A DNA stretch of 64,000 nt from Terriglobia bacterium. GTDB taxonomy: Bacteria > Acidobacteriota > Terriglobia > Terriglobales > Acidobacteriaceae. The first letter of the stretch is position 1, and the number at the start of each line of letters is the position of its first letter. Location: the NCBI GenBank assembly GCA_020072845.1, contig JAIQGF010000010.1, forward strand, positions 62,001 through 126,000. Direction: 5' to 3'. The notes beneath the pieces were generated by a model. The model saw only the letters and a list, made by a program, of their open reading frames with translations, was not told the origin of the DNA and made no database searches. Positions 1-64,000 of the stretch are shown here, one piece after another. Made by a program: the position numbers and the translations under genes.

Positions 1-2
1 AC

Positions 3-476
3 CTGGTCTACGAGGTTCAAATGTTGTTTGTTACGGCCGCACTGATGACCCGGGCAACTGGACGAATCACTCCGGTCGGCGAGGAGGAACGTGTTGTCCG
101 TTTTGCCCTCCTTGAGAGTTTCAGCCTCCACCTCCGCAACCTGATTGATCTCTTCTACCCGAATCCGAAGAAAAAGCCGCATTCGACGGACGTGTTGGCG
201 GATGATTTTTTTCAGGCACGGAAACGCCCCAGCACTTTCCCGGCAATCTCGCAATCACTGACGAGGGCCCGTGAGCGTGCGAGCAAAGAGGTTGCTCATC
301 TCACGAAAGAGCGAATCGCCGGCACTCCGCCTGAAAAGGAGTGGCGATTTTTGGAACTGACAGGCGAAATGTGCAACATCTTGGACGAGTTCGTTCGCGC
401 TGCTTCACCGGAGAAGTTGCATTCCATTGTCGGGCAGCAAGTCAGGCAGGTGACATCGACTGCCGCCGGAGGGTAA
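3..476 (+). CDS. hypothetical protein, 5' truncated by window edge
   Basis: The reading frame is open from the first bases of the window (L-V-Y-E-V-Q before the first ATG at 21), so the gene probably begins outside. The visible 157 residues are mostly helical and charged, with no signal peptide or membrane segment. I do not recognise a family. Base composition is lower in GC than the housekeeping genes further right, like the next two genes, which suggests an accessory stretch beside the tRNA. Confidence 0.55.
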   Translation: MVYEVQMLFVTAALMTRATGRITPVGEEERVVRFALLESFSLHLRNLIDLFYPNPKKKPHSTDVLADDFFQARKRPSTFPAISQSLTRARERASKEVAHLTKERIAGTPPEKEWRFLELTGEMCNILDEFVRAASPEKLHSIVGQQVRQVTSTAAGG

Positions 477-555
477 GACAGCGGCCCCGCCGGAATGCTG
501 GCACACCCGACAAGGGCCTCGCGCCTAAAATCGAGGTCTAAACGGGAGAGTTCAG

Positions 556-771
556 ATGAAGGATTTGGTTGAAGTAGCTCTTTTCGCTGTGCTTCTCATC
601 GGCGGTACCATCGTTTGGGCCACTCTCCGCATGACCAAACGTCTTGACCGCCTGCAAGACGCTCTTGAAATTCGGCTGCACGCCGTTTACATGAAACTTG
701 ACCATCCAGACAAACACTTCTCCGTCGTGGTCGATACCGAGACCGGTTCCCTTTCGGTAGAAGAAGACTAA
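556..771 (+). CDS. small single-pass membrane protein, hypothetical
   Basis: This 71-residue protein has one N-terminal membrane segment (about residues 5-24), then a basic stretch (RMTKRLDRL) and an acidic C-terminus, so the tail is probably cytoplasmic. A GGGAGA ribosome binding site lies a few bases before the ATG. No family is recognised. It follows the truncated gene by 79 bases and shares its lower GC content. It is likely real because of the ribosome site and clear topology. Confidence 0.6.
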   Translation: MKDLVEVALFAVLLIGGTIVWATLRMTKRLDRLQDALEIRLHAVYMKLDHPDKHFSVVVDTETGSLSVEED

Positions 772-788
772 CTTTGCGGGACGCGCTG

Positions 789-1064
789 TTACGGCATCGC
801 TGGCACGTAGGGAGTCCAGCCAGCCGCTACGCTCTTGCGGAACTCGTTCTCAACATCATCCAGCGCAGCTCTGAGGGTGGTGTGAAAATAGACCTCAGCG
901 TCTGAGCATTCCGCAATGAATTTCGGGTCGGTCTGCACGACCTCACCTTCAAAGACCCGGACCTGAAACTGTTCCTTCTCGACCACGACTATCTGCCGAT
1001 AAAGATTGCCCGGTTGCGCGGTGCTCTTATACAAGACACGGTTTTCATGCACTTCGCTGTACAT
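789..1064 (-). CDS. hypothetical protein, 91 aa
   Basis: I chose the ATG at 1064 (protein begins MYSEVHENRV) because upstream extension of the frame would run through the tRNA-Ala gene and cannot be coding there. The product is a soluble, mixed-charge protein with no recognisable domain; an apparent beta-rich segment (RQIVVVEKEQFQVRVFEGEVV) is followed by a helical C-terminus. It may belong to the same accessory block as the two genes on its left. Confidence 0.5.
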   Translation of the reverse strand: MYSEVHENRVLYKSTAQPGNLYRQIVVVEKEQFQVRVFEGEVVQTDPKFIAECSDAEVYFHTTLRAALDDVENEFRKSVAAGWTPYVPAMP

Positions 1065-1217
1065 GCTGCAATTGTAACGCGCATCCGTGGTCTCGCAGCC
1101 GTACAAGCGCGCGCCGGTCAATCTCTCATGAACTGTTGAGAATCGGCAGGTTACGCCCCAAACACCGTTACAAACAAGCAGAGAGCGGACGAGGGCATGC
1201 CTAAGTTGTTGAGAAAT

Positions 1218-1293
1218 TGGTGGACCTGGTCGGGATCGAACCGACGACCTCTTCCATGCCATGGAAGCGCGCTCCCAGCTGCGCCACAGGCCC
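1218..1293 (-). tRNA. tRNA-Ala (anticodon GGC)
   Basis: On the minus strand the 76-nt gene folds as a standard cloverleaf. The acceptor arm GGGCCTG/CAGGTCC contains the G3:U70 pair that identifies alanine tRNAs. The seven-base anticodon loop ATGGCAT sits on a CTTCC/GGAAG stem, giving anticodon GGC, and the T arm is GTCGG-TTCGATC-CCGAC. The discriminator A and a genome-encoded CCA end at 1218. The gene's 3' side faces the low-GC genes at the left edge. Confidence 0.95.
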
Positions 1294-1365
1294 ACTCGAG
1301 GAAGGAATTCCGCCACTGCGGGACGCAACCATTCTCGCGCAGCGTCAGCACGATAGTCAAACCGG

Positions 1366-1471
1366 GTCGGTTGTCGGTGATCGGTTGTCGGTTGTCGGTA
1401 ACAAGGACAGCTTTGGATTCAAGAGCACTGGGTGCCTGACCGCAAACCGAAAACCGAGAACCGAGAACGCT
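1366..1471. repeat. TCGGTT-type word array, two inverted arms
   Basis: Tandem copies of a roughly 8-nt word (GGTTGTCG) are followed about 55 bases later by the inverted word (AACCGAGA, AACCGAAA), so transcripts from either side could form a long hairpin. The array directly follows the stop codon of the minus-strand gene that ends at 1472 and may serve as its terminator. The same family recurs at 17398, 26817, 38810, 53632 and 62377. Confidence 0.75.
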
Positions 1472-2170
1472 TCACTTCGGCGGATTCTGCTCGCTCGCGG
1501 TCGTCGTCTTCTTCTTGGCCGCGGGCTTCTTGGTGGATTTCTTGACCGGCTCGTTGTCGTCCACCACGATCTTCTTCGGCGGCGCAGCGGCTGCGGTGGC
1601 AGAGGCCGGGCGCGCCCGCGCCTGCAACTGCGCCACTTCGTTGTCCCGGAAGGCCGCCATGGCCTCAACCCGGTCGGCCAGCGAACGGCGCAGGGAGTCC
1701 AGCTTCGAGGTGTCGTTGGCCAGCGTCCGGTATTCCTCGTTTGAGCCGAATGCTCCCGCCGATTCGGTCAGCGACGACATCACGTCGTACAGCGCGTTCA
1801 GGTTCCGGTAAAGCTTGAAAGTGGCGCCGACGCTGCCCGGATTGGCGCGCACCTGTTGCACGATCGCCGGCAGCGCGGCCGCCAGATTGCGCTGAACCGA
1901 CTCGGCGTTGGCCTCCGCCTGTCGTTTGCTGGCCGCGTCGGCCTTCCACTTGTCAACCCGCAGCCGTGCCAGGTCCAGGCGCGTGTTTTCAATGATCTGG
2001 GTTAACTGCCCGAGGCTGGCGGTCGCGTCCGGAATCGTGGCCGGTTGCAGGTTCGTTGGCGGAGCCGCGACCGGCGTTCGACTTGGGCTGCGTGGCGGAG
2101 GCGCACTGAGCTGGGCCGCCGCGCCCAGGGAAATTGCAAGCGCAAGCAGGGGAACAAGGGCATTTCTCAT
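1472..2170 (-). CDS. secreted hypothetical protein with basic C-terminal tail
   Basis: The 232-residue protein starts with a signal peptide (MRNALVPLLALAISLGAAAQ). A proline-rich spacer follows, then a helical region of about 110 residues, then a lysine/alanine-rich tail (roughly residues 205-225) with several KK pairs. The tail resembles low-complexity nucleic-acid or polyanion binding ends, but this is only inference. No family is recognised. It is transcribed away from the ECF sigma gene, and repeats occupy the space between them. Confidence 0.7.
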   Translation of the reverse strand: MRNALVPLLALAISLGAAAQLSAPPPRSPSRTPVAAPPTNLQPATIPDATASLGQLTQIIENTRLDLARLRVDKWKADAASKRQAEANAESVQRNLAAALPAIVQQVRANPGSVGATFKLYRNLNALYDVMSSLTESAGAFGSNEEYRTLANDTSKLDSLRRSLADRVEAMAAFRDNEVAQLQARARPASATAAAAPPKKIVVDDNEPVKKSTKKPAAKKKTTTASEQNPPK

Positions 2171-2228
2171 AAATGTGCTCTGGAACTGTACGTAACCTCA
2201 GATGTGGCAAGAGGTACTTTGGTTTGTT

Positions 2229-2330
2229 GCAGTCCCGAGTCCTGAGTCGCGAGCGGCAGTGCAGATTGTAGCGCCTGATCGAGACTCAAGGCATCCGAAC
2301 TCGCGACTCGCGGCTCGGGACTCGCAACCC
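2229..2330. repeat. ACTCGCGACTC-type word array with inverted copies
   Basis: This stretch holds repeated words such as GAGTCGCGAG and their complements (ACTCGCGACTC, CGGCTCGGGACTC) arranged in inverted orientation. It lies upstream of the sigma-factor promoter between two divergent genes. Similar words occur at 60187-60230. No coding potential is seen. Confidence 0.6.
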
Positions 2331-2373
2331 CAATGGATTCACCGCTGCAGGTTCCCGTGGCGGGCGAATTCCA

Positions 2374-2401
2374 GGAACTTATTCGTCCCAGGCGGGGTCT
2401 A
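2374..2401 (+). promoter_or_regulatory. sigmaE-like (ECF) promoter of the sigma/anti-sigma operon
   Basis: GGAACTT at 2374-2380 and GTCTA at 2397-2401 are separated by 16 bases, matching the classic layout of group-4 sigma (sigmaE) promoters. The start of transcription would lie near 2408, leaving a leader of about 85 bases before the sigma gene. This suggests the sigma factor activates its own operon. It is inferred from the sequence match only. Confidence 0.65.
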
Positions 2402-2493
2402 TGTACCTGTAGGGCCACAACGGTACGGTCGCCAGGCTGGTACCTCGGTATGTTGTTGTCGGCGAAAGATGATGCTAATGTGGGGGTGACGCC

Positions 2494-3204
2494 ATGAGAG
2501 CCATGGCGGGAGCTACCACTTTGGGCAACTTTGCAGGCGCGCTCGGCGTTCCGGCAGAAGAAGCGACCATTGTCGCTGAACTGAAAGCCGGCTCGGAAGA
2601 GGCCTATGCCTGGCTGATCGCGCAATTTCAACAACCCGTCTACAGCCTGGTTTATCGGATTATTTCCGATCCTGCCGATGCCGCCGACACCACCCAGGAA
2701 GTATTTCTGAAAGTGTTCCGCGGCATGAAGCGCTTCAACGGCGGGTCCAGCCTGAAAACCTGGGTGTACCGCATTGCGGTGCACGAGGCGTCGAACCGGA
2801 AGCGCTGGTGGTTCCGCCATAAGGCGCGCGAGGTGTCGATCGAGCCGGAACAGAGCGCGGAAGGCGGCAGTGGATTGGCGCTGGCGAACAGGCTGGTGGA
2901 CCGCGGCGAGTCGCCGCTGGAGAACATTGCCCAGCAGCAGCTCAAAGCGCGGGTGGAAAGCGAGTTGCGGCAGCTCGATGAGCCCTTCCGCACCGCCATC
3001 ATCCTGCGCGAGATTGAAGAGCTTTCGTACGAGGAGATTGCGGAAGTCATGCAGACGTCCCTGGGCACGGTGAAGTCGCGAATCACGCGCGGGCGCGAAG
3101 CGCTCAAGAAACGCCTGTTCCCGTACCTCCGCGAACTGGGCCCGGAAATGGCACGGTCGGATTTCAGGCCGCAGGCCGGTCAGAAGGTTGAGGTTACGTC
3201 ATGA
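2494..3204 (+). CDS. RNA polymerase ECF (sigma-70 family, group 4) sigma factor
   Basis: The 236-residue protein has the two-domain ECF structure. Region 2 (about residues 30-100) includes DAADTTQEVFLKVFRG and the LKTWVYRIAVHEASNRKR core contact segment. Region 4 (about residues 150-210) includes EEIAEVMQTSLGTVKSRITRGR, the helix-turn-helix that reads the -35 element. A variable linker lies between. The stop codon overlaps the start of the anti-sigma gene (ATGA), so the two are translationally coupled. A sigmaE-like promoter 93 bases upstream suggests autoregulation. The N-terminal extension of about 20 residues is unusual; an internal ATG at 2503 is possible. Confidence 0.92.
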   Translation: MRAMAGATTLGNFAGALGVPAEEATIVAELKAGSEEAYAWLIAQFQQPVYSLVYRIISDPADAADTTQEVFLKVFRGMKRFNGGSSLKTWVYRIAVHEASNRKRWWFRHKAREVSIEPEQSAEGGSGLALANRLVDRGESPLENIAQQQLKARVESELRQLDEPFRTAIILREIEELSYEEIAEVMQTSLGTVKSRITRGREALKKRLFPYLRELGPEMARSDFRPQAGQKVEVTS

Positions 3205-3863
3205 ATTGCTCGCAGGCCAGGTCGCTGTTTTCGCCGTATCTGGATGGCGTTTTGAACGGCCGCCAGATGCGGGACCTCGGCAATCATTTTGCGCAGTGTG
3301 CGGCGTGCAGCCATGAATCCGCGCTGCTCGCCGACACGCAGCGCGCGGTGAGCTCGCTGGGACGGCGTCCGGCGCCGCCCGAGCTGGCGCTGAAGCTGCG
3401 CGTCGCGCTCTCGCAGGAGGCGGCCCGCTCCCGTGCGCGTTCCTTTGCCGGCCTGCAGGTGCGCCTGGAAGACGCGCTCAACGCGTTCATGGTGCCGGCG
3501 ACCGCGGGCGTGCTCAGCGCGATCGTGTTCTTCGGGCTGCTGATCGGGCTGTTTGCGCTGCCGGTCCAGGCCAACAATGACGTACCGACGATGCTGTACA
3601 CGCCGCCGGTGCTGGCGCAGTCGCCGTTCTCCAACGGCATGGAGCGGATCAAGGCCGATTCCATCGTCATCGAAGCCTACATTGACGCCAACGGCCGGGT
3701 GCAGGATTACCGAATCCTTTCGGCGCAAAGCGAGACGGACGAGATCAAGCCGCAACTGGAAAACATGCTGATCTTCACCACCTTCCGTCCGGCGACGGCC
3801 TTCGGGCAGCCGACCAGCGGACGCGCGGTGCTGTCGTTCTCGAAGATCAATGTGAAGGGCTAG
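3201..3863 (+). CDS. anti-sigma factor, zinc-finger (ZAS) type with TonB-like periplasmic end
   Basis: The N-terminus contains Cys3 and an H-x3-C-x2-C motif (His29, Cys33, Cys36), the zinc-binding anti-sigma (ZAS) signature. One membrane segment follows at about residues 98-120. The outer part (about 150-215) resembles a TonB C-terminal-like fold (VIEAYIDANGRVQDYRI). It would hold the upstream ECF sigma factor inactive at the membrane until an envelope signal releases it. The start overlaps the sigma gene stop by 4 bases. Confidence 0.88.
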   Translation: MNCSQARSLFSPYLDGVLNGRQMRDLGNHFAQCAACSHESALLADTQRAVSSLGRRPAPPELALKLRVALSQEAARSRARSFAGLQVRLEDALNAFMVPATAGVLSAIVFFGLLIGLFALPVQANNDVPTMLYTPPVLAQSPFSNGMERIKADSIVIEAYIDANGRVQDYRILSAQSETDEIKPQLENMLIFTTFRPATAFGQPTSGRAVLSFSKINVKG

Positions 3864-3886
3864 CAGCTCTCAGCTTTCAACTTTCA

Positions 3887-3918
3887 GCCGTCGGGTCAAA
3901 CCGACGGCTTTTGTTTTG
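3887..3918 (+). terminator. intrinsic terminator of the sigma/anti-sigma operon
   Basis: AGCCGTCGG at 3887-3895 and CCGACGGCT at 3902-3910 form a perfect 9-bp stem with a 6-base loop, followed by TTTTGTTTT. It lies 24 bases after the anti-sigma stop codon. Confidence 0.9.
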
Positions 3919-4100
3919 CCTCGATCCCCTCGTGACGCGGTTTGGTCATGCGGGATTGACGGGGTTCTAAGTCGGCACCGCTACAACTCTCCAAGTCGTT
4001 TTAGATCCTAATTCTGCAAAACGTTGCAACCCCATGCGCTCTGCAATGATCAAAAGGAGATAAGAAGTCGCCTCTGCTACCGCCCAGGGTGAGATGTGAG

Positions 4101-5513
4101 ATGGCCCTCATGAAACGGTTCGCAATCATCAGCGCGGCAGTTCTCTTTTGTCTTGCCGGAACCATTGCTCCTGCCTGCGCTCAGCCGGATCAGCAGGGCA
4201 CAAAGCAGACCAAGCTCGAAGCGCAAGCCAAGCCCGAACAGCGGAAGGGCAACAAGCAGGCTAAGTCCGAAGCACAGCGCCAGGAGCGCGCTCAGCGACA
4301 GGAGAAACAGCAACAGGATGGTGCGCAGCAGCAGCGCCTGGCAGAGGGAAACGATTTGAACTCCGAGCCGGCGGGCATTGATCCACCTTCTGTCGGCTAT
4401 CAGGAATTGCGCAAGGCGCTTTTGAGATACACGCGGCTGGCAAGAGAGGACACTGGGGAAAAGTTGCCCATGCCGACCGACGTGGGGTACCCCGGGCCTC
4501 CCTACCCAGGGTATATCCGCTTGACGCAATTGCTGCGCCTGCTCGGCGATCTCCCCGACGACTACTCCGCGGCGGCCGCGAGTTCGCAAGCTTTCGATCC
4601 TGCTTTACTGCAGGCCGTTGGGCACTTTCAGGAACGTCATGGCCTTTCCGCAACCCGATACCTGGATGCCGAAACGATCGAGCAGTTGAACATTCCGCTG
4701 AGTTACCGCGTCGAGCAAATCCGCCTGGCTCTGGAACGTTACCGTCGGCTGCGCAATGACTCTCCGCAAGCAACGATTGTCGTCAACATCCCGGCCTTGC
4801 GTCTCTACGCGTTCAACAAGGAGGGGAGGGTCGTCCTCACCATGAAGGTGGACGTGGGCGACGATTTCAAGGGCAGCCGTACGCCGGTGCTGGAAGACAG
4901 CATGGAATACCTGGTCTTCCGTCCTTATTGGGATGTGCCGCTCTCGATTCAGAGAAAGGATTATGTCCCGTTTGTCGCACAACATCCCGGCTACCTGGCA
5001 CAGCACCATTTTGATTTCAAAACGTCCACGGGGGAGCGTGTGGCCCAGGGCGAGGTCACAAAGGAAGTGTTGGACGAGCTGCGTGCGGGAACGCTGCGTC
5101 TCCGGCAGCGCCCCGGTTCCGATAACCCCATGGGAATGGTCAAGTTCGTGTTCCCGAATCGCTATCACGTGTATCTCCACGATATTCCCGAGAGGGATTT
5201 CGATTTCGTCCTTCCGCAGCGGGCCGTCAGCCACGGCTGCGTGCACGTGGAAAAGCCTGCCGAATTGGCGGCCTGGGTGTTGCGTAACCAGCCGGGGTGG
5301 ACTTTGGAACGAGTGCAGCAGGCGATGCACAGCGGGCAAAACAATGTGACCGTGAAGCTTTCAAAGCCGCTGCCCGTGCTGATTGTTTATTCCACCGTTT
5401 CCGCCGGGGAAGACGGAGACATTCATTTCTATGACGACATCTACGGGTACGACGCCGACCTGTTGCAGGTCCTGGCCCAGGGTCGATCCACATCCGAAGA
5501 GAAACTAAAGTGA
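4101..5513 (+). CDS. L,D-transpeptidase with peptidoglycan-binding region, YcbB/LdtD-like
   Basis: The product (470 residues) has a signal peptide ending near ACAQ, then a charged Gln/Lys-rich linker. A peptidoglycan-binding-like segment (ALLQAVGHFQERHGLSATRYLD) follows, then a YkuD catalytic domain from about residue 225. The catalytic motif S-H-G-C-V-H-V places the nucleophile at Cys380 with His378. Such enzymes form 3-3 crosslinks between peptidoglycan stems in the periplasm. A start at 4110 (MKRFAI) is also possible. A second, smaller L,D-transpeptidase-like gene follows 51 bases later. Confidence 0.9.
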   Translation: MALMKRFAIISAAVLFCLAGTIAPACAQPDQQGTKQTKLEAQAKPEQRKGNKQAKSEAQRQERAQRQEKQQQDGAQQQRLAEGNDLNSEPAGIDPPSVGYQELRKALLRYTRLAREDTGEKLPMPTDVGYPGPPYPGYIRLTQLLRLLGDLPDDYSAAAASSQAFDPALLQAVGHFQERHGLSATRYLDAETIEQLNIPLSYRVEQIRLALERYRRLRNDSPQATIVVNIPALRLYAFNKEGRVVLTMKVDVGDDFKGSRTPVLEDSMEYLVFRPYWDVPLSIQRKDYVPFVAQHPGYLAQHHFDFKTSTGERVAQGEVTKEVLDELRAGTLRLRQRPGSDNPMGMVKFVFPNRYHVYLHDIPERDFDFVLPQRAVSHGCVHVEKPAELAAWVLRNQPGWTLERVQQAMHSGQNNVTVKLSKPLPVLIVYSTVSAGEDGDIHFYDDIYGYDADLLQVLAQGRSTSEEKLK

Positions 5514-5564
5514 AACAAAAAGGTAACACTCGCCAAGTTTGTTCCCGGTTGTATACTCTGGCCC

Positions 5565-6071
5565 GTGGTTACCGGAAGGAGAGTCGGCCGGCTGCTGCTG
5601 TGCGTATTGCTGAGTACAGTTGCGTCCGCTGATCCCAAGGTCGAGCCCAAGGTTGACCACGTTCTGCTGGTCAAGACGAAACATAAGCTGCTGCTCCTGA
5701 GTGGCGACCACGTGGTCAAGTCGTATCGCGTTGCGCTGGGACGCGGAGGGCTGGGGCCGAAGCGGCGCCAAGGCGATGGCAGGACACCGGAAGGACTCTA
5801 CCGCATCGACTCCCGAAACCCCGCCAGCAAGTTCCATTTAGCGTTGCACCTCTCGTATCCTGAAACGGCCGACATTCAACGTGCCCGGCGACTCGGAGTC
5901 AGCCCCGGCGGCGACATCATGATCCATGGACTGCCCCCTGAATATTCCTGGGTCGGGTCGAAGCATCGCCTTTCCGACTGGACCGAAGGTTGCATCGCCG
6001 TGACCGACTCGGAAATTGAGGAGATCTGGGAGTTGGTTCCGGACGGAACCCCCGTCGAGGTCCGCAAGTAG
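5565..6071 (+). CDS. small secreted L,D-transpeptidase-family protein (YkuD fold)
   Basis: This 168-residue protein has a short signal-like N-terminus and a single YkuD domain. Motifs are KTKHKLLLLSGDHVV (first strands), GDGRTPEGLYRI, a conserved His121 in MIHG, and the nucleophile Cys143 in TEGCIAV. It resembles the ErfK-type enzymes that modify peptidoglycan. A GTG start at 5565 lies only 8 bases beyond a TATACT -10-like box (5552-5557), so the message may have almost no leader. The preceding gene encodes the same catalytic fold with a binding domain. Confidence 0.85.
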   Translation: MVTGRRVGRLLLCVLLSTVASADPKVEPKVDHVLLVKTKHKLLLLSGDHVVKSYRVALGRGGLGPKRRQGDGRTPEGLYRIDSRNPASKFHLALHLSYPETADIQRARRLGVSPGGDIMIHGLPPEYSWVGSKHRLSDWTEGCIAVTDSEIEEIWELVPDGTPVEVRK

Positions 6072-6112
6072 CCCATCCGGCGCGCCGCCGCTCAGACGCT
6101 GGCCATCCCACT

Positions 6113-6529
6113 TTATTTGTAGTCTAGTAAACCGCTTAGGCCTGCCCGACGTGCTTTCTGCACTACATCGACCCGCAACAGGTCGTAGCAGTCACGGCGG
6201 TGCATGATGCGGCTGTAGACCAGCACCACGGGTTCCGAGGTGGTGAGGTCGAGCTTGTCTGCTTGATTGTCACAGAACGTGACGTACTGGGAAAACATGG
6301 GGTAGGTCTGCACCGGCTTGACTTCAATGTTCGTGAACTGTTGGTCTCCGCGGCGAAACAGCGTGGCATTGACCACGTTCCCGTACAGGTACTGGTAGGG
6401 GTTGTCCTGATAGTAGGCAAGCTCGGACTTGGATTTCTTGGGGGCGGTGGCGGATTCCGAACTGGGCGCCAGAATCAGGACAAGAGCGGCCAGAGCAAGA
6501 ACGAGAACGACGCGGCAAGTACGCTTCAT
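6113..6529 (-). CDS. secreted hypothetical protein
   Basis: The 138-residue product begins with a signal peptide (MKRTCRVVLVLALAALVLILAPSSESA). The mature part is about 110 residues, rich in tyrosine (YYQDNPYQYLYGNVV) and carries two cysteines, which could form a disulfide in the periplasm. No family is recognised. It converges with the upstream L,D-transpeptidase gene, with 41 bases between the two stops. Confidence 0.7.
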   Translation of the reverse strand: MKRTCRVVLVLALAALVLILAPSSESATAPKKSKSELAYYQDNPYQYLYGNVVNATLFRRGDQQFTNIEVKPVQTYPMFSQYVTFCDNQADKLDLTTSEPVVLVYSRIMHRRDCYDLLRVDVVQKARRAGLSGLLDYK

Positions 6530-7042
6530 ACAGTTTATGGTCCTTTAGGAGCGGCGATTCCGCCGCCGGCTAACTTCACAGTCCATCGACCGTCGTCCTG
6601 CCAGAGTCAATTCGTGGATCGAAACTGGCAGGCACTGTCATGGCGGTAGCATACGGCGACAGCAGCGGATTTGTATCCAGATGGACCCGTAATTGGTAAT
6701 CGGGCAGGGTTACTGCCGGGTCAAGCCGGCTTCGACTTTTTCTATGCAAGTGGTGTCAGGCATTGGTTTTGCAGAATCCCGCACACGCCACTCTCCGAGG
6801 TGCGCCTTTGGGCGGCTCTGTCTCCTATCCCCGCTCGGGTTTCACCAATCCGTGGACGGTTCCAAACCTTGCTGAAATTCCATCAGGGAAACGCACGTCA
6901 GAGGTGGCCATCGAGCAGACCAGCACGCATCACGTGAACGCGCTAACTCCCCTGCGCTGCCGCCGCGTTTTCCACACAGCAGCCGCGATTTCCACAGCAC
7001 CGAACCATTCTGATAACGCGTATGCTGCGCAGGAGGATTCCT
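6530..7042. other. intergenic stretch, no gene seen
   Basis: About 510 bases between a minus-strand secreted protein and a DUF2934 gene. The left end must hold the promoter of the minus-strand gene, but I cannot fix it. A short GC-rich inverted repeat (GCGGCGATTCCGCCGC) lies near 6551-6566. No reading frame here has convincing start signals or composition. Two TTTCCACA-like words near 6970-7000 resemble DnaA boxes weakly. Confidence 0.5.
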
Positions 7043-7288
7043 ATGGCCGCAAGCACGACATTACGCACGCAACCGTCACCGCAGCCCGTTCAAACAACTG
7101 ACCTGCCGGTGACAACTTCCGCTTTGCCGGAAGTTCCAGCCAACATCCTCTCCGCTGATGCTACCGAGGCAATTCGCGTCCGCGCCTATGAGCTTTGGGA
7201 AAAACGCGGGCGACAGCACGGCGGCGATGCCGAGGATTGGCTCGAAGCCGAAGCCGAAATACTGGCGCGCAGATCACACGATGCTTGA
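7043..7288 (+). CDS. DUF2934 family protein
   Basis: The 81-residue protein has a low-complexity Thr/Pro/Gln N-terminus and the short DUF2934 motif (about residues 45-75), recognised by IRVRAYELWEKRGR and a downstream DAEDWLEAEAEI. The function of the family is unknown. It is common in soil bacteria such as Acidobacteriota and rhizobia. I chose the ATG at 7043 because a perfect AGGAGG (7031-7036) precedes it with 6-base spacing; an earlier ATG at 7022 lacks this. Confidence 0.85.
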   Translation: MAASTTLRTQPSPQPVQTTDLPVTTSALPEVPANILSADATEAIRVRAYELWEKRGRQHGGDAEDWLEAEAEILARRSHDA

Positions 7289-7385
7289 GTTGTGATCAGC
7301 AGGTCCTCGTAGTTTGGTGCTCGGGAGCGCTTGCCTAGCAGCCCCGCTCCCGCGCCCACGCCCGCGCATTCGACCGCGCGCTAAC

Positions 7386-7403
7386 TGCACACAAAATGGT
7401 GCA
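7386..7403. repeat. 18-bp near-palindrome TGCACACAAANNNGTGCA, copy 1
   Basis: First of three copies of the same motif (others at 10725-10742 and 14761-14778). The arms TGCAC and GTGCA are identical in all three, as is the ACAAA after the left arm; only three loop bases differ (ATG here). It lies in the 360-base gap before the nuclease-like gene. The rest of the gap (7289-7651) is GC-rich with no gene; a TAGAAT at 7631-7636 may be the -10 box of the next gene. Confidence 0.8.
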
Positions 7404-7651
7404 CACTCGGCAGGCGTAGACACAACGGTGCCGAATAGGTTCGACTCGCACGCGGACGTCCTGTTTTTTCCGCCTCGCGGCCGGCGCGGGCGCGGGGAAC
7501 TTCCCCACCCCTTCGGATTCGCTCAGGGCAGGCTCTGTCTCGCCCCTTCAACTGCGCTCGGGCTCCAGGAAGCGAAAGGGCGGGCCACCCGCGATTGTCA
7601 TTTTGCTCGGCATACCGGGTATTAGCTGGTTAGAATTGCGGCACATTCAAA

Positions 7652-10600
7652 ATGCCTGACACGCCTCCAAAAACCATCAGCGAGGACACGAAAGTAGATG
7701 AGCATTTTGCTGCTGCTCGAACTCAGGAGCGCATCACTTCCGTGTCCCCGAAGGTGACGCCCGAAGAAGCAGCGAAGCTCATCAGATTCGCTCTGTCTGA
7801 ACTGAGTGCTGAGAACGCCCATCACGATTTCGAACACCTGTGCCGGCATTTAACGCGCCGCAGGGTATGTCCGAACATCATCCCGGCCACTGGCCCTGTT
7901 GCTGGGGGTGGTGATCAAGGAGCTGACTTCGAAACGTATAAAGTGGCATCTAGCCCAGAGCAGTCTACGTTTTTTTCGCGGGCAACTGTGGAGAAATGGG
8001 TCTTCGCCTGTTCACTAGAAAAGAATTACAAGAAGAAAATCAGAAGCGACCTGGCCGCCGCAAAGGTGTTGGGAGAACCTGTATCACGTCTGGTGTTCTT
8101 TCATCACCTCTCCATCAAGACTAGCGACAGGCACCGTCTCAAGAAAGAGGCACTCGAAAACTACGGAATTGACCTGGAGATTTTTGACGGTCCGGCAATC
8201 GCAGAAATGTTGGCTGATCGCGAAACTGCCTGGATCGCTCAGCGATACCTCAGCTTGCCGAGCGAATTTGTTCTTCTTCCTGAGTCGCCACCCCCCACCT
8301 GGTTCCAGGCAGTCATTGCGAAAAGCTACGACCCGCATCGCCTCACAACGGCAGACTTCTTCGAACTGAAGGATGCCATTCGATTCGCGACTTGGCATCC
8401 CGAGCATCACAGTGACCTCGACAGATTGTTGGGCCACATTCGACAATTCAGAAAACATGCATTTCCGCGTATCAGCCGACAAGCAATTTATGAGGAGTTT
8501 GTCGCCTCATTGCGAGGCTTAGAAACAACTACCGGTCTCGAGCAGTCTCTGCGCGATTACTTCAGGGACATAGACACGCTTGACGATCCTGCCGATGTAG
8601 AAGACGGCGCTGTCTTGGTAGGGTATGCGCTTGGAGCTGTGATGCGAGAGGTGCTAGATCTTCCAATTAGTGAGTTGAAGACATGGCACGAAGCCCTGAC
8701 GAATCGAACGAAGATACTGCTAGCGCAGAGCACATCGGCAGGCAGGGAGTGTGCCTATTTATTCGTTCAGGGGTACCTGTCTTTCAGTAGATGGATGACG
8801 ACAACAAACGATAAGAGAACTGAATTCGAAAGAAGTGTTGAGTCGGCCGTGGCGAGGTGGCGAACGCTTGTAAAACGAATTCCAGATTCTCCACTCTTTC
8901 CGGTTCATCGCCTTGCAAATCTGATCAATGAATTGATCGTACAGCTGCATGGCATTAGCGGTGTATCGCAGCTGGTGCGTGACGTTGACGAACTATCCGT
9001 GAAGCGTTCTGGTCAGCACAAACTTGCGGAACACCACCGCAATCGTGCCATGGCCTACGTCAAAGATAAACAATACATTCGAGCTTTGGACGAACTCCAT
9101 AGGGCTCACACTTCGTTCACCGCGGAAACTGCTTTCGAAGCTATTGCGGTCTGCCTGAAACTGTCCAGCGTGTACGCGGAAATGAGTCTGTTCTTTGCTG
9201 CGAAGTACTACAGTCTGGCGGCCGTTTTCGCTGCCTTGAAACTGCCTGACGAAAAGTTGCGGCAGTTTGCATACATTGGGTGTGCCGAGGCTGCGTCTGC
9301 CGACCACGCATCGGGAGGGTCCCTACTGTTTTACCTCACCGCTCGGTTGTTCATGCTAATCACCTCCGAATACTCGATGGGAGGGAGCGAAGAGCGAAGG
9401 CAGCACGAATGGGCTCGCATTGACTTCTACGGGTTGCTGCTGGCGCGTGGTGCGAGTCTGGTGTTCGACCGACTACAGAAAGTCCTAGTGGAAACAGTTC
9501 TGCCGTCGCTGGACCAGCGTGAAATTTACGACGATTCACGAGACAAGCTCAATGGTTTTTTCTCGGACATAGGAGATGCACAGGCATTGGCGGCCAAGGC
9601 CACGTCACAAGGAATTGCGCCCCCTTTTTCGGACGTTGGAGGAAGGCGTAAAGCAGCATGGCGACAGATGGGCATCAATTGGCATTTCGAATGGCAGACC
9701 GCCTACGACACCGACCGACAGGCTCAGGCACTTGCCGCATACCTACAAATATTGCTCGCGGAATTCGCCAGAACGGAGCTATCCATCATTCCCGGCGAAG
9801 TCTTCGTTGTGGTCCAGGTGCATGATAAGCCGCTCGAGATTAAAGAAATTGCAGATAACGAGCAGGTTCGTCGGGTCGTGCGTCTGCCAAGAGGCGCCAA
9901 AGACACAAAGGGCCAGCTGCCAGGCATTGCCTCGGCAGTCGCATCAGTTCTGCTGAAAACTGTTTCGGCGCTACCCGAGAAAAGGTTCTTGACGCTGTAC
10001 ACGCAGCAGCTGAAAAGGGGCCTGATGGCACGGCTGAGTGTGTACCGTCCGAGCGAATCACTGTTCGACGAGTTCTACGACCGCGAGTCATATTCACAGA
10101 TCTACGCAGTTGGTGGCTCAAGCTTCGTCCGCATGCCTGACTACGTCATACGAACATGGGAAGGGCTCGACGGACCGCAAGGAACGCATAGTGAATACAA
10201 CAGAGCTGAATCGCTGAAATTAGTTCGAAACCGATACGACCGCCTGGCCCCGCTGACACGAAAGACAGTAGCTCGTCTGATAACGGATGAAAGTTTTCGT
10301 CGCACCGTTGCGACTTTGAGGGGTGAGGGTTGGAAGGATTGGCATATCCTCTCGGCTATCGAATGCGCAAAGTTTAACTATGTGCTGAATAAGGACCCAA
10401 GTTTGCGAGAGGCCTTTGACCGCGGTGACCAAGCTACAGTTCTGAAATACAGATCAAGACCAGAAGAAGAAGGAGACGCGGAGGTCCCATTAGAAGAATT
10501 CACAGCTGAACAGTTGAAGCTTCAGATCAAAATAACGCAACTGTCGACTCTAAAGGGACTCGGCCTCGGTGTCTGGCAATCAACGCCAAATTTTCGAGGC

Positions 10601-10684
10601 GTCGATACGCTGCTGCGACGATTCCACTACTGGGACGACGACGTGCCACACAGCGAAGTTTTTCCACTGCCAAACGCGAGTTGA
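7652..10684 (+). CDS. large predicted nuclease with helical C-terminal region, candidate defence protein
   Basis: The 1010-residue soluble protein has an N-terminal region (about 40-200) that fits a PD-(D/E)XK-type nuclease: Glu61 in DFEHLC, GGGDQGADFE at 85-94 with Asp88 and Asp92, then ACSLEKNYKKKI at 119-130. The following YGIDLEIFDGPAIAEML (171-187) has the look of the strand-helix seen after this core in other large predicted defence nucleases. The remaining 800 residues are helical and contain TPR-like stretches (for example 455-530). GC content is clearly lower than in the flanking genes, which suggests recent gain. There is no ribosome site, and it stands alone between two copies of the 18-bp motif. 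Substrate and role are not known. Confidence 0.7.
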   Translation: MPDTPPKTISEDTKVDEHFAAARTQERITSVSPKVTPEEAAKLIRFALSELSAENAHHDFEHLCRHLTRRRVCPNIIPATGPVAGGGDQGADFETYKVASSPEQSTFFSRATVEKWVFACSLEKNYKKKIRSDLAAAKVLGEPVSRLVFFHHLSIKTSDRHRLKKEALENYGIDLEIFDGPAIAEMLADRETAWIAQRYLSLPSEFVLLPESPPPTWFQAVIAKSYDPHRLTTADFFELKDAIRFATWHPEHHSDLDRLLGHIRQFRKHAFPRISRQAIYEEFVASLRGLETTTGLEQSLRDYFRDIDTLDDPADVEDGAVLVGYALGAVMREVLDLPISELKTWHEALTNRTKILLAQSTSAGRECAYLFVQGYLSFSRWMTTTNDKRTEFERSVESAVARWRTLVKRIPDSPLFPVHRLANLINELIVQLHGISGVSQLVRDVDELSVKRSGQHKLAEHHRNRAMAYVKDKQYIRALDELHRAHTSFTAETAFEAIAVCLKLSSVYAEMSLFFAAKYYSLAAVFAALKLPDEKLRQFAYIGCAEAASADHASGGSLLFYLTARLFMLITSEYSMGGSEERRQHEWARIDFYGLLLARGASLVFDRLQKVLVETVLPSLDQREIYDDSRDKLNGFFSDIGDAQALAAKATSQGIAPPFSDVGGRRKAAWRQMGINWHFEWQTAYDTDRQAQALAAYLQILLAEFARTELSIIPGEVFVVVQVHDKPLEIKEIADNEQVRRVVRLPRGAKDTKGQLPGIASAVASVLLKTVSALPEKRFLTLYTQQLKRGLMARLSVYRPSESLFDEFYDRESYSQIYAVGGSSFVRMPDYVIRTWEGLDGPQGTHSEYNRAESLKLVRNRYDRLAPLTRKTVARLITDESFRRTVATLRGEGWKDWHILSAIECAKFNYVLNKDPSLREAFDRGDQATVLKYRSRPEEEGDAEVPLEEFTAEQLKLQIKITQLSTLKGLGLGVWQSTPNFRGVDTLLRRFHYWDDDVPHSEVFPLPNAS

Positions 10685-10723
10685 TGTTTGATCTGAAATC
10701 GCCAGTAAATTGCACATAAGCCT

Positions 10724-11183
10724 TTGCACACAAACCAGTGCAGGAATAGCGGTTTCCCCGTTCGTATAGCTATCCCCCGCTTGAGTTTGACCCGCCCGCT
10801 GCGCAGCCCGTACACTTAGAATTCAGCCCCGCCCTAGGCCAGCTCGAGGCGCGGCGTCGGTGCGCCTTGGGACCCCGGAGAGCTTCAGGAGCTATGTGTT
10901 AACGCGATTTTCCCGTCAACTGGCGCTGTCGGCCCTGTGCCTGCTGGCGCTTCCCGCCGCGGCGCAGACCACGTCCAAGATCAGCCTGGACTCCAGCGAG
11001 GCCATCTTCAGCGTGGTGGCCGCGATGCGCAACTGCGGCTACGACGCCGGGTCCACCGATCCGTTCCGCACACAGGTCAGCGGCGAAATCGCGCAGGCGG
11101 TGGGCGCGTCGCGGGAAGCGCAGGCGGCCAGCCGGGAGATGTGCAGGTTTTATCGCGATCACCAGCAGGCGGACTCGGCGCGC
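10724..11183 (+). repeat. 460-bp direct repeat, left copy
   Basis: This segment and 14760-15219 have the same length and by eye are roughly 85-90% identical. Each starts with the 18-bp motif, then carries a promoter, a ribosome site and the first ~95 codons of a secreted TPR protein. Similarity ends abruptly after GGACTCGGCGCGC in both. The sugar cassette lies between the two copies. Confidence 0.9.
10787..10816 (+). promoter_or_regulatory. sigma-70-type promoter in left repeat copy
   Basis: TTGACC (10787-10792) and TACACT (10811-10816) are 18 bases apart. The equivalent elements in the right copy are TTGACC and TAAACT. Here the promoter drives the truncated gene and, by overlap, the sugar cassette. 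Confidence 0.6.
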
Positions 11184-11243
11184 AGTTTGATCTGGATTTT
11201 CGGAAAGGCGGCCATCAGTCTGGCGGCCCCACAAGAAAAATGA
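10896..11243 (+). pseudogene. truncated 5' copy of the TPR protein gene at 14932
   Basis: The GTG at 10896 follows AGGAG by 4 bases, as in the full-length copy. The first ~95 residues, including the signal peptide and QTTSKISLDSSEAIFSVV, match the protein starting at 14932 closely. After ADSAR the sequence diverges into about 19 unrelated residues and stops. The TGA overlaps the ATG of the epimerase gene (ATGA). It is probably non-functional as a TPR protein, but its translation may feed the genes behind it. Confidence 0.8.
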
Positions 11244-12301
11244 AAGTCCTCATTTCGGGCGTGTGCGGTTTCGCCGGCAGTCACCTCGCACGCTATCTGA
11301 TGGAATCGCACGAAGGTATCTCCATAGTGGGACTCGATAACCTGGCGCGATCGGGTAGCGAGACGAATCGGGTTTCCCTGAAGCGCCTTGGCGTGCAACT
11401 GTTCCATGGCGACATCCGTATGGCAAGCGACTTGGAGACGCTTCCCGTTGCCGATTGGGTCGTCGACGCCGCGGCGCAACCGAGCGTGCTGGCCGGTCGC
11501 GACGGGAAAACCAGCAGCCGCCAATTGCTGGAACACAACTTGCTGGGCACAATCAATTTGCTGGAATATTGCCGTGCCTCGCGTGCCGGACTGATTCTCT
11601 TGAGCACCAGCCGCGTCTATTCGATTCCGGCCTTGACGCAGTTGCCGTTGCGCGCGGAGTCTTCGGCCTATACTCTCGACCCAGGGCAGACTTGGCCGGC
11701 CGCGGTCAGTTTGGCCGGCGTCGGAGAAGGCTTTAGCACGGAGGCACCGATTTCTCTTTACGGCGCGACCAAGCTGGCTTCAGAACGTCTGGCACAGGAG
11801 TACGCCGCCGGATTTCAGGTGCCGGTCTGGATCAACCGCTCTGGGGTGCTGGCAGGAGCCGGGCAGTTTGGCACCGCCGAGCAGGGCATCTTCTCCTATT
11901 GGCTGCACGCGCACTCTACGCGGCGCTCGTTAAAGTACTTGGGCTTTGGCGGTCACGGATTGCAGGTCCGGGACGCATTGCATCCGCGCGACTTGGCCCG
12001 CATAGTGGATTTTCAGTTGCGCAGCGGCGGACCTGGCCAGCTCCTCAACGTGTCCGGCGGCCCCGCGAATTCCATTTCCCTGGCCCAACTGACGGCGTGG
12101 TGCGACCAGCGTTTTGGCCCGCATCAACCGATCGCTGACGGCTCGGAGCGTCCCTACGACGTTCCCTGGCTAATTCTGGATTCCAATAAAGCGCTGACGA
12201 CAACCGCCTGGAAGCCCCACATCAGCCTGCATCAGATCCTCGACGAGATCGCAGACCACGCTGCGGCGAATCCCGATTGGCTCACATGGTGCGGAGCATG
12301 A
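11240..12301 (+). CDS. NAD-dependent sugar epimerase/dehydratase, CDP-paratose 2-epimerase-like
   Basis: This 353-residue extended short-chain dehydrogenase has the glycine-rich nucleotide-binding loop G-x-x-G-x-x-G (Gly7, Gly10, Gly13). The catalytic YGATK has Tyr174 and Lys178. AAAQPSVLAG, STSRVYSI and WINRSGVLAGAGQFGTAEQGIF match the pattern I know for CDP-paratose/CDP-tyvelose epimerases. It would interconvert nucleotide-linked sugars for surface glycan. It starts on the stop of the truncated TPR fragment and ends on the start of the GT2 gene, both as ATGA overlaps. Confidence 0.85.
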   Translation: MKVLISGVCGFAGSHLARYLMESHEGISIVGLDNLARSGSETNRVSLKRLGVQLFHGDIRMASDLETLPVADWVVDAAAQPSVLAGRDGKTSSRQLLEHNLLGTINLLEYCRASRAGLILLSTSRVYSIPALTQLPLRAESSAYTLDPGQTWPAAVSLAGVGEGFSTEAPISLYGATKLASERLAQEYAAGFQVPVWINRSGVLAGAGQFGTAEQGIFSYWLHAHSTRRSLKYLGFGGHGLQVRDALHPRDLARIVDFQLRSGGPGQLLNVSGGPANSISLAQLTAWCDQRFGPHQPIADGSERPYDVPWLILDSNKALTTTAWKPHISLHQILDEIADHAAANPDWLTWCGA

Positions 12302-13068
12302 GCCCTCCCTCCCCGGCGAATTCCGATCTAAAACTGTTGTCGGTGGTTATACCAGCTCGCGATGAAGAGGGCTGTATCGCGTCCACCGTCGAGCATCTGC
12401 ATTTGGAGCTGCGGCTGAATCACATCGCGCACGAGATCGTCGTGGTGGATGACGGGAGCACGGACAGGACGGAGGCCATTGTTACCGCGCTCGGCGAGCG
12501 CATTCCGGAAGCGCGTTTGGTCAAGAACGGACCGCCGCACGGGTTTGGCCGCGCCATCGCTTACGGCCTGCAGAGGATGAGCGGCGATGCTGTGGTGATC
12601 ATGATGGCGGATGAATCGGACGATTGCCGAGATGTGGTGCGCTATTGGAATGCGCTCAACGAGGGTTGGGATGCGGTGTTCGGTTCGCGCTTTATGAAAG
12701 GCGGCGGCGTCATCGACTATCCGTGGCTAAAGCTACGTTTAAATCGCGTGGCCAATCTGTTCATCCGTCTGTTGTTCGGCATTTCGCTGAACGACACCAC
12801 CAACGCGTTCAAGGCTTACCGGCGCACGGTCATCGAAGGTTGCCAGCCGATGCTTTCGGCGCACTTCAACCTTACAGTGGAAATCCCGTTGAAAGCCATC
12901 ATTCGCGGTTACTCCTGGACGGTGTTGCCGATTACCTGGCGCAACCGGCGTACCGGCGAAGCCAAGCTGAAAATTCAAGAGATGGGCAGCCGCTATCTGT
13001 TCATCTGTCTATATCTATGGTTGGAGAAGCATCTGAGCCGCGGAGATTACAAGAAGGAAGTTGCATGA
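12298..13068 (+). CDS. GT2 family glycosyltransferase, dolichol-phosphate mannose synthase-like
   Basis: The 256-residue protein has the GT-A fold markers VVIPARDEEGCI and VVVDDGSTDRTEA near the N-terminus and a DxD-like MMADESDD. The C-terminal part is amphipathic and lacks multiple membrane helices. DPM1-like enzymes transfer a sugar from a nucleotide donor to a lipid phosphate carrier at the inner membrane. The start at 12298 overlaps the epimerase stop by 4 bases; a further ATG lies at 12286. The product could supply lipid-linked sugar to the GT39-like membrane protein encoded next. Confidence 0.87.
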   Translation: MSPPSPANSDLKLLSVVIPARDEEGCIASTVEHLHLELRLNHIAHEIVVVDDGSTDRTEAIVTALGERIPEARLVKNGPPHGFGRAIAYGLQRMSGDAVVIMMADESDDCRDVVRYWNALNEGWDAVFGSRFMKGGGVIDYPWLKLRLNRVANLFIRLLFGISLNDTTNAFKAYRRTVIEGCQPMLSAHFNLTVEIPLKAIIRGYSWTVLPITWRNRRTGEAKLKIQEMGSRYLFICLYLWLEKHLSRGDYKKEVA

Positions 13069-14750
13069 GCGCTCCACATTCGCCGACCGAATTGCAGAGA
13101 CTGAACTGCCTGAACTCTGCGCCCATTGCCTCCAAGGAGCGCCCCCGCCGGGCCGAGTCGGCTGTGAGTGGCTGGACGGCTTGGGACGTCGCGCTGCTAG
13201 CCGCCGCAGTACTGAGCATGGCCATGGTCGCCATCATCAGGATGCCGAAGAAGCCGCTGTGGACCGACGAAGTCTTCAGCGTGGTCGTGGTTTCCGATCC
13301 CTCTTTCCGGCACATGATGCAAGCGCTTGCCGGAGCGGCGGATGGAGGCTTGCCGCTGTATTACGCCGCTGCGCACGCCTGGGCGGCGGTGTTCAGCGCC
13401 TCGGCCATCTCTCTGAGGTGGTTTAGTGCGGTCTCGTTTTTCGCCAGCGTGCCTTGCCTCTGGTTCGCGCTTCGTCGCTTCTACGGAACACTGGCCTCAG
13501 CATTCGCTATGGCATTTGTCATCTGCGGCTCAACCGTCATTGCCAACCAGGTCATCGAAGCCCGCTTCTACGGCCTGATGTTCCTGGCCTTCTCCGTAGC
13601 GGTGCTGCTCTTCGCTTTCTCGATTCGGATGCCGGCGCCTTCCTGGCGGATGCTGGCGGCGATTGCGGCGGCACATCTGTGCCTGGCCGAATCGCATCTC
13701 TTCGGCGTCATGTACAGTGCGGTCATCCTGCTCGCGTATTTCTTGTCGGACGTCCGGCGACGCAACTTGCGTCCGCAGCTTTACGCGGCGGTAGTGCTGT
13801 CGTGGTTGCCGCTCGCGCTGTGGGTTGGGCCAGTGGTCCGCATCATTGCCACCGGCAGACCACATGGCTGGATGACGAAGCCGCAGGTATCCGACCTTCT
13901 CGGTGCCTACGCCTTTGGTCTGCAACTTCTGCCGGTGCTGCCCTACATCATCGTGCTCCTGGCGGCGGTTGCGACCTGGTCCGTCACCCAGCGCATCCCG
14001 CGGGCGAACCCATCCGAGCCGCGCGCTGACATCCTGTTCCTCACCGCCGCTCTCGCCTTGGTTCCGATCGGACTTACCGGCATTTCCTATTGGATGGTTC
14101 CGCTGCTGCAGCCTCGCTACGTGCTCCCATGCGCCTTCGCTCTGTGCGTGGCGTTGGCCGAGGTGGTGACGCTGGCGGGTCTAGATGAATTCCCGCGTGC
14201 GCAGACAGACCGCTCTTGGCTGGCGGGGGTGAGTACTGCCGTATGCATCGCAGTCATCAGTGGGCTGCTGCTGGGGCCCGTCATCATGGCGCGAGCGTCG
14301 CCCAGGCATTTGCCGGCGGCGATTCATGCCGCGCTTCCGCCCAGTGTACCCATCGTGGTCGAGCACCCGCAAGAATTCATGCCGCTAGTCGAATACGAAC
14401 GCGCGGACCGCGACCGCCTGCGTTTCTTGCTCGACAGCGACGCTGCCGCCCTGCCAGACACATGGATCGGTTCGGTCGTAATGGACAATCTCCTGCGAAA
14501 CTGGCGCTCGTTTGGCTACTGGCCCGACCGCATCCTCGACTACCGCTCCGCGCTGTGCTCGTGGGACTCCTTCGTCGTTTTTCACGACCCGGGGATCCGT
14601 TGGTTCGATTTTCGAATTCGCGATGATCCGAATTTCCACGCGCGGAAGATCGACAATTACGACAATGACGGTCCGCAAGGAGTGCAAACTGGGACGGTTT
14701 ACCTCGTCCGGCGCCTTGGCACACCTTCGTACTGTGTGCACGGTCAGTAG
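13065..14750 (+). CDS. GT39/ArnT-like membrane glycosyltransferase
   Basis: This 561-residue polytopic protein has about ten membrane segments. After the first comes the loop motif KPLWTDEVFSVVVVSD, where the Asp-Glu pair matches the catalytic loop of GT39/GT83-type enzymes that use lipid-phosphate sugars. The last ~150 residues form a soluble domain. It most likely moves a sugar from the lipid carrier made by the GT2 neighbour to an acceptor on the outer face of the membrane. AAGGAAG precedes the ATG, and the start overlaps the GT2 gene by 4 bases. Confidence 0.82.
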   Translation: MSAPHSPTELQRLNCLNSAPIASKERPRRAESAVSGWTAWDVALLAAAVLSMAMVAIIRMPKKPLWTDEVFSVVVVSDPSFRHMMQALAGAADGGLPLYYAAAHAWAAVFSASAISLRWFSAVSFFASVPCLWFALRRFYGTLASAFAMAFVICGSTVIANQVIEARFYGLMFLAFSVAVLLFAFSIRMPAPSWRMLAAIAAAHLCLAESHLFGVMYSAVILLAYFLSDVRRRNLRPQLYAAVVLSWLPLALWVGPVVRIIATGRPHGWMTKPQVSDLLGAYAFGLQLLPVLPYIIVLLAAVATWSVTQRIPRANPSEPRADILFLTAALALVPIGLTGISYWMVPLLQPRYVLPCAFALCVALAEVVTLAGLDEFPRAQTDRSWLAGVSTAVCIAVISGLLLGPVIMARASPRHLPAAIHAALPPSVPIVVEHPQEFMPLVEYERADRDRLRFLLDSDAAALPDTWIGSVVMDNLLRNWRSFGYWPDRILDYRSALCSWDSFVVFHDPGIRWFDFRIRDDPNFHARKIDNYDNDGPQGVQTGTVYLVRRLGTPSYCVHGQ

Positions 14751-14759
14751 CGCAGCTCA

Positions 14760-15219
14760 TTGCACACAAACTTGTGCAGGGGGTGAATGTTCCCGTTGCA
14801 ATCGCTATCTCCCGCTTGCGTTTGACCCGTCCGGCGCGTAGCCCGTAAACTTAGGATTCAGCCCCCGCCCTAGGCCAGCTCGAGGCGCGGCGTTGGTGCG
14901 CCTTGGGACCCCGGAGAGCTTCAGGAGCTATGTGTTAACGCGATTTTCCCGTCAACTGGTGCTTGCGGCCCTGTGCCTGCTCGCGCTTCCCGCCGCGGCT
15001 CAGACCACGTCCAAGATCAGCCTGGACTCCAGCGAGACCATCTTCAGCGTGGTGGCCGCGATGCGCAATTGCGGCTACGACGCCGGGTCCACGGATGCGT
15101 TCCGCACGCAGGTCAGCGGCGAAATCGCGCAGGCGGTGGGCGCGTCGAAGGAAGCGCAGGCGGCCAGCTCGGAGATGTGCGCGTTTTATCGCGATCACCA
15201 GCAGGCGGACTCGGCGCGC
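14760..15219 (+). repeat. 460-bp direct repeat, right copy
   Basis: This copy begins with the 18-bp motif (14761-14778), ten bases after the GT39 stop. It ends within the TPR gene, which continues intact beyond it, so this is the native copy and the left one is the derived copy. Confidence 0.9.
14822..14851 (+). promoter_or_regulatory. sigma-70-type promoter of the TPR protein gene
   Basis: TTGACC (14822-14827) and TAAACT (14846-14851) are 18 bases apart, 80 bases before the GTG start. The layout is conserved in the left repeat copy. Confidence 0.55.
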
Positions 15220-16422
15220 GACCTGGCGCAGTACGTCTCGCTGGCGCTGTTCCTCGGCGCGCCTCCGACATTCACCTTGAAGGTGAAGGAGGCCGATCTC
15301 CCGCCGGACGCCAGTTACGTCCTGGGGTTCGTGCCGTTGCTGGCGCGCTTCGCGGAAACCGCCAATCTTCATCGCATCTGGCAGGAGCATCGCTACCAGT
15401 ACGAGGAGCTTATCGGGCGCTTCCACGAACCGGTTTCGAAGATGATCCTCACCACCGACGTATATTTGCGCCTGCCGCTCAGCGGGTACGTGGGACGCGG
15501 CTTCACCGTGTACCTGGAACCGATGGCGGCGGCCGGCCAGGTGAACGCGCGCAATTACGGCTCGGACTACTTCATGGTGGCCGCTCCGGCGGGCGCCAGC
15601 CTGCGCATGGACCAGATCCGCCACACCTATCTGCACTTCATCCTCGACCCGCTGCTGCTGAAGCGCGCCAACGCGATGGTGCGCGTGGTGCCAATTCTCA
15701 AGACGGTGCAGAACGCGCCGCTGGACGAAGTGCACAAGAAAGACGTGTCGCTGCTGCTGACCGAATCGCTGATCCGGGCGGTGGAAGCGCGCCTGGCGGC
15801 CGGCGGGCGCAACGCCGAACCGGTGCGGCAGGCCGAAGCCGACAAGGCGATGTCGGAAGGCTACGTCCTGACCCGCTATTTCTACGAGCAATTGGTGAAG
15901 TTCGAAACCGAGCCTACCGGCCTGCGCGACGCGCTGCCGGACTGGCTGTACTACCTGGACGTGGGCCGCGAGACCAAGCGCGCCGAGAATGTCCGGTTTG
16001 CCCCGGCGGCGGCGCCGGACGTGCTGCCGGTATCGAGTCCCAAGTTCGGGTTGCTGGAACTGGCCGAGCAGCGGCTGGATGCCGGCGATTACGACAGCGC
16101 ACACAAGCTGGCGGAGCAGGCGCTCGATCAGAAGACGGAGGACCCCGGGCGCGCACTGTTTATCCTGGCGCGGGCGGCCAGCTTCAACAAAGACATGCCC
16201 GGCGCGCGCGATTACTTCGAGCGCACGGTACAGGTGGCGCGCGACCCGCGCCTGCGTGCCTGGGCGCACATTTATTTGGGGCGGATTTCCGACATCCAGG
16301 AAAACCGCCCGGCGGCGCTGGAGCACTACAAGGCGGCGCTGGCCGTGGCCGGCATTCCGGCGGACACGCGGGCGGCGGCGGAGCGCGGTCTGCAACAGCC
16401 GTACGAGCCGCAACGTCCATAA
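14932..16422 (+). CDS. secreted TPR-repeat protein
   Basis: I start at GTG 14932, preceded by AGGAG at 14923-14927, giving a 496-residue protein with a clean signal peptide (LTRFSRQLVLAALCLLALPAAAQ). The middle region is not recognised. The C-terminal ~110 residues carry tetratricopeptide repeats (LLELAEQRLDAGDYDSAHKLAEQALDQ, AHIYLGRISDIQENRPAALEHYKAALAV). It is likely periplasmic. Its 5' 290 bases are duplicated at 10896. It is followed 53 bases later by another secreted TPR-like gene. Confidence 0.8.
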   Translation: MLTRFSRQLVLAALCLLALPAAAQTTSKISLDSSETIFSVVAAMRNCGYDAGSTDAFRTQVSGEIAQAVGASKEAQAASSEMCAFYRDHQQADSARDLAQYVSLALFLGAPPTFTLKVKEADLPPDASYVLGFVPLLARFAETANLHRIWQEHRYQYEELIGRFHEPVSKMILTTDVYLRLPLSGYVGRGFTVYLEPMAAAGQVNARNYGSDYFMVAAPAGASLRMDQIRHTYLHFILDPLLLKRANAMVRVVPILKTVQNAPLDEVHKKDVSLLLTESLIRAVEARLAAGGRNAEPVRQAEADKAMSEGYVLTRYFYEQLVKFETEPTGLRDALPDWLYYLDVGRETKRAENVRFAPAAAPDVLPVSSPKFGLLELAEQRLDAGDYDSAHKLAEQALDQKTEDPGRALFILARAASFNKDMPGARDYFERTVQVARDPRLRAWAHIYLGRISDIQENRPAALEHYKAALAVAGIPADTRAAAERGLQQPYEPQRP

Positions 16423-16475
16423 GATCACGGGTGGCGGAGGCGATTTCCCGCGCGCCCGATTAGGAGAAAGAACCG

Positions 16476-17393
16476 ATGAAGCGCTTGTTCATTCTGATGG
16501 TCATCATGGCTGCGGCGATCGCCACTGCCGCAGCGCAGCAGGGGCAACCTGCGCCAACCTTAAATCCGGGGGCGAAGCAGGCCGCGCCCGCTGCTCCGCC
16601 GCCGGCGCCAACGGACCGCCGTCCCATGCCGTCGGCCAAGACGCAGGAAGAATTCAAGGCCTACCAGGAAGCCGCCACCAAGACGACCACGGCGGAGGGT
16701 GAAGCCGCCGCTGACGCCTTCGCCACCCAGTACCCGGACAGCGATTTAAGGCTGCTGCTCTATCGCAAGGTGATGTTCGACTACCAGGGCGCCAACAACG
16801 GGGAAAAGACCATCGCCATGAGCAAGAAAGTGCTTGCTCTCGATCCGGATAGTCCGGAGGCGCTGGTCATGGCCGCCGTGATCACTGCCCAGAGCACGCG
16901 GGAAACCGACCTGGACCGGGACGAGCGCTTGAACCAGGCGTCGGCCAACGCCACCAAGGCGCTGCAGACGGTTGATACCGATATGCTCATCCCGGCCAAT
17001 TTGCCGGCGGAGCGCGTGCAGGTCGCAAAAAATTCGCTGCGCTCCATGGCCTATGACGCGCTGGGCACGGTGGCCATGCTGAAGAAGGACGACTCCACGG
17101 CGGAAATGAACTTCCGGAAATCGGCGGAGCTAAATCCGCAGCCCGACCCGGTGACGTGGCTGCGCCTTTCCATCGCTCTCGACCACCAGGGGAAGTTCGC
17201 GCAGGCGCTCGATGCCGCCAACAAAGCCGTGCAGTATTCGGCCGATTCGCCGCAAGCCAACAGCCTGGCCAAGATGGAGCGGGACCGGCTGCAGAAACTG
17301 GTGAACGCGGGCGGCAGTGCGGCGCCGGCAGCTTCTCCCGCACCGAATTCGCCGGTGCCTACAACGCCGCCGGTTTCCAAACCGCCGCAGTAG
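16476..17393 (+). CDS. secreted TPR-like protein
   Basis: The 305-residue protein starts with a signal peptide (MKRLFILMVIMAAAIATAAAQ). A Pro/Ala-rich linker, helical TPR-like pairs (about 60-270) and a proline/serine-rich tail follow. AGGAG lies 10 bases before the ATG. Repeat-like motifs include SKKVLALDPDSPEALVMAAV and AALDHQGKFAQALDAANKAVQ-type pairs. It probably acts as a periplasmic scaffold beside the preceding TPR protein. No specific partner can be named. Confidence 0.78.
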   Translation: MKRLFILMVIMAAAIATAAAQQGQPAPTLNPGAKQAAPAAPPPAPTDRRPMPSAKTQEEFKAYQEAATKTTTAEGEAAADAFATQYPDSDLRLLLYRKVMFDYQGANNGEKTIAMSKKVLALDPDSPEALVMAAVITAQSTRETDLDRDERLNQASANATKALQTVDTDMLIPANLPAERVQVAKNSLRSMAYDALGTVAMLKKDDSTAEMNFRKSAELNPQPDPVTWLRLSIALDHQGKFAQALDAANKAVQYSADSPQANSLAKMERDRLQKLVNAGGSAAPAASPAPNSPVPTTPPVSKPPQ

Positions 17394-17397
17394 GAGG

Positions 17398-17447
17398 TTT
17401 ACGGTTTTCGGTTCCCGGTTGTCGGTTCCTGGTATTGTCCGGGAATC
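17398..17447. repeat. TCGGTT-type word array, single arm
   Basis: Tandem words (ACGGTTTTCGG, TTCCCGGTTGTCGG) follow the TPR gene stop. Unlike other members of the family, no long inverted arm follows. Confidence 0.6.
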
Positions 17448-17486
17448 GCTATCACTAAGCTCCGGGAACCGTGGACCAATAACGGA

Positions 17487-18284
17487 ATGATGAAAGCGCG
17501 AGACATCAGCGCACTGGAAGAAGTTCTGGGCCACCATTTTTCGCGTCCGGAACTTTTGCAGCAGGCGCTGACCCACAGTTCGCACGCCCGCGAGGCGGAG
17601 TCCAGGAACGGCGGCGAACCGAATTTCGTACCGGATAATGAGCAGCTTGAGTTTTTGGGGGACGCCGTACTCGGATTCGTCACCAGCCAGGAGCTGTTCC
17701 AGCGTTTCCCCGAGTTCAGCGAAGGCGAACTCTCGAAGCTGCGCGCCTACCTGGTGAGCGAGAAGCACCTGGTGCGCCCGGCGAAGCTGCTGCAAATCGG
17801 CCGCTATCTCCGGCTCGGACGCGGGGAGGAAAAAAGCGGCGGGCGCACCAAGACTGCGCTGCTGGTGGATGCGCTGGAGGCGCTGGTGGCGGCTCTGTAC
17901 CTGGACGCCGGCTTGGAGAAAACCCGCGCCCTCATCCTGGACAAGGTGCTGGACCCGGAACTGCGGCGGATGACGGAGGGCAGCGGCGATGGCGACGTTC
18001 TGCCGGTTACCGATTTCAAGTCGGCGCTGCAGGAGACGGCACATTCGCTGGGCTGGACCCAACCCGCCTACGTGCTGGTGAAGGAGCGCGGGCCGGAACA
18101 TCAGAAGACGTTCACGGTGGAAGCACGTGTCCGCACCCAGGGGAACGACTCCGAGCCGGAATACACCGCCCGCGGTGAGGGTCAGACCAAGAAACAGGCC
18201 GAACAAGTCGCGGCCAGGAAGGCACTGGAGTACTTACGGAATCTGGACAGCCCCAACCCGAAATCGCGCACTCGGAGCCATTGA
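17487..18284 (+). CDS. rnc: ribonuclease III
   Basis: This 265-residue enzyme cuts double-stranded RNA during rRNA and mRNA processing. The N-terminal RNase III domain has the signature NEQLEFLGDAVLGF with Glu55 and Asp59 and the second acidic site near DALEALVAALYLD. The C-terminal double-stranded RNA-binding domain (about 175-250) ends with GQTKKQAEQVAARKALEYL. The stop overlaps the first LepB start (TTGA), an arrangement that links RNA processing with secretion genes in one unit. Confidence 0.96.
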   Translation: MMKARDISALEEVLGHHFSRPELLQQALTHSSHAREAESRNGGEPNFVPDNEQLEFLGDAVLGFVTSQELFQRFPEFSEGELSKLRAYLVSEKHLVRPAKLLQIGRYLRLGRGEEKSGGRTKTALLVDALEALVAALYLDAGLEKTRALILDKVLDPELRRMTEGSGDGDVLPVTDFKSALQETAHSLGWTQPAYVLVKERGPEHQKTFTVEARVRTQGNDSEPEYTARGEGQTKKQAEQVAARKALEYLRNLDSPNPKSRTRSH

Positions 18285-19087
18285 GCCCGGCGGCAGCGGC
18301 GCCGGATTCAGCCGCGTCCGTGCCGGCAGAAAGCTCTGCCCGGCAGCAGCGCGCGCCGCATCTGCGCGGCGGGTGGCTGTCGTCGGCGCAGTCCCTGGCC
18401 GGCACGATCGTGATCGCGATCTTCGTCATCACATTCATCGTGCAGGCGTTCCAGATTCCCTCTGAGTCGATGGAGGACACGCTGCTCATCGGCGACTACC
18501 TGCTGGTGGACAAAGTGCACTACGCCAGGCCCGGCGGCTGGGCCAAACTGCTGCCCTACTCCGATATCCGGCGCGGAGAGATCATCGTCTTCCGCTACCC
18601 CGTGCACCCGTCGCAGCACTTCGTGAAGCGGGTCATTGCCCTGCCCGGCGACCACGTCCGCATGGTCAACAAGCAGGTCTGGGTCAACGGCCAAGCGGTG
18701 GCGGAGAAGTATGCCGTGTTCCGCTCGCCGGTGCGCGATTACTATCGCGACGATTTCCCCGATCTGAACTACCTCTCGGCGAACGTAGAGGCGCGCTGGT
18801 GGCTGAAGTTGCGCGCGCTGGTCCACGGCGGCGAGCTGGTGGTCCCGCCCGACCAGTACTTCGTGCTCGGCGATAACCGCGATGAGAGCCTCGACAGCCG
18901 CTATTGGGGATTGGTGCCGCGCCAGAACATCATCGGCCGCCCGCTGCTCATCTACTGGTCGTTCCGGAATCCGGAGCCGTCTGTAGGGCCGCGCGCCGAG
19001 GATGGTAAACTCAGTCGCCTGGCATACATGATCACGCATCTGATGCAGGAGACGCGCTGGGACCGCGCCTTTCGCGTGGTGCGCTGA
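18281..19087 (+). CDS. lepB: signal peptidase I, first of two tandem copies
   Basis: The 268-residue inner-membrane enzyme removes signal peptides from exported proteins. A single membrane anchor (about 38-58) is followed by the catalytic Ser63 in PSESMEDTL, the general base Lys116 in HFVKRVIALPGD, and the GDNRDESLDSRYWG box. The TTG start at 18281 overlaps the rnc stop. A second, diverged lepB follows after a 65-base gap. Confidence 0.94.
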   Translation: MSPAAAAPDSAASVPAESSARQQRAPHLRGGWLSSAQSLAGTIVIAIFVITFIVQAFQIPSESMEDTLLIGDYLLVDKVHYARPGGWAKLLPYSDIRRGEIIVFRYPVHPSQHFVKRVIALPGDHVRMVNKQVWVNGQAVAEKYAVFRSPVRDYYRDDFPDLNYLSANVEARWWLKLRALVHGGELVVPPDQYFVLGDNRDESLDSRYWGLVPRQNIIGRPLLIYWSFRNPEPSVGPRAEDGKLSRLAYMITHLMQETRWDRAFRVVR

Positions 19088-19152
19088 AACGAAAAACTCG
19101 CATCCGCCAGCGGGCCGATGCGGGGCACGAAGCTGAACCTGGTCGGAGGCAC

Positions 19153-19935
19153 GTGGCAAAGCACGCAAGAGCTGCCGTCGAAATCGAAGAACCGCCGGTG
19201 CAGGAGAAAAAGGGCGAGACCAAGGCGGAATTCGTCCAGTCCATGGCGCTGGTGCTGGCCGTCGGGCTGTTTATCATCACCTTCTGCCTGCAGGCGTTCG
19301 AGATTCCCTCCAGCTCGATGGAAAACACGCTGCTGATCGGCGATCACGTTTTCGTGGACCGCGACACCATGGGCCCGAAAACGCGCTGGATGCCGCTCAT
19401 CCCGTATCACCAGGTCAAGGACCAGGACATCGTCGTCTTTCTCTCGCCCGCCGAGCCCGGCCTGTACGTGGTGAAGCGCATTATCGGCCAACCGGGCGAC
19501 CGCATTCATCTGAAGGACGGCGCGGTCTACCGCAACGGCGAGAAGCTGAACGAGCCTTACGTTTTGCACAACGGGAGTTACAACGCGTATCGCGACAACT
19601 TCCCGGCGATCCCTCCCGGAGATGGCAACAGCGTTACGCCCGAGTGGCACCTCACGATGAACAACTACCTCGAGAAGGGCGAGTTGGTGGTGCCGCCGAA
19701 CAGCTACTTCGCGATGGGCGACAATCGTGACGTCAGCTACGACGGCCGCTACTGGGGGTTTATCCCGCGGGCAAACATCGTCGGGCGCCCGATGTTCATT
19801 TACTGGTCGTTCGAGACTCCGCCCGGACAGTACCTGAAAACCAGCATCGGCGACCGGCTGGCCTTCATGGGCAAGGTTGTCATTCACTTCTTCACCGAAA
19901 CCCGCTGGCGGCGCATGCTGCACCTGGTGCGCTGA
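19153..19935 (+). CDS. lepB: signal peptidase I, second tandem copy
   Basis: This 260-residue paralogue has one membrane anchor (about 30-48), the catalytic Ser55 in PSSSMENTL, Lys108 in VVKRIIGQPGD and the box GDNRDVSYDGRYWG. All catalytic residues are present, so both copies should be active. A GTG start at 19153 follows CGGAGG by 3 bases. The AsmA gene starts directly after its stop. The two copies differ mainly in the region before the final box, so substrate preference may differ. Confidence 0.94.
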   Translation: MAKHARAAVEIEEPPVQEKKGETKAEFVQSMALVLAVGLFIITFCLQAFEIPSSSMENTLLIGDHVFVDRDTMGPKTRWMPLIPYHQVKDQDIVVFLSPAEPGLYVVKRIIGQPGDRIHLKDGAVYRNGEKLNEPYVLHNGSYNAYRDNFPAIPPGDGNSVTPEWHLTMNNYLEKGELVVPPNSYFAMGDNRDVSYDGRYWGFIPRANIVGRPMFIYWSFETPPGQYLKTSIGDRLAFMGKVVIHFFTETRWRRMLHLVR

Positions 19936-22437
19936 ATGTCGCGCTACCTCAACCGGCGAACCATCCTGGGCCTGACGCTGGTCCTGATTCTCGGCACATT
20001 CCTGCCGCCGCTGATCAACTTCAGCCGCTTTCGTTTTCGTGTCGCCGACGCGCTTGGCAGCGCCCTGGGACGGAGCGTGAGCGTCGGCGCGGTGCACCTG
20101 CGGCTGTTCCCGCGCCCGGGGCTCGATATCGAGAAGCTGGTGGTGCAAGATGATCCGGCATTCAGCGCGGAACCGCTGCTGCACGCCGACGAGGTCACAG
20201 CCGCGCTGCGCCTGACCTCGTTATGGCGCGGGCGGCTGGAGATCGCCAGCCTCAGCCTGTCGTATCCAAGCCTGAACCTGGTGCGCGCGCCCAATGGCCA
20301 CTGGAACCTGGAGCCGCTGCTGGAACGCGCGCGCCAGATTCCGACCGCGCCCACTCCCCTGCGCAGCCCGGAGGCGCGACCGCGATTTCCCTACCTGGAA
20401 GCCAAGGGCGGGCGGATTAACCTGAAAATCGGGCAGGAAAAAACGGTGTACGCGCTCAGCGAGGCGAATTTCGCGCTCTCGCTGCCCTCGGAGAACCTGT
20501 GGCAGCTTCGCTTGACGGCGCGTCCCATGCGGACCGACGCCAACCTCGGCGATACCGGCAGCGTCAGGATTTCCGGAAGCATCCAGCGTGGCTCGACCTT
20601 GGCCGATACGCCGCTCGACCTGCGGGTGGCGCTCGATGGCGCGCAACTGGGCCAGCTCACGACGCTGCTCTATGGCCGTGACCGCGGCTGGCGCGGAAGC
20701 GTGAAAGTGTCGGCCACGCTGCGCGGCACGCCGGCCGCGTTGAACATCGCCGGCGACGCCGCGGTGGATGATTTTCGCCGTTATGACATCGCGACCAGCG
20801 GCTCGCTGCGGCTGGCGGCGCACTGCACCGGAGCATTCAGCACCAGCACGCAGCGATTCACCGGCGTCGTCTGTCAGGCGCCGGTCGGTGGCGGGGCGGT
20901 GGTGGTGCGCGGTACGGTGGATGGCATTCTGCCGGTGCGGGGGTATGCGTTGTCGGTGACCGCCAAGGACCTGCCGGCCGCGAGCGTGCTCGCCCTGTCC
21001 CGGCGCATGAAGAAAGACCTGCCCGACGACTTGCAGGCCAGCGGTTCGGTGAACACCGTGTTTGATCTGCAGCCGAATGCCTGGACGGGAAGCGGTACGA
21101 CCTCGGGCGTGCGCCTGAGCTCAAAGTTGATGAGCGCGCCGTTGGAGCTGGGCCGGGTTGAGTTGGTGCTGGGCGTTCCGCCACCGCCGCACGGCAGGCA
21201 CAGTGCGCCAAGTCTGCCGCAAATTCCCATGCTCCGCGTCAGCCAGTTTCCGCTGGATCTGGGCGGCGCCTCGCCGGCCAAGGTGCAGGCATGGATGAGC
21301 CACGATGCCTACAGCATCGATCTGCAGGGCGACACGCGCATCAACCGCGTGCTGGAACTGGCGCATGCCTTCGGGGTACGCGCGCCGCAAGCGGCCATTA
21401 CCGGCCTGGCCACGACCGATCTCCACGTCGCCGGCAACTGGACGGGATTCGCTGCGCCGGTGGTGACCGGCGACCTGCACTTGCATTCGGTGACGGCGAA
21501 GATTCCCGGCATCGCAGCGCCATTGCAGATTACGACTGCGGCGCTGCATCTCGCGCCCGACGTGGCCGCGGTTTACGACCTGGCGGCCAGCTTCTCCGGC
21601 ACGCACCTGAGCTTCACCGGATCGATGCAGATGCCGAAAGATTGTCCGGCGAATCCCTGTCCCATCGCGTTCCAGTTGCGCGCCGACCGGTTGTCCACCG
21701 ACGAGCTGAATTCCGTGATGAATCCGCGCGCGCTCAAGCGGCCGTGGTACGACATCCTGAGGGCGAGCCCGCAGCCATCCATGCTCCCGAAACTGAGCGC
21801 CGCCGGCACCGTCTCGGCAGCGCGCCTGGAGGTGAAGAGCCTGGCGGCAAAGCGCGCCAGCGGCAACGTCCGGCTCGAGGCCGGCGTGCTGACCGTCACC
21901 CACCTGCGGGCCGAGGTGCTTGGCGGTTCGGCCACGGGCGAGTTCCGCGGCGACTTCACCGGCGCGGAGCCGGCGTACACCATCAATGGCTCGCTGCAGC
22001 AGGCATCCATGGCAGCCGTCGCGGCGCTCATGCGCGACGCCTGGGCGACCGGCAAGGCCAATGCGACCTACAGGATTACCGCCTCGGGGTGGGACGCGGC
22101 GCAGCTTCGCGTTTCGGCCAGCGGCTCCCTGCTGTTCGATTGGCGCGACGGCACCCTGGCGCATGTCGCACTGAATGGCTTGCCGGCGCCGCTGCAAGTC
22201 CGCCAGTTTCATGGCGAACTGGCCGTTGCCGCCGGCCAACTCACGTTTAAGCCAAGCAAAATGGAGACTCCCGGCGGCATCTATGTAGTGAGCGGAACCG
22301 CTTCTTTCGACCGGCAACTCGGCCTCAGGCTGATGCGCGGCAAGACGGAAGGCTTTGACATCACCGGCACCGTCGAAAACCCGCAGGTAACGCCCGCCGC
22401 GCTGCCGACCACGCAGGCGGCCGCGATCAAGCCATGA
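19936..22437 (+). CDS. AsmA-family protein
   Basis: The 833-residue protein has an N-terminal membrane anchor (ILGLTLVLILGTFLPPL) and an AsmA-type start (DALGSALGRSVSVGAVHLRLFPRPGLDIEKLVVQDDP). A long beta-rich body ends with an AsmA C-terminal-like segment (residues about 690-810). AsmA-like proteins are thought to form bridges that carry lipids between the membranes. It begins right after the lepB stop and overlaps the next gene by 4 bases, so these genes form one unit. Confidence 0.85.
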   Translation: MSRYLNRRTILGLTLVLILGTFLPPLINFSRFRFRVADALGSALGRSVSVGAVHLRLFPRPGLDIEKLVVQDDPAFSAEPLLHADEVTAALRLTSLWRGRLEIASLSLSYPSLNLVRAPNGHWNLEPLLERARQIPTAPTPLRSPEARPRFPYLEAKGGRINLKIGQEKTVYALSEANFALSLPSENLWQLRLTARPMRTDANLGDTGSVRISGSIQRGSTLADTPLDLRVALDGAQLGQLTTLLYGRDRGWRGSVKVSATLRGTPAALNIAGDAAVDDFRRYDIATSGSLRLAAHCTGAFSTSTQRFTGVVCQAPVGGGAVVVRGTVDGILPVRGYALSVTAKDLPAASVLALSRRMKKDLPDDLQASGSVNTVFDLQPNAWTGSGTTSGVRLSSKLMSAPLELGRVELVLGVPPPPHGRHSAPSLPQIPMLRVSQFPLDLGGASPAKVQAWMSHDAYSIDLQGDTRINRVLELAHAFGVRAPQAAITGLATTDLHVAGNWTGFAAPVVTGDLHLHSVTAKIPGIAAPLQITTAALHLAPDVAAVYDLAASFSGTHLSFTGSMQMPKDCPANPCPIAFQLRADRLSTDELNSVMNPRALKRPWYDILRASPQPSMLPKLSAAGTVSAARLEVKSLAAKRASGNVRLEAGVLTVTHLRAEVLGGSATGEFRGDFTGAEPAYTINGSLQQASMAAVAALMRDAWATGKANATYRITASGWDAAQLRVSASGSLLFDWRDGTLAHVALNGLPAPLQVRQFHGELAVAAGQLTFKPSKMETPGGIYVVSGTASFDRQLGLRLMRGKTEGFDITGTVENPQVTPAALPTTQAAAIKP

Positions 22438-23069
22438 GAATCGCAGATATCGCGCTGCCCACATCTGCCAAAACCGGGCAGATGTGGGGCACCATCGCTG
22501 TGTTGCTGATCACCTTCGCGAATGCGCAACAACGACCGCCGGCATCGTCGACGCAGGCGATGTACAACGCCGCGGCCGCCAGCGCCGAGGCCAAGTTCCG
22601 GCACATCGAGGAGAATGCGCGCCGCAATCCGCCCGACCAGCGCCCGACTGTGCTCACCGAGCGCGAGATCAATGCCTATCTGGCGTCCGGCCGCGTGCAG
22701 CTTCCCACCGGCGTACGCGCGGTGCGCTTCACCGGGCAAAACGGCGTGGCCAACACCACGGCGCGGGTGGATTTCGACGCCATCACAGCTCATTCGAGAT
22801 CGTCGAATCCCCTGCTGTCGCTGTTCAGCGGCATGCACGACGTGCACGCGGTGGCGCATGCTTCGGGCAGCGGACGCCAGGGACGCGTGCACATTGATTC
22901 CATTGACATTGACGGCGTGAACGTCCCGCGCATGGCGTTGCAGTACTTCCTCGACCGCTACATCCGTCCCAAGCATCCCGAGGTCGGCATGGACAGCGTA
23001 TTCGCGCTGCCGGAGCGGATCGATACCGCCACCATCGGCGATCACCAGCTCATCCTCACGCAAAAGTAG
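22434..23069 (+). CDS. secreted hypothetical protein coupled to AsmA gene
   Basis: The 211-residue protein has a hydrophobic N-terminal stretch (about 18-31) followed by a mature part with a helical start and an alternating beta-type pattern (VRAVRFTGQNGVANTTARVDFDAI). The overall pattern resembles lipid-binding DUF2993/LmeA-type domains, but only weakly. Its ATG overlaps the AsmA stop (ATGA), which supports a shared envelope role. Confidence 0.65.
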   Translation: MRIADIALPTSAKTGQMWGTIAVLLITFANAQQRPPASSTQAMYNAAAASAEAKFRHIEENARRNPPDQRPTVLTEREINAYLASGRVQLPTGVRAVRFTGQNGVANTTARVDFDAITAHSRSSNPLLSLFSGMHDVHAVAHASGSGRQGRVHIDSIDIDGVNVPRMALQYFLDRYIRPKHPEVGMDSVFALPERIDTATIGDHQLILTQK

Positions 23070-23143
23070 CCCTCGGAGGCCGGTCGCGTTTACACTCTCT
23101 GGATTAGCCTGCGGCTTTCATGCGCTAAGGACATCCAATCGCT

Positions 23144-23965
23144 ATGCAGCGTTTCGAGTACCGCAACCTGATGCCTGCGCCCGACGCCGAGAAAGCGTAC
23201 CTCGGCTGGATCGAGCACCTGCACCGTGAATTCGCCGACCGCGACGTTGAGCGCCGCAGCGTGATCGTGCGCGACACGCTGCACGAGATTTACACCGGGC
23301 GGCAGTATGAAGCGCCGGATCCGGAGAAGCACTCGCCTGTGCAGTTGGCGCAATTGCACTCCTTTGACCCCCGGAATGCCACGCTCGAGCCCGAATACTA
23401 CGGCGACCTGGACGCCGCCAAATATAACGAGCGCAAGCCGCTGATCTGGTTGTGGATGATGTTCGACCGCTCGCCGCTGGGGCTGAACCACTGGCTCGGC
23501 TTCCGCATGCGGTACATGATTGCCTCGCATGTGCTCAAGCACCTGGGCAAGAACGTCAAGATTTTCCACGGGGTGGAGATCTCGTTCGGGTACAACCTGA
23601 CCATCGAGGACAACTGCGTCATCCACAAGTACGTGCTGCTGGACGACCGGGGAGAAATCATCATTCACGAGGGCTCGTCGGTGTCCGATTACGCCAACAT
23701 TTATTCCCACTCGCACGACCTCAATGACGCCATGCTGGTGAGCAACGTCACCACCGAGATCGGCCCCAAGGCGCGCATCACCTATCACGCGACCGTGCTG
23801 AGCGGAGTGATAATCGGCGAGCACGGCATGGTGGGCTCGATGGCGGTGGTACCGAAGACCGTGGAGCCTTACCACATCGTGGTGGGCATTCCGGCCAAGA
23901 CGGTGAAGGTGAAGACGATTGCGCCGGCGGAATTGCAGGGAGCGGAGAGGAAGTCGGGAACGTAG
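23144..23965 (+). CDS. hexapeptide-repeat acyltransferase (left-handed beta-helix)
   Basis: The 273-residue protein carries an N-terminal helical region and, from about residue 150, left-handed beta-helix hexads such as ISFGYNLTIEDNCVIHKYVLL, EIIIHEGSSVSDYANIYS and VLSGVIIGEHGMVGSMAVVP. A histidine pair (SHSHD) near the helix is a plausible active site. Enzymes with this fold transfer acetyl or acyl groups to sugars or related acceptors. The true substrate cannot be read from sequence. Confidence 0.8.
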   Translation: MQRFEYRNLMPAPDAEKAYLGWIEHLHREFADRDVERRSVIVRDTLHEIYTGRQYEAPDPEKHSPVQLAQLHSFDPRNATLEPEYYGDLDAAKYNERKPLIWLWMMFDRSPLGLNHWLGFRMRYMIASHVLKHLGKNVKIFHGVEISFGYNLTIEDNCVIHKYVLLDDRGEIIIHEGSSVSDYANIYSHSHDLNDAMLVSNVTTEIGPKARITYHATVLSGVIIGEHGMVGSMAVVPKTVEPYHIVVGIPAKTVKVKTIAPAELQGAERKSGT

Positions 23966-24135
23966 TCTTCAGTCTTCAGTCGTCAGGCTCCAGGCTTTAT
24001 GCCCTGACGACTGACGACTGAAGACTGACGACTGAAGACTGACGACTGAAGACTGACGACTGACGACTGAGGACTGACGACTGAGGACTGACGACTGAAG
24101 ACTGTCGACTGAAGACTCTTCGACGACTGAAGATT
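23965..24135. repeat. GACTGAA/GACTGAC word array
   Basis: About 170 bases of 7-8 nt words (GACTGAA, GACTGACGACTGA) in tandem, with a short inverted partner at the left end (GTCTTCAGTCTTCAGTCGTCAG). It follows the acyltransferase stop and precedes the site-2 protease gene. It has no spacers and is not a CRISPR. Confidence 0.9.
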
Positions 24136-24168
24136 CTTCCAGCGTGTTACCATCAACGCAGTATCCGC

Positions 24169-24807
24169 ATGAATCGTTCGCACCTAGAAATCCTGTATCA
24201 GATCATTGCGTTTGTGTTCGCAATCTGCGTGCACGAATCGGCGCACGCCTGGACGGCCAACCGGTGCGGCGATCCGACCGCGCGCATGCTGGGACGAATC
24301 TCGCTGAACCCGATCAAGCACGTGGACCCCATCGGCACGGTGCTGGTGCCACTGCTGGGGATGCTTTCTGGAATCGGCTTCATCGGCTGGGCCAAACCGA
24401 CGCCGGTGGACCCGCACAACCTGCGCCACCCCGTACGCGACGACATTCTCGTTTCGGTGGCCGGCCCGGCCAGCAACATCCTGCTGGGAATCCTTGCGGT
24501 GGTGGGATTGTTCGTGGTGTCGCGAGTGCCGGGCCAGGGGCCGACCTCGATCGGGCAGCCGATCGCGTTGCTGTGCTGGGCGTTTCTGCAGGTCAACATC
24601 CTGCTGGCGGCGTTCAACCTGATTCCCATTCCGCCTCTGGACGGCAGCCACGTCGTCCGACACATGCTGCCCGAGGCGGGCAGGCGCGTGTACGACATGA
24701 TCGGGTATGTCGGCATCCTGCTGCTATTTTTTGCCGGCGGGCCCCTGATCCGCGCTTTTGAGTATCCCTTCGTCAAGTTCTTCGGTTATCTTCTCTCGGG
24801 AATCTGA
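24169..24807 (+). CDS. site-2 protease family protein (M50 metallopeptidase)
   Basis: This 212-residue membrane protein has the zinc-binding HESAH motif in its first membrane segment (His22, Glu23, His26) and a later LDGS motif (about residue 152) that supplies the third ligand. Such proteases cut membrane-embedded substrates. It lacks a PDZ domain, as do the short M50 members. The stop shares one base with the trpS start, a gene order also seen in other bacteria before scpA and scpB. Confidence 0.9.
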   Translation: MNRSHLEILYQIIAFVFAICVHESAHAWTANRCGDPTARMLGRISLNPIKHVDPIGTVLVPLLGMLSGIGFIGWAKPTPVDPHNLRHPVRDDILVSVAGPASNILLGILAVVGLFVVSRVPGQGPTSIGQPIALLCWAFLQVNILLAAFNLIPIPPLDGSHVVRHMLPEAGRRVYDMIGYVGILLLFFAGGPLIRAFEYPFVKFFGYLLSGI

Positions 24808-25859
24808 TGCCCCACCGCACCCCCCAAAAACCGCGGGTCCTGAGCGGCATGCGCTCCACCGGCAAGCTCCACCTGGGAAACTTCGTGGGCGCGCTGGATA
24901 ACTGGGTCAAGCTGCAGGACCGCTACGATTGCTTCTTTTTTGTCGCCGATTGGCACGCGCTGACCACCGACTACGCCGACACCTCCCACATCAAAGAAAA
25001 CTCGATGGAGGTGCTGCTGGACTGGCTGGCCGCCGGGCTCGATCCCGAGCGCTGCACCCTGTTCATCCAGTCGCACGTTCCGCAGCACGCGGAATTGCAC
25101 CTGCTGCTGTCCATGATCACGCCGCTGGGCTGGCTGGAACGCGTGCCCACGTACAAGGAACAGCGCGAGAACATCAAGGAGAAGGACCTGGGGACCTACG
25201 GGTTTCTCGGCTACCCGGTGCTGCAGTCGGCCGACATCCTGATCTACAAGGCGGATTACGTTCCGGTCGGCGAGGACCAGGTGCCGCACGTGGAGTTGAC
25301 CAGGGAGATCGCGCGGCGCTTCAACATGTTTTATAGCGGCAAGCGGGCGTACGTCTTCCCGGAGCCGCAGCCGCTGTTGACGCCGACGCCAAAACTGCCG
25401 GGCACCGACGGGCGCAAGATGTCGAAGTCGTATGGCAATGCGATCATGCTCACCGACCCGGAAGTCGAAGTGAGGGCGAAACTGAAGACCATGGTCACCG
25501 ATCCGGCGCGGGTGCGGCGCAGCGATCCGGGCAATCCTGATGTGTGTCCGGTCGGCGACCTGCACAAGATCTTCAGCGATCAGGAGACGCTGGCGAAGGT
25601 GAACGCGGGGTGCCGCAGCGCCGGGATCGGATGCATCGAGTGCAAAACGTGGGCGGCGAATGCGCTGGTCAGCGTGCTCACGCCGATGCAGGAGCGGCGT
25701 CGCAAGTACGAGGAGAACCCGAAGCTGGCCTGGGACGTGATCGAAGCCGGGGGCGCAAAGGCGCGCAAGATCTGTGACGCAACCATGAACCTGGTGCGGC
25801 AATCGATGGGGTTGACGAGGGAGTTTGAGACGCCGCCAAAGACTGCGGAAGTGAAATAG
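24807..25859 (+). CDS. trpS: tryptophanyl-tRNA synthetase
   Basis: The 350-residue class I enzyme charges tRNA-Trp. The HIGH-type motif is KLHLGN (about residue 20) and the KMSKS motif is intact. Four cysteines (247, 269, 276, 279) follow the pattern C-x21-C-x6-C-x2-C. That is close to the pattern of Thermotoga-type TrpRS that binds a [4Fe-4S] cluster, so a cluster is likely here. The start overlaps the protease stop by one base. Confidence 0.95.
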   Translation: MPHRTPQKPRVLSGMRSTGKLHLGNFVGALDNWVKLQDRYDCFFFVADWHALTTDYADTSHIKENSMEVLLDWLAAGLDPERCTLFIQSHVPQHAELHLLLSMITPLGWLERVPTYKEQRENIKEKDLGTYGFLGYPVLQSADILIYKADYVPVGEDQVPHVELTREIARRFNMFYSGKRAYVFPEPQPLLTPTPKLPGTDGRKMSKSYGNAIMLTDPEVEVRAKLKTMVTDPARVRRSDPGNPDVCPVGDLHKIFSDQETLAKVNAGCRSAGIGCIECKTWAANALVSVLTPMQERRRKYEENPKLAWDVIEAGGAKARKICDATMNLVRQSMGLTREFETPPKTAEVK

Positions 25860-25868
25860 GGAGCTGTT

Positions 25869-25985
25869 AACCACAGAGGACACTGAGGAACGCGGAGGAA
25901 ATGAGGGTTCAAGCGCCGGTTATCTACCCTCTCCTTCGTCAATTTCTTCTTTTCTCCTCCGTGTTCCTCAGTGTCCTCTGTGGTT
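25869..25985. repeat. CCACAGAGG-type palindromic element
   Basis: Two nearly perfect ~33-nt inverted arms (25869-25901 and 25951-25985), starting AACCACAGAGGACACTGAGG, are separated by about 50 bases. It lies between trpS and scpA. The same family at 50529-50634 overlaps coding sequence. Confidence 0.9.
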
Positions 25986-25995
25986 GAGAAAGCAG

Positions 25996-26814
25996 ATGCC
26001 GGATTTGCCACAACCCGTTAAGCAACAGAAGGACACCGAGTTCCCGTTCGCGGTGTCGGTGGCGGAGGTGTATAACGGGCCGCTTGACTTGCTGCTCGAC
26101 CTGATCCGCAAGCAGGACATTGACATCTACGACATTCCGATCGCGCAGATCACGGCGCAGTACCTGGCCTACGTGGAGCGGATCAAGGAATTCGACGTGA
26201 ACGTGGCCGCCGAGTTCATTTACATGGCGTCGGTGCTCATCCAAATCAAGTCGCGCATGCTGCTGCCGCGGGACCCCTCGTTGCCGGAAGACCAGCAGGA
26301 AGACCCGCGCATGGAGCTGGTGAACCGGCTGCTGGAGCACGAGCGATTCAAGACGGCGGCGCAGATGCTGCTGCAGAAGTCGCAGATTGAGGACGCGGTG
26401 TGGTCGAACCCGGCGCTCAAGGACTTTAGAGATGATGCCGGCGCCGAGCCGGAACTGGCCGCCGATGTGGTGGACCTGGTGCGCGTGTTTCAGCAGATCG
26501 TGGAGCGCGCGAAAACGCGGCCGGTGATTGACGTGGACGAGGACCGGGTCACGGTGGCACAAATGATCGATTTTTTCCGGCGCAGGTTGTCGCTGGAAGA
26601 GCGCCCGCTGCGGCTGAAACAGTTGCTGGGCACGCTGAAATCGCGGCCGGCGCTGATCAGCGCGTTTCTTGCGCTGCTGGAAATGGTGCGGCTGCAGGCG
26701 GTGCTGCTGCGCCAGGACAAAGTTTTCTCCGACATCATCCTGAAGAAAAATACAATGTTCGATACGGTGTTTGGCGAGGGCGGCGAGCACGCGGTGCGGG
26801 ATGACTGGAAGTGA
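25996..26814 (+). CDS. scpA: segregation and condensation protein A
   Basis: The 272-residue kleisin links SMC heads with ScpB in chromosome condensation. The N-terminal region includes VYNGPLDLLLDLIRKQDIDIYDIPIAQITAQY, and the C-terminal winged-helix region ends with DTVFGEG. I chose the ATG at 25996; a TTG at 25984 lies inside the preceding repeat. scpB follows, separated only by a repeat array. Confidence 0.95.
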   Translation: MPDLPQPVKQQKDTEFPFAVSVAEVYNGPLDLLLDLIRKQDIDIYDIPIAQITAQYLAYVERIKEFDVNVAAEFIYMASVLIQIKSRMLLPRDPSLPEDQQEDPRMELVNRLLEHERFKTAAQMLLQKSQIEDAVWSNPALKDFRDDAGAEPELAADVVDLVRVFQQIVERAKTRPVIDVDEDRVTVAQMIDFFRRRLSLEERPLRLKQLLGTLKSRPALISAFLALLEMVRLQAVLLRQDKVFSDIILKKNTMFDTVFGEGGEHAVRDDWK

Positions 26815-26816
26815 AG

Positions 26817-26900
26817 GTCGTCGGTTCTCGGTTGTCGGTTCTCGGTTCTGCATCGTGTCGGCTGCGGTTACCGAAAACCGATAACCGAAAACCGAAAACC
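26817..26900. repeat. TCGGTT-type word array, two inverted arms
   Basis: Words GGTTCTCGGTTGTCGG at 26822-26850 face the inverse words ACCGAAAACCGATAACCG at 26870-26900. The array lies between the scpA stop and the scpB start. Confidence 0.8.
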
Positions 26901-26912
26901 CGCTGATTGCTA

Positions 26913-27659
26913 ATGGCTATTAAAGGACAAATCGAAGCCATCATCTACGCCGCCGAAGAGCCGGTGACGCTGGAGCAGATCGCGCTCGTGCTCAAGGACT
27001 CCGTCGTCGCGGAGCATCTCCTGGCTGACGCCGGGCTGGAGGGCGCCGCGCTGGACGCCGAGGTCAAGAAGCGGGTGCGCGCGGCGATTGAGGAGCTGAC
27101 CGCCGAGTACGCGAATTCGGATCGCGGCATGGAAGTGCGCCAGGTGGCCGGCGGATATCGCATGGGCACCAAGCCCGAGCATCACGACGTGGTGCGGCAT
27201 TTCGCCAAGAACCTGAAGCCGCCGGTGCGGTTGTCGATGCCGGCGCTGGAAACACTGGCGGTGATTGCCTACAAGCAGCCGGTGACGGCGCCGGAAATTT
27301 CCGAGATCCGCGGCGTGGATTCCAGCGGGGTGCTGGCCACGCTGCTCGACCGCAAGCTGATCACGACCGCAGGTCGCAAGCCGGTGATCGGGCGGCCGAT
27401 CTTGTACAAGACGAGCAAAGATTTTCTGCTGCGCTTCGGATTGAAGGACGTGACCGAGCTTCCCAGCCTGGAAGAATTCGAAAAGCTGGGGAGCGACCAG
27501 GCTGACCTCTTCCAGCCGCCAACTCCTGTTGCGGGCGAGGCGCGGATTGCGGATGCGCGCAGCCCGGAGGAAGACGTCGCCGCGGAAGTGCACGCCCCGT
27601 CGTCGGAAGCATCGCCGCAACCCTCCGCAGCGCCGGCCGCACCCGAAGTCGAATCCTGA
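26913..27659 (+). CDS. scpB: segregation and condensation protein B
   Basis: The 248-residue protein carries two winged-helix domains (about 1-80 and 95-180), typical of ScpB, with markers AIIYAAEEPVTLEQIA and LETLAVIAYKQPVTAPEISE. It dimerises and binds ScpA. The C-terminal 60 residues are acidic, Ala/Pro-rich and probably disordered, longer than usual. I chose the ATG at 26913 over a TTG at 26907. Confidence 0.95.
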   Translation: MAIKGQIEAIIYAAEEPVTLEQIALVLKDSVVAEHLLADAGLEGAALDAEVKKRVRAAIEELTAEYANSDRGMEVRQVAGGYRMGTKPEHHDVVRHFAKNLKPPVRLSMPALETLAVIAYKQPVTAPEISEIRGVDSSGVLATLLDRKLITTAGRKPVIGRPILYKTSKDFLLRFGLKDVTELPSLEEFEKLGSDQADLFQPPTPVAGEARIADARSPEEDVAAEVHAPSSEASPQPSAAPAAPEVES

Positions 27660-27881
27660 CGTAATTTGAGCCCCCTTCCGCGGTGCCTACTTTGGAACCA
27701 GGCCCAATATGGTTGCACGGCTTTTCATTGGGCGCGGTTCATCGCCCACCTTTCATCCAATGCGTGGTACCTCTCGTATTGCAGTACAACCTTCGCTCAC
27801 TGCGTACGCGAAAAATGTCCAACTGGACGGGCTCCAGGGACCGCCGCTATTCCTGTGTCGGAGCCATTCTGTGGAGCTGTT

Positions 27882-29126
27882 ATGAATTTGGATGGGACCG
27901 GCTGCGACACGGGGCGGCAGGCGTCCGACGAGTTCGGGTGGTACATAATCGAGAGGCCCCGCTCGGGCTTATCTCCTCTCACGCACCGCGCAACGCGGTT
28001 TGGCCCATTCACGACTGAGGATGAGTGCGGCGCTTTTCTCGACAGCGTGAAACAAATACGCAGGTTCAGTAACTCCATTTTCGAGCTGCGCAAGAGACGG
28101 GAGCGTCCTTACAAGCGACACAAAGTTGAATACCCGGTACGCCTATGCCAGTTGGGTACGGATCGCACTTTGCAGCTTGCCCGTTCTATCGATGTGTCAG
28201 TCTCGGGCGTACACCTTGGCAGCCTTAATGCAAAGCTGAATCTAGGGGAGGTCTTTAGCCTTCATTGTGCCGACCGGAAAGCGCCCTTTCAGGTAGTCTG
28301 GGTTGGTTCGGGAATAATAGAAGACGAGGCCGGTTTGGAGTGCTTGGCTCCAGAGGTCAACGTCTGGAAACTGGACTTATCTGAACTAACTGAAGATGAA
28401 CGGCTTCGGCGGGAAGTCGACCGCGCTCGTAGCGTGCAGAGGAGGCTTTTTCCCCAGGAGATGCCTTCACTGCGGACTCTCGACTACTGCGGACACTGTA
28501 CTCAGGCAAGAACCGTGGGAGGGGATTACTACGATTTTGTGCCGATGGCGCCAGGAGAAGTCGGGTTCGTGCTGGCGGACGTATGCGGTAAGGGGATCGC
28601 GGCCGCGCTGCTGATGGCCAATCTGCATGGGAGTCTGCAAGCGCAGTGTGCTCTCGGCTCCAGGGACCTTCCCCGACTGCTCGCTTCGGTAAACTGCCAC
28701 TTGCACAAGCACACGGAGATCGAACGTTACGTCACCGTTTTCTTCGGTTGCTACAGCGACCACACGCGAACACTGCGTTACGTCAATTGTGGACATAATG
28801 CGCCTCTGCTGTTGCGCCGTGAAGGAGCCCTGGAGCGGCTGGACGCGACCGCGACGGTGCTGGGTTTGTTCCGCGAGTGGGAAGGCTCGGTCGTCGAAAC
28901 GCAGATCGAACCGGGGGATATTCTGAGTATGTACACGGACGGAATTATCGAGGCGAGAGGCAAGAATGGAGAGGAGTTTGGCGAAGCCCGGCTCCTCAGC
29001 GCTCTGCGCCAGAACCGGAATCTGGAGGCTGCGTCCCTCTTGGGGAAGGTGGAACAAATTGTGGAAGAGTTTCGGTCAGGCGAGCGGCACGACGATCTAA
29101 CTATGATCATTGCCCGCTCCCGGTAA
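27882..29126 (+). CDS. PilZ domain fused to PP2C-type (SpoIIE/RsbU) phosphatase
   Basis: The start at 27882 follows GGAG with 5-base spacing, giving 414 residues. A PilZ-like domain (about 70-155) shows RPYKRHKVEYPV and DVSVSGVHL, the paired motif that can bind cyclic di-GMP. The C-terminal phosphatase domain (about 170-410) has ARTVGGDYYDF, VLADVCGKGIAAALLMA, YVNCGHNAPLLL, MYTDGIIEAR and HDDLTMI. The fusion suggests that a nucleotide signal controls dephosphorylation of an anti-sigma antagonist or similar protein. Confidence 0.88.
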   Translation: MNLDGTGCDTGRQASDEFGWYIIERPRSGLSPLTHRATRFGPFTTEDECGAFLDSVKQIRRFSNSIFELRKRRERPYKRHKVEYPVRLCQLGTDRTLQLARSIDVSVSGVHLGSLNAKLNLGEVFSLHCADRKAPFQVVWVGSGIIEDEAGLECLAPEVNVWKLDLSELTEDERLRREVDRARSVQRRLFPQEMPSLRTLDYCGHCTQARTVGGDYYDFVPMAPGEVGFVLADVCGKGIAAALLMANLHGSLQAQCALGSRDLPRLLASVNCHLHKHTEIERYVTVFFGCYSDHTRTLRYVNCGHNAPLLLRREGALERLDATATVLGLFREWEGSVVETQIEPGDILSMYTDGIIEARGKNGEEFGEARLLSALRQNRNLEAASLLGKVEQIVEEFRSGERHDDLTMIIARSR

Positions 29127-29301
29127 GCGCCTGGCCGACAAATCCCGACTGCTGCGATTCAACCGATAACCGAGAACCATCTGCTGTGCCGTCGGCCGGT
29201 TTTTTGCCCTCGACCAACGACCATCGACTTTCTTGCCGTCGACTCCCCAGCACCGAAGCTTTTGCTGGACGCCTGCCAGGAAAACTCATCTAATCATCAG
29301 C

Positions 29302-30132
29302 ATGCCTGCTGAACGACTGCAGAAGATCATTGCCGCCGCCGGGATCGCGTCGCGCCGCCGTGCCGAAGAACTGATCACGTCGGGGCGCGTGTCGGTGAAT
29401 GGCCAGATTGTCTCCGAACTGGGCAGCAAGGCCGACCCCGAGAGCGACCACATCCGGGTGGACGGCAAACTGCTGCGCGGTCCTGAGCGCCACGTTTACC
29501 TGGTCCTGAACAAGCCCAAGGGTTACGTGACGACGGTCACCGACCCGGAAGGCCGTCCTACGGTAATGAATCTGGTTCGCGGCGTGGGCGCTCGCGTTTA
29601 CCCGGTCGGGCGGCTCGACTATCTGAGTGAGGGCCTGCTGCTGATGACCAACGATGGCGCGCTCGTCGAACGGCTGATGCACGCCTCGTCGAAGGTGCCC
29701 AAGACGTATTGGGTGAAGGTCAGCGGCACTCCGCCGGAGGAAGCGATCGAGAAGCTGCGGAGGGGGATCGTGCTGTCGCCTGCTCCGAGGCGTAAGCGAG
29801 AGCAAAACTCCCACCCTGTCTCGCCAAAACCGGGCACGACAAGGGTGGAGCAACCTCAAAAGCGACGCGGCGAAAAGGCGGTGAAGACTGCGCCGGCAAA
29901 GATCCGCTTGCTGAAACAAGCTGCCAATCCGTGGTACGAGGTGACGCTGATCGAAGGGCGGAACCGGCAGATCCGGCGCATGTTCGAGCAGGTCGGGCAC
30001 CACGTGGAGAAGATCAAGCGGGTGCGCTACGGGCCACTGGAACTGGATGTGGAGAGCGGAAGATTCCGGCCGCTGACAGTGGCGGAGGTCGGGCGGCTGA
30101 AGGCGGCGGTGAAGCAGCGGGCGGCGCGGTAG
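29302..30132 (+). CDS. rluB: 23S rRNA pseudouridine synthase, RluB/RsuA family
   Basis: The 276-residue enzyme has an N-terminal S4 RNA-binding domain (residues 3-60) and the catalytic motif GRLDYLSEGLLLMTNDG with Asp106. The C-terminus includes GRNRQIRRMFEQVGHHV. It converts a uridine in 23S rRNA to pseudouridine. An extra basic segment (about 161-196) interrupts the catalytic domain and is encoded by a palindromic repeat element; the frame stays open through it. Confidence 0.9.
   Translation: MPAERLQKIIAAAGIASRRRAEELITSGRVSVNGQIVSELGSKADPESDHIRVDGKLLRGPERHVYLVLNKPKGYVTTVTDPEGRPTVMNLVRGVGARVYPVGRLDYLSEGLLLMTNDGALVERLMHASSKVPKTYWVKVSGTPPEEAIEKLRRGIVLSPAPRRKREQNSHPVSPKPGTTRVEQPQKRRGEKAVKTAPAKIRLLKQAANPWYEVTLIEGRNRQIRRMFEQVGHHVEKIKRVRYGPLELDVESGRFRPLTVAEVGRLKAAVKQRAAR
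29808..29850. repeat. CCCACCCTGTC palindrome inside rluB
   Basis: CTCCCACCCTGTCTCG and the inverse CGACAAGGGTGGAG face each other across about 13 bases. The element lies in frame inside rluB and encodes part of the extra segment. Confidence 0.8.
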
Positions 30133-30183
30133 CCTGGTCGCCAATCGCCGCCGGGCCGGTTGCGTGGTAAGAATCGGAGAGAC

Positions 30184-31320
30184 ATGAGCAATTTCGAGAA
30201 GGTGGTTCCGCAACACGTCCGCGCCCTGGGCAGCTACGTTCCCGGCAAACCCATCAGGGACGCAGAGAGGGAAAGCGGCGTGCGCTGCATCAAGATGGCG
30301 TCGAACGAGAATCCGTTCGGGCCCTCGCCCCTGGCTGTGGAAGCCATGCGGCGGGCGGCGGGGGACGCGAACCTGTATCCCGACAATGAGGTCACGTCGC
30401 TGCGGCAGCGCCTGGCCAAGCTGCACGGCATGGGCCCGGAAAACATCCTGGTGACGGCGGGTTCGACCTCGTTTCTCACCATCATCGGTCGGACGCTGCT
30501 GGCGCCGGGACTGAACGCCGTGACCAGCGAGCGCACTTTCATCATCTACCCGATCGCGACCGAAGCGCCGGGCGGACGCCTGATCACGGTGGCGATGCGC
30601 GGGGACACCTACGACCTGGACCGCATCCTGGCGGCCATCAACCCCGAGACGCGCATCGTGTTCATCGCCAATCCCAACAATCCCACCGGAACGCTGCTGG
30701 CGCCGGCCGAGCTCGACCGTTTCATGAGCCAGGTCCCGGAGCAGGTCTGCGTGGTGCTGGACGAAGCGTATTGCGATTTCGCGCAGTATTGCGCGCGGCA
30801 GCGCGGGGTCGAGTACTCACATTCCATGCAATACGTGCACGAGGGCCGGAACATCGTCGTGCTGCGCACGTTTTCCAAGGCGCATGGCCTGGCAGGAGCG
30901 CGCATCGGCTATGGCATCGCGCCGGCCGAACAGATTTCGTATTTTGCGCGCCTGCGAACCGTCTTTTCGGTCACTCATGTTGCCGAAGCGGCCGCGCTGG
31001 CCGCCCTCGAAGATGAACCGCACATCCGCAAGACGCTGGAGAACAACGCCGCCGGCATCGAATACCTGACCAAGAAGATCGGCGAGATGGGATTGCGCGT
31101 GGTGCCGACGTGGGCGAACTTCCTCTACGTCGAGGTAGGCGAAGACGCAGCCGCGCTGGGAAAGCGCATGCAGGACGAGGGCATCATCATCCGTCCGCTG
31201 AACGGCAAATGGGGTGCGCCGCAAGCCATCCGCATCACCGTGGGAACGCCGGAACAGAACCGCCAATGCGTCGCGACCCTGAAGAAAGTGACGGACAAGG
31301 TCGGCGTCGCCAGCCGCTGA
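30184..31320 (+). CDS. hisC: histidinol-phosphate aminotransferase
   Basis: The 378-residue PLP enzyme makes histidinol phosphate in histidine synthesis. The PLP-binding lysine is Lys232 in RTFSKAHGLAGARIGYG. ASNENPFGPSP, NPNNPTG and LDEAYCDF are typical of this aminotransferase fold. GGAGAG lies just before the ATG. No other his gene is in the window. Confidence 0.92.
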   Translation: MSNFEKVVPQHVRALGSYVPGKPIRDAERESGVRCIKMASNENPFGPSPLAVEAMRRAAGDANLYPDNEVTSLRQRLAKLHGMGPENILVTAGSTSFLTIIGRTLLAPGLNAVTSERTFIIYPIATEAPGGRLITVAMRGDTYDLDRILAAINPETRIVFIANPNNPTGTLLAPAELDRFMSQVPEQVCVVLDEAYCDFAQYCARQRGVEYSHSMQYVHEGRNIVVLRTFSKAHGLAGARIGYGIAPAEQISYFARLRTVFSVTHVAEAAALAALEDEPHIRKTLENNAAGIEYLTKKIGEMGLRVVPTWANFLYVEVGEDAAALGKRMQDEGIIIRPLNGKWGAPQAIRITVGTPEQNRQCVATLKKVTDKVGVASR

Positions 31321-31335
31321 GGTTCTACACTCCGC

Positions 31336-32046
31336 TCATTTCGGCGTGAATTGTGCCAGATCGTAAATCCCGAGCTGCTTCTCGACGGCGGTCACCTTAT
31401 CCACGTAAATATCAAATCCATCCCCGCCGAATGTTTGCTGCTCAATTTTGTCGAACTGCTCGCCGAGAGCGTCGTACTCATGGGGCGAGACGATCGTGTG
31501 CAGCGCGGGAAATAGCACCGTATCTTCTCGCGCCTCGTGCGGAGAATACATGCGCACAAAAGCGTAGAGATCATCGGCCAGCTTATTGCGATCGTCCCTG
31601 GTCTTGAGCGATGGCACGGTGGCGAGAACGCGATCCGTAATCCGGCGCCCCGCCTCGTGTTGTGTCTGCAGGACATTCACCAGTTCCACCAGCTTGCCGG
31701 CCTTGCGGAAGCGGGGAAACAGGTGGTTCTCTTCCAGCTTCTCGTGATATTCCTCAATAAACTTGCGGATAATAGTGGCTGCATCCGTCACCGTCTGCGG
31801 CGGAAAATCTCGGTTGGCACGAATGCGCCGGATGACTTCCTCGTAGGCCAGCAGAACCCGTTTCAGGACGCCGTGTTCCCGCATCAGGTCTTCGTTGGTC
31901 GAAACGTCTTCCTCCTGCCCTTCGTTCTTCTTCGCCTGATCTGCCAGAAGCGGCAAGGCTGCACCGGCGACCAACGCTGCGCCATAAATCGGAGCTTTCA
32001 GAATCAAGTTTCTTCTGGAGCGGTCAGCGCCCTCCGCGTGTTTCAT
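31336..32046 (-). CDS. exported hemerythrin-domain protein
   Basis: The 236-residue protein begins with a twin-arginine-like leader (DRSRRNLILKAPIYGAALVAGA), suggesting export in folded form. The rest is a four-helix hemerythrin-type domain with spaced histidines and carboxylates: HGVLKRV, EEYHEKLEENHLFPRF, HEAGRRI and YSPHEAREDTVLFP. A di-iron site would bind oxygen or sense nitric oxide. It converges with hisC and is 82 bases from the ROK kinase gene. Confidence 0.85.
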   Translation of the reverse strand: MKHAEGADRSRRNLILKAPIYGAALVAGAALPLLADQAKKNEGQEEDVSTNEDLMREHGVLKRVLLAYEEVIRRIRANRDFPPQTVTDAATIIRKFIEEYHEKLEENHLFPRFRKAGKLVELVNVLQTQHEAGRRITDRVLATVPSLKTRDDRNKLADDLYAFVRMYSPHEAREDTVLFPALHTIVSPHEYDALGEQFDKIEQQTFGGDGFDIYVDKVTAVEKQLGIYDLAQFTPK

Positions 32047-32128
32047 GCGTGCTCCTCCTCACCGTATATAGATGCGGCTGGCCGGTTTTGTTTTCGGCCG
32101 AAATGCTGAAACTTGCAGAGGCTGTAAA

Positions 32129-33208
32129 TCAGGCGAATTTGCGTTTGCCCTGGCCCGCGGCCTCCCGACGTTCACCCTCGACCATGGGCAGACGCGCGGC
32201 GCCATAGAGGCCGGCATCGCTGCCCAGCAGCGCGCGCGTAATGATGGTCGGCTGGCCCGTGGAGGGGGATACGACCTCCCCGGATGCGCCGGCCGGCGCT
32301 GCAACGTGTTCGACAGGCGCGGTGGCGGCGTACACCATCGAGCGCTTCCGCACCTCCTCAAACATCGCCGGGCTGAAAACGCTCCACGCCGCCGAAACGC
32401 CGCCGCCGATCACGTACATGTTCAGGTTCAGCATGTTCACCAGGTCGGCCACCAGGATGCCCAGTGCCCAGCCGACGCGGTCAAAGATAGCGCGCGCGGC
32501 CTGGTCGCCCCGGATGGCGAGGTTGTATACGACTTTGGCGCTGAACTCGACATCGTGCGCGTTGGCGGCACGGGACAGTTCCGGGGCGCTTCCGTTGGCG
32601 ATCGCCTCCCGCGCCATGCGCACCACCGCGGTGGCGGAGGCAAATTGTTCGACGCAGCCGATATTGCCGCACTTGCAGCGCGGGCCGTTGGGATCGATGG
32701 TCATGTGGCCGACCTCGCCCGCCATGCCGGTCATGCCGCGCCAGATCTTGCCGTCGAGCACCAGGCCGCCTCCGACGCCGGTGCCGAGCGTAATCATGCA
32801 CATGGATTCCTGGCCGCGAGCGGCGCCCAGCCAGGCTTCGCCGAAGGCAGCGGCGTTGGCGTCGTTTTCCAGCAGGACGGGCGCGCCCAGCCGTTGTTCG
32901 ATCTCGGTGCGCACCGGGTAGTTGTGCCAGCCAGGCAGGTTGGGCGAATCGCGCAGCGTGCCGGTACGCTGGTCAATGATCCCGGGAATGCCGATGCCGG
33001 CGCCGATCATGGGCCCGCTGCGGCTGAATTTCGTCGAGAGCTCGCGGATGGCATCGCACATTTCCGAGATCACGTAATCGCGTCCGCGGGCTACGTGCGT
33101 GCCCAGGGTCACTTTTTCCAGCAGCGTGCCTTGATCGTCCACAGCAGCGATGCGCAGGTTGGTACCGCCCAGATCCACTCCAATGGCGAAGGATGGCATG
33201 GCTGGCAT
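32129..33208 (-). CDS. ROK family sugar kinase, glucokinase-like
   Basis: The 359-residue protein has the ATP-binding start VDLGGTNLRIAAV, a substrate segment near LLENDANAAAFGEAWLG and the ROK zinc motif CKCGNIGCVEQ. A glycine-rich TLGTGVGGGLVLDG loop supports kinase activity. It probably phosphorylates glucose or a related sugar at O6. The exact sugar is not certain. A word array separates it from mutM upstream. Confidence 0.88.
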   Translation of the reverse strand: MPAMPSFAIGVDLGGTNLRIAAVDDQGTLLEKVTLGTHVARGRDYVISEMCDAIRELSTKFSRSGPMIGAGIGIPGIIDQRTGTLRDSPNLPGWHNYPVRTEIEQRLGAPVLLENDANAAAFGEAWLGAARGQESMCMITLGTGVGGGLVLDGKIWRGMTGMAGEVGHMTIDPNGPRCKCGNIGCVEQFASATAVVRMAREAIANGSAPELSRAANAHDVEFSAKVVYNLAIRGDQAARAIFDRVGWALGILVADLVNMLNLNMYVIGGGVSAAWSVFSPAMFEEVRKRSMVYAATAPVEHVAAPAGASGEVVSPSTGQPTIITRALLGSDAGLYGAARLPMVEGERREAAGQGKRKFA

Positions 33209-33239
33209 TTTAGAACGTCGCGAGCGAGAAATGTTGTGT

Positions 33240-33304
33240 AAGAGCTATCAGCTGTCAGCTATCAGCTATCAGACGTTCTTGCTGAAAGCTGAGAGCTGAG
33301 AGCT
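33240..33304. repeat. AGCT(A/C)TCAGCT-type word array with inverted arm
   Basis: TCAGCTGTCAGCTATC at the left faces CTGAAAGCTGAGAGCTGAG at the right across about 10 bases. It fills the gap between the ROK kinase and mutM genes. Confidence 0.75.
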
Positions 33305-34319
33305 ATGTCTGGCACTTCGGGCAGTAGTGGCTGCTGCGGCCTGCGATCACGACCCGCTTGATGGGGGCGCCGCAGGAGAGGCACGGCTCGCCTTCCCGCC
33401 CGTAAACGCGATGTTGAAACTGGAAGAACCCGGGTTCGCCGGCAGCGTCCACATAATCGGAAACCGAGGAGCCGCCGGCGGCGATGGCCTGGTTCAGCAC
33501 CTGCTGCACGGATTGAAACAGGCGGTGAAGGTCGGCGCGGGTGAGCGTGGCGGCGCGGCGGCGGGGACGAATCCCGGCGCGGGCCAGCGATTCGTCGGCG
33601 TAGATGTTACCGATGCCGCGCAGCAGCTTCTGGTTGAGCAGCGCGCTCTTGATCGGCGTCTTGCGTTTGCGGAAAAGGCCGGCGAACAACTCGAAGCCGA
33701 TGTCCAGCGGTTCGGTTCCGGCGGTCTCGAATGGTTCACGAACCACGGCGAGTTTGCCGAACATGCGCGGATCTACGAAGCGCAGTTCCCTGCCCGATTT
33801 GAGCCGCGCGACCAGGTGCGTATGCTTGGCCGGGGGCGCGCCGGGTGGACCCACCGTGAGCCGGCCGGTCATGCCCAGGTGGACGATAAACTGCGAATCG
33901 GGCGATCGGGTGATCGCAGCATCGGGTGATCCGGTGATCTGGTGATCCGGTGATCTAGAACCAGCCGCGGCATCTGGTGATCGGGCAATCCGCTTATCCG
34001 GTGAATTGGAACCAGCTTTCAATTTTCTTCCGCGGTCGCGTTTTTCGATCACCCGATCACCCGATCGCCCGATCACCCGATCTTCCTGTCGCCCGATCAC
34101 CCGATCTTCAGGTCTCCCGATCACCAGATCTATCACGATGTGCTTGCCCATGCGGCGCACGCCGGCGATGCGCGCGCCCTCTAGGACCGCGGCGATCTCT
34201 TCCGGTGGCGACTTCAGCGGCTGTCGCCGGCCGCTGAGCCAGACGTCCTCGATCACGTCACCGACGACGCGGTTGCGCAGTCCGCGGACTACGGTTTCGA
34301 CCTCAGGCAGTTCGGGCAT
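33303..34319 (-). CDS. mutM: formamidopyrimidine-DNA glycosylase with long internal insert
   Basis: The enzyme removes oxidised purines such as 8-oxoguanine. The N-terminal PELPEVETV gives the catalytic Pro and Glu, and the lysine in RRMGKHIVIDL is conserved. HLGMTGRL, the GIGNIYADE region and a C-terminal zinc finger (CLSCG...YCPKC) are intact. At 338 residues it is about 70 longer than usual. Extra residues 67-142 are built of repeats such as DRVIGR and SPDAAITRSPD, encoded by an 8-nt repeat array that stays in frame. Confidence 0.93.
   Translation of the reverse strand: MPELPEVETVVRGLRNRVVGDVIEDVWLSGRRQPLKSPPEEIAAVLEGARIAGVRRMGKHIVIDLVIGRPEDRVIGRQEDRVIGRSGDRVIEKRDRGRKLKAGSNSPDKRIARSPDAAAGSRSPDHQITGSPDAAITRSPDSQFIVHLGMTGRLTVGPPGAPPAKHTHLVARLKSGRELRFVDPRMFGKLAVVREPFETAGTEPLDIGFELFAGLFRKRKTPIKSALLNQKLLRGIGNIYADESLARAGIRPRRRAATLTRADLHRLFQSVQQVLNQAIAAGGSSVSDYVDAAGEPGFFQFQHRVYGREGEPCLSCGAPIKRVVIAGRSSHYCPKCQT
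33894..34121. repeat. GATCGGGT-type word array inside mutM
   Basis: About 228 bases of ~8-nt words (GTGATCGG, ATCACCCG) fill the extra segment of mutM. They form two facing arms (33894-33990 and 34050-34121). The array is a multiple of three long and has no in-frame stop. Confidence 0.85.
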
Positions 34320-34641
34320 GGGAAAAGGATAGCAATTTAGCGATTAACGATGCGCTGTTTCGGTGAACTGGATTTCTCGCGGGCTGAAGCCCGCTCGGAA
34401 GGGCAAAGAATTGGAAGCGCTTGTTCGGCACGGCTAAAGCCGTGCCCTTCCCAAGTCTCACCGTTCCTCAAACCCTTCCCAACCCTTGGCCCTTGCGATG
34501 GCTAATTGCTAATTGCTAATCGCTAATCGCTCCGTTTAAGATTATGCGTACACTCCTTCGGCTGGCGAATCCCTGTAATTCAGGTCTGAAAGCACGCGCC
34601 GCCGTCAGTGTGCGCATTCCGCTCGCGCGCGAGGCCGAGGT
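34320..34641. repeat. gap between mutM and purA with hairpins and an ATTAGC word array
   Basis: The gap holds two perfect hairpins: GCGGGC-TGAA-GCCCGC (34379-34394) and GGCACGGCTAAAGCCGTGCC (34427-34446), the latter inside longer facing arms (GGAAGGGCA...TGCCCTTCC). A tandem GCTAATTGCTAATTGC array follows at 34500-34531. No gene is seen. The promoter for purA should lie in the last 100 bases, but I cannot fix it. Confidence 0.7.
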
Positions 34642-35979
34642 TTGAACCATCCCAACACAGCGGTCGTAGTCGGCGCCCAGTGGGGCGACGAAGGCAAGGG
34701 CAAGATCGTGGACGTGCTGTCGTCGCGCTTCAGCGTGGTGGCGCGCTACGCCGGCGGGCACAACGCCGGCCACACGGTCACCATCAAGGGCAAGCGTTTC
34801 GTGCTGCAACTGGTGCCGTGCGGCATCCTGCGCGAGGGCTGCCGCGCGGTGATCGGCAACGGCGTGGTGCTCGACCCGTTCGCGCTGCTCAAGGAAGTGG
34901 ACGCGCTGCGGGCCGCCGGCGTGCGGGTGGACGGCAACCTGTTCATCAGCAACCGCGCGCAGGTTATCCTGCCCTACCACCGCATGATCGAGCTGGCGGC
35001 GGAGAATGCGCCCGGACGCGTCAAGATCGGCACCACCTCGCGCGGCATCGGCCCGGCCTACGAAGACAAGATGGGACGGCGCGGGCTGCGCATCGCCGAC
35101 TTGCTCGATCTCGAGCTGTTGAAGAAGCACATCGAGAACGCGTGCCGCGAGAAAAACATGATCGCGCACGCGCTGTTCAATTCCGAGCCGCTCGATGCGG
35201 AGGAGATGTTCCGCGAGTATGCCAAGGCCTCGAAGCAGATCGCGCCCTTCGTTTGCGACACGGCAGCGCTGCTGAATCAGGCCATCGCGCGCGGCGAAGC
35301 GGTGATGTTTGAAGGCGCGCAGGGCACCATGCTCGACATCGATCACGGCACGTACCCGTTTGTCACCTCATCGAGTGCAACCTCCGGCGGCGCGGTGATC
35401 GGCACCGGCGTCGGCCCGACCTCCATCGGCACGGTCATCGGCGTGAGCAAGGCGTACTGCACGCGGGTGGGCGAGGGGCCCTTTCCCACCGAGCTGCATG
35501 ATGCCACGGGCGAAGCGATCCGCAAAAGAGGCAACGAATACGGGGCGGTGACGGGACGTCCGCGGCGCTGCGGATGGCTCGACCTGCCGCTGCTGCGCTA
35601 CTCGGCGATGATCAACGGCATTGCGTGGCTGGTGGTCACGAAGCTGGATGTGCTGGACGATCTCCCCGAAATTCCGGTGTGCGTCGCGTACCGCATCCAG
35701 GGCAAGAAGACGTCGGAGATTCCGGCGCAAGCTGCCGGGTACGAAAAGATTGAGTGCGTATACGAGACGCTGCCGGGCTGGCGCCAGCCCACCGAGGGCG
35801 TCACCGAGTTCGATAAGCTGCCCACGAAAGCGCGCGCCTACATGGCGTTCATCGAAAAAGAGAGCGGCGCCAAGGTGGGCATGATCTCCACCGGTCCCGG
35901 CCGCGAGCAGACCATCATCACCCCGGATTTCGCGGCGGAACTGGACAAACTGCGCCCCAAGTCGAAAGCCAGCCCTTAG
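34642..35979 (+). CDS. purA: adenylosuccinate synthetase
   Basis: The 445-residue enzyme joins IMP and aspartate with GTP, the first AMP-specific step of purine synthesis. The start MNHPNTAVVVGAQWGDEGKGK carries the P-loop-like GDEGKGK and catalytic Asp, and GHNAGHT gives the catalytic His. The GPTSIGTVIGVSKAYCTRVGEGPFPTE segment is intact. A TTG start at 34642 is the only start codon near the conserved N-terminus. It stands alone, not beside other pur genes. Confidence 0.94.
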   Translation: MNHPNTAVVVGAQWGDEGKGKIVDVLSSRFSVVARYAGGHNAGHTVTIKGKRFVLQLVPCGILREGCRAVIGNGVVLDPFALLKEVDALRAAGVRVDGNLFISNRAQVILPYHRMIELAAENAPGRVKIGTTSRGIGPAYEDKMGRRGLRIADLLDLELLKKHIENACREKNMIAHALFNSEPLDAEEMFREYAKASKQIAPFVCDTAALLNQAIARGEAVMFEGAQGTMLDIDHGTYPFVTSSSATSGGAVIGTGVGPTSIGTVIGVSKAYCTRVGEGPFPTELHDATGEAIRKRGNEYGAVTGRPRRCGWLDLPLLRYSAMINGIAWLVVTKLDVLDDLPEIPVCVAYRIQGKKTSEIPAQAAGYEKIECVYETLPGWRQPTEGVTEFDKLPTKARAYMAFIEKESGAKVGMISTGPGREQTIITPDFAAELDKLRPKSKASP

Positions 35980-36061
35980 CCTTTAGCTCTTAGCTCTTAG
36001 CTCAGAGGGAACAATTCCAGCGCTGTGCCCCTGGGACGAGCACCGCAGCACCGGCAGGCGG

Positions 36062-36090
36062 TTGCCGAGTTGAGTGCGAGTCGGTAGAAT
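36062..36090 (+). promoter_or_regulatory. sigma-70-type promoter before the monooxygenase-like gene
   Basis: TTGCCG (36062-36067) and TAGAAT (36085-36090) are 17 bases apart, 19 bases before the ATG at 36110. Transcription would begin close to the start codon. Confidence 0.5.
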
Positions 36091-36109
36091 CACTCACCCG
36101 GAGCCGACC

Positions 36110-36397
36110 ATGCTCGTTTTGCTCGTGCAATTCACCATCCGGCAAGGCTCGGAAGAACAGGCGCGCCACTACATCCAGAAAATGCAGGAACACACCCGGC
36201 GCGAGCCGGGCTGCCGGATGTACGTCGGCCACCAATCATCAAAAGATCCACGCCATTTTTGCTTTTACGAGCAGTACGACAGTGCGGAGGCGCTCGACTT
36301 GCATCGCGCGGCGGCGTACTTCCGCGATTACGTCACCAACGGCCTGGAAAAACTGATGGAGGCCGTCACCCGCGAGCTGTACCAGCCAGTAGAGTAG
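36110..36397 (+). CDS. antibiotic biosynthesis monooxygenase (ABM) domain protein
   Basis: The 95-residue protein has the compact ferredoxin-like fold of ABM proteins: VLLVQFTIRQGSEEQARHYIQKMQEHTRREPGC, FCFYEQYDSAEALDLHRAAAYF and a C-terminal helix. Members oxidise aromatic compounds or act as small electron carriers without a cofactor. The substrate is unknown. A VOC-fold gene follows 50 bases later. Confidence 0.82.
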   Translation: MLVLLVQFTIRQGSEEQARHYIQKMQEHTRREPGCRMYVGHQSSKDPRHFCFYEQYDSAEALDLHRAAAYFRDYVTNGLEKLMEAVTRELYQPVE

Positions 36398-36447
36398 ATC
36401 AGCGCGGCGACCACACCCACCAAGGAATCATCAACGGAGGATGGCAA

Positions 36448-36918
36448 ATGGCGAAAGCAATTCCGGAAGGCATGCACAGCATCACGCCGCACATCATCGT
36501 TAGCGGAGCGGCGAAGGCGATCGAATTCTACAAGAAAGTCTTTGGCGCGGAGCAGATTGGGCCGGTAAGCACCATGCCCGACGGCAAAGTCATGCACGCG
36601 CACCTGAAGATCGGCGATTCCCACATGTTGATGGCCGACGACTTCGGAAAGCCAGGCATGAGCTCGCCACAAACGCTCGGCGGCAGCCCGATCGTGCTCA
36701 CGCTCTACGTTCCCGACGTGGACGCTACCTGGAAGAAGGCGACCGAAGCCGGGGCAAAAGCGCTATTCCCGCTCTCGAACCAGTTCTGGGGCGACCGATA
36801 CGGCATGGTCCAGGACCCGTTCGGGCACATGTGGGCGCTGGCCACGCACATCGAGGACCTCACACAAGCGGAGATCGATGAGCGCGCGAAGTCGGCATTC
36901 GCGCACGCGGGACAATAG
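36448..36918 (+). CDS. VOC/PhnB-like (glyoxalase-fold) protein
   Basis: The 156-residue protein resembles PhnB-like members of the VOC family: HIIVSGAAKAIEFYKKVFGAEQ, a middle loop HAHLKIGDSHMLMAD and the final QDPFGHMWALATHIEDLT. Such proteins bind a metal between paired beta-alpha-beta units. Activity is not known; it may be a dioxygenase or bind small molecules. CGGAGG at 36435-36440 precedes the ATG. Confidence 0.85.
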   Translation: MAKAIPEGMHSITPHIIVSGAAKAIEFYKKVFGAEQIGPVSTMPDGKVMHAHLKIGDSHMLMADDFGKPGMSSPQTLGGSPIVLTLYVPDVDATWKKATEAGAKALFPLSNQFWGDRYGMVQDPFGHMWALATHIEDLTQAEIDERAKSAFAHAGQ

Positions 36919-37042
36919 GAGTTAGTGGTTAGGAGTCAGGAGTTAGCGGTTGGAGTTGGTGTCGAGCGAATACTGGGAGTTGGTGTTCGAGCGAATGCTG
37001 CGGTCCGCAGCGCGCCGCCTGCTAACTCCTAGCTACTAACTC
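36919..37042. repeat. AGTTAG-type word array with inverted arm
   Basis: GGAGTTAGTGGTTAGGAGTC and similar words at 36919-36960 face CTAACTCCTAGCTACTAACTCC at 37021-37042. It lies between two converging genes and may act as a two-way terminator. Confidence 0.75.
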
Positions 37043-37234
37043 CTAACTACTTCTGTCCAGCATGAGCACGCCGCCGCGCGCGTAGCTGTCGCGCTCGACA
37101 TCCACGAAGGTCACGACAATGCCGTCGCGCGGTGTCTTGGCCTCTTCCGCCATGACGTCGGTGATGCGCTCGGCAATGCGACGTTTCTGCTCGGTGGTGC
37201 GGCCCTTCAGGAGCGTGATTTGAACGAGAGGCAT
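37043..37234 (-). CDS. 4-oxalocrotonate tautomerase family protein
   Basis: This 63-residue protein is the normal size for the family. Pro2 becomes the N-terminal catalytic base after removal of Met, and the sequence PLVQITLLKGRTTEQKRRIAERIT matches the fold's first strand and helix. It catalyses keto-enol isomerisation of small molecules, but the substrate is unknown. It lies next to an ABM and a VOC gene. Confidence 0.88.
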   Translation of the reverse strand: MPLVQITLLKGRTTEQKRRIAERITDVMAEEAKTPRDGIVVTFVDVERDSYARGGVLMLDRSS

Positions 37235-37236
37235 GG

Positions 37237-37311
37237 AAGCTCTCAGCTTTCAGCTCTCAGCTCTCAGCTAACGCCGCTATGGCTGACGGCTGAGAGCTGA
37301 GAGCGGACAGC
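37237..37311. repeat. AGCTCTCAGCT-type word array with inverted arm
   Basis: AAGCTCTCAGCTTTCAGCTC faces GGCTGAGAGCTGAGAGCGG across a short loop. It fills the gap between ndk and the tautomerase gene. Confidence 0.75.
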
Positions 37312-37312
37312 T

Positions 37313-37738
37313 TCAGTGCACCAATTGGTATCCCGCAAAGAAGTACGACAATTCGAAGCGGGCGGTGTCGTCGGCGTCGGAGCCGTGGGTGGCGTTGCGC
37401 TCGATGCTGGATCCCCACTTCTTGCGGATGGTGCCTTCCGAGGCGTTCGCCGGATTGGTGGGACCCATCAGGTCGCGCCACGCTTGAATGGCGTCTTCCT
37501 TCTCCAGCGCGAGCACCACGATCTGCCCGCTCGACATAAAAGTGGTGAGCGAATCAAAGAACGGCTTGTCGGCGTGCACGGCGTAGAAACCTTCCGCTTC
37601 CTGTTTCGAGATATGCAGCATCTTCATCCCGAGAACGCGAAAGCCCTTGGATTCGATGGTGGCGAGAATGTCGCCGGTGGCGTTCTTGGCGACCGCGTCC
37701 GGCTTAACGATGGCAAGAGTGCGTTGCAGTGTCTTCAT
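37313..37738 (-). CDS. ndk: nucleoside diphosphate kinase
   Basis: The 141-residue enzyme moves a phosphate between nucleoside di- and triphosphates through a phosphohistidine, His118 in [31 protein letters not shown] and FFAGYQLVH complete the family pattern. It lies with sucD and sucC in one direction, and NDK often joins succinyl-CoA synthetase in supplying GTP. Confidence 0.95.
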
Positions 37739-37740
37739 TT

Positions 37741-37858
37741 TTTCCAGTAGTTAGTAGCTAAGGAGTTCGTAGTTAGCCAGTCAGGCCGCGAACGGTGTCG
37801 GCGCATCACTCCGCTCTGCGTGACTCGGTACTCGGTACTCGGTACTCAGTACTCGCAA
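37741..37858. repeat. AGTTAG and GGTACTC-type word array
   Basis: GTAGTTAGTAGCTAAGGAG at the left and GGTACTCGGTACTCGGTACT at the right fill the gap between sucD and ndk. Confidence 0.6.
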
Positions 37859-38743
<885 letters not shown>

Positions 38744-38747
38744 GTAT

Positions 38748-38892
38748 TAGCTCTCAGCTATCAGCTCTCAGTCTTTCAGCCCCTGGCCATTTGCCGTTCG
38801 CTGAAAGGCGTTGTCGGTTATCGGTTTTCGGTTGTCGGTAAGCGCGGCCGATACGATGTAGAACCGAACACCGAGAACCGAAAACCGAAAAC
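38748..38892. repeat. AGCTATCAGCT and TCGGTT-type word arrays
   Basis: An AGCTCTCAGCTATCAG array at 38748-38790 is followed by facing TCGGTTATCGGTTTTCGG and ACCGAGAACCGAAAACC arms at 38810-38892. Both families occur together here, between sucC and sucD. Confidence 0.75.
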
Positions 38893-38910
38893 GTTCTTAG
38901 ATCACCAAAT

Positions 38911-40083
38911 TCAGTGTCCTGCCGCTGCGACCACTTTCTCGGCCGCGTCTTTCATGGTTTCCGCAACGGTGAAATTCAGCCCGGAATTCTTCAGGATCTC
39001 GCGTCCCTGCTCGACGTTGGTGCCCTCCAGCCGCAGCACGATGGGGAGCTGGATGTTCATCTTCCGCGCTGCCTCGACCACGCCGTTGGCCAGGGTGTCC
39101 ACGCGCAGGATGCCGCCGAAAATATTGATCAGCACGGCGCGCACGTTCTTGTCGCTGAGCAGGATTTCGAAGGCGTGCGTCACCTGCTCTTCGTTGGCGC
39201 CGCCGCCGACATCGAGGAAGTTCGCCGGCATGCCGCCCGCGTACTTGATGATGTCCATGGTCGACATCGCCAGCCCGGCGCCGTTGACCATGCAGCCGAC
39301 GTTGCCGTCGAGCTTGATGTAGTTCAGCCCGTACTTGCTGGCTTCCACCTCCAGCGGGTCTTCTTCGGTGATGTCGCGCAGATCGCGAATGTCCTGGTGG
39401 CGGAAGAGCGCGTTGTCGTCGAAATTGACCTTGGCGTCGAGCGCGAACAGGCGGCCGTCCTTGGTTGTGATGAGAGGGTTGATCTCCACCATGGACGCGT
39501 CCGTGTCGAGATAAGCCTTGTACAGCGCGCTCAGGAACGCGACTGCCTGGTTGACGAGCTTGCCATTGAGGCCGAGGCCGAAGGCGATCTTGCGCGACTG
39601 GTACTGCGCCAGGCCGACCGCGGGCTCGATGTGCTCCTTCAGAATCAGCTCGGGATGCTCGGCGGCGACCTGCTCGATTTCCATGCCGCCCGCCTGCGAC
39701 GCCATCACCAGCAGCTTAGCCTCCTGGCGATCGAGCAACATGCTCAGGTAGAGCTCGCGCTCGATGGGCAGACCTTCCTCGATCAACAGGCGGCGCACCA
39801 CGCGCCCTTCCGGCCCCGTCTGGTGGGTGACCAGCGTCATGCCGAGCATCTTCCCTGCCAGCTCGCCGGCCTCTTCCACCGACTTGGCGATCTTGACGCC
39901 GCCGCCCTTGCCGCGGCCGCCGGCGTGGATCTGCGCCTTCACCACCACCACCTGCGAGCCGTTGTCCATCAGCCGGCGCGCGATGCCCTCGGCTTCCTGG
40001 ACGGTGGTGGCCATCTCGCCGCGCGGCACCGCGACGCCATACTTCGCCAGAATTGCTTTTGCCTGGTACTCGTGAATTTTCAT
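38911..40083 (-). CDS. sucC: succinyl-CoA synthetase, beta subunit
   Basis: The 390-residue subunit has the ATP-grasp fold that binds the nucleotide: [17 protein letters not shown] at the start, [19 protein letters not shown], and [29 protein letters not shown]. The start at 40083 is set by the conserved N-terminus; the open frame continues upstream without conservation. It forms the enzyme with SucD. Confidence 0.95.
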
Positions 40084-40284
40084 GGTAGGAATCCGCTGTA
40101 CATCGAGTGCATGAAACCGGCGCGAAACTTGTGATTGTATAAAACCCGGCGCGCTGCGTAAATCGAATAACAGCCCGGGATCAATGTCACAGCGATGCGT
40201 GACGAACGCCGCCTGCGACTTGCCGCTCGCAACCGCCGGCGAGTATGCTCTGGTCAAAGTATCCCGCGCCGGAAGGAATTCGCC

Positions 40285-42087
40285 ATGCGCTCGGCGCTCT
40301 GTTCCGTTGCATTGTTTGTCGCCATCGTCGCGCCTGCAGCTTTCGCTAAAACTCCCGGCGTGACGGCTGCCAAGCCCGCCGACCCGCGCGCCCCATGGAT
40401 GCAACGCGCCCTCGGGTATACCTCTGCCATTCGCGGAGATCAATTCCACCTGCCCTATCGCGAGGAGCTCATCCTGCCCGGCCGCCTCGCCGCCATCTGG
40501 TGGAAATCCGATCCCAAGCGCGCGCGCTTCTGGCTGGCAGACGCGGTCAGCCGAATCGAATTCTCTCCCAACCAGGAATCGGATGACGATCGCAAGGCAA
40601 GGCTCGGCGCCGCCCGCGTGCTGCTCACCATCGCCGCTCCTCTCGACCGCGGCCTTTCCGATCGCGTGCTCAAGTTGCTCACCGATGAGAGCGAAAAACA
40701 GAAAGACCGACTGTCTTCGCTCGATCGGATGAAGTTGCTGGGCGATGTCACAACCGCCACGAGGGAAATTGCCGAAGAAGATCCCGGCCGCGCGCTTGAA
40801 TTCGCCCGTCAGCTCATCAAGATGCGCGCCGGCAATCACATTGAAATCGCGTACATCAACCTGCACGACGCCAGCCCGGCCACTGGCGACCAATTCCTGC
40901 GCGAAGCCATCGCCGCCGCCCGGGCCGACTATGATCCCGCGATGCTGGAGGGAATCTCCCACGCCGCGCTCGACGACATCGAACCTCAGGAAGTCCCCGT
41001 GCCGGAAGAACTCCGCTCCGCCATCTTGACCGTCGTCGCCGAAGCCATGCTGCGCCCGCCACAGAGCGAAGAAGATCAAAAGAACATCTGCCGCGCCTCG
41101 CTGACTGCCGCCCGGCTCATCTCCAAATTTCCGCCCGCCGTTGCTGGCCAGGTGCGTGCCGCCATTGAATCGTGCACAGGGAAGGTGCCCCCGATGATAA
41201 GAAAGACGGTGGATTCGGAGCTCACGGGCAAATACACGGGCACTTCCGATGAATTAATGCGTGCAGCCGACGACGAGACCGATGTCAACACCCGCAGCAT
41301 GATGAAGGTCCAGGCCGCATTTAAGCTTCAACAATCGGACCCCATACGCGCGGTGGATATTTTCGACAGTCTCACGCCTGAGGAACGCAGGAGAATCTCC
41401 GGCTCGATGCGGAGTATCCTCGCCTCGCAGGCGCTCTCCGCCGCGTACAAGGCGCACGACACCGTCGCCATGCAGCGCATCCTCGACCACACCCCGGAAG
41501 AAGACCGCCCGCAGATGTTGCTCAACGCGGCATCCATGGTTTTCCAGGCAAAGGACGAGTCGCTCGGTCTCGCCTTCCTCGGCCAGGCCCGCGCCGCCCT
41601 GGAAAAATGGGACCCGCAGGACAACTGGCGTCCTTTCCTGATGTTGTTAAACCTGTACGCCGAACACATGCCCAGCGAAACCACACACGTGCTGGCCGAA
41701 GCCATGGCGGGCATCGGCCGCGTCAAGCCCCGCGAGCCAAAGAAAATCGGCATTGTGTATCCCCCCATGGGCGACGAACTTCGTATCGTGGACCTTAATC
41801 CGGCGGTGCTCGACACGGACCCGGAATACGTCGCCGCTTCTATCCAGCAGGTTGACGATCGCGCCAGTCGCACCGTCCTACGCCTCGGCCTGTTGCGCGC
41901 CTGCCTGCGGCGCTTTGAAGGCCCGCCGCCTCCGCCAAAATCGAAACCCGCACCCACGCCTGCACCGGCGCGCGCCGCTGGTTCACCTGCGGTCCCACCT
42001 GACGCCGCCTCCAGCACCACGCCCGCGAAATCTCCCATCGCAGACAAGGCCGCCCAGGCGCAATCTCCGCCCGTGCAGCCGCACTAA
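40285..42087 (+). CDS. secreted hypothetical protein with helical repeats
   Basis: The ATG at 40285 follows GGAAGGAA and opens a signal peptide ([21 protein letters not shown]). The 600-residue product is mostly alpha-helical with weak repeat structure and ends in a Pro/Ala-rich tail. I recognise no family. It may be a helical scaffold of the periplasm. Confidence 0.7.
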
Positions 42088-42120
42088 GTCACTGCTAGCT
42101 CACAGCTCGGAACTCGCAAC

Positions 42121-42651
42121 TCACTTCTTCGCCCGCTTCGCCGACGCCTCAATGTAGGTCGTGAACTTTTCCGGCGCCTCCGGCGGCGCGATTTCGAACG
42201 TCAGCTTCAGATCGTTGTCGCCGGTCTTCACGTAGGTCAGGCGGTAACGCGGCCCGGGCTGCCCGGCTTCGCTCACCATCACCAGCTTGTGGTCGGTAAA
42301 CTCGACGACGTAATGGATGACGTGCCCTTCATTGTCCCAATAATCGGCGCGCGTTTTCTTGCCCGACGGATCCGCATAGATCACCATCAGGTCGTCATGG
42401 CGGTACGCCGGTTTGTCCTTGGTGGCGGGATACTGCGCGTAGTTGTGCCGCACCAGCACCGCGCTTTGCAGTTCAGGAGAAAAAGTGAAACTGCCGCTGC
42501 CTTGGCCCGGTCCTCCGCCGCCTGCGCCCTCCCAAGTGCCCAGGAACGGCTGCCAGTCTGCCCAACGGTCTTTCGGCAATTCCTGGGCGACTGCCATGGT
42601 CGTGGACAGCACCAGGATCGCTGCGATGCATCGGCGCACAACGGCCTCCAC
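42121..42651 (-). CDS. secreted hypothetical protein, beta-barrel-like
   Basis: The 176-residue protein has a signal peptide (MEAVVRRCIAAILVLSTTMAVAQ) and a beta-rich mature part beginning WADWQPFLGTWEG. The pattern resembles lipocalin-like or DUF1579-type domains that bind small molecules, but only as fold likeness. It converges with the preceding secreted protein gene. Confidence 0.65.
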   Translation of the reverse strand: MEAVVRRCIAAILVLSTTMAVAQELPKDRWADWQPFLGTWEGAGGGGPGQGSGSFTFSPELQSAVLVRHNYAQYPATKDKPAYRHDDLMVIYADPSGKKTRADYWDNEGHVIHYVVEFTDHKLVMVSEAGQPGPRYRLTYVKTGDNDLKLTFEIAPPEAPEKFTTYIEASAKRAKK

Positions 42652-42756
42652 AAGGACGGCGAATTATACGCGGAGCGGCCGCAGAGCGCGCAGCAGTTGA
42701 ATCCCGCCGCCGGGATGCGATAATCGCTGACTGTCGCATTGCCAGGGAGGCGGAGA

Positions 42757-43197
42757 ATGAAAGATACGCTGCGGCCGGGACTGACCCATGAGTTCCGCTT
42801 CCGCGTGCCGGAGACCAAGACCGTGCCACATCTCTACCCGGAAGCCCAGGAATTCCAGGTGATGCCGCGAGTGCTGGCCACCGGCTTTATGGTTGGGCTG
42901 CTGGAATGGGCGTGCATACAGGCCATCAACCCGCACCTCGATTGGCCCAACGAACAGTCAGTCGGCACCCTCGTGAATTTCAGCCACACTGCCGCCACCC
43001 CGCCCGGCATGTACGTAACCGTTCGCGTGAAATTGGAAAGTGTGGAGGGCCGCAAGCTCAGCTTCTCGGTGAACGCCGACGACGGCATTGACAAGATTTC
43101 AGAAGGCACACATGAGCGCTTTGTGATTGATGCCGCCAAGTTCAACAGCAAGCTGGCCGCCAAGGCAGAACGCGCCGCGGCGATGGGAGCCAAGTGA
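42757..43197 (+). CDS. thioesterase-like (hotdog-fold) protein
   Basis: The 146-residue protein resembles fluoroacetyl-CoA thioesterase-type hotdog proteins: [49 protein letters not shown] and [27 protein letters not shown] conserved His in THERFVI is a likely active-site residue. It may hydrolyse an acyl-CoA. GGGAGGCGGAG precedes the ATG. trpD follows 22 bases later. Confidence 0.8.
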
Positions 43198-43219
43198 GAG
43201 CCCGAATCCAGTCTCGGCA

Positions 43220-44272
43220 ATGATCCTCGACGCCATTCACCGCATCGCCAACCATCGCGAGTCGCTCTCGCGCCAGGACGCGCGCGCGGTGATGAGCGAA
43301 ATCCTGGCCGGCGGCGCCACCGACGTCCAGATTGCCGCGCTGCTGGTGGGGCTGCACATGAAAGGCGAGACGGTGGATGAGATCGTCGGTTTCGCCGAGG
43401 CCATCCGCGCCGCCGCCACGCCGCTTCCGCTCACCAGGGGTTCCGCGCTCGACGTCAGCGGCACCGAGCGCGACGCGCTGGTGGACACCTGCGGCACCGG
43501 CGGCGATGCCAGCGGAACCTTCAACATCTCCACCGCCACCGCGCTCTGTGTGGCCGGAGCGGGGGTGCGCGTGGCGAAACACGGCAACCGCAGCGCCAGT
43601 TCGAAGTGCGGCTCCGCCGATGTCGTCGAAGCTCTCGGCGTGGACATCACGCTGCCGCCGGCGCGGATCGCCGCCTGCCTGAAGCAGGTCGGGATCGCAT
43701 TCCTGTTCGCGCCCGCCATGCATTCGGCGATGAAACACGTGCAAGCGGCGCGGCGCGAGCTGCGCCTTCCCACGGTCTTCAACCTGCTCGGCCCGCTGAC
43801 CAATCCCGCCAATGCTTCCGCCCAGGTGGTCGGTGTCTATTCCGCCGACCTGGTGGAAAAACTCGCGGCGGCGCTGGCGATGTTGGGATTGCGCCGCGCC
43901 CTGGTGGTGCACGGCAACGACGGGCTCGACGAGATCACCATCACCGGCCCGACGCGCGTGGCGGAAATGCGGGACGGCAGCGTGCGCGCTTACGAAGTCA
44001 CGCCGGAGGAGTTTGGGCTGAAGCGCGCGCCGCTGGAAGCCATCTCCGGCGGCGACGTGCGGGAAAACGCCTCCATCATCCACCAGATCCTCGACGGAAA
44101 GGAGTCCGCGCGGCGCGATGTCGTGCTGCTGAATGCCGCCGCGGCGCTGGTCGCCGCCGGACGCGTGGCCACCATGCAGGACGGCATTCTGCGGGCCGCA
44201 TTTTCTCTCGATTCCGGCGCCGCTCGCGCCAAGCTCGACGCGCTGGTGCGCTTCACCAGCAGATCATCATGA
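43220..44272 (+). CDS. trpD: anthranilate phosphoribosyltransferase
   Basis: The 350-residue enzyme joins anthranilate and PRPP in tryptophan synthesis. [27 protein letters not shown] and [21 protein letters not shown] are the substrate loops of the family. The ATG at 43220 opens directly before the helical N-terminus. No other trp biosynthesis gene is in the window. The stop overlaps the next gene (ATGA). Confidence 0.95.
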
Positions 44273-45267
44273 CCTCCCGACTGACGCTGAAGCTGGTTGA
44301 CTTGTGCGGTTCGATGCTCGCGCCCCTGGCTGCCGGTCTGGCCAGGCTGCAGTGGCGCTGGGGACCGCAAAACCTGCCGCGCAGCTTTCGCGCCTGGAAC
44401 GCGCGCGGCGTGTTGCCGCTTACCTTCCACTTTTATAGCCCGGTTTTCGATGCCACCGCCCTGCCCCCTGCAACCTGGTCGCGCGAAAGCGCACTGCCAG
44501 GCGTAGATCTTCGCGCCGAACACCAACTGGCATTGCTGGAGCGCTTTTGCTACGGCGAAGAATTGCGGCAATTCCCAATCGAAGGCGATATCCGGGCCGG
44601 CTTCTGCTATGGCAACGGAATGTTCGGTCCCGGCGACGCGGAGATTTTGTACAGCATCATCCGGCACTTCAAGCCGCGACGCATGATCGAGATCGGCTCG
44701 GGCTGCTCAACCATGCTGGCGAAGGCGGCGCTGGACCGGAACCGCGCCGAGGGCCACGATGCCGAGCACATTTGTATCGAGCCGTATACGGCGCCCTGGC
44801 TGGAGAATCTCGGGCTTACGCAAGTGATCCGGGATCGCGTCGAGAATCTGGATCCGGCGCTCTTCCAGAGCTTGCGCGAAAATGACATTCTGTTCATTGA
44901 CTCTTCGCACGTGGTGCGCACCGGCGGCGATGTCGTATTCGAGTATCTCGAGGTCGTGCCCCGGCTGCGGCCGGGCGTGCTGGTGCATGTGCACGATATT
45001 TTTATTCCGTTCGAATATCCGCCGACATGGTCGCGCGACCTGAAGCTGTTCTGGACCGAGCAGTACCTGGTGCAGGCGTTCCTGGCGTTCAACGCGGAAT
45101 TTGAAATCGTGCTCGCGCTGAACTACCTGAATTCGCACCACCGCGAGGCGCTGGCGCGCGCGGCGCCGGTTTACGCCGGACATCGCGGCGCCGCGCCGGG
45201 CTCGTTGTGGATTCGGCGAATGGCCGGCAACTCGCCGGGCGCCGTTCGCTCCGCGGCCGGAACGTAG
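44269..45267 (+). CDS. class I methyltransferase-like protein
   Basis: The 332-residue protein has a Rossmann core from about residue 140 with the SAM-binding motif [17 protein letters not shown], then [11 protein letters not shown] and [13 protein letters not shown], as in Methyltransf_24-type proteins. The first 130 residues form an extra domain with no match that I know. It starts on the trpD stop as ATGA, which means shared translation but not a known pathway link. A second methyltransferase-like gene follows. Confidence 0.75.
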
Positions 45268-45388
45268 GCGGCCAATCGCCCTGGCACGGCAGATGGGCCC
45301 TCAGAACCTTGTATAGAATGATCGCAGCGCAACGGAATCAATACTCACCCACAAGGGAAGCGCCGTACCCGGTCCAGGAGGAATGTCG

Positions 45389-46165
45389 GTGGAAATTGTC
45401 GGAGAGGTGTTACAGCAGGTCCTGACCACGCGCAACGTCTGGAACAGCCGTGGCGACTCGGAAAAGGTGCGCGGCGAAATCAGCTCCGCCTCCTGCGCCA
45501 AGCTGCAGGAACTTGTCGGGTTGGTGGATGCGCGGCGAACGCTCGAAGTCGGCTGCGCGACGGGTGTCTCGACGCTGGCGATCCTCTCCAAGCTCGAGCA
45601 ACTTGGCGGTGACAGGACACACATCGCCATCGACCCCAATCAAACCGGATACGAGTCGGGCTACTCCGGCATTGGCGTCGAAATGGTCCGCCGGGCGGGG
45701 CTGCAGCAGCGCTTCACGCTGATCGAAAAACCGAGCCACCTTGGACTTCCCGCGCTGCTGGCGGAAGGCCGCAAATTCGATTTCATCTTCATCGATGGGT
45801 GGCACTCGTTCGATTACGCCTTCGTGGATTATTACTATTCCGATCTTCTCCTGAACGACGGCGGGGTCCTGGTCTTCGACGACGTTTGCATGCCTCCCAT
45901 TCGCCACGTGTGCTGGTTCCTGGAGACCCACAAGCCCTACGATTTCCTGGGCGGGCCGGCCACGCTCAGCACCATGCATCCGTGGTTCAAGGCGACCTAT
46001 CGGTGGAACCCGGCGAATCAGGTCTGGGGCTCCATCCAGGCCTATCGAAAAAGGAGCAGCAGCCAGGTGCCCTCCGATTTCTTTGAAGCTCCGTTTTACC
46101 CGCATTACCGGCTGTACCGATGGTGGTTGCGCCTGCGAGGCTTGCGAATTCGCAACCCGTATTAG
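45389..46165 (+). CDS. class I SAM-dependent methyltransferase
   Basis: The 258-residue protein has the SAM-binding loop TLEVGCATGVSTLAIL, FDFIFIDGWHSFDYAFVDYYYSDLLL and GGVLVFDDV, typical of Methyltransf_24 proteins often found in glycan and secondary pathways. AGGAGG at 45376-45381 fits the GTG at 45389 (7-base spacing) better than the ATG at 45383 (1-base spacing). The two lie in one frame and differ by two residues. Confidence 0.82.
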   Translation: MEIVGEVLQQVLTTRNVWNSRGDSEKVRGEISSASCAKLQELVGLVDARRTLEVGCATGVSTLAILSKLEQLGGDRTHIAIDPNQTGYESGYSGIGVEMVRRAGLQQRFTLIEKPSHLGLPALLAEGRKFDFIFIDGWHSFDYAFVDYYYSDLLLNDGGVLVFDDVCMPPIRHVCWFLETHKPYDFLGGPATLSTMHPWFKATYRWNPANQVWGSIQAYRKRSSSQVPSDFFEAPFYPHYRLYRWWLRLRGLRIRNPY

Positions 46166-46179
46166 CCGCGCGACGGCAG

Positions 46180-47622
46180 CTAGCTTCCCGCGCTCTCGAC
46201 GATGCTCACCGGCACTTTCTGCATGTACTGCGCCACCTGGACTTGCCAGCGCAATTCTTGCGTCATGCTGGTTTGCAGCGCAGCCGCAGCCGCCGGTTCA
46301 CCGTGCACCAGGTAGGTTTGCGACGGCGCTTTCGGAAATGTGTGCAGCCATTCCAGCAGTTCCGGCGTGTCGGCGTGATCGCTGAATTGCTCCAGCGCCG
46401 CCACTTGCGCCCGCACCGGGACGATGTCGCCGTACATCTTCACTTCCCTGGCGCCGTTCTTGATGCTGAATCCGCGCGTTCCCAGCGATTGGAATCCGAT
46501 GAACATCACCAGGTTCCGCGGGTCCGGCAGGCGCTGCGTCAGGTGGTGCAGGATGCGGCCGCCGGTGGCCATGCCGCTGGAGGAGACGATGATCATCGGG
46601 TAGTGGCTGTCGTTGATCTTCTTCGAATCCGCCGGCGTGGCGTCGAAATAAAATCCGTCCCAGGTCAGCGGCGAGCCGTAACGCGCGATGAGCTGTTTGG
46701 TTTCGTCGCCGAACTCCTCCGTGTGCTTCAGGAAAATGTTGACCGCATGGATGGCCATGGGGCTGTCGGTGTGCACCGGCACGCGCGGGACCTGGCCTGA
46801 CTCCATCAGCTCCTTCACCATGAACAGCAGCTTTTGCGTGCGCTCGACGGCGAACGCGGGCACGATCACGCAGCCGCCGCGCTGCACCGTTTCACGCACC
46901 CGCCGCGCCAGTTCCGGGCGAGGATCGGTGGTGGGATGCAGCCGGTTACCGTACGTCGATTCCATCACCAGCAGGTCGGCGCTCTCGCCCTCCGTCGGAC
47001 CGGAGTGCACCACGCGCCCGGGAGCGATTTGCGAATCGCGCACGCGGCCGATGTCGCCGGTGAACAACAGCCGCCGCGCGCCCAGCGTGATCTCCACCAT
47101 GGACGATCCGACAATGTGCGCCGCGCGGACGAAGCGGAACGCGAAGCCGGGCTGCAACTGCTGGGTTTGACCGAAGTCCACCGGGCGAAAGAACTTCATG
47201 CAGTCCTCCGCCTCCTGCGAGGTGTACAGCGGCAGCGCGGGCGAGTGCTTGGAGGATTTGCGCTTGTTGTGAAACGCCGCGTCTTCTTCCTGGAGGTGTC
47301 CGGAATCGGGGAGCAGGATGGAGCACAAGTCAATCGTCGCCGGCGTGGCGTAGATCGGCCCCTGGAAGCCCTCCTTCACCAGCCGGGGAATCCACCCGGA
47401 GTGGTCGAGGTGCGCATGCGTAAGGATCACGGCATCGAGATCGCGCACCGGAATCGGAAGGTCCTGCCAATTGCGCTCGCGCCATTCCTTCTGGCCCTGG
47501 AAGAGCCCGCAATCAATCAGCACTTGAATAGCGTCACCGTCGCTGCCGTTCGAGGAAGTGTTGATCAGGTGTTTGGAGCCGGTGACCACGCCCGCAGCGC
47601 CGAGAAACTGGATGTAGGCCAA
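46180..47622 (-). CDS. MBL-fold beta-CASP hydrolase, RNA-processing type
   Basis: The 480-residue protein has the zinc-binding HAHLDHSGWIPRL motif, TGDIGRVRDSQ and a beta-CASP insert (about 200-390). The conserved SSSGMATGGRILHHL and the late HGEPAAAAAL motif place it with CPSF/Ysh1-like exonucleases and RNases. It most likely cuts RNA, although its target is unknown. Its start lies beside a transposase remnant. Confidence 0.9.
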   Translation of the reverse strand: MAYIQFLGAAGVVTGSKHLINTSSNGSDGDAIQVLIDCGLFQGQKEWRERNWQDLPIPVRDLDAVILTHAHLDHSGWIPRLVKEGFQGPIYATPATIDLCSILLPDSGHLQEEDAAFHNKRKSSKHSPALPLYTSQEAEDCMKFFRPVDFGQTQQLQPGFAFRFVRAAHIVGSSMVEITLGARRLLFTGDIGRVRDSQIAPGRVVHSGPTEGESADLLVMESTYGNRLHPTTDPRPELARRVRETVQRGGCVIVPAFAVERTQKLLFMVKELMESGQVPRVPVHTDSPMAIHAVNIFLKHTEEFGDETKQLIARYGSPLTWDGFYFDATPADSKKINDSHYPMIIVSSSGMATGGRILHHLTQRLPDPRNLVMFIGFQSLGTRGFSIKNGAREVKMYGDIVPVRAQVAALEQFSDHADTPELLEWLHTFPKAPSQTYLVHGEPAAAAALQTSMTQELRWQVQVAQYMQKVPVSIVESAGS

Positions 47623-47699
47623 GGAAGCCTCCCGAACAGCGCGATTGTATCTGGAAGTAGCTAGCGATTGGCTGTGCTGGACCAGGACATAATTTACGC

Positions 47700-47900
47700 C
47701 TTCGCCGGGTGGAAGACCTCTTCCCTTCGTTGGAAGAAGGTTTACCGCCCAGGCTGAGATGCGGCCGCTCGTGATTGTAATACCAGAGAAACTCGTCCAA
47801 TGCCCGGCTGCGCGACTTCATCGTAAACAGCGGCTGGATGTTCAGGCACTCGTCGTCGACGGTGCGGTACTGCGCCGCGGGACGCAGGACACTTTTGTGA
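47700..47900 (-). pseudogene. remnant of an integrase-type transposase C-terminus
   Basis: On the minus strand one frame reads YRTVDDECLNIQPLFTMKS, then RALDEFLWYYNHERPHLSLGG. This is the end of the catalytic domain of DDE integrase transposases (IS3/IS481-like), with the final NHERPH and LGG. The upstream catalytic part is missing, and the reading frame runs out into unrelated codons after LGGKPSSNEGK. No terminal inverted repeats can be seen. Confidence 0.75.
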
Positions 47901-47931
47901 CCATGCTATGATCCGCTACAGGACAATCAGT

Positions 47932-48258
47932 ATGCCGAACACGCCAGACAAGACCGAAATTGCCAGAAAGCTCGCTGGCGCTCACCGAAAAGTCGAACCG
48001 GGAATCAGCCGCATCGTTCGAGTCATCGCTGATCGAGAGCAGGACGCGGGTGAACCGGTGAAGCTTCTGGAGGTCAACCCAGACACGTCGCCGTCGGGTA
48101 TTGTCCCCATCGCGTTCAGCGCCGATCCGCCACAGATTCCTTTCCCGTCGGTCGTGATCGAAGTTACGGAAGGGGAGTTTGAAAAGATTCGCGCTGGGGC
48201 TTTGTCCCTACCGGATGGGTGGCGCCTCGGTGATGAACTCTACCCAGCTCCGGCTTGA
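47932..48258 (+). CDS. hypothetical protein, first gene of a possible two-gene module
   Basis: The 108-residue protein has a charged, helical N-terminus (PDKTEIARKLAGAHRKVEPGISRIVRVIAD) and a C-terminal part with proline-rich and beta segments. The ATG at 47932 is preceded by AGGA with 8-base spacing; an earlier ATG at 47908 is possible. It lies 2 bases before the next gene, so the two are likely co-translated. Its neighbour has HEPN-like features, so an antitoxin or partner role is possible but not shown. Confidence 0.55.
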   Translation: MPNTPDKTEIARKLAGAHRKVEPGISRIVRVIADREQDAGEPVKLLEVNPDTSPSGIVPIAFSADPPQIPFPSVVIEVTEGEFEKIRAGALSLPDGWRLGDELYPAPA

Positions 48259-48260
48259 GC

Positions 48261-48755
48261 ATGGCAACCTGGAGCGAGGCATTCGCGGCACAGGCTGGTT
48301 CGGATCTTGATGTGTATGATTTTCTGACCGCCAGCACACTGCCAAGTAGTCACCGGTTGCACTATCTTCAGATGTGGCTGGAGAAACTCTGCAAGGCGTA
48401 TTTGTGGATGCCTCAAGCCGGTGCTGATGAGTTGCGAACAAAGCACAACGTTATCGCAAAAGTGCTGCCACGTCTCGTCTCCGAGCACTGGCGCCGCACC
48501 GGGTCTGGGGAACGGCGCGATATGACCTCGATTCGAGAACTATGCCGGGAAATAGATCTCCTTCACCCGCAGGTTGACGACAACGGTCGAAGGCCAGATA
48601 ACGTTGAGTACCCGTGGACAGGGAGTTCTGGCGCAACGGAGGTTCCGGCTCGCTGGAAGTTTTCGCTTGTCAGTAGGCTGCACTCAAACCCCGGACGACT
48701 GCTCCTTAAGGCTGCCGTCAGTCTCACGCGCCACCCCGCTGAGTTCATCCAATAA
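48261..48755 (+). CDS. possible HEPN-domain protein
   Basis: The 164-residue protein contains HRLHYLQMWLEKLCKAYLW (about 31-49), a pattern seen in HEPN-type helical proteins. A following RLVSEH (Arg71 to His76) fits an R-x4-H arrangement, the site used by RNA-cutting HEPN toxins, but the residue after the arginine is not the usual polar one. The rest is mixed. The start 2 bases after the preceding stop suggests a two-gene module. Its GC content is lower than that of its neighbours, and it sits beside a transposase remnant. Confidence 0.5.
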   Translation: MATWSEAFAAQAGSDLDVYDFLTASTLPSSHRLHYLQMWLEKLCKAYLWMPQAGADELRTKHNVIAKVLPRLVSEHWRRTGSGERRDMTSIRELCREIDLLHPQVDDNGRRPDNVEYPWTGSSGATEVPARWKFSLVSRLHSNPGRLLLKAAVSLTRHPAEFIQ

Positions 48756-48837
48756 AAGCGGCCCCACCTTGCGATTGCTCCGCGCCCGGGCCGGGCTTCG
48801 CCCCGCGCTGAATCTCGTACGGTCCCGCCGGTCGGCT

Positions 48838-50598
48838 CTACTTTGGCGCGACCGCCATCGCATTATTGTTCATGTTCGATTCTGGCACGCTGCCATCATT
48901 CACCACCGCCTCGTTCGGCGTGGTCGGCACCTCGACCCGGTCCACCGCCTTGCTCTTCCCTTTCACCAGCATGCGTTTGGTGCGCTCGCCGCCCTCGGCG
49001 CGCACGAATACCGGCACCTCCGCCGCCGCGTCGCCATCGTTGGCCAAAGTAACCGTGACCACATACGTCCCGTTCAGCGTGGTGCGCGGGAAAACGGAAT
49101 CTACGCGAAAATCGGGAAGCCCGCGATCGCGATAAAGCCAATCGTCGAAAAACCATTCCAGGTCGCGCTTCGCCGCCTGCTCAATCAGGTGCGGCATGTA
49201 CGCGGTGTCCTTGTCGTCGAGCGCACGGTACTTCTTGAACGCCTGCTGCAGCGCGGCCTCGCCCACCATGTCGCGCAGCATCCACCAGACATACATTGCC
49301 TTGACGCGATACACGACCTCGTCAGTGGAGTTGATCAGACCCGGCGCAGCTCGTGTGGCCCTGGTCTCTAGGGTTTGCGGCTCGGAGACTTGCGCCTCCC
49401 CGGCTTCCGCGGCCTGCAGTGCCGGCAGGAAGTTTTGCATGTACGCCAGCGCGGCGGCGCGGCCTGCCTGTCGCTCCCGCTCCAGCGCCTGCGCGAAATG
49501 CGCCAGGCCCTCTTCGATCCACGGCCGCGGCGAGCTGAACGATGCATGCACCAGCTGGTGCATCATGCGGAGCTGGATGGCGCTGCGGTCGGTCAATTCC
49601 AGCGGGGTAAACAGCATCGGGCCGCTTTCAAACGGCAAGTCGCCGATGTCGGGAAGTTGCACCACCTGGACCTTCGTCCTAGGCGCGCCGAACCACTCGC
49701 TGGCGAACGGCAAAACTTTTTCCGCCGCCAGCGCATATTCCTGCGCCGCCGGAGCTTGCGGCGAGAGGTGGTACACGTTGGTATCGGGCCGCGTGAGCGC
49801 CGCGTACTCGGCCACCGCAAAGGCCGGCACCGTCGTCGCAACCGGCGCAAACGTGTACATCGAGCAGCCCAGGGCGGTCGCCGCATCCTCACCCGCACCC
49901 ATGGCGTGCCGGGAGACACCTTCAGCCCTGCCGTTCGCGACCGTGGTCAACTCGCTTTCACCCACCCAGCAGAGGTTCACGCGCATGTTTGTATCGTGCT
50001 GCGACCTTTTCCAATCATCGAGCGCCGCAAACAGCGAGTTGTCGGACACGCTCGCCGCCGGCAGCGAGACCGGATACCACGCCACGTAGCCGATGCCCCG
50101 CACGGCCGTGACCGGCTCCGCCACCTGGTCCCAGTCGCTGTGGGCCGCGGTTTCGGCGGGTACTCCGATGCGCGTCAGCCGGGTGGTGTCCGGCGCAATC
50201 TCGCCCGCATAGCCGAGGTCGAGTTCCAGAGTTCCCTTGGGAGGCACCGCGGACGGCAGCGTCACTACGGCTTCGGTGACCGCGCCCGTGTGATCAATGT
50301 CGGTGGTGTACGGCCCCGCGACATACTGCAACGGCTTGCCATTCAACTCGATCAGCCGCCAGGTGAGTGACGAGGAAATCTGCAGCGTCAGGTTGCGCTG
50401 CGCCGCATTCGAGTCGTTGCGCAGCCGCACCTTGCCGCGCGCGGCGATGGCGTGCCCCTCAGGATCAATGCGAACTTCCAGGTCGTACTGGATAAACGTG
50501 AATGCCGTGCGATCAACACCGAAAGCTGAACCACAGAGGGCACAGAGGACACAAAGCAAAAGAGCAAAATCAAAAACCACAGAATGAAAGGCTCTCAT
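48838..50598 (-). CDS. M1-family-like peptidase with altered zinc motif
   Basis: The 586-residue secreted protein has an M1-type N-terminal beta region, then a gluzincin-like core. The zinc motif reads H347-Q-L-V-H351: the usual HExxH has Gln where the catalytic Glu should be. A possible third ligand is Glu363 in PWIEEGLAHF. The protein may therefore be inactive and act as a binding protein. Its signal peptide (residues 14-25) is encoded by a CCACAGAGG-type repeat. The start overlaps the rlmB stop (ATGA). Confidence 0.8.
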   Translation of the reverse strand: MRAFHSVVFDFALLLCVLCALCGSAFGVDRTAFTFIQYDLEVRIDPEGHAIAARGKVRLRNDSNAAQRNLTLQISSSLTWRLIELNGKPLQYVAGPYTTDIDHTGAVTEAVVTLPSAVPPKGTLELDLGYAGEIAPDTTRLTRIGVPAETAAHSDWDQVAEPVTAVRGIGYVAWYPVSLPAASVSDNSLFAALDDWKRSQHDTNMRVNLCWVGESELTTVANGRAEGVSRHAMGAGEDAATALGCSMYTFAPVATTVPAFAVAEYAALTRPDTNVYHLSPQAPAAQEYALAAEKVLPFASEWFGAPRTKVQVVQLPDIGDLPFESGPMLFTPLELTDRSAIQLRMMHQLVHASFSSPRPWIEEGLAHFAQALERERQAGRAAALAYMQNFLPALQAAEAGEAQVSEPQTLETRATRAAPGLINSTDEVVYRVKAMYVWWMLRDMVGEAALQQAFKKYRALDDKDTAYMPHLIEQAAKRDLEWFFDDWLYRDRGLPDFRVDSVFPRTTLNGTYVVTVTLANDGDAAAEVPVFVRAEGGERTKRMLVKGKSKAVDRVEVPTTPNEAVVNDGSVPESNMNNNAMAVAPK

Positions 50599-50634
50599 TG
50601 TGTTTTTCTGTGTTCCTCTGTGTTCTCTGTGGTT
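50529..50634. repeat. CCACAGAGG-type palindrome spanning two gene ends
   Basis: Facing arms at 50529-50556 and 50601-50634 carry the family words (CCACAGAGGGCACAGAGG and CCTCTGTGTTCTCTGTGG). The right arm encodes the C-terminus of RlmB and the left arm the signal peptide of the M1-like protein. Confidence 0.9.
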
Positions 50635-51368
50635 GATTGTCTTTTTCTTCGCTGGCGCGCGACTTCATACATCACCACTCCCGCGGCCACCGACACATTC
50701 AGAGACGGCACCTGCCCGAGCATCGGGATCTTGACCACGAAATCGCAGTGTTGGCGCACATGCTCGTGCAGGCCCTTGCCTTCGGCGCCGAGCACCAGCG
50801 CACAATCCATGTTGTAGTCAATCTCGTCGTACGACCGGTCGCCGCGCTCGTCGAGGCCGACGGTCCACACGTTCTTGCGCTTCAGTTCCTCCACCGTGCG
50901 GCTCACGTTGGTGACCTTGGCAATGGGCAAATGTTCCGTGGCCCCCGCCGACGCCTTGGCCACTGTGCCGGTCACACCCGCGGCGCGGCGTTCCGGAATC
51001 ACGATGCCGTCCGCGCCCGCGGCGTCGGCGGTGCGGATGATCGCACCCAGGTTGTGCGGGTCTTCCACGCCATCGAGCACGACGATGAACGCATACCTGC
51101 CGCGGCGCTGCGCCAGCAGATCGTCCACATCGGAGTAGTCTTTTTCCGACGTAACCGCCACCACGCCCTGGTGCGACGGCCCCCCGGCCAACCGGTCCAG
51201 GTCCTGCCGCGGCGTGGAACGAACCGCGATCCCTTGCGAGCGACATTCGGCAATGATGCGCTGCACTCGCTGATCGTGCCTCTCGCGCGCCACCGCCACG
51301 TACTCGAAGGCGCGCCCGCGTGCCTTCAGCGCCTCGGTCACCGCATTGATGCCGTAGATGACGGCCAT
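50595..51368 (-). CDS. rlmB: 23S rRNA 2'-O-methyltransferase RlmB (SPOUT family)
   Basis: The 257-residue enzyme methylates a guanosine ribose in 23S rRNA. The N-terminal substrate-binding domain starts AVIYGINAVTEALKA, and the SPOUT knot includes VVLDGVEDPHNLGAIIRTADAAGADG, LVLGAEGKGL and KIPMLGQVPSLNVSVAAGVVMYE. The last ~13 residues (STTENTEEHRKTQ) come from the CCACAGAGG-type repeat and are probably not part of the ancestral protein. Confidence 0.92.
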   Translation of the reverse strand: MAVIYGINAVTEALKARGRAFEYVAVARERHDQRVQRIIAECRSQGIAVRSTPRQDLDRLAGGPSHQGVVAVTSEKDYSDVDDLLAQRRGRYAFIVVLDGVEDPHNLGAIIRTADAAGADGIVIPERRAAGVTGTVAKASAGATEHLPIAKVTNVSRTVEELKRKNVWTVGLDERGDRSYDEIDYNMDCALVLGAEGKGLHEHVRQHCDFVVKIPMLGQVPSLNVSVAAGVVMYEVARQRRKRQSTTENTEEHRKTQ

Positions 51369-51391
51369 CGGTAGAGTCTAGCAGTTGGAAT

Positions 51392-51466
51392 AGCTTTCAG
51401 CCGTCAGCGATCAGCCATCAGCCAAACCGGGCTGAAAGCTGAGAGCCGATAGCTGAGAGCTAAATG
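51392..51466. repeat. AGCTNTCAGC-type word array with inverted arm
   Basis: TAGCTTTCAGCCGTCAGCGA faces GCTGAAAGCTGAGAGCCG across a short gap. It lies between the divergent rlmB and thiolase genes, so any promoters for both must sit inside or beside it. Confidence 0.7.
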
Positions 51467-51485
51467 CTGCTGCTAGACTGGAGTT

Positions 51486-52664
51486 GTGAACGACGTCTTC
51501 ATCCTTTCCGCCGCGCGCACGCCGATCGGCAAATTCGGCGGCTCGCTGGCCTCCCTGACCGCTGTCGACATGGGCGTGATCGCCGCCAAGGCCGCGCTCG
51601 ACCGCGCCGGCGTCAGCCCTGAGCAAGTGGACGAGACGATTTTCGGCAACGCGCGCCAGGCCGGAGGCGGCCCCAATCCCGCGCGCCAAATCTCCATTCG
51701 CAGCGGCATGCCGGACTCTGTCCCCGCTTACACCGTCAACCAGGCCTGCGCTTCCGGCATGAAGACCATCGCGCTCGGTTGGCAGGAGATTTCCCACGGC
51801 AACCTGGAGTGCGTGCTCGCCGGCGGCACCGAGTCCATGTCGCGCCTGCCCTATTACCTCGACGGCGCCCGTTGGGGCCTGCGCATGGGCAACGCCGAAC
51901 TGGTGGACGGCATGTATCGCGACGGCTTCCTCTGTCCGATGGCCAAGATGGTGATGGGCGAGACCGCCGAACTTCTGGCGCAGAAATACCAAATCACGCG
52001 CGAGGAGCAAGACCAGTTCGCGCTGTGCTCGCAGCAGCGCGCCGAGCGCGCGCTCAACGCCGGGCGCTTCAACGACGAGATCGCGCCCGTGACCATCGAG
52101 AGCAAGAAGGGCACGCAGATTGTCACCCGCGACGAGCACCCCTTCCTCGGCGCCACCCTGGAGAAGATGGCCAAGCTGCCGCCGGCCTTCGGCAAGGATG
52201 GGACCATCACCGCCGCCAACGCTTCCGGCATCACCGATGGCGCCGCCGCCGTGGTGCTCGCTTCCGAGCGATTCGTGAAGCAGCACAACCTGAAGCCGCT
52301 GGCGCGAATCATCGGCGCCACCTCGGCGGGCGTGGACCCGCGCTACATGGGCATCGGTCCAGTGCCCGCGCTGCACAAATTACGCGACAAGTTCGGTGTC
52401 GCCCCTGCCGACGCCAGCCTCATCGAGTTGAACGAAGCCTTCGCCGCGCAGGTGCTGGCGTGCGACCGTGAAATCCATTTCGACCGCGACCGCCTCAACG
52501 TCAACGGCGGCGCTATCGCGCTCGGCCACCCCATCGGCTGCACCGGCGCGCGGATCACGGTGACGCTCCTCCACGAAATGCTGAAACGACGAGCGCAGCG
52601 CGGCATCGCGACGCTGTGCGTCAGCGGCGGAATGGGCATGGCGCTGGCCATTGAGAGCGTTTAA
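51486..52664 (+). CDS. acetyl-CoA acetyltransferase (thiolase)
   Basis: The 392-residue enzyme has all thiolase residues: Cys88 in NQACASGMK, His348 in IALGHPIGCTGARI and Cys378 in TLCVSGGMG. It either condenses two acetyl-CoA molecules or cleaves acetoacetyl-CoA. Which direction it works in cannot be told from this sequence. A GTG start at 51486 fits the conserved N-terminus MNDVFILSAARTPIGKF. Confidence 0.93.
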   Translation: MNDVFILSAARTPIGKFGGSLASLTAVDMGVIAAKAALDRAGVSPEQVDETIFGNARQAGGGPNPARQISIRSGMPDSVPAYTVNQACASGMKTIALGWQEISHGNLECVLAGGTESMSRLPYYLDGARWGLRMGNAELVDGMYRDGFLCPMAKMVMGETAELLAQKYQITREEQDQFALCSQQRAERALNAGRFNDEIAPVTIESKKGTQIVTRDEHPFLGATLEKMAKLPPAFGKDGTITAANASGITDGAAAVVLASERFVKQHNLKPLARIIGATSAGVDPRYMGIGPVPALHKLRDKFGVAPADASLIELNEAFAAQVLACDREIHFDRDRLNVNGGAIALGHPIGCTGARITVTLLHEMLKRRAQRGIATLCVSGGMGMALAIESV

Positions 52665-52692
52665 CTCCCAATACCCCTTAAACAACAACACC

Positions 52693-52772
52693 ATTTCCGA
52701 TTGTCGATTGTTGATTGCCGATTGGCCGCGCTCCGGACGAAATCGACAATCGAAAATCGGCAATCGGCAATG
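52693..52772. repeat. TTGTCGATT-type word array with inverted arm
   Basis: CCGATTGTCGATTGTTGATT faces AATCGACAATCGAAAATCGG and similar words about 15 bases later. It follows the thiolase stop and likely ends its transcript. Confidence 0.7.
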
Positions 52773-52801
52773 GTTTTAGGGCGCACTGTCCGCTGCGCTG
52801 G

Positions 52802-52831
52802 TTGCACCCCGCAACCGGCGCTGTCTATACT
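52802..52831 (+). promoter_or_regulatory. sigma-70-type promoter of the LytTR regulator
   Basis: TTGCAC (52802-52807) and TATACT (52826-52831) are 18 bases apart, 25 bases before the ATG at 52856. A G-rich ribosome site (GGGGGTG) lies between. Confidence 0.65.
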
Positions 52832-52855
52832 GGATTGTCCGTTTGTGGGGGTGTG

Positions 52856-53626
52856 ATGCCTTTATCCGCAGTCATTGTTGATGATGAGCAGCTCGCGCGC
52901 GACGAGCTTGCCTTCCTGCTGAAATCCGTGGACGACGTCAATGTCGTCGCCCAGGGCAAGAACGGCGTCGAAGCCGTCAACCTGATCAAGGAACACTCGC
53001 CCGACCTCGTTTTCCTCGACGTGCAAATGCCCGGCCTCGACGGCTTCGCGGTCATCAAGAAGCTGATGGACAAGAAAGTTCCGCTGCCGCAGATTGTCTT
53101 CGCCACCGCTTACGATCAGTACGCGGTCAAAGCCTTCGAAGTGAACGCCGTGGATTACCTGCTGAAGCCGTTCGACAAAGCGCGCGTGGCGCAATCGGTC
53201 AAGAAGGCGAAGGCCAAGGTCGCCTCCGCCGGGGTTCCGGCTGAGCGCCTGGAAACCCTGATCCGCAGCCTGGAAGCCAAGCCGCACCAGCCCGCGAAGA
53301 TCCTGATCAAGGCCGCCGGACGCCTCTTCCTGGTGGATCAGAAGGACATTTGCTTCGCCTCCATCGAAGACGGCGTAATCACCGTGGTCACCGCCCAGAT
53401 CGAAGGCCAGTCCAACTGCCGCACGCTGGAGGAGCTTCTGTCCTCGCTCGACCCCAAACTTTTCTGGCGCGCGCATCGCTCCTTCCTGGTGAACATCAAC
53501 CGCATCCGCGAGGTCGTGCCCTGGTTCAAGAGCTCCTACCAGCTCCGGATGGACGATAAGAAGCAGTCGGAAATTCCCGTCAGCCGCGCCCAAACCAAGC
53601 GCCTCCGCGAACTGTTCCGCCTGTAG
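52856..53626 (+). CDS. LytTR-family response regulator
   Basis: The 256-residue protein has a receiver domain with the phosphorylated Asp55 in VFLDVQMPG, the switch Thr/Ala region FATAYDQYAVKAF and Lys104 in YLLKPF. The C-terminal LytTR DNA-binding domain (about 150-256) shows ICFASIEDGVITVVT and FWRAHRSFLVNINRIREV. It would bind direct repeats at target promoters. No sensor kinase gene is in the window. Confidence 0.92.
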   Translation: MPLSAVIVDDEQLARDELAFLLKSVDDVNVVAQGKNGVEAVNLIKEHSPDLVFLDVQMPGLDGFAVIKKLMDKKVPLPQIVFATAYDQYAVKAFEVNAVDYLLKPFDKARVAQSVKKAKAKVASAGVPAERLETLIRSLEAKPHQPAKILIKAAGRLFLVDQKDICFASIEDGVITVVTAQIEGQSNCRTLEELLSSLDPKLFWRAHRSFLVNINRIREVVPWFKSSYQLRMDDKKQSEIPVSRAQTKRLRELFRL

Positions 53627-53631
53627 GACAG

Positions 53632-53740
53632 TTATCGGTTTTCGGTTGTCGGTTTTCGGTAGGAGGAGAACCGAAATCTCTGCGCGTTCCCTGTGTCCCT
53701 GTGTAAAGTCCCTTCGCGACCGATAACCGATAACCGACCA
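53632..53740. repeat. TCGGTT-type word array, two inverted arms
   Basis: GTTATCGGTTTTCGGTTGTC at 53632 faces ACCGATAACCGATAACCGAC near 53718-53738 across about 60 bases. It lies between the LytTR and purS genes. Confidence 0.8.
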
Positions 53741-53787
53741 CCCAGAACCCGCCTCCTGAAACTCGAAACTGTATAATCTGAGCACCC

Positions 53788-54033
53788 ATGAAAGCCTACG
53801 TGTACGTATCGTTCAAGAAGAGTGTGCTCGATCCGCAGGGGAAGACGATTCACGGCGCGCTGCGGAAAATGGGCTATCAGGGCGTATCCGACGTCCGCCA
53901 GGGCAAGTATTTCGAGGTGACCCTCGACGGCCTCGACGAAGCGCAAGCCCGCCAGGAGGTGGAGCGCATGGCGCGCGAGGTGCTCACCAACCCGGTCATC
54001 GAGGAGTTCCGGTACTCCCTGGAGCCACACTAA
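53788..54033 (+). CDS. purS: phosphoribosylformylglycinamidine synthase subunit PurS
   Basis: The 81-residue subunit bridges PurL and PurQ in purine synthesis. MKAYVYVSFKKSVLDPQGKTIHGALRKMGY and GKYFEVTLDG match the PurS fold. A TATAAT box (53772-53777) lies 10 bases before the ATG, so the leader is very short. PurQ and PurL do not follow; glmS does, after a word array. Confidence 0.9.
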   Translation: MKAYVYVSFKKSVLDPQGKTIHGALRKMGYQGVSDVRQGKYFEVTLDGLDEAQARQEVERMAREVLTNPVIEEFRYSLEPH

Positions 54034-54102
54034 TTACGTTCGTAACGTGGCGGAATCATATCGATTCACCGGAGAATCCAATTACTATGATCTTGCGGGC
54101 TC

Positions 54103-54155
54103 GAGCTCCAGCCTGGAGCGCATTTCCTGAAGCCTGAAGCCCGAAGCCTGAAGCC
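54103..54155. repeat. CCTGAAGC-type word array
   Basis: Tandem CCTGAAGCCTGAAGCCCGAA words lie between purS and glmS, ending 20 bases before the glmS start. No inverted arm is seen. Confidence 0.7.
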
Positions 54156-54175
54156 TGTTTGTCGAGGGTAATCAC

Positions 54176-56050
54176 GTGTGTGGCATTGTTGGATACGTCG
54201 GCAAGAAGCGCGTGGTGCCGGTCATTATTGACGGCTTGCGCCGGCTCGAGTATCGCGGCTACGATTCCGCCGGCATTGCGGTGGCCGGCAACGGCGAAGG
54301 CCTCCAGATCCGCCGCGCCGAGGGCAAGCTGCGCAACCTGGAAGAGGTCATCCGCCTCAAGCCGCTTGACGGCACTTACGGCATCGGGCACACCCGCTGG
54401 GCCACGCACGGGCGTCCCACCGAGGAAAATGCCCACCCGCACCGCGACTGCACCGGGCACGTCGTCGTCGTGCACAACGGCATCATCGAGAATTACCTCA
54501 CGCTGAAGAAGAAGCTTTCCGAAGAAGGCCACAAGTTCTCCACCGAAACCGATACCGAGATCATCGCGCACCTGGTCGAGAAGCACCTCAAGCCGCACAA
54601 CGGCGGCGCGCGTCCCTCGTTGGAAGAGGCCGTGCGCAAGACGGTGAAGGAACTGCACGGCGTGTGGGCGCTCGCCGTGATCTCCGTGGATGAGAAAGAC
54701 AAGATCGTCGCCGCGCGCAATGGCCCGCCGGCGGTCATCGGGTTGGGCAAGGACGAATACTTTGTCGCCTCCGACGTCCCCGCCATCCTGTATCACACCC
54801 GCGACCTGTTCTTCCTCGCCGACGGCGATCTCGCGGTCATCACCCCTGAGGGCGTCCAGCTCAGCGACTTTGACGGCAATCCCATCGTGCGCCAGGTGCA
54901 GCACGTCACCTGGGACCCGATCATGGCAGAAAAGGGCGGCTTCAAGCATTTCATGCTCAAGGAAATTTATGAGCAGCCGCGCGCCGTCCGCGACACCACC
55001 CTGGGCCGCGTTTCCCTCGACAGCGGCAAGATTTTCCTCGAGGAGATGGAGATCACCGAGGCCGAATTCACCAAGCTGGAAAAGATCAACATCGCCGCCT
55101 GTGGCACCAGTTGGCACGCTGCCCAGGCCGGCAAATTCATGATTGAGCGCCTGGCGCGCATCCCGGTGGAAGTGGATTACGCCAGCGAGTGGCGCTATCG
55201 CGATCCCATCGTCGCTGCCAACGCGCTGACCTTGCTGATCACGCAATCGGGCGAGACCGCCGACACCATCGCCGCCCAGCGCGAGGCCAGGGCCAAGGGC
55301 TCCAAGACGGTGGGCATCTGCAACGTCGTCGGTTCCATGGTCACGCGCGAAGCCAACGGCACCATCTACACCCATGCCGGGCCGGAGATCGGCGTCGCCT
55401 CCACCAAGGCGTTCACCGCGCAATTGACGGCGCTGTTCCTGTTCTCGCTCTACCTGGCCAACCTGCGCAACACCATCAGCAAGGATGAAGCGCGCATGTA
55501 TATCGGGGAACTCGGCAAGATTCCCGGCAAGCTGGAGTCGGTGCTGGCCAAGGAAGAAGAGGCCGAAGACCTGGCCAAGGAATTCCATCGCGCGCAGGAT
55601 TTCCTCTTCCTCGGACGCGGCATTCATTACCCCATCGCGCTGGAAGGCGCGCTCAAGCTGAAGGAAATTTCCTACATCCACGCCGAAGGCTATCCCGCCG
55701 GCGAGATGAAGCACGGCCCCAACGCGCTGATTGACGAAGACCTTCCCGTGGTCATCATGGCCACCTGCGATCCCAAGGACCCGGGCTCGCAGATGCGCTA
55801 CGAAAAGACGCTCTCCAACCTGAAGGAAGTGAAGGCGCGCAGCGGGCGCGTGATCGCTATCGCCACCGAAGGCGACGAGGACATCCGCGAGGCCGCCGAC
55901 CATGTGGTGTATGTGCCGCCGGCCCCGGAACTGCTTTCGCCGATTCTCGAAGTCGTGCCGTGCCAGTTGCTGGCGTACCACATCGCCGTGCGCCGCGGCT
56001 GCGACGTGGACCAGCCCAGGAACCTGGCAAAATCGGTCACGGTGGAATAA
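54176..56050 (+). CDS. glmS: glutamine-fructose-6-phosphate aminotransferase (isomerizing)
   Basis: The 624-residue enzyme makes glucosamine-6-phosphate, the first step toward peptidoglycan and lipopolysaccharide sugars. Cys2 becomes the N-terminal nucleophile of the glutaminase domain (MCGIVGYVG). Two sugar isomerase domains follow, with [42 protein letters not shown] and the C-terminal [10 protein letters not shown]. The GTG start at 54176 follows a word array. There is no glmS ribozyme-like sequence before it. Confidence 0.95.
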
Positions 56051-56104
56051 GAGCGATTAGCAATTAGCGATTTAGCTTTTAGGATTTAGACCTTAGGCCC
56101 CGGG
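56051..56104 (+). repeat. left copy of the repeat flanking the HEAT gene
   Basis: GAGCGATTAG, further ATTAGC words, then TTAGGATTTAGACCTTAGG and CCCCGG follow the glmS stop. The right copy (58647-58685) has the same words and goes on into a complete terminator, which is missing here. Confidence 0.8.
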
Positions 56105-56271
56105 TCACTCGGGACCGTGACGACGCTCACTGAAACCGAGAGACAGGGCTGCAATACGATACGTCGACCCTTTATGGTGGGCCGGAGCTTCGGTACGGGT
56201 CGCCCTCCTCATACCTAGCCTTTCGCCCCGCAAGGACCCGGCCACAGCCCTTTTTCCGTCCGGAGGAGCTT
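56105..56271. other. unassigned stretch between glmS and the leader peptide
   Basis: This GC-rich stretch has no credible gene. GACCC (about 56168-56172) and a GGGTC some 35 bases later can pair, and GGCCGGAGCTTCGG could form a small stem inside. It may be the leader of the HEAT gene transcript, but I cannot match it to an RNA family. Confidence 0.4.
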
Positions 56272-56343
56272 ATGAGAGGCTCTCTCACTTCGGCCCGTTC
56301 ACTCTTCCCCCCAACACTTCAGGCAGCCACAGATCCAAGGTGA
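56272..56343 (+). CDS. possible 23-aa leader peptide before the HEAT gene
   Basis: A strong ribosome site (GGAGGAG, 56262-56268) precedes an ATG, then MRGSLTSARSLFPPTLQAAT and DPR before a TGA at 56341-56343. The stop lies 13 bases before the HEAT gene start and adjoins its ribosome site. A GAGAG/CTCTC hairpin overlaps the leader start. It may regulate translation of the next gene. Confidence 0.4.
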   Translation: MRGSLTSARSLFPPTLQAATDPR

Positions 56344-56356
56344 AAGGAGGTGAGCG

Positions 56357-58579
56357 ATGCTGTGGTGGACATTGCGACAGCTTAGGTCAGAGAACCTGAA
56401 CACGCGCGCGACAGCGATCGGAAAGCTGGGCCAATCGGGAGACTCGCGGGCGGTGGAGCCGCTGGCGGCAGCGCTCCTGGATAAGGACTCAATCTTGCGG
56501 GAGGCGGCGGCCGAGGCACTCGGCAGGATCGATCCCAACTGGGCCAGGTCTGAAGCTGCCAAGCGAGTGGTTCCAGCCCTAGTAGCGGCACTAAGGAACG
56601 AGGACTGTGGCATGCGGCGCGCGGCGGCGGAGATCTTGGGGAAAATAGCCGACACCCGGGCTGTGGAACCGCTGGTGGTAGCACTCAGGGACACGGAGTA
56701 CCGGGTGCGGCAGGTAGCGGCGGAGACTTTGGGCAGGATCGGCGACTCTCGGGCGTTGGAGCCGCTGATGGCAGGGCTCGGCGACCACGAGTCAGATGTG
56801 CGAAAGGCAGCGACGGAGGCACTCGAGCGAATCGACCCGAATTGGGCGAGGTCAAGAGCCGCTAGCCGAGCCGTTCCCATCGTGCTGGAGGCCCTCAACC
56901 ACAAGAACTCCGCCGTGCGGCAGACCGCGGCGGCAGCCCTGGGGAAGATCGGTGACGCCCGGGCGGTAGAGCCCCTGGTCGCGGCACTGGAGGACAGCGT
57001 CTCTGACGTGCGGCGAGAAGCTGCGACAGAACTGGACCGAATCGACCCCGACTGGCGCAGATCCGAAGCTGCCAAGCGGGCCGTTCCCACGCTACTAGAG
57101 GCACTCAAGGATAGGGCGAAACAGTGGGCAGCAGCGGAAGTCCTGGGCAGCGTTGGCGACGCCCGGGCGGTCGAACCGCTTATGGGGGTGCTCACTGATC
57201 AGCACGCGTACACAGACGCGCGGCAGGCGGCAGCGGAGGCCCTGGCGAAGATTGCCGACAGGCGAGCCGTCGGGTCACTGGTGGCTGTTCTCCCGGACAA
57301 GAACAAACACGTGCGGCAGGCCGCGGCTCAGGCACTCGACCAGATCGACCCCAGTTGGGCCAAATCCGAAGCCGCCAAGCAAGCCGTTCCCACGCTGGTG
57401 GCAGCACTCGCGTACAACGACTCGAATGTGCAGCTGGCCGCGGCGGAAGCGCTCGGGAAGATTGCCGACGGGCGAGCGGTAGAGCCGCTAGCGGCGGCAC
57501 TCGGAGACGAGGACTTACACATGCGGCAGGCTGCGGGGGCGGCACTCGACCGAATCGACGCAAACTGGCCGAAGTGCGAAGCCGCCAAGCGAGCCGTTCC
57601 CGCGCTGGTGGCGGCGCTCAGGCACAGTGCCGAGGACGCGCGGAAGGGAGCGAGGTCTGCACTGGAACGGATCGACCGGGGCTGGGCCAAATCCGAGGCC
57701 GCCAAGCGCGCCGTTCCTACCCTGGTCGCGGCGCTCAAGAGGGACAAGGACGCAGATGTACGCATGCACGCGGCTGCAGTGCTAGGGGAAATCGGCGACG
57801 GACGCGCGCTTGGACCGCTGGCAGCGGCAGTCGCGGATGGGTACTCAGACGTGCAGCGGGCAGCGAAGGAGGCCCTGGGCAACCTCGACGATGCGCGGGC
57901 CGTGGAGCCGCTGCTCGTTATGCTCAAGGGCGGGGATTGCGAGCTACGGTGCGCAGCGGCCAAGGCCCTTGGGAACATCGGTGACCCGCGGGCCATGGAG
58001 CCACTGGTGGCGACACTCAAGGAGAATGACTACGCGCGGCACGAAGCGGTAGAGGCGCTGGTGGAGATCGGGGGCTCCGCCGTAATCGAGACGCTCACGC
58101 CCTTGCTTAGTGACCGCGGTCTCAGCTGGATTGTAGCGGGAGCACTTGCTTCACTTGGCTGGCAACCAGCCAATGATGTCCAACGTGCATGGTTAGCTCT
58201 GGCAAGAAGAAACTGGGGTGAGCTTGCGAACACGGGGGCCGCCGCTGTGGTGCCGTTGATCAGCGTTCTGCAAATTGAGTCGGTAGGTGCTGGTGAGGAC
58301 TTTTCAGCTAGGGAGATACCACGGTCAGCCATCGACACGCTGTACGTGGTTCTGACAAGCAGTGCCACAGGTGTGGCCGCAGAAGACCTGCGCCGGGTTG
58401 GTGGCCTTAAGGACATACCTGTGTATTCATACCAGTATTATGGCTACAGGGAGTCTGATGACGACCTTGATCGGGACCACTGCGAGAGAGTTGAAATCGA
58501 AGCAGAGCGCCCTATTGATTGCTCACGAGTAAGGGATCTCGCCCGGCAGGAGCTAGGAAGGCGTGGGCTAGAAGTCTGA
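56357..58579 (+). CDS. HEAT-repeat protein, insertion-like
   Basis: The 740-residue protein consists of roughly 17 or more HEAT repeats of about 31-45 residues, with the recurring core VRQAAAEALGKIGDARAVEPL and in longer units a linker such as DPNWARSEAAKRAVP. The final ~150 residues are non-repetitive. HEAT arrays bind proteins; some belong to phycobilin lyases or defence scaffolds, but I cannot place this one. A perfect AAAGGAGGTGA ribosome site lies 3-6 bases before the ATG. The gene is bracketed by a repeat and seems to be inserted behind glmS. Confidence 0.8.
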   Translation: MLWWTLRQLRSENLNTRATAIGKLGQSGDSRAVEPLAAALLDKDSILREAAAEALGRIDPNWARSEAAKRVVPALVAALRNEDCGMRRAAAEILGKIADTRAVEPLVVALRDTEYRVRQVAAETLGRIGDSRALEPLMAGLGDHESDVRKAATEALERIDPNWARSRAASRAVPIVLEALNHKNSAVRQTAAAALGKIGDARAVEPLVAALEDSVSDVRREAATELDRIDPDWRRSEAAKRAVPTLLEALKDRAKQWAAAEVLGSVGDARAVEPLMGVLTDQHAYTDARQAAAEALAKIADRRAVGSLVAVLPDKNKHVRQAAAQALDQIDPSWAKSEAAKQAVPTLVAALAYNDSNVQLAAAEALGKIADGRAVEPLAAALGDEDLHMRQAAGAALDRIDANWPKCEAAKRAVPALVAALRHSAEDARKGARSALERIDRGWAKSEAAKRAVPTLVAALKRDKDADVRMHAAAVLGEIGDGRALGPLAAAVADGYSDVQRAAKEALGNLDDARAVEPLLVMLKGGDCELRCAAAKALGNIGDPRAMEPLVATLKENDYARHEAVEALVEIGGSAVIETLTPLLSDRGLSWIVAGALASLGWQPANDVQRAWLALARRNWGELANTGAAAVVPLISVLQIESVGAGEDFSAREIPRSAIDTLYVVLTSSATGVAAEDLRRVGGLKDIPVYSYQYYGYRESDDDLDRDHCERVEIEAERPIDCSRVRDLARQELGRRGLEV

Positions 58580-58646
58580 CTGTGGCGAGACTGGCGGCTA
58601 GCGTTGGCGGTGTCTTAAGAAAGGGGAAAAAGGCTTGGTAGCGCTA

Positions 58647-58685
58647 GAGCGATTAGCTCTTAGGATTTAGACCGTAGGCCCCGGC
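58647..58685 (+). repeat. right copy of the repeat flanking the HEAT gene
   Basis: GAGCGATTAGCTCTTAGG and the following ATTTAGACCGTAGGCCCCGG match the left copy at 56051-56104, apart from a short internal deletion and one or two base changes. The right copy continues into the terminator. Confidence 0.8.
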
Positions 58686-58707
58686 GCCCTCGCCGGGGCT
58701 TTTGTTT
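58678..58707 (+). terminator. intrinsic terminator, probably the former glmS terminator
   Basis: GCCCCGGCG and CGCCGGGGC form a 9-bp stem with a CCCT loop, followed by TTTTGTTT. Its left arm is also present behind glmS at 56097-56104, where the right arm is missing. Confidence 0.85.
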
Positions 58708-58844
58708 GTGGGCCACGAAATCTGTGCCGGCGCGGGCGCCCCCGCCCGCGGCTCGATTCCGGTCTGGCTAACCGCTGACAGCTAATTGCCAATAGCCCGC
58801 TGTTCGTGAAACGAACAGCGCAGCGCGATAATCAAACCAGATAG

Positions 58845-59567
58845 ATGAACCCCCAACGCCAGCTCCTCACTGCCCGCCTGGTGCGCTCCGTCCCGCTCAC
58901 CAGCGAGACCAGGCACCTGGAATTCGCGGTCGAAGAAGTTCCCCGCTTCGACTTCACCGCCGGGCAATTCGTTTCCATGAAGGAGCCGCACGACGGCCGC
59001 GAGATCACGCGCGCCTACTCCATCGCCTCGCCGCCGCGCGGCAACAACACCTTCGACCTCTGCCTGAACCGCGTCTCCGAGGGCTTCTTCTCCAACTTCC
59101 TGTGCGATCTTCCCGAGGGAGAAGCCGTCCCCTTCCACGGCCCGCACGGCTATTTCGTGCTCAAGAACCCGGTGCGCGATTCCCTGTTTATCGGCACCGG
59201 CACCGGCATTGCGCCGCTGCGCGGCATGTTGCAGTGGCTGTTTGCCGAGGAATCGCGCCATCGCGGCCGCGAGTTCTGGCTGGTGTTCGGCGTGCGCTAC
59301 CAGGCCGACCTCTACTACAACGACGAATTCCTGCAACTGGCGCGCGAGCACCCCAACTTCCACTACATTCCCACGCTGAGCCGCGAAAACCCGGGCTGGA
59401 CGGGTGCCCGCGGCTACGTGCAGGAGCACGTCCGCCGGCTCGCCCAGGGCCGCACCGGCATGGACGCCTACATTTGCGGGTTAAAGGACATGGTGCTGGC
59501 TAACCGCGATCTGCTGAAAGAATTGGGGTGGGACAGGAAGTCGATTCTGTACGAAAGATTTGATTGA
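58845..59567 (+). CDS. ferredoxin/flavodoxin-NADP reductase-like protein
   Basis: The 240-residue flavoprotein has the FAD-binding motif RAYSIASPPRGN and the NADP-binding loops GTGTGIAPLRGML and CGLKDMVLANRDLL. The C-terminal YERFD lacks an aromatic end of the plant type, which fits the bacterial Fpr-like group. It moves electrons between NADPH and a small carrier. It stands alone here. Confidence 0.9.
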   Translation: MNPQRQLLTARLVRSVPLTSETRHLEFAVEEVPRFDFTAGQFVSMKEPHDGREITRAYSIASPPRGNNTFDLCLNRVSEGFFSNFLCDLPEGEAVPFHGPHGYFVLKNPVRDSLFIGTGTGIAPLRGMLQWLFAEESRHRGREFWLVFGVRYQADLYYNDEFLQLAREHPNFHYIPTLSRENPGWTGARGYVQEHVRRLAQGRTGMDAYICGLKDMVLANRDLLKELGWDRKSILYERFD

Positions 59568-59618
59568 GCCTTCTTGGGTAGTGGGTAGTCGGTAATCTCT
59601 TCGCCTTTGCCTATCGAC

Positions 59619-60125
59619 TCACCGATCATCATGCATACCATAGGCCCGATCAGCTCTCGCCCGTTCTTCCCGATCAATTTTCTCCCGCTCTTCCGCGCTC
59701 AGTACCCACGCCTCATGCATGTGACTCATGACGCGCTGTCCCACCAGGCAGAGCACGCCGATCATCATGAAGAACGCGCCCGCAATTCCCATGGCGAGTT
59801 GGTCCACGATGGATGCGCTGTGCTGCCCCCTGGCAAAGATCACGATCGCCGCCCCACCGATCAGGCACACCGCTGCCAGCAGAATCCACAACCATGACTC
59901 TTTGCGCGTCAGGTGCGTCTCTTCCACGTGCAGCGCACGCCCGGCCAGGAATGCGGCTGCCCCCGCCATCATGAGGAACGAGGAAGCCATCCCGTATTTC
60001 AGCGCCGCGTGATCCAGCGAGGCCAATCCGTACCGCCCGAAGGTGTACGCCAGCAACAGCCCGCCCAGAACGCCCACGAACAAGCCCAACGCCTGCCACA
60101 ACCGCGCTTCCCAAGGTCTGGACAT
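59619..60125 (-). CDS. small polytopic membrane protein, hypothetical
   Basis: The 168-residue protein has four membrane segments (about 10-30, 44-62, 78-98 and 108-128), then an acidic/basic C-terminal tail (SAEEREKIDREERARADRAY). No family is known. A GGGAGGG ribosome site precedes the start. It converges with the reductase gene. Confidence 0.75.
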   Translation of the reverse strand: MSRPWEARLWQALGLFVGVLGGLLLAYTFGRYGLASLDHAALKYGMASSFLMMAGAAAFLAGRALHVEETHLTRKESWLWILLAAVCLIGGAAIVIFARGQHSASIVDQLAMGIAGAFFMMIGVLCLVGQRVMSHMHEAWVLSAEEREKIDREERARADRAYGMHDDR

Positions 60126-60318
60126 GCCGTCCCTCCCGGAGTGACGTGAGTTTAGTACTGCTTGCGCTCGCGATGCCAGTGGTTTTATGGAGTCCCGAGT
60201 CCCACGTTGCGAGTCCGCAGCCGCGACTTCCCGGCGCGACTAGCCTCTAGCTCTTGGGCGCTTGCCCCCACCCCTCGCGACTAAATGCAACGTCCTCCGT
60301 TCCCACCTCATCTAACAA

Positions 60319-60348
60319 CTTGACAACATTACACTCAAGTATTATATT
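60319..60348 (+). promoter_or_regulatory. HAIR operator (HspR site) overlapping the dnaK promoter
   Basis: CTTGACA-N7-ACTCAAG (60319-60339) matches the HAIR inverted repeat CTTGAGT-N7-ACTCAAG in all but two bases of the left arm. It overlaps a promoter: TTGACA (60320-60325) and TATATT (60343-60348) at exactly 17 bases. HspR binding there would block the polymerase until heat shock. No hspR gene is in the window. Confidence 0.75.
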
Positions 60349-60423
60349 GCTCGGGTTATAAATAGAGTTGTCGTAAGCAAGTGCACTGTTTTAAACGACT
60401 TAAGCAGTAGGAGGCAGGCTCCC

Positions 60424-62367
60424 ATGGGAAAAATTATCGGCATTGACTTGGGTACCACCAACTCCGTGGTGGCGGTCATGGAAGGCGGCGAACCCAAGGT
60501 TATCGCCAACGAGGAAGGCGGTCGCACCACGCCCTCGGTCGTCGGCTTTAACAAGACCGGCGAGCGGTTGGTCGGCCAGGTTGCCAAGCGCCAGGCGATC
60601 ACCAACCCGGAAAACACGATTTATTCGATCAAGCGGTTCATGGGGCGCCGCTATGACGAAGTCAACGAAGAAATGAAGATGGTTCCCTACAAGGTCGTCC
60701 GTGCCGGCGACCACGTGGCCGTGGTGGCGCAGGCCAAGGAATATACCCCGCCCGAGATCTCGGCCATGATTCTCGGCAAGCTCAGGAAGGCGGCCGAGGA
60801 CTACCTGGGCGGCGCCGTCACCGATGCGGTCATTACCGTGCCGGCGTACTTCAATGACGCGCAGCGCCAGGCGACCAAGGACGCAGGCCGCGTCGCCGGC
60901 CTTGAGGTCAAGCGCATCATCAACGAGCCTACCGCCGCCGCGCTCGCCTACGGTTTGGACAAGAAGAAGGACGAGACCATTGCGGTCTACGACTTTGGCG
61001 GCGGCACCTTCGATATTTCCATTCTCGAAGTCGGCGAAGGCGTGATCGAGGTCAAAGCCACCAACGGCGACACTCACCTCGGCGGCGACAACATCGACCA
61101 GCGCATCGTGGAATGGCTGATTGACGAGTTCCGCAAGAAGGAAGGCCTCAACCTGCGCGACAAGGGCAACGAGATGGCGCTGCAGCGTCTGCGCGACGCC
61201 GCCGAGCGCGCCAAGATCGAACTCTCCACCACCATGGAGACCGAGATCAACCTGCCCTTCATCACCGCCGACGCCAGCGGACCCAAGCACCTGGTCGAGC
61301 GGCTGACGCGCGCCAGACTGGAATCCATGGTGGAAGACATCATTCAGCGCTCTGCCGGCCCCTGCAAGCAGTGCATGAAGGACTCCGGCATTGACCCCAG
61401 CAAGATCAACGAAGTGGTGCTGGTCGGCGGCCAGACGCGCATGCCGCGCATCCAGGCGCTGGTGAAAGAGCTGTTCGGCAGAGAGCCGCACAAGGGCGTC
61501 AACCCGGATGAAGTGGTGGCGGTGGGCGCGGCCATCCAGGGCGGCGTGCTCGGCGGCGAAGTCAAGGACCTGCTGCTGCTCGACGTCACCCCGCTGACGC
61601 TGGCCATCGAGACCCTGGGCGGCGTGGCGACGCCCATGATCCCGCGCAATACCACCATCCCGACGCGCAAGACGGAGACTTTCTCCACCGCGGCGGACAG
61701 CCAGACCTCGGTCGAGGTGCACGTGCTGCAGGGCGAACGGCCGCTGGCGCGCGACGATCGCACCCTCGGCAAATTTCACCTGACCGGCATTCCGCCGGCG
61801 CCGCGCGGCGTGCCGCAGATCGAAGTGACGTTCGACATTGACGCCAACGGCATCCTCAACGTCACCGCCAAGGACATGGCCACGCAGAAGGACCAGAAGA
61901 TCACCATCACGTCGTCTTCCGGCCTGAGCAAGGAAGAAGTCGACCGCATGGCCAAGGAAGCCGACGCGCACTCCGCCGAGGACAAGACCAAGCGCGAGGA
62001 GATCGAGGCGCGCAACCAGCTCGACTCGCTGGTTTACAACGTCGACAAGATGCTGCGCGAGCACGGCGACAAGATCTCCGGCAGCGAGCGCGGCGATGTC
62101 GAAAGCGCTGTCGCCGACGCCAAGAAGGCGCTGGAAGGCAGCGACGCCAAGGCTATGAACGCAGCCAAGGATCGCCTTACCCAGGCGTCGCATAAGCTGG
62201 CGGAGGCGATGTATCGCCAGGCGCAGCCGCCAGGCGGCGCGGCCGGCGCCGGCCCGCAGCCCGGCGGTCCGCAGCCCGGCGGCAACGGCGACGCCGGTAC
62301 CGAGGCCAAGAAGAAGGACGAAGGCGTCATTGACGCCGAGTACGTGGACGTGGACGAGAAGAAATAA
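60424..62367 (+). CDS. dnaK: molecular chaperone DnaK (Hsp70)
   Basis: The 647-residue chaperone has the ATPase motif [26 protein letters not shown] and [10 protein letters not shown], then a substrate domain and a lid ending in a Gly/Pro-rich tail and EYVDVDEKK. It folds and refolds proteins using ATP together with DnaJ, encoded nearby. AGGAGG (60409-60414) precedes the ATG. A HAIR site over the promoter points to HspR control. There is no grpE gene in the window. Confidence 0.97.
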
Positions 62368-62376
62368 GCAAAAGCG

Positions 62377-62452
62377 TTATCGGTTGTCGGTTCTCGGTTA
62401 TCGGTTCCCATGTCCGGGTTACCGACAACCGAAAACCGTAAACCGAGAACAT
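62377..62452. repeat. TCGGTT-type word array, two inverted arms
   Basis: GTTATCGGTTGTCGGTTCTC faces ACCGACAACCGAAAACCG about 25 bases later. It lies between dnaK and the next small gene and may partly stop transcription. Confidence 0.8.
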
Positions 62453-62487
62453 TTCTCGAACTAGAAAGGGTCCAGAGGGTACACACA

Positions 62488-62667
62488 GTGCACTTCGAAG
62501 TTAACCAACAACCGTATTTCCTGAATTTCATCCCCGAGGAAGGCCGCTGGTTTCTGTTCAAGGCAACGCGCTCGGGGATCGAGGCCGTACCGGTCGTCAA
62601 TGACGACGAGGCCCCTCTGTTCCCCGACGAGATCGAAGTCGATTCCGACCCGGAGGTCGTGAACTAA
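62488..62667 (+). CDS. small conserved-looking protein between dnaK and dnaJ
   Basis: The 59-residue protein (start GTG 62488, after an AGAGGGT ribosome site) reads HFEVNQQPYFLNFIPEEGRW, FLFKATRSGIEAVPVVNDDE, and ends acidic. I know no family or function. The frame stays open upstream through the word array, but that part is unlikely to be coding. Its place within the chaperone operon suggests co-expression. Confidence 0.6.
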   Translation: MHFEVNQQPYFLNFIPEEGRWFLFKATRSGIEAVPVVNDDEAPLFPDEIEVDSDPEVVN

Positions 62668-62691
62668 ACGTAATTGACCACCTGAAGATCT

Positions 62692-63900
62692 ATGGCGACG
62701 GCGACGAAAAACTATTACGAAACTCTGGGCGTGAAGAAAAGCGCCTCCACCGAAGAGATTCGTAAGGCGTTTCGCAAGCTGGCGCGCAAGTACCATCCCG
62801 ACGTCAATCCCGGCGACAAGGCGGCGGAAGAAAAATTCAAGCTGCTCTCGGAAGCCAACGACGTCCTCAGCGATCCCAAGAAGCGCAAGATCTACGACCA
62901 GCTCGGCTACTACTCGGACAACATCGATCCGGCGGCGGCCGAGGCCTACGCGCGCAGCGGCGGAGGATTCGGGGGTCCGCCTCCGGGCGGTCGCGGCGGC
63001 CAGGAAGTTCCGTTCGATTTCAGCGGCTTCGATTTTTCCGATTTGTTCGAAGCTGGCGGCGCGCAACAACAGCCGCGGCGCGGCGGCGGGTTCCGCGACA
63101 TTTTCTCCAGCATGTTCAGCGGCGGACGCGGCGGCGCGGCCGTCGAGGAGCAGCCCGAGCCGGGCACCGACCTGGAATACCAGGTCAGCGTCGGCTTCTG
63201 GCAGGCCATCCGCGGCGCCGTCATGCGCCTGAACATCACCCGCCACGATAGCTGCGGCAACTGCCACGGGCGCGGCTACATCGAGTCGCCCGGCGTCTGC
63301 CCCGAATGCAAGGGCTCGGGCCACATCCAGCAGACCAGCGGGCGCATGAAATTCAACAGCGTTTGCCCGCGCTGCGGCGGCACCGGAAAGTTGCGCACGG
63401 TGTGCCACGTCTGCGGCGGAGAGGGCGTGGTGCAGCGCACCGAACCGCTCGAGGTGCGCATCAAGGCGGGTACGCGCGACGGACAGCGCGTCCGCCTGGC
63501 CGGCAAAGGCAACGCCGGACCGCACGGCGGGCCTCCGGGCGATCTCTACATCATCGTGCGCGCCGGCGATCATCCCGTCTTCCATCGCGACGGCGACAAT
63601 ATCAACGTGGCGGTGCCCGTCACCGTCACCGAAGCCGCCATGGGCGCCAAGATCGAAGTGCCGACGATTGACGGCCGCGCGCTGCTGCGCATTCCGCCCG
63701 GCACGCAGAGCGGCCAGAAGCTGCGCCTGCGCGAGAAGGGCGTGCCGTCGGCGACCAAGGACGGCGCGCGCGGCGACGAGATCGTCGAGGTCAAGATCGC
63801 TGTGCCCATGCCGCACGACGAAAAGACAAAAGAATTGTTGCGCGAGTTGGCAAAGCTGAACCCGGAAGATCCGCGGGCGGAGCTGTGGAAACAGGTTTAA
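62692..63900 (+). CDS. dnaJ: DnaJ-type co-chaperone with zinc-finger domain
   Basis: The 402-residue protein has an N-terminal J domain with the HPD motif in [10 protein letters not shown], a Gly/Phe-rich region and a full set of four zinc motifs ([32 protein letters not shown]). The two C-terminal substrate domains follow. It delivers unfolded proteins to DnaK and stimulates its ATPase. It lies downstream of the small gene in the same direction. Confidence 0.95.
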
Positions 63901-63929
63901 CCAATCTGTTTGTGCAAGAGGAGACGACA

Positions 63930-64000
63930 ATGGAATCCGATCGGCATCCGCTGAGCGCGTGGATTGTCCTGCGGGTGTTCGCCGCGTATGTCGTGACGCT
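63930..64000 (+). CDS. unknown protein, 3' truncated by window edge
   Basis: The ATG at 63930 follows AGAGGAGA and opens a frame that reads MESDRHPLSAWIVLRVFAAY before the window ends. It may begin with a membrane segment. Nothing more can be said from 23 codons. Confidence 0.45.
   Translation, partial: MESDRHPLSAWIVLRVFAAYVVT

Follow-up and report, generated by a model that had tools for sequence, protein, structure and literature searches.

What does a large protein do when no model of a known family recognizes it, and how did its gene come to lie alone in an acidobacterial genome? In this work, we examined a 64,000-nucleotide stretch of contig JAIQGF010000010.1 from a Terriglobia bacterium (hereafter, the window), in which an intact open reading frame (7652-10684, + strand, ATG start) encodes a real protein of 1010 aa, P0001. 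When the bases of the gene were shuffled 200 times as mononucleotides, its three forward frames stayed free of stops for at most 260 codons. Searches with P0001 found no match in Pfam (E up to 1), no PADLOC family (E up to 1), and nothing in NCBIfam. Similarly, none of the other nuclease-bearing proteins tested had a Pfam or PADLOC match, and eight proteins of subfamily II (see below) together with the Escherichia coli relative WP_039268304.1 matched no PADLOC family at E up to 0.1. Such proteins are therefore annotated as hypothetical.

A low-GC gene between short dyads

The GC content of the gene is 0.527, whereas 3033-bp stretches across the window average 0.619 (sd 0.025). The minimum is found in the stretch starting at 7751, within the gene, and the lowest value outside 7000-10700 is 0.580. 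An 18-bp motif, TGCACACAAANNNGTGCA, brackets the gene at 7386 and 10725. At up to one mismatch, this dyad has only three copies genome-wide, all at this locus, and its expectation in the window is a shuffle mean of 0.01; the dyad, which was counted here, may be an operator or a recombination site. The low GC and the boundary motifs, which a previous sequence-only reading of this DNA had taken as signs of horizontal gain, were both borne out. The 460-bp stretch that occurs twice at this locus (Table 1) corresponds to the upstream side and the 5' end of the gene at 14893-16422, which is also present in contigs of genomes G001-G003.

Table 1. Features of the P0001 locus, with positions counted from the first letter of the window.
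Feature	Position	Strand	Basis
Gene for the 1010-aa nuclease-TPR protein (P0001)	7652..10684	+	ORF, translation, full-length relatives
Nuclease domain, residues 32-214, restriction-endonuclease-like fold	7745..8293	+	AlphaFold model, fold matches
Asp88-to-Glu94 codons (motif: Asp88, Asp92, Glu94)	7913..7933	+	conservation in 26 nuclease domains
Lys129 codon, invariant lysine in the helix after strand 3	8036..8038	+	26/26
TPR-like superhelix, residues 229-607	8336..9472	+	match to LGN TPR domain 3sf4
C-terminal part, residues 660-1010, strands and helices, conserved G893-D896-W897	9629..10681	+	conserved columns
18-bp dyad TGCACACAAA-ATG-GTGCA, left of gene	7386..7403	+	genome count, shuffle
18-bp dyad, right of gene, 41 bp past stop	10725..10742	+	genome count, shuffle
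Third 18-bp dyad, far end of neighbouring sugar-gene segment	14761..14778	+	genome count, shuffle
460-bp copy of 14760-15219	10724..11183	+	91% identity
Second 460-bp copy, joined to intact gene 14893-16422	14760..15219	+	91% identity

The N-terminal nuclease domain

The AlphaFold model of the N-terminal domain (mean pLDDT 79.7) has a restriction-endonuclease-like fold. VIA-align matched it to AspBHI (Z 10.6), residues 2-184 of Avs4 (Z 10.2, rmsd 3.4, 143 residues aligned, 18% identity), MspJI (Z 10.0), LlaBIII (8.7), FokI (7.8), and Shedu (7.7). Foldseek alone returned nothing at E 0.001 or better for this model (best 0.0044), and a sequence search of PDB with the nuclease profile found no relative; one match at E 0.52, an unrelated synthase, was discarded.

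Among 26 aligned nuclease domains of diverse sequence, Asp88, Asp92, and Lys129 are each invariant, and Glu61 and Glu94 are each conserved in 25. The alpha-beta core thereby has the glutamate in helix 1 (Glu61) and the aspartate in strand 2 (Asp92) by which the PD-(D/E)XK superfamily is recognized. At the strand-3 site of the (D/E)xK lysine, position 121 is Ser or Thr in all 26 sequences, and the invariant Lys129 lies on the next helix. Lysine migration occurs within the PD-(D/E)XK superfamily. Because the usual strand-3 lysine is absent, catalysis would need Lys129 or a displaced lysine. The ordered set of PD-(D/E)XK-like residues that had been proposed from the letters was thus right for Glu61, Asp88, and Asp92 but not for Glu123 and Lys124, which are not conserved.

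The absence of this lysine would suit a fold without catalytic activity that serves only to bind nucleic acid or to dimerize, with the active part of the protein located elsewhere. We regard this as improbable, given that Asp88, Asp92, Glu94, and Lys129 are retained across such diverse sequences and that a Cap4-type nuclease occupies the place of this domain in cousins.

The TPR-type body and its exchangeable nucleases

Residues 229-607 are modelled as a TPR superhelix, which matches the TPR domain of LGN (3sf4) over 348 aligned residues (Z 18.5, rmsd 8.6). With a pLDDT of 61, the full-length model is of mediocre quality, and a BFVD search with it returned chiefly generic repeat proteins. The C-terminal part is conserved and has a fold without assignment, with much of the C-terminal third modelled at low confidence. 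No NTPase of Pfam was found in P0001, and the Walker A pattern is missing in 21 of 22 family proteins, including P0001; the only match, ALKRAGKT, lies in the repeat region of L008.

The fold matches of the nuclease raise the alternative of a modification-dependent (type IV-like) restriction enzyme, in which the C-terminal body would read modified phage DNA and the N-terminal domain would cut it. AspBHI, which is modification-dependent according to its entry title, and MspJI, which is likewise modification-dependent, are among the best matches. However, the middle of the P0001 body is a TPR-type superhelix, which is a protein-binding kind of fold, and Pfam at E up to 1 contained no DNA-reading domain for this protein; a modified-base reader was not recognized in Pfam either, although one may lie in the poorly modelled C-terminal third. 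Moreover, the same body bears a Cap4-type nuclease in Bacteroidota. We consider such a restriction enzyme unlikely.

P0001 is part of a group with a patchy distribution, which splits into two subfamilies. Full-length relatives with 25-30% identity to P0001 are rare and scattered among Pseudomonadota, Actinomycetota, and one Magasanikbacteria MAG. Within the class, 10 of 398 genomes have relatives, and within the phylum, 3 of 395; only one of 60 related genomes other than the window's own was positive, by the nuclease part only. Subfamily II shares this nuclease, and its body is a distant homologue of that of subfamily I (hhalign 98.8%, E 1.1e-16, 514 columns). It occurs on plasmids and in viral contigs; among 5426 E. 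coli genomes, 23 have it, with WP_039268304.1 as the E. coli member.

The body (approximately residues 217-1007 of P0001) was also matched in three Bacteroidota plasmid proteins, two from Hymenobacter and one from Fibrella. The N-terminus of this form is a Cap4 nuclease (Pfam PF14130, E 4.9e-8, tested in L015 only; L014 and L016 align to L015), and the form has weak matches to LmuA (best E 1.1e-5). These plasmids thus combine the shared body with a Cap4-type nuclease, meaning that the effector has been swapped. In one genome of the class, the nuclease module also precedes a STAND-like protein (hhalign 94.3%, E 1.1e-7). Core-only searches, which scored at most two to three candidates per genome and had low sensitivity, found no new N-terminal type. 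In the phylum of G776, the seed was the sole hit among 396, and in the class of G777, there were three hits among 296, namely the seed, a frame of 335 aa, and one at E 8.1e-4. A Pantoea protein with a subfamily II body and no nuclease listed was rejected as a further N-terminal type; nuclease pieces lie upstream in another frame, and it is therefore a broken copy.

Mobile settings and a predicted immune receptor

The relatives are found on plasmids, in prophages, and in phage satellites, among known antiviral genes. Plasmid records with relatives number 23, and at the two E. coli sites read, subfamily II is flanked by an integrase on one side and by the remnant of an integrase on the other. 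In viral contigs, only subfamily II was found (five IMG/VR contigs); neither the subfamily I queries (A1, P0001) nor the query for the Cap4-bearing form (A2) picked up a relative there. Neighbors of relatives include Shedu (SduA), DarTG, IetA, and defence reverse transcriptases among the matches listed. Around seven subfamily I plasmid loci, 92 neighboring proteins matched 88 PADLOC families at E 1e-10, as compared with eight families for 94 control proteins from six of the same plasmids, although these counts are of families rather than proteins and many of the 88 trace to a single reverse transcriptase. The best 25 of the 88 families include SduA, DarT, DarG, IetA, and defence reverse transcriptases. 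Among the eight families matched by the controls are mad3 and mad8, found in four control proteins each, and restriction-modification enzymes, and toxin-antitoxin genes were also present among the control proteins. Across 27 loci, the gene has no conserved partner, and the most widespread neighbor cluster is present in four.

The sole point in favor of a housekeeping nuclease of DNA repair or RNA processing is that the nine ORFs around the gene in the window have no PADLOC match. Against it stand the single positive among the 60 related genomes, the low GC of the gene, and the context of the relatives read, which is mobile or defence-related and not a common housekeeping position; we regard this explanation as highly improbable. 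A different alternative is that the beneficiary of the protein is the plasmid, satellite, or prophage that carries it, defended against other plasmids or phages, and not a cell facing lytic phages. The plasmid records, the IMG/VR contigs, and the integrases in E. coli fit this explanation, but the subfamily I member L004 lies in a 4.8-Mb contig of Pseudarthrobacter and is therefore chromosomal. We consider it unlikely as a separate explanation; such a weapon could share its mechanism with an immune receptor, and so the two readings overlap.

Given these mobile sites among antiviral genes, the relatives probably form an undescribed family of one-protein phage defence. The nuclease fold, the TPR-like body, the horizontal gain, and a possible defence role had been proposed for P0001 beforehand, and each has now gained independent support, defence being likely; neither an N-terminus unlike a nuclease nor homologues in conserved housekeeping positions, the two outcomes named against that proposal, were seen. 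As the favored explanation, with a little more than even confidence, we propose that P0001 is a one-protein, horizontally mobile immune receptor, whose TPR body would sense an invader and unleash the nuclease. From the computed features, we infer sensing, gating, DNA cleavage, and phage defence. The TPR superhelix and the C-terminal part (approximately residues 215-1010) may bind a molecule made by a phage or another mobile element. Binding would release or oligomerize the N-terminal domain, and the freed nuclease would cut DNA, such that the invader is restricted or the infected cell is stopped.

The working mode would resemble that of Avs4 (AVAST type 4, 8dgf), minus the STAND ATPase switch in between. 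Avs4 combines an N-terminal nuclease and a C-terminal TPR-type helical-repeat sensor in one large protein, and its N-terminal domain has the same restriction-endonuclease-like fold. P0001 shares with Avs receptors an N-terminal effector, and its C-terminal TPR fold is modelled and its binding of phage proteins putative, but the central STAND NTPase with Walker A of those receptors was not detected. The Bacteroidota cousins, whose version of this body carries a Cap4 nuclease, resemble Cap4 and LmuA, the effectors of CBASS and Lamassu. However, the nuclease of P0001 differs from these, and Lamassu has the SMC partner LmuB beside LmuA, whereas the nine ORFs surrounding the P0001 gene have no PADLOC match and the 27 loci share no partner. 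At a P4 satellite hotspot, STAND-TPR proteins carry TIR, SIR2, Mrr_cat, or BpuSI_N effectors (PMC9122126). As far as the available text of that source goes, they resemble the P0001 family in their exchangeable N-terminal effector, C-terminal repeats, and satellite cargo, but have a STAND NTPase, which was not detected in this family. Systems with vWA or STAND and such effectors have been reported, and a nuclease-TPR form without STAND is not described in the available parts of those papers (PMC7159879, PMC9122126).

According to the accessible portion of the DefensePredictor study, 42 E. coli systems were validated, 13 of 31 in one group with PD-(D/E)XK nucleases, and TPR is among the figure abbreviations (PMC13092281); WP_039268304.1 could be one of these systems. 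The nuclease-TPR family did not appear among the titles and abstract starts listed in literature searches, and a search by accession number gave one paper, which matched through a short accession prefix and not through a family member.

To our knowledge, where prokaryotic immune receptors combine a nuclease and a TPR-type sensor, the switch is mostly a STAND ATPase (see also PMC9122126). More tentatively, P0001 may represent widespread ATP-free receptors, in which a TPR superhelix exerts direct control over a nuclease that can be exchanged (this one or Cap4) and which move as a single-gene cassette between 18-bp dyads. If true, these proteins would embody the NLR/Avs logic in its smallest version, or they would be the starting point of the STAND forms, built from them by insertion of an ATPase. 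With the same two ends, no detected ATPase, and exchanged effectors, the gating of a nuclease without nucleotide hydrolysis becomes testable, and the member WP_039268304.1 makes this question approachable in E. coli.

The P0001 gene and its predicted domains

The reading frame at 7652-10684 begins with ATG and runs uninterrupted through the 1010 residues of P0001. The longest stop-free run in 200 mononucleotide shuffles of its bases, read in three frames, was 260 codons, and full-length relatives exist at 25-30% identity, so this is no chance frame. Searches with P0001 in Pfam, NCBIfam and PADLOC (E up to 1) and against PDB sequences (E up to 10) found nothing. The low GC content claimed by the sequence-only reading was confirmed: at 0.527 (third positions, 0.557), the gene is the GC minimum of the window at the 3033-bp scale (window mean 0.619, sd 0.025).

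A model of residues 32-214, built from nine sequences (P0001 and eight relatives), reached a mean pLDDT of 79.7, and 999 Foldseek candidates were aligned to it. The closest structure was AspBHI (Z 10.6, rmsd 4.3, 146 residues), followed by residues 2-184 of Avs4 bound to phage portal (Z 10.2, rmsd 3.4, 143 residues, 18% identity) and MspJI (Z 10.0), consistent with the nuclease-like N-terminus predicted earlier. LlaBIII (Z 8.7), FokI (Z 7.8) and Shedu (Z 7.7) also matched; those under Z 8 may reflect only a common arrangement. The EcoT38I endonuclease held Foldseek's own top rank, yet at an E of just 0.0044. Over 26 aligned nuclease domains, Asp88, Asp92, Lys129, Asp179 and several Gly and Pro are invariant, and each of Glu61, Glu94 and Asp133 occurs in 25. 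Thus, from the site first proposed, Glu61 and Asp88/Asp92 hold and Glu123-Lys124 does not, the latter showing no conservation. Position 121, where the (D/E)xK lysine was expected, is Ser or Thr in all 26. Based on the structural matches and conserved residues, the predicted restriction-endonuclease-like fold is well supported, but given Ser/Thr at position 121, catalytic activity is likely rather than certain.

The model of the whole protein draws on four sequences and reaches moderate quality (pLDDT 61). In it, residues 229-607 resemble TPR superhelices (Z 18.5 against LGN over 348 residues, rmsd 8.6). The long helical region with TPR parts described previously therefore stands for this segment, but much of the protein past about residue 600 is poorly modelled, yet has conserved columns. 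Among these, G893, D896 and W897 are invariant in all 14 core rows, including the three Cap4-bearing forms. A Walker A pattern was not found in 21 of 22 family proteins, and the sole match (ALKRAGKT, at residue 430 of the relative L008) lies within the repeats; the link between nuclease and repeats therefore seems to lack the ATPase that STAND receptors have. Avs4 is the closest known system in build, but P0001 falls outside Avs because the STAND NTPase, an Avs feature, was sought and not found.

Dyads and duplication at the locus

The 4.23-Mb genome contains three copies (up to one mismatch) of an 18-bp dyad, TGCACACAAANNNGTGCA (TGCAC-N8-GTGCA), all at the P0001 locus and all in one orientation. 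Shuffles of the window yield 0.01 dyads on average, and 6 of 20 related genomes have single mismatched copies. The first two dyads bracket the gene, as the boundary motifs of the sequence-only reading had implied, and a 460-bp direct duplication has the second dyad at the head of one copy and the third at the head of the other. The duplicated stretch takes in the 5′ end of a TPR gene, located two genes before RNase III, and its upstream side; it is single, before the TPR gene, in contigs of three same-genus genomes. Here, epimerase and glycosyltransferase genes sit between the copies, and the duplication looks as if an element displaced and replaced the start of the TPR gene. The dyad may be an operator. 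The position of two independent dyads (one duplicated) at the borders of two adjacent acquired segments suggests that these segments were inserted site-specifically, at a putative recombination site.

Features of the window around the dyads, and a separate repeat region
Feature	Position	Remark
DUF2934 small protein gene	7022-7288	left of first dyad
18-bp dyad	7386-7403	249 bp before P0001 gene start
18-bp dyad	10725-10742	41 bp past P0001 gene stop
18-bp dyad	14761-14778	opens second 460-bp copy
460-bp direct duplication	10724-11183 and 14760-15219	91% identical
Mutually similar repeats	56438-57913	65-76% identical (window self-comparison)

Distribution and neighborhoods of relatives

Subfamily I, in which the nuclease is joined to a P0001-type body (TPR superhelix and C-terminal part), is represented by eight plasmid records from Bradyrhizobium, Streptomyces, Agrobacterium, Mycobacterium gordonae, Blastomonas and Ensifer. 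Further members lie on contigs from Pseudarthrobacter, Acrocarpospora and a Candidatus Magasanikbacteria MAG. The Bradyrhizobium copy spans two annotated ORFs and was excluded from alignments, and the Magasanikbacteria copy breaks up close to its end. Twelve more plasmid records match P0001 by the nuclease part only; the eight of these examined belong to subfamily II, which has a distantly related body (hosts: Alpha- and Betaproteobacteria, Cohnella and Nostoc). Subfamily II was also found in one unverified fecal phage record, five IMG/VR contigs and E. coli; L083, on a Pantoea plasmid, is a broken copy with the body in one ORF and part of the nuclease in a different frame upstream. Counting the window's own genome, the family occurs in 2 of 61 relatives, 11 of 399 genomes of the class and 4 of 396 of the phylum (1/60, 10/398 and 3/395 without it), most of the other matches being partial and local and some being weak (E 1e-3 to 1e-5) or to subfamily II. 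The family was not found in the literature searched; DefensePredictor may include its E. coli member, WP_039268304.1.

This 1083-aa subfamily II protein is 26-30% identical to the eight plasmid proteins, has Gln in place of Glu94, matches no PADLOC or Pfam model, and is present at ≥80% query coverage in 23 of 5426 complete E. coli genomes (any match, 26). At the two sites examined, the gene has an integrase remnant on one side and an intact integrase on the other. One copy follows phage tail genes and precedes satellite-type genes (ash family, TOPRIM/DUF927) that we take to be P4-like; the other is near mscS. Defense systems in P4-like satellites are described, in passages of Rousset et al. 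(PMC9122126), as cargo beside the integrase. Copies H62 and H72 are interrupted by an IS element (IS1B or IS903B), four (H64 and H76-H78) are annotated as two proteins, and H79 is partial; such breakage suggests cost or frequent loss.

For seven of the eight subfamily I plasmid loci (L012 is almost unannotated), 92 proteins within 10 kb, omitting genes truncated at the interval ends and a few more, matched 88 PADLOC families at E 1e-10, compared with 8 for 94 proteins drawn from other regions (20 kb each) of six of these plasmids; these are counts of models, not proteins, and many RT models are hit by a single reverse transcriptase. The 25 families listed for neighbors include SduA, DarT, DarG, IetA, defense RTs and PDC candidates, in line with the possible defense role for which homologue neighborhoods had been proposed as a check. 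In the controls, mad3 and mad8 were matched by four proteins each, alongside models for R-M, PbeA and Toprim-ATPase. Neighbors and controls thus differ clearly in the kind of family, as counted by models rather than genes. Annotated neighbors include Shedu, DUF4433 and macro-domain genes, ABC-three-component genes with a reverse transcriptase, AAA and S8 peptidase pairs, HEPN or nucleotidyltransferase genes, AbiE-type genes, and DUF1837 with a helicase, a pair reminiscent of Hachiman. No conserved partner gene was found over 27 loci; the broadest neighbor cluster covers four (L012, L013, L019 and L041) and spans both subfamilies. Its annotation is protein kinase at L013 and L019, and L012 is closely related to L013. 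The two Hymenobacter loci, being close relatives, have many neighbors in common.

Effector exchange and predicted mechanism

Three Bacteroidota plasmids encode a P0001-type body (22-23% identity) with a different N-terminus. In Hymenobacter DG01, the one of the three scanned, this is a Cap4 nuclease (Pfam, E 4.9e-8), to which the other two N-termini align. The nucleases of subfamilies I and II are about 30% identical, and their bodies, which gave scattered partial matches by blastp alone, are joined by profile comparison (98.8%, E 1.1e-16, 514 columns). L034, from another genome in the class, has a related nuclease (E 3e-5; hhalign 94.3%, E 1.1e-7) in front of a STAND-like protein, which matches nSTAND_NTPase5 only at E 0.009, below the model's cut-off, and also has weak HEAT matches. 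Because of these three arrangements, effector and body look exchangeable.

In the main rival explanation, P0001 would be a restriction enzyme recognizing modified DNA; both the presence of Cap4 on the same body and the TPR fold of that body speak against this. Most likely, the TPR body would detect an invader and release the nuclease, ending in DNA cleavage.
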